The translations under genes and the position numbers were made by a program. The notes beneath the pieces are model-generated. The model had not been told where the DNA came from and did no database searches. It was given only the letters and a program-made list of their open reading frames with translations. Below, one piece after another: positions 1 through 6,117 of a stretch of DNA of 6,117 nucleotides. The DNA comes from Agathobacter sp. GTDB lineage: Bacteria > Bacillota_A > Clostridia > Lachnospirales > Lachnospiraceae. Every line of letters begins with the position of its first letter. Positions within the stretch are counted from its first letter, which is position 1. Location of the stretch: contig JAGBEZ010000134.1 in the NCBI GenBank assembly GCA_017936725.1, forward strand, positions 1 through 6,117, written 5' to 3'.

Positions 1-864
1 AAATTTTATATCGGAGATGTAAGAGATATCCAGTCTGTACGTAATGCCATGCATGGCGTAGACTATATCTTCCATGCAGCAGCTTTAAAACAGGTACCTT
101 CCTGTGAATTTTTCCCAATTGAAGCAGTAAAAACAAATGTACTTGGAACAGAAAACGTTTTAAATGCTGCAATTGAAGCTGGGGTAAAAAATATCGTATG
201 TCTTTCTACGGACAAAGCGGCATACCCAGTAAACGCAATGGGGACGAGCAAGGCTATGATGGAGAAAGTAATCGTAGCGAAGTCCAGAACGGTATCACCG
301 GAAAAGACAGAGGTTTGCTGTACCCGTTATGGAAATGTAATGTGCAGCCGTGGTTCTGTAATTCCATTGTGGATTGACCAGCTTCGAGCTGGAAACCCAA
401 TTACGATTACCGATGGAAGCATGACAAGATTTATTATGTCATTAGATGAAGCCGTAGACCTTGTATTATTTGCATTTGAACATGGTGAAAACGGAGATAT
501 TCTTGTACAGAAAGCTCCTGCATGTACGATTCAGACACAGGCAGAGGCTGTATGTGAACTATTCGGTGGAAACAAAGAAAATATTAAAGTCATCGGTATT
601 CGTCATGGTGAAAAAATGTACGAAACGCTTCTTACCAACGAAGAATGTGCAAATGCCATCGATATGGGAAATTTCTACCGTGTGCCATGTGATAAACGTG
701 GTCTTAACTATGACAAATACTTTAATACAGGTGATACAGAGAGAAATCCGCTTACGGAATTTAACTCAAACAATACCAATTTATTGACCGTAGAAGAAAC
801 AAAAGAGAAAATTGCTTCTCTTGCTTATATCCAGGAAGAGCTTGCGAAGGGGGCAAACGCATGA
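1..864 (+). CDS. capE: UDP-GlcNAc 4,6-dehydratase/5-epimerase CapE (FnlA/WbjB type), 5'-truncated
   Basis: First enzyme of UDP-L-FucNAc synthesis. In the family it is a cytoplasmic NADP-dependent SDR enzyme that dehydrates UDP-GlcNAc at C4/C6 and inverts C5. The frame is open from base 1, so the ATG at 49 is internal. 287 residues are visible; relatives have about 340, so roughly 55 N-terminal residues, including the glycine-rich nucleotide loop, lie to the left. Counting from the window start: HAAALKQVPSCE (25-36), NVLGTENV (46-53), STDK (69-72), then M80 and K84 in NAMGTSK. Met replaces the usual SDR Tyr, which is the recognised M-x3-K hallmark of CapE as opposed to FlaA1. RYGNV (109-113), RHGEKMYE (201-208) and a C-terminal NTGDTERNPL segment also fit. 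The stop overlaps the capF start (ATGA). Family assignment is secure; the substrate is inferred from the CapF/CapG neighbours. Confidence 0.95.
   Translation, partial: KFYIGDVRDIQSVRNAMHGVDYIFHAAALKQVPSCEFFPIEAVKTNVLGTENVLNAAIEAGVKNIVCLSTDKAAYPVNAMGTSKAMMEKVIVAKSRTVSPEKTEVCCTRYGNVMCSRGSVIPLWIDQLRAGNPITITDGSMTRFIMSLDEAVDLVLFAFEHGENGDILVQKAPACTIQTQAEAVCELFGGNKENIKVIGIRHGEKMYETLLTNEECANAIDMGNFYRVPCDKRGLNYDKYFNTGDTERNPLTEFNSNNTNLLTVEETKEKIASLAYIQEELAKGANA
847..853 (+). promoter_or_regulatory. Ribosome binding site of capF
   Basis: AAGGGGG lies 7 bases before the ATG at 861, inside the last codons of capE. It supports the ATG that overlaps the capE stop as the capF start, and implies translational coupling. 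Confidence 0.7.
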
Positions 865-2024
865 ATATACTCGTAACGGGAGCAAAAGGATTTGTAGGAA
901 AGAATTTTTGTGTAAGTTTAAATAATATTCGTGATGGAAAAGACAGAACACGCCCAAATCTCGTAGTAGATGAAATCTATGAGTATGATCTCGATACAGA
1001 TGCGACTCTTTTGGATACGTATTGTGAAAAAGCGGACTTTGTATTTCACTTTGCAGGGGTTAATCGTCCAAAATCAAACGAAGAATTTATGCAGGGGAAC
1101 TTTGGATTTACCAGTACCCTTTTAGATACCCTGAAAAAACATGGAAATACCTGTCCAATTATGATTTCGTCTTCCATTCAGGCTACCTGTATCGGTAGAT
1201 ATGATAGCGAATATGGAAGAAGCAAACGAGCAGGCGAAGAGCTCATGTTTTCTTATGCAAAAGAAACGGGAGCCAAAGTACTCGTTTATCGTTTTCCAAA
1301 TGTTTTTGGAAAATGGTGCAGACCAAACTATAACTCTGCAGTTGCTACCTTCTGTCACAATATCGCAAATGATTTGCCAATTACAGTAAATGACCCAGCG
1401 GTAGAACTCGAATTGGTCTATATTGATGACCTCGTAGCAGAAATGCTCGATGCACTGGAAGGAAAAGAGCATTATGCAGATATCTACTGTCAGGTACCTA
1501 CGACGCACAAGGTGACACTCGGTGAAATCGTAGCGTGTCTGGAAAGATTTAAAAACCAGCCACAGACACTGGTTATGCCTGAAATAGCAGAAAATTCATT
1601 TGAGAAAAAACTTTACTCCACATATCTTTCTTATTTACCAAAGGAAAGAACCATCTTCCCTTTAAAAATGAATGAGGATGCAAGAGGAAGTTTCACAGAA
1701 TTACTAAAAACCGAAAAATGTGGACAATTCAGTGTAAATATATCAAAACCGGGGATAACTAAAGGACAACATTGGCATCATAGTAAATGGGAGTTCTTTA
1801 TCGTAGTTAGTGGACATGGACTGATTCAGATGCGAAAGATCGGTACAGATGAAGTGTGGAACTTCGAAGTAACTGGAGAAAATATCCAGGCGATACATAT
1901 GTTACCAGGATATACACATAATATTATCAACTTAAGTGAAACAGAAAACTTAGTAACCTTGATGTGGGCAAATGAATCCTTTGACCCAAATCATCCAGAT
2001 ACCTATTTTGAGGAGGTAGAGTAG
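861..2024 (+). CDS. capF: Bifunctional UDP-sugar 3-epimerase/4-reductase CapF (FnlB/WbjC type)
   Basis: Second enzyme of UDP-L-FucNAc synthesis. In the family the C-terminal cupin epimerises C3 of the CapE product and the N-terminal SDR domain reduces the C4 ketone with NADPH, giving UDP-6-deoxy-L-talosamine (N-acetylated). The SDR domain occupies about residues 1-240: nucleotide loop TGAKGFVG (6-13), HFAGVNRP (63-70), a serine run at 103-105, and catalytic Y118 and K122 in YGRSK. The cupin starts near 265. HWHH (304-307), E311 and H353 in GYTHN are the likely metal ligands by position. At 387 residues it is slightly longer than S. aureus CapF (about 370). The start overlaps capE by 4 bases and the stop overlaps the capG start by 1 base. 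Both domains are intact and no key residue appears lost. Confidence 0.95.
   Translation: MNILVTGAKGFVGKNFCVSLNNIRDGKDRTRPNLVVDEIYEYDLDTDATLLDTYCEKADFVFHFAGVNRPKSNEEFMQGNFGFTSTLLDTLKKHGNTCPIMISSSIQATCIGRYDSEYGRSKRAGEELMFSYAKETGAKVLVYRFPNVFGKWCRPNYNSAVATFCHNIANDLPITVNDPAVELELVYIDDLVAEMLDALEGKEHYADIYCQVPTTHKVTLGEIVACLERFKNQPQTLVMPEIAENSFEKKLYSTYLSYLPKERTIFPLKMNEDARGSFTELLKTEKCGQFSVNISKPGITKGQHWHHSKWEFFIVVSGHGLIQMRKIGTDEVWNFEVTGENIQAIHMLPGYTHNIINLSETENLVTLMWANESFDPNHPDTYFEEVE
2011..2016 (+). promoter_or_regulatory. Ribosome binding site deciding the GTG start of capG
   Basis: A perfect AGGAGG lies 7 bases before GTG at 2024, within the last codons of capF. It selects the GTG that shares its first G with the capF stop (TAGTG). 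Confidence 0.85.
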
Positions 2025-3193
2025 TGGACTTCAAAGATGTAACGTTTCAGAATAATGGAAAATTAAAACTTTTGATTATCGTAGGTACCAGACCAGAGAT
2101 TATCCGTCTTTCAGCGGTTATCACGAAATGCCGTCAGTATTTTGATACCATTCTCGCTCATACAGGACAAAACTACGATTATAATTTAAATGGTGTTTTT
2201 TTCCGTGACCTCAAACTCGCAGAACCAGAGGTATATTTAAATGCAGTAGGGGCAGATCTTGGCGAAACCATGGGGAATATCATCGCAAGTTCTTATCAGC
2301 TTATGGCAGAGATTCAGCCAGATGCCGTTCTTGTACTCGGAGACACGAACTCTTGTCTCTCTGTCATTGGAGCAAAGCGTCTGCATATCCCAATCTTCCA
2401 CATGGAAGCAGGAAATCGATGCAAGGACGAATGTCTCCCAGAAGAAACGAACCGCCGTATCGTAGATATCATCTCGGATGTTAACCTCGCATATAGCGAA
2501 CATGCCAGAAAGTATCTCCATGAATGCGGACTTCCAAAGGAACGTGTCTATGTGACAGGTTCTCCTATGGCAGAAGTATTGCGTAACAATCTCGCAGAAA
2601 TCGAAGCCAGCGATATCCATAGTCGTCTTGGTCTCGAAAAAGGAAACTATATTCTCCTTTCTGCACATAGAGAAGAAAATATCGATACAGAAGAAAACTT
2701 TATCAGTCTCTTTACCGCAATCAATAAGATGGCAGAGACCTATGATATGCCAATTCTGTATTCTTGTCATCCAAGAAGCAGAAAACGCTTAGAATCCAGC
2801 GGATTCGAGTTGGACAAACGTGTGATTCAGCACGAGCCACTCGGTTTTCATGACTACAACTGTCTGCAGATGAATGCGTTCGCAGTTGTATCCGATAGTG
2901 GAACATTGCCAGAAGAAAGCAGTTTCTTTACTAGTATTGGAAAAGCGTTTCCAGCCGTATGCATCCGTACATCCACGGAACGCCCAGAGGCACTTGACAA
3001 GGCTTGCTTTATCCTCGCCGGAATCGACGAAAACAGTTTGATTCAGGCAGTTGAAACCGCAGTTGCTATGAATGTAAATGGGGACTATGGTATTCCAGTA
3101 CCAGACTATATCGAAGAAAACGTATCCACGAAGGTGGTAAAACTCATACAAAGCTATACCGGAGTGGTAAATAAGATGGTTTGGAGAAAATAA
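2024..3193 (+). CDS. capG: UDP-N-acetyl-L-fucosamine-forming C2-epimerase CapG (FnlC/WbjD type)
   Basis: Third enzyme of the pathway: a cytoplasmic non-hydrolysing UDP-GlcNAc 2-epimerase homologue (WecB fold). It inverts C2 of the CapF product to give UDP-L-FucNAc. Motifs in order: GTRPEIIRLS (21-30), HTGQNYD (46-52), GDTNS (106-110), HMEAGNR (126-132), PEETNRR (139-145), SAHREEN (213-219), CHPRSRKRL (248-256), SDSGTLPEE (290-298) and RTSTERPEA (315-323). D107, E128, E140/E141 and H215 correspond to the acid and histidine residues essential in E. coli WecB. At 389 residues it is full length, with a short N-terminal extension before the first strand. The GTG start has a perfect ribosome site. 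Sequence alone cannot separate this from a plain UDP-GlcNAc/UDP-ManNAc epimerase; placement directly after capE-capF decides it. Confidence 0.94.
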   Translation: MDFKDVTFQNNGKLKLLIIVGTRPEIIRLSAVITKCRQYFDTILAHTGQNYDYNLNGVFFRDLKLAEPEVYLNAVGADLGETMGNIIASSYQLMAEIQPDAVLVLGDTNSCLSVIGAKRLHIPIFHMEAGNRCKDECLPEETNRRIVDIISDVNLAYSEHARKYLHECGLPKERVYVTGSPMAEVLRNNLAEIEASDIHSRLGLEKGNYILLSAHREENIDTEENFISLFTAINKMAETYDMPILYSCHPRSRKRLESSGFELDKRVIQHEPLGFHDYNCLQMNAFAVVSDSGTLPEESSFFTSIGKAFPAVCIRTSTERPEALDKACFILAGIDENSLIQAVETAVAMNVNGDYGIPVPDYIEENVSTKVVKLIQSYTGVVNKMVWRK

Positions 3194-3202
3194 TATCGCA
3201 GT

Positions 3203-3670
3203 ATGAATTTAAATAAACGAAGTATTATTTTTTTGATGATAACGATTGCATGGATATGCGTCATCTTTTCCTTTTCTATGCAGAATAGTGAAAAATCCAG
3301 TCAGTTGAGTGGAGGAATCGTAGCAACCATAGTGGAATGGATTTGTCCAGAAGGGTTTGAACATACCGACTTGCTGGAGACGATAATCCGAAAAGGTGCT
3401 CATTTTACAGAGTTCTTTATCTTAGGGATGTTGTTGTCACAGACGGTGAAGGAAGCGATGTCAAAAAGGCGAGTGCTTCTTCCGTGGTTGGCAGGTACAC
3501 TTGTAGCCTGCTGCGATGAGACGATACAGCTTTTTTCAGATGGACGAGCAGGAGCAATCGTAGATGTGATGCTAGATAGTAGTGGCGTACTGTGCGGATG
3601 TGCGCTATTATATCTACTTTTAAAAATAAAGAAAAATGCAAGAAACGAAAAAATCAGGGAAGTCATATAA
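3203..3670 (+). CDS. VanZ-family integral membrane protein
   Basis: Small membrane protein of the VanZ-like family (155 residues). Likely membrane segments are about 7-26, 67-82, 91-108 and 118-141. Family signatures are FSFSMQNSEKSS (22-33), RKGAHFTEFFILG (63-75) and DETIQLFSDGRAG (105-117) followed by DVMLDSSG (121-128). The biochemical role of most members is unknown. The founding member gives low-level teicoplanin resistance, but widespread chromosomal copies should not be read as resistance genes. It starts 9 bases after the capG stop in the same frame, so no earlier start is possible. The only nearby purine-rich site, TTGGAG, is about 16 bases from the ATG, so initiation may depend on ribosomes finishing capG. 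Its last codons form the left arm of the terminator and its stop lies in the loop. A role in surface glycan or envelope is inferred from position only. Confidence 0.9.
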   Translation: MNLNKRSIIFLMITIAWICVIFSFSMQNSEKSSQLSGGIVATIVEWICPEGFEHTDLLETIIRKGAHFTEFFILGMLLSQTVKEAMSKRRVLLPWLAGTLVACCDETIQLFSDGRAGAIVDVMLDSSGVLCGCALLYLLLKIKKNARNEKIREVI

Positions 3671-3687
3671 AATGACCTCCCTGATTT
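3651..3687. terminator. Bidirectional Rho-independent terminator between convergent operons
   Basis: Inverted repeat with arms 3651-3666 and 3672-3687: 16 positions with one A-C mismatch (A3661 opposite C3677) and a 5-base loop (ATAAA). On the + strand it is followed by AATTTTG, a modest tail. On the - strand the stem leads into an uninterrupted run of six T's and then CGTTTCT, a stronger tail for the pepT/RyR unit, whose stop is 12 bases upstream. The left arm is also coding sequence of the VanZ gene, and the VanZ stop TAA (3668-3670) lies in the loop. Confidence 0.9.
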
Positions 3688-3699
3688 AATTTTGAGACG

Positions 3700-5103
3700 T
3701 TATAGTTGTATATTATGTAAGATACGAATATTCTCGCGGTCTTTCTCTTTTTCTCCGTTCGTAAGATTCTCATATGGAATCAAGTCTATGTGGATACGGA
3801 GTTTTTTGTCTTTATTCTTTCCATTTTCAGGAATACCATGTTTCCAATTGTTTAGATAATGATAGCGGCACCAGCGGATATGCTCCAATTCGGAGTAAAT
3901 CTCTAGTACATCATCTGGTAATGCATCGGTGGTAGAATATCCATCAAAATCCAGCATTTGCAGGCGCATTTCATGATAATCTGCAGAGCTGATATTAGAG
4001 TAGCGAGTAAAGGTATCCAGGAGAGCCCATTGCTTTTCCGATTCTTCTGGAGTCTCCGAAACGCCAGAGTACAAGTGTGCATAACGCAGGTTGATGCGTT
4101 TTGCACGGTGGAATAAGACGTCGTTTAAAATGTAATCAAGATTCTGCGATTCGGTTTTCCAATTAAAACAAATCAGTCGTTCTTTTTCTGCTAAGAGGTT
4201 TGCACTGGTAGGGTTGGCAGTAAATACGTGAATCTGCGGTTTGCGAATGGTAAAGAGCAGATTGCGAAGCAGAGAGGTTTGATTGTTTTGCTCAAGGACG
4301 ATGACCATATGCGCTCGTTCTAATAATTCTTTGCTTTCGTACCAAGGCTTGTCGTAAAACAGGATAGGGTCTGAAACAGAGCTAAGCTCGGTATGTGTTG
4401 CCTGAAAATGTGTACCATCCCCAAAGATATGATAGGTGATTTTTTGCTGTGCAGAGAAAATATTGTTCTGCAGACCAAAGAGTAGCAGTTCCTCTCCTAA
4501 TTTATCAAAACTAATAAACACAATATCAAGGACATGTCCATTCTGTACCGAAACGGGATATAGAAAGTTCTGCTTCCAGAACAAACGAGTCGAGGTCTCT
4601 TCCGGGCAGAATAAACGAAGATTGCTTTCGCAGACCGATTCTGCAGGGAGGGAGTGACTTTTTAAGTAAACGATACTCTTTTCCAACTTTTTCTTGTTTG
4701 AAGCATAAAACGCAAAGTTTGTGTCTTCGTCGTCTAATAAAATGTATTTGGAAGCACGGATAAATCGGTCTTGTCCATTGATTCCATATTTTCCAATTTC
4801 GCGTAATAGTTTTTCTTTTGTTTCATCCGAGCCGTATACGACGATGCTTTTTCCTGTGAGATATAGGATAAAGTGAACGAGTCGGTCTCTTAAAGTTGCG
4901 ATTGCAAGCAAAATACCACTAGCGGTCATAAGTGGAGCAAGCCAGCGGGCGAGTTCGATACATAGATTGGCTGGATGGTAAGTGTAATTTAAAAGATAGA
5001 GATTGATAGAGTAAAAAAATGCATCCAGCAGAGGTTCTCCTTCTAATAAAAATCCCCATACGCCTAGGAAAAAAGGTATGAAAAAGATAATTAGTTTTAT
5101 CAT
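3700..5103 (-). CDS. Membrane protein with channel-like N-terminus, TrkA-N-like region and C-terminal RyR domain
   Basis: 467 residues, function unknown. Residues 4-20 and 54-71 are hydrophobic helices flanking a pore-loop-like stretch (25-42) that lacks the TVGYG filter. LARWLAPLMTA (51-61) resembles the second helix of bacterial two-helix channel/TrkA-N proteins. Arginines just after it (72, 74) predict a cytoplasmic C-terminus. A first Rossmann-like start, SIVVYGSD (86-93), and a second, VFISFDKLGEEL (195-206), have lost most glycines of GxGxxG. A SNISSAD segment (369-375) precedes the RyR domain at about 404-462: EHIRWCRYHYLNNWKHG (407-423), then IDLIPYENL (439-447) and KEKDREN (452-458). 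RyR repeats occur in ryanodine receptors and in scattered bacterial proteins. The gene follows pepT by 17 bases with a good ribosome site, so it is probably co-transcribed with it. The RyR call is confident; the TrkA-N relation is moderately so; ligand and activity cannot be assigned. Confidence 0.8.
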   Translation of the reverse strand: MIKLIIFFIPFFLGVWGFLLEGEPLLDAFFYSINLYLLNYTYHPANLCIELARWLAPLMTASGILLAIATLRDRLVHFILYLTGKSIVVYGSDETKEKLLREIGKYGINGQDRFIRASKYILLDDEDTNFAFYASNKKKLEKSIVYLKSHSLPAESVCESNLRLFCPEETSTRLFWKQNFLYPVSVQNGHVLDIVFISFDKLGEELLLFGLQNNIFSAQQKITYHIFGDGTHFQATHTELSSVSDPILFYDKPWYESKELLERAHMVIVLEQNNQTSLLRNLLFTIRKPQIHVFTANPTSANLLAEKERLICFNWKTESQNLDYILNDVLFHRAKRINLRYAHLYSGVSETPEESEKQWALLDTFTRYSNISSADYHEMRLQMLDFDGYSTTDALPDDVLEIYSELEHIRWCRYHYLNNWKHGIPENGKNKDKKLRIHIDLIPYENLTNGEKEKDRENIRILHNIQL

Positions 5104-5111
5104 ATAATATG

Positions 5112-5117
5112 TCCTCT
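5112..5117 (-). promoter_or_regulatory. Ribosome binding site of the RyR-domain membrane protein
   Basis: On the minus strand AGAGGA lies 8 bases before the ATG at 5103, in the 17-base gap after the pepT stop. It supports this start and leaves no room for a separate promoter in the gap. Confidence 0.75.
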
Positions 5118-5120
5118 CGA

Positions 5121-6117
5121 TTATTTATCTATTGGATTCGAAATAATTTCTTTTAATATTTTTACAACACGTTCCATCGCATCCACACTGACATGTTCGT
5201 AAGGACCATGGAAGGCATATCCGCCAGTGCCAAGGTTTGGACAAGGCAGCCCCATAAAGGAGAGACGTGCGCCATCGGTACCACCACGAACTGGTGAAGA
5301 TACAGGTTCTAAACCAACGGTAAAAATGGCATCTTTTGCCAAATCTACGACATACATATGGTCTTTTATGATAGAAATCATATTTTCATAGGAATGTGTA
5401 ATGGTAAGGTTCACTGTATTCGCTCCATATTTTTGATTCATTGTGATTTCCAAGGTACGTAAGAGATTCAATCTGGATTCAAATATATTTTCGTCATGGT
5501 CGCGAACAATGTAGGAAAGTTTGGAAGAAACGACATCACCTGACATATCTGTCAAATGGAAAAAGCCTGCGCGGTGTTCTGTATGTGCAGGGGTCTCTCT
5601 TTTTGGGAGAGACATCGCGATTTCAGCCGCGATAAGGGCTGCATTTACCATGACGTCTTTGGCTTCGCCTGGGTGAACACTTACCCCATTAATCTGAAAT
5701 TCTGCACTAGCGGCATTGAAGTTTTCGTAAGCAATATCTGCTTCATAGCCTCCATCTACGGTGTAGGCATAGTCTGCCTTGAAATAGTCGAGGTCAAATC
5801 CATTTGGTCCCATGCCGACTTCCTCGTCTGGAGTAAAGCAAATCCAGATATCGCCATGAGGGATGTCGCTGGCTTTGATTTCTTCTACCGCTGTCATGAT
5901 TTCTGCGATTCCAGCTTTATCATCTGCGCCAAGTAATGTGGTGCCATCGGTAGTAATCAGGCGGTGTCCTTTTAGAGTTTTTAGATGTGGGAAGTCGCAA
6001 ACCTTAATATAACTGTCGCTTCCGCTTAAAAAGATGTCTTTTCCATCATAATTTTCAATAATCTGCGGCTTTACATTTTCACCAGAAAAGTCTGGAGCCG
6101 TGTCCATATGTGCAATC
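5121..6117 (-). CDS. pepT: Peptidase T (tripeptide aminopeptidase), 5'-truncated
   Basis: Cytoplasmic M20 dizinc peptidase that removes the N-terminal residue from tripeptides. The reading frame runs off the right edge. The ATG at 6107 is internal, because the codons before it read I-A-H, giving the zinc motif H-M-D. About 78 N-terminal residues are missing; E. coli PepT has 408. Numbering from that internal Met: D2 (HxD), D62 in GADDKAG, the catalytic glutamate pair E95-E96 in TPDEEVG, D118 in TVDGG and H300 in GGYAFHG match the metal and catalytic residues of E. coli PepT (D80, D140, E173/E174, D196, H379) with an almost constant offset. GGTDGARLSFMGLPCPN (275-291) is also characteristic. 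No active-site residue in the visible part is missing. It is the upstream gene of a two-gene unit with the RyR-domain protein. Its promoter lies outside the window. Confidence 0.96.
   Translation of the reverse strand, partial: IAHMDTAPDFSGENVKPQIIENYDGKDIFLSGSDSYIKVCDFPHLKTLKGHRLITTDGTTLLGADDKAGIAEIMTAVEEIKASDIPHGDIWICFTPDEEVGMGPNGFDLDYFKADYAYTVDGGYEADIAYENFNAASAEFQINGVSVHPGEAKDVMVNAALIAAEIAMSLPKRETPAHTEHRAGFFHLTDMSGDVVSSKLSYIVRDHDENIFESRLNLLRTLEITMNQKYGANTVNLTITHSYENMISIIKDHMYVVDLAKDAIFTVGLEPVSSPVRGGTDGARLSFMGLPCPNLGTGGYAFHGPYEHVSVDAMERVVKILKEIISNPIDK

What the first reader, a model, noticed from the sequence alone, without database searches (positions are those of the whole stretch)
3700..5103. 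Bacterial RyR-domain membrane protein with a channel-like front end
The C-terminal 60 residues read as a ryanodine receptor repeat (EH-x2-W near 407-411, NNWKHG at 418-423, LIPYENL at 441-447, KDREN at 454-458). They are joined to two TM helices and a TrkA-N/RCK-like cytosolic region. RyR repeats are best known from animal calcium-release channels, so finding one in a bacterial protein that itself resembles a ligand-gated two-helix channel is striking. Published genomics has, as I recall in general terms, linked some prokaryotic RyR domains to nucleotide-signalling or conflict systems. Nothing in this window shows such a partner. Sensor, channel-derived receptor or defence effector are all open.
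Basis: partly seen in the sequence, partly recalled or inferred. Interest (0 to 1): 0.72.

Follow-up and report, generated by a model that had tools for sequence, protein, structure and literature searches.

The report
TIR-linked bacterial ryanodine-receptor-domain channel protein
A bacterium carries a small channel-shaped membrane protein that ends in the nucleotide-binding clamp of animal ryanodine receptors, and its relatives often sit beside TIR-type NAD-cutting genes, which suggests a bacterial version of a "cyclic ADP-ribose opens a channel" pathway.

Summary
Window 5103-3700 (-) encodes 467 aa: two TM helices with a pore helix, two RCK/TrkA-N-like domains and a C-terminal RyR domain (PF02026 barely over cut-off; family profile against solved RyRs 1.4e-10). 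The last 146 residues are predicted as a whole two-lobed RyR Repeat12 clamp. The four residues with which a phage RyR protein holds cADPR correspond to H408, W411, H438 and D455, kept in 120, 120, 120 and 118 of 120 homologues. The pore loop is a degenerate K+ filter; 14 of 43 relatives keep VGYGD. New here: RyR genes of this family lie beside TIR genes far above chance (18 of 54 sites within 5 kb, 0.38 expected; 0 of 103 TrkA-N sites; none within 10 kb of HsdS or Abi_2). In 6 of 6 further genomes a TIR or DUF4062 gene is beside or one to two ORFs away. Best reading: a channel-like effector gated by a TIR-made ADP-ribose signal. Ligand, conductance and phage defence are inferred. The window itself has no TIR gene, so a partner would act in trans. 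Two probably relevant works (Burroughs 2015, Yirmiya 2025) could not be read, so priority is uncertain.

The parts
3700..5103 (-). gene of the RyR-domain channel-like protein, 467 aa
   Evidence: ORF; only Pfam match PF02026; 697 homologues at E <= 1e-3 among 7997 candidates scored
5038..5100 (-). TM helix 1 (residues about 2-22)
   Evidence: helices 2-7 and 9-20 in the model; hydropathy finds 2-20 only, TM2 is below my threshold
4966..5031 (-). pore-helix-like helix and loop (residues 25-46); the K+ filter position reads LLNYTYHP
   Evidence: helix 25-36; the same columns read [TS]VGYGD in 14 of 43 relatives
4855..4965 (-). long helix 47-83 containing TM helix 2
   Evidence: model; match to GsuK over residues 1-329
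4540..4851 (-). first RCK-like Rossmann domain (about 85-188)
   Evidence: secondary structure; matches to CASTOR/KtrA/TrkA rings
4144..4536 (-). second RCK-like Rossmann domain (about 190-320); glycine motif SFDKLG here, mostly GFGxLG-like in relatives
3703..4140 (-). two-lobed RyR Repeat12-like clamp (residues 322-467)
3724..3912 (-). PF02026 match (residues 398-460)
3739..3882 (-). predicted ligand pocket: H408 (3880-3882), W411 (3871-3873), H438 (3790-3792), D455 (3739-3741)
   Evidence: alignment to RyR and, through a phage protein, to RyDEP positions; conservation
5121..6116 (-). pepT-like gene, runs off the window; 17 bp upstream of the RyR gene, same strand; context only
   Evidence: PRK05469/TIGR01882 peptidase T; gap
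3203..3670 (+). VanZ-like gene, convergent; context only
   Evidence: PF04892 3.6e-21

Best explanation
A receptor-gated membrane effector. (1) A TIR or DUF4062 protein carrying TPR, LRR, MORN, WD40 or NTPase parts detects a stress, most likely phage, and splits NAD+. (2) The ADP-ribose-type product (a cADPR isomer or ADPR) enters the Repeat12 clamp of the RyR protein at H408, W411, H438 and D455. (3) The clamp closes, pulls on the double RCK ring and opens a pore that descends from a K+ channel but whose filter has degenerated. (4) Ion leak stops growth or kills the infected cell. Shown by computation here: architecture, predicted folds, pocket conservation, K+ channel ancestry of the pore, and genomic linkage with TIR/DUF4062 genes. 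Inferred: ligand, gating, ion, defence outcome, and that the window's copy is served by a NADase encoded elsewhere in its genome.
For: TIR_2 within 2/5/10 kb of 13/18/20 of 54 RyR sites, expected 0.18/0.38/0.71. Controls: 0 of 103 TrkA_N sites within 6 kb of a TIR; no RyR site within 10 kb of 83 HsdS or 30 Abi_2 places (read from the coordinates). Six of six new genomes of the phylum sample have a TIR or DUF4062 gene close by. DUF4062 lies near RyR in G001, G059 and G235; it is a TIR-like NADase family (PMC13174449, abstract). Different TIR architectures pair with the family and the label changes 11 times on the tree. TIR_2 or DUF4062 in 41 of 46 RyR+ against 111 of 253 RyR- genomes. Pocket H-W-H-D: 120, 120, 120, 118 of 120; all 14 NADase-adjacent rows keep it, while a nine-row subclade without D455 has no TIR within 5 kb. 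Phage RyR proteins bind or cleave 2'/3'cADPR with those residues (PMC13232231). RCK-ring and Repeat12 folds.
Against: The window's copy has no TIR gene within 6.1 kb and sits 17 bp behind pepT. Two thirds of the sites (36 of 54) have no TIR_2 within 5 kb. Two of the near relatives' genomes, G001 and G239, have no TIR_2 match at all, only DUF4062, which the preprint describes as producing ADPR, not a cyclic signal. No canonical selectivity filter, so conduction is unproven. PADLOC has no model for the RyR proteins tested, the window's and L093's. No binding, activity or phage data exist here.
Confidence: 0.52

Rival explanations
1. The RyR clamp is a signal remover or timer: it binds or hydrolyses the TIR product and limits the response, the membrane part serving as anchor or weak leak.
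For: Both catalytic positions of RyDEP (H75, D117) correspond to H408 and D455 and are kept.
Against: In the preprint the other tested homologues bound without cleaving despite high conservation, so the residues do not show catalysis (PMC13232231). A pure remover would not need a pore helix and two RCK domains.
Confidence: 0.17
2. A regulated ion channel of ordinary physiology that senses an adenine or NAD-derived metabolite; TIR genes are linked only in some lineages.
For: 14 of 43 relatives have a K+ filter, and 13 of these have no TIR within 5 kb; solved Repeat12 binds adenine nucleotides (PMC12627627, passages).
Against: In the clades with the degenerate filter 13 of 29 rows have a TIR or DUF4062 gene nearby, and presence is patchy: 46 of 299 genomes of the family sample.
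Confidence: 0.16
3. No signalling pair: the TIR or DUF4062 proteins act alone by depleting NAD+, and the RyR gene is an independent accessory gene that merely shares defence islands.
For: DUF4062 proteins can act alone as NADases (PMC13174449, abstract). One locus, L053, also holds an AlwI-like restriction gene.
Against: No clustering with two other defence families. Short same-strand spacing or overlap in several loci: 15-30 bp in L002, L007, L052, L054, L061 and 4 bp overlap in L096 and L098.
Confidence: 0.12

Closest known systems
Phage RyDEP and its sponge homologues (PF02026; PMC13232231)
   Same: RyR clamp and the four ligand residues by alignment; predicted phage RyR proteins are the prob 1.00 matches of the viral structure library, E 2.6e-3 to 0.1
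   Different: Phage proteins are small and free of channel parts (Xenomorph gp87 is 142 aa) and counter the host; here the clamp is fused to 2TM and RCK parts in a bacterial genome
[quoted passage not shown]
   Different: 467 aa against chains of about 5,000; only the clamp is matched
Ligand-gated RCK channels and rings: CASTOR/DMI1, GsuK, MthK, KtrA/TrkA
   Same: 2TM plus pore helix and two RCK-like domains
   Different: K+ filter degenerate, extra RyR clamp at the C-terminus
Thoeris and other TIR-signal defence systems
   Same: TIR gene next to a candidate effector with an ADPR-signal domain, in relatives
   Different: Effector type not in PADLOC 2.0.0; PMC13232231 names cADPR-activated Thoeris systems but its passages seen do not mention a RyR effector; no TIR in the window
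Swarozyc / DUF4062 NADases (PMC13174449)
   Same: DUF4062 proteins are neighbours of RyR in L001, L086, L088, L094
   Different: A search inside that paper finds no mention of RyR or ryanodine

Membership tests
RyR domain (PF02026) | Score over the curated cut-off | tested here: met
   27.8 against 27.4 bits; narrow. Profile of the family against solved RyR 1.4e-10
RyR domain (PF02026) | Repeat12-type fold | tested here: met
RyR domain (PF02026) | Ligand residues H, W, H, D as in RyDEP | tested here: met
   By transitive alignment; 120, 120, 120, 118 of 120
2TM RCK-gated K+ channel (MthK/GsuK type) | Two TM helices with pore helix and RCK domains | tested here: met
   Model and matches; prediction only
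2TM RCK-gated K+ channel (MthK/GsuK type) | TVGYG-type selectivity filter | tested here: not met
   LLNYTYHP in the window protein; [TS]VGYGD in 14 of 43 relatives
2TM RCK-gated K+ channel (MthK/GsuK type) | Tetramer that conducts ions on ligand binding | not testable with these tools
   Needs structure of the oligomer and flux assays
Thoeris (TIR signal plus effector) | TIR gene next to the effector gene | tested here: not met
   None among six window ORFs scanned; met in part of the relatives (18 of 54 within 5 kb)
Thoeris (TIR signal plus effector) | Known effector type (ThsA: SIR2-SLOG, Macro) | tested here: not met
   No PADLOC match
Thoeris (TIR signal plus effector) | cADPR-type signal activates the effector and gives phage defence | not testable with these tools
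   Needs biochemistry and phage challenge
Animal ryanodine receptor | Giant Ca2+-release channel chain of about 5,000 residues | tested here: not met
   467 aa; only the PF02026 region matches RyR in sequence

The most novel reading that the evidence does not exclude
A bacterial immune pathway in which TIR-made cyclic ADP-ribose isomers open a RyR-domain channel: the prokaryotic counterpart, and perhaps the source, of the long-discussed cADPR-to-ryanodine-receptor link of animals. The lineage would have begun as a K+ channel with a RyR sensor (the VGYGD relatives) and lost K+ selectivity when recruited as a TIR effector.
Probability: 0.33. Interest if true: 0.92.

Novelty: new variant of a known kind. 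Interest (0 to 1): 0.73.

Why it matters
cADPR has been implicated in ryanodine receptor control in animals, and the RyDEP preprint reopens the question for Repeat12 (PMC13232231). A 467-residue bacterial protein with the same clamp, a complete pocket, a channel-like body and TIR-type NADase genes beside its relatives would be a small model for it. It would also add a receptor/effector pair to TIR-based immunity and give a reason why phages carry free RyR domains that bind such signals.

Tried and rejected
Mobile-element origin: the full protein has no match in phage or plasmid records at E 1e-5; in viral contigs 15 stretches matched a pattern and none was confirmed. The RyR part alone gives four weak phage records (E 0.03 to 0.8). 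A conserved operon with pepT or VanZ: not seen, neighbours differ from locus to locus. Whole-chain Foldseek gave mainly dehydrogenases, a general Rossmann match; VIA-align ranked RCK rings first. Cluster c16 joined L001_4 to a TIR-LRR protein in my clustering; I do not count it as TIR, G001 having no TIR_2 match.

Results against the reading: 36 of 54 sites have no TIR_2 within 5 kb; the window is one of the lone copies; G001 and G239 have DUF4062 but no TIR_2; the near-random scatter of the neighbour label on the tree (11 changes, shuffled mean 12.1) can mean repeated pairing or simple noise of gene order.

Rows left out. Before the 54-site count I dropped weak sites in G097, G098, G101, G163, G242 and G301 and second RyR hits of the same operon or ORF (G044:1143921, G237:54633, G223:43058, G246:23681, G067:178048, G037:328494, G174:9710, G059:11346); both G089 sites stayed and count against one TIR gene. 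Of the dropped sites at least G242 is 49 bp from a TIR match and G101 234 bp from a DUF4062 match. Only TIR_2 matches over the cut-off were used. The TrkA_N control used 103 sites, about one per ORF, of a list that the tool had cut; its distances run start to start. Expected numbers assume uniform placement in rounded genome sizes. Tree rows: 43 proteins with A1 score over 70 bits; the 14 marked rows are 13 TIR_2 and one DUF4062 (L001). A2 holds 34 of the 43 rows. In 'other' (11) includes L068, truncated, and L065 (HVQE). Fisher values ignore kinship of the genomes; the 41/46 and 111/253 were counted by hand from the lists.

Literature: Burroughs et al. 2015 (recalled as treating prokaryotic RyR domains in nucleotide-centred conflict systems; not held) and Yirmiya et al. 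[quoted passage not shown] not held) could not be read. Ten paper searches (listings only) showed no paper on a bacterial RyR-TIR pair; PMC13232231 is about phage proteins. Searches inside PMC13174449, PMC13142454, PMC9503650 and PMC7159879 found no RyR or ryanodine.

Full report
Observation. The ORF at 5103-3700 on the - strand encodes 467 aa. Its only Pfam match is RyR (PF02026), residues 398-460, 27.8 bits against a cut-off of 27.4. That is marginal for one sequence but firm for the family: 697 proteins match at E 1e-3 or better among 7997 candidates scored, 117 of the 120 listed carry PF02026, and a profile of 33 sequences (A1) finds solved ryanodine receptors at 1.4e-10 and about 1e-7.

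Pore. In an alignment of 43 relatives, 14 have [TS]VGYGD in the columns where the window has LLNYTY. In the 120 listed homologues this loop reads mostly NYx[D/E]xP: Y36 and N46 are 120 of 120, position 40 is Y in 113 and F in 7, position 42 is acidic in 103; the window and its 99% relative P0001 have Y at 42. The front end therefore descends from a K+ channel pore, but the filter has degenerated, and the protein should not be called a K+ channel.

Pocket. A 2026 preprint (PMC13232231; parts 1 and 2 of 6, passages, and part 1 of its reference list seen; [quoted passage not shown] Phage Xenomorph gp87 matches the solved chain 35tm_A (139 aa, 'Ryanodine receptor Ryr domain-containing protein') over 64-115 to 72-123. 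I take 35tm_A to be RyDEP because gp87 residues H68, W71, H93 and D110 then fall on 76, 79, 101 and 118, the four named positions plus one; only the ranges, not the residue alignment, were printed. Through gp87 and the Bacteroides chimera these correspond to H408, W411, H438 and D455 of the window protein, with the same spacing of 3 and 17. They are kept in 120, 120, 120 and 118 of 120 homologues.

Partners. Neighbours confirmed by Pfam include TIR-MORN (L002, L007), TIR-TPR (L052), TIR-LRR (L061), ThsB-like TIR with WD40 (L006), TIR-AAA-TPR (L054), TIR (L090), TIR-Sel1 (L062) and multi-domain DUF4062 proteins (L001, L086, L088). [quoted passage not shown] In the 16 partner sequences printed I see by eye a Glu in the region where the TIR catalytic Glu is expected (motif recalled, not tested). 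Count: of 54 RyR sites in 47 genomes, 13, 18 and 20 have a TIR_2 match within 2, 5 and 10 kb; 0.18, 0.38 and 0.71 are expected from uniform placement. DUF4062 adds G001 and G059 within 5 kb and G235 at 5.3 kb (by coordinates). Controls: 0 of 103 TrkA_N sites lie within 6 kb of a TIR, one within 11 kb; no RyR site lies within 10 kb of any of 83 HsdS or 30 Abi_2 places, the nearest being about 12 kb away in G233.

Replication. The phylum sample has 8 of 398 genomes with a match to A1, two of them (G002, G215) already seen. Of the six new ones, four have a TIR near the RyR gene: adjacent in G430, overlapping by 4 bp in G596 and G680, one gene away on both sides in G403. G516 has a DUF4062 gene next to it (Pfam), and G635 one about 0.8 kb downstream, recognised by eye only. 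Not all six have the window's architecture: by hydropathy the RyR proteins of G430, G516 and G403 have N-terminal TM segments, those of G680, G635 and G596 do not.

Evolution. On a quick tree of 43 proteins the neighbour label needs 11 changes (shuffled mean 12.1), with different TIR proteins involved, which fits repeated pairing but cannot be told from noise by this test. The window protein's sister is L001_2 (SH-aLRT 100), which ends 52 bp from a convergent DUF4062 gene. All 14 marked rows keep H-W-H-D; 18 of 29 others do, one of the rest being only truncated. Nine rows that lost D455 form one subclade with the K+ filter and none is marked. At genome level TIR_2 or DUF4062 occurs in 41 of 46 RyR+ and 111 of 253 RyR- genomes of the family sample; four of the five RyR+ exceptions (G019, G066, G139, G233) hold members of that subclade.

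Mechanism. The simplest reading is a TIR-to-RyR signalling pair: a NADase makes an ADP-ribose-type signal, the clamp closes on it, the RCK ring is pulled and the altered pore opens. Ligand binding closes Repeat12 of RyR3 like a clamshell (PMC12627627, passages). Ligand identity, gating, ion and anti-phage effect are inference. The window copy has no partner in 6.1 kb, so it would have to act with a NADase in trans; the genomes of relatives G239 and G160 likewise have no TIR_2 match but have DUF4062 genes on other contigs.

Known or new. The domain, TIR signalling and the 2TM-RCK body are each known. The combination with a full pocket, a degenerate K+ filter and the measured TIR linkage did not turn up in the ten paper searches (listed under Tried and rejected), but Burroughs 2015 and Yirmiya 2025 could not be read and either may describe or predict it. 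I therefore call it a new variant of a known kind and hold the interest score below what the pathway would deserve if proved.

Noticed in passing
window 1-3193 (+): Three sugar-nucleotide genes in a row: Polysacc_synt_2, a WbcJ-like reductase (NF047837, 384.8 bits, under its cut-off of 500) and a UDP-GlcNAc 2-epimerase; looks like a UDP-N-acetyl-L-fucosamine set (function recalled).
   Followed up: no
L069, L070, L071-L082 (14 rows): Distant relatives carry a canonical K+ filter [TS]VGYGD together with RCK and RyR parts; nine of the 14 have lost the D455 position.
   Followed up: partly
L053, L069, L070, L073, L090, L093: Two RyR-family genes in tandem or around a TIR gene; in L093 the order is RyR (535 aa), TIR (448 aa), RyR (730 aa).
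   Followed up: partly
L053:10871-12532 (-), L088:9557-11260 (-), L096:9869-11602 (-), L098:8519-10255 (+): RyR proteins of about 550-580 aa with the RyR domain at the C-terminus and an unassigned N-terminal part, seemingly without N-terminal TM helices, next to TIR, DUF4062 or RyR channel genes.
   Followed up: partly
G037:C1:328494, G059:C31:11346, G174:C21:9710, G101:C366:9194: Small open frames of 93-121 aa that match the RyR end of A1; the G037 one lies just before a TIR match (328856) and the G101 one 234 bp from a DUF4062 match.
   Followed up: no
L095:10170-11972 (+) and L094:7486-9273 (-): A 595-600 aa membrane protein with an RVGVTGHRPGG start lies next to the RyR gene in both loci; Pfam gives only a sub-threshold DUF2207_C match for the L095 copy.
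   Followed up: no
window 4978-4980 (residue 42): Y at a filter-loop position that is acidic in 103 of 120 homologues; the 99% relative P0001 has Y too, P0002 has D.
   Followed up: partly
L053:12598-14703 (-): AlwI-like restriction endonuclease gene (PF09491, 115 bits) two genes upstream of the RyR channel gene.
   Followed up: no
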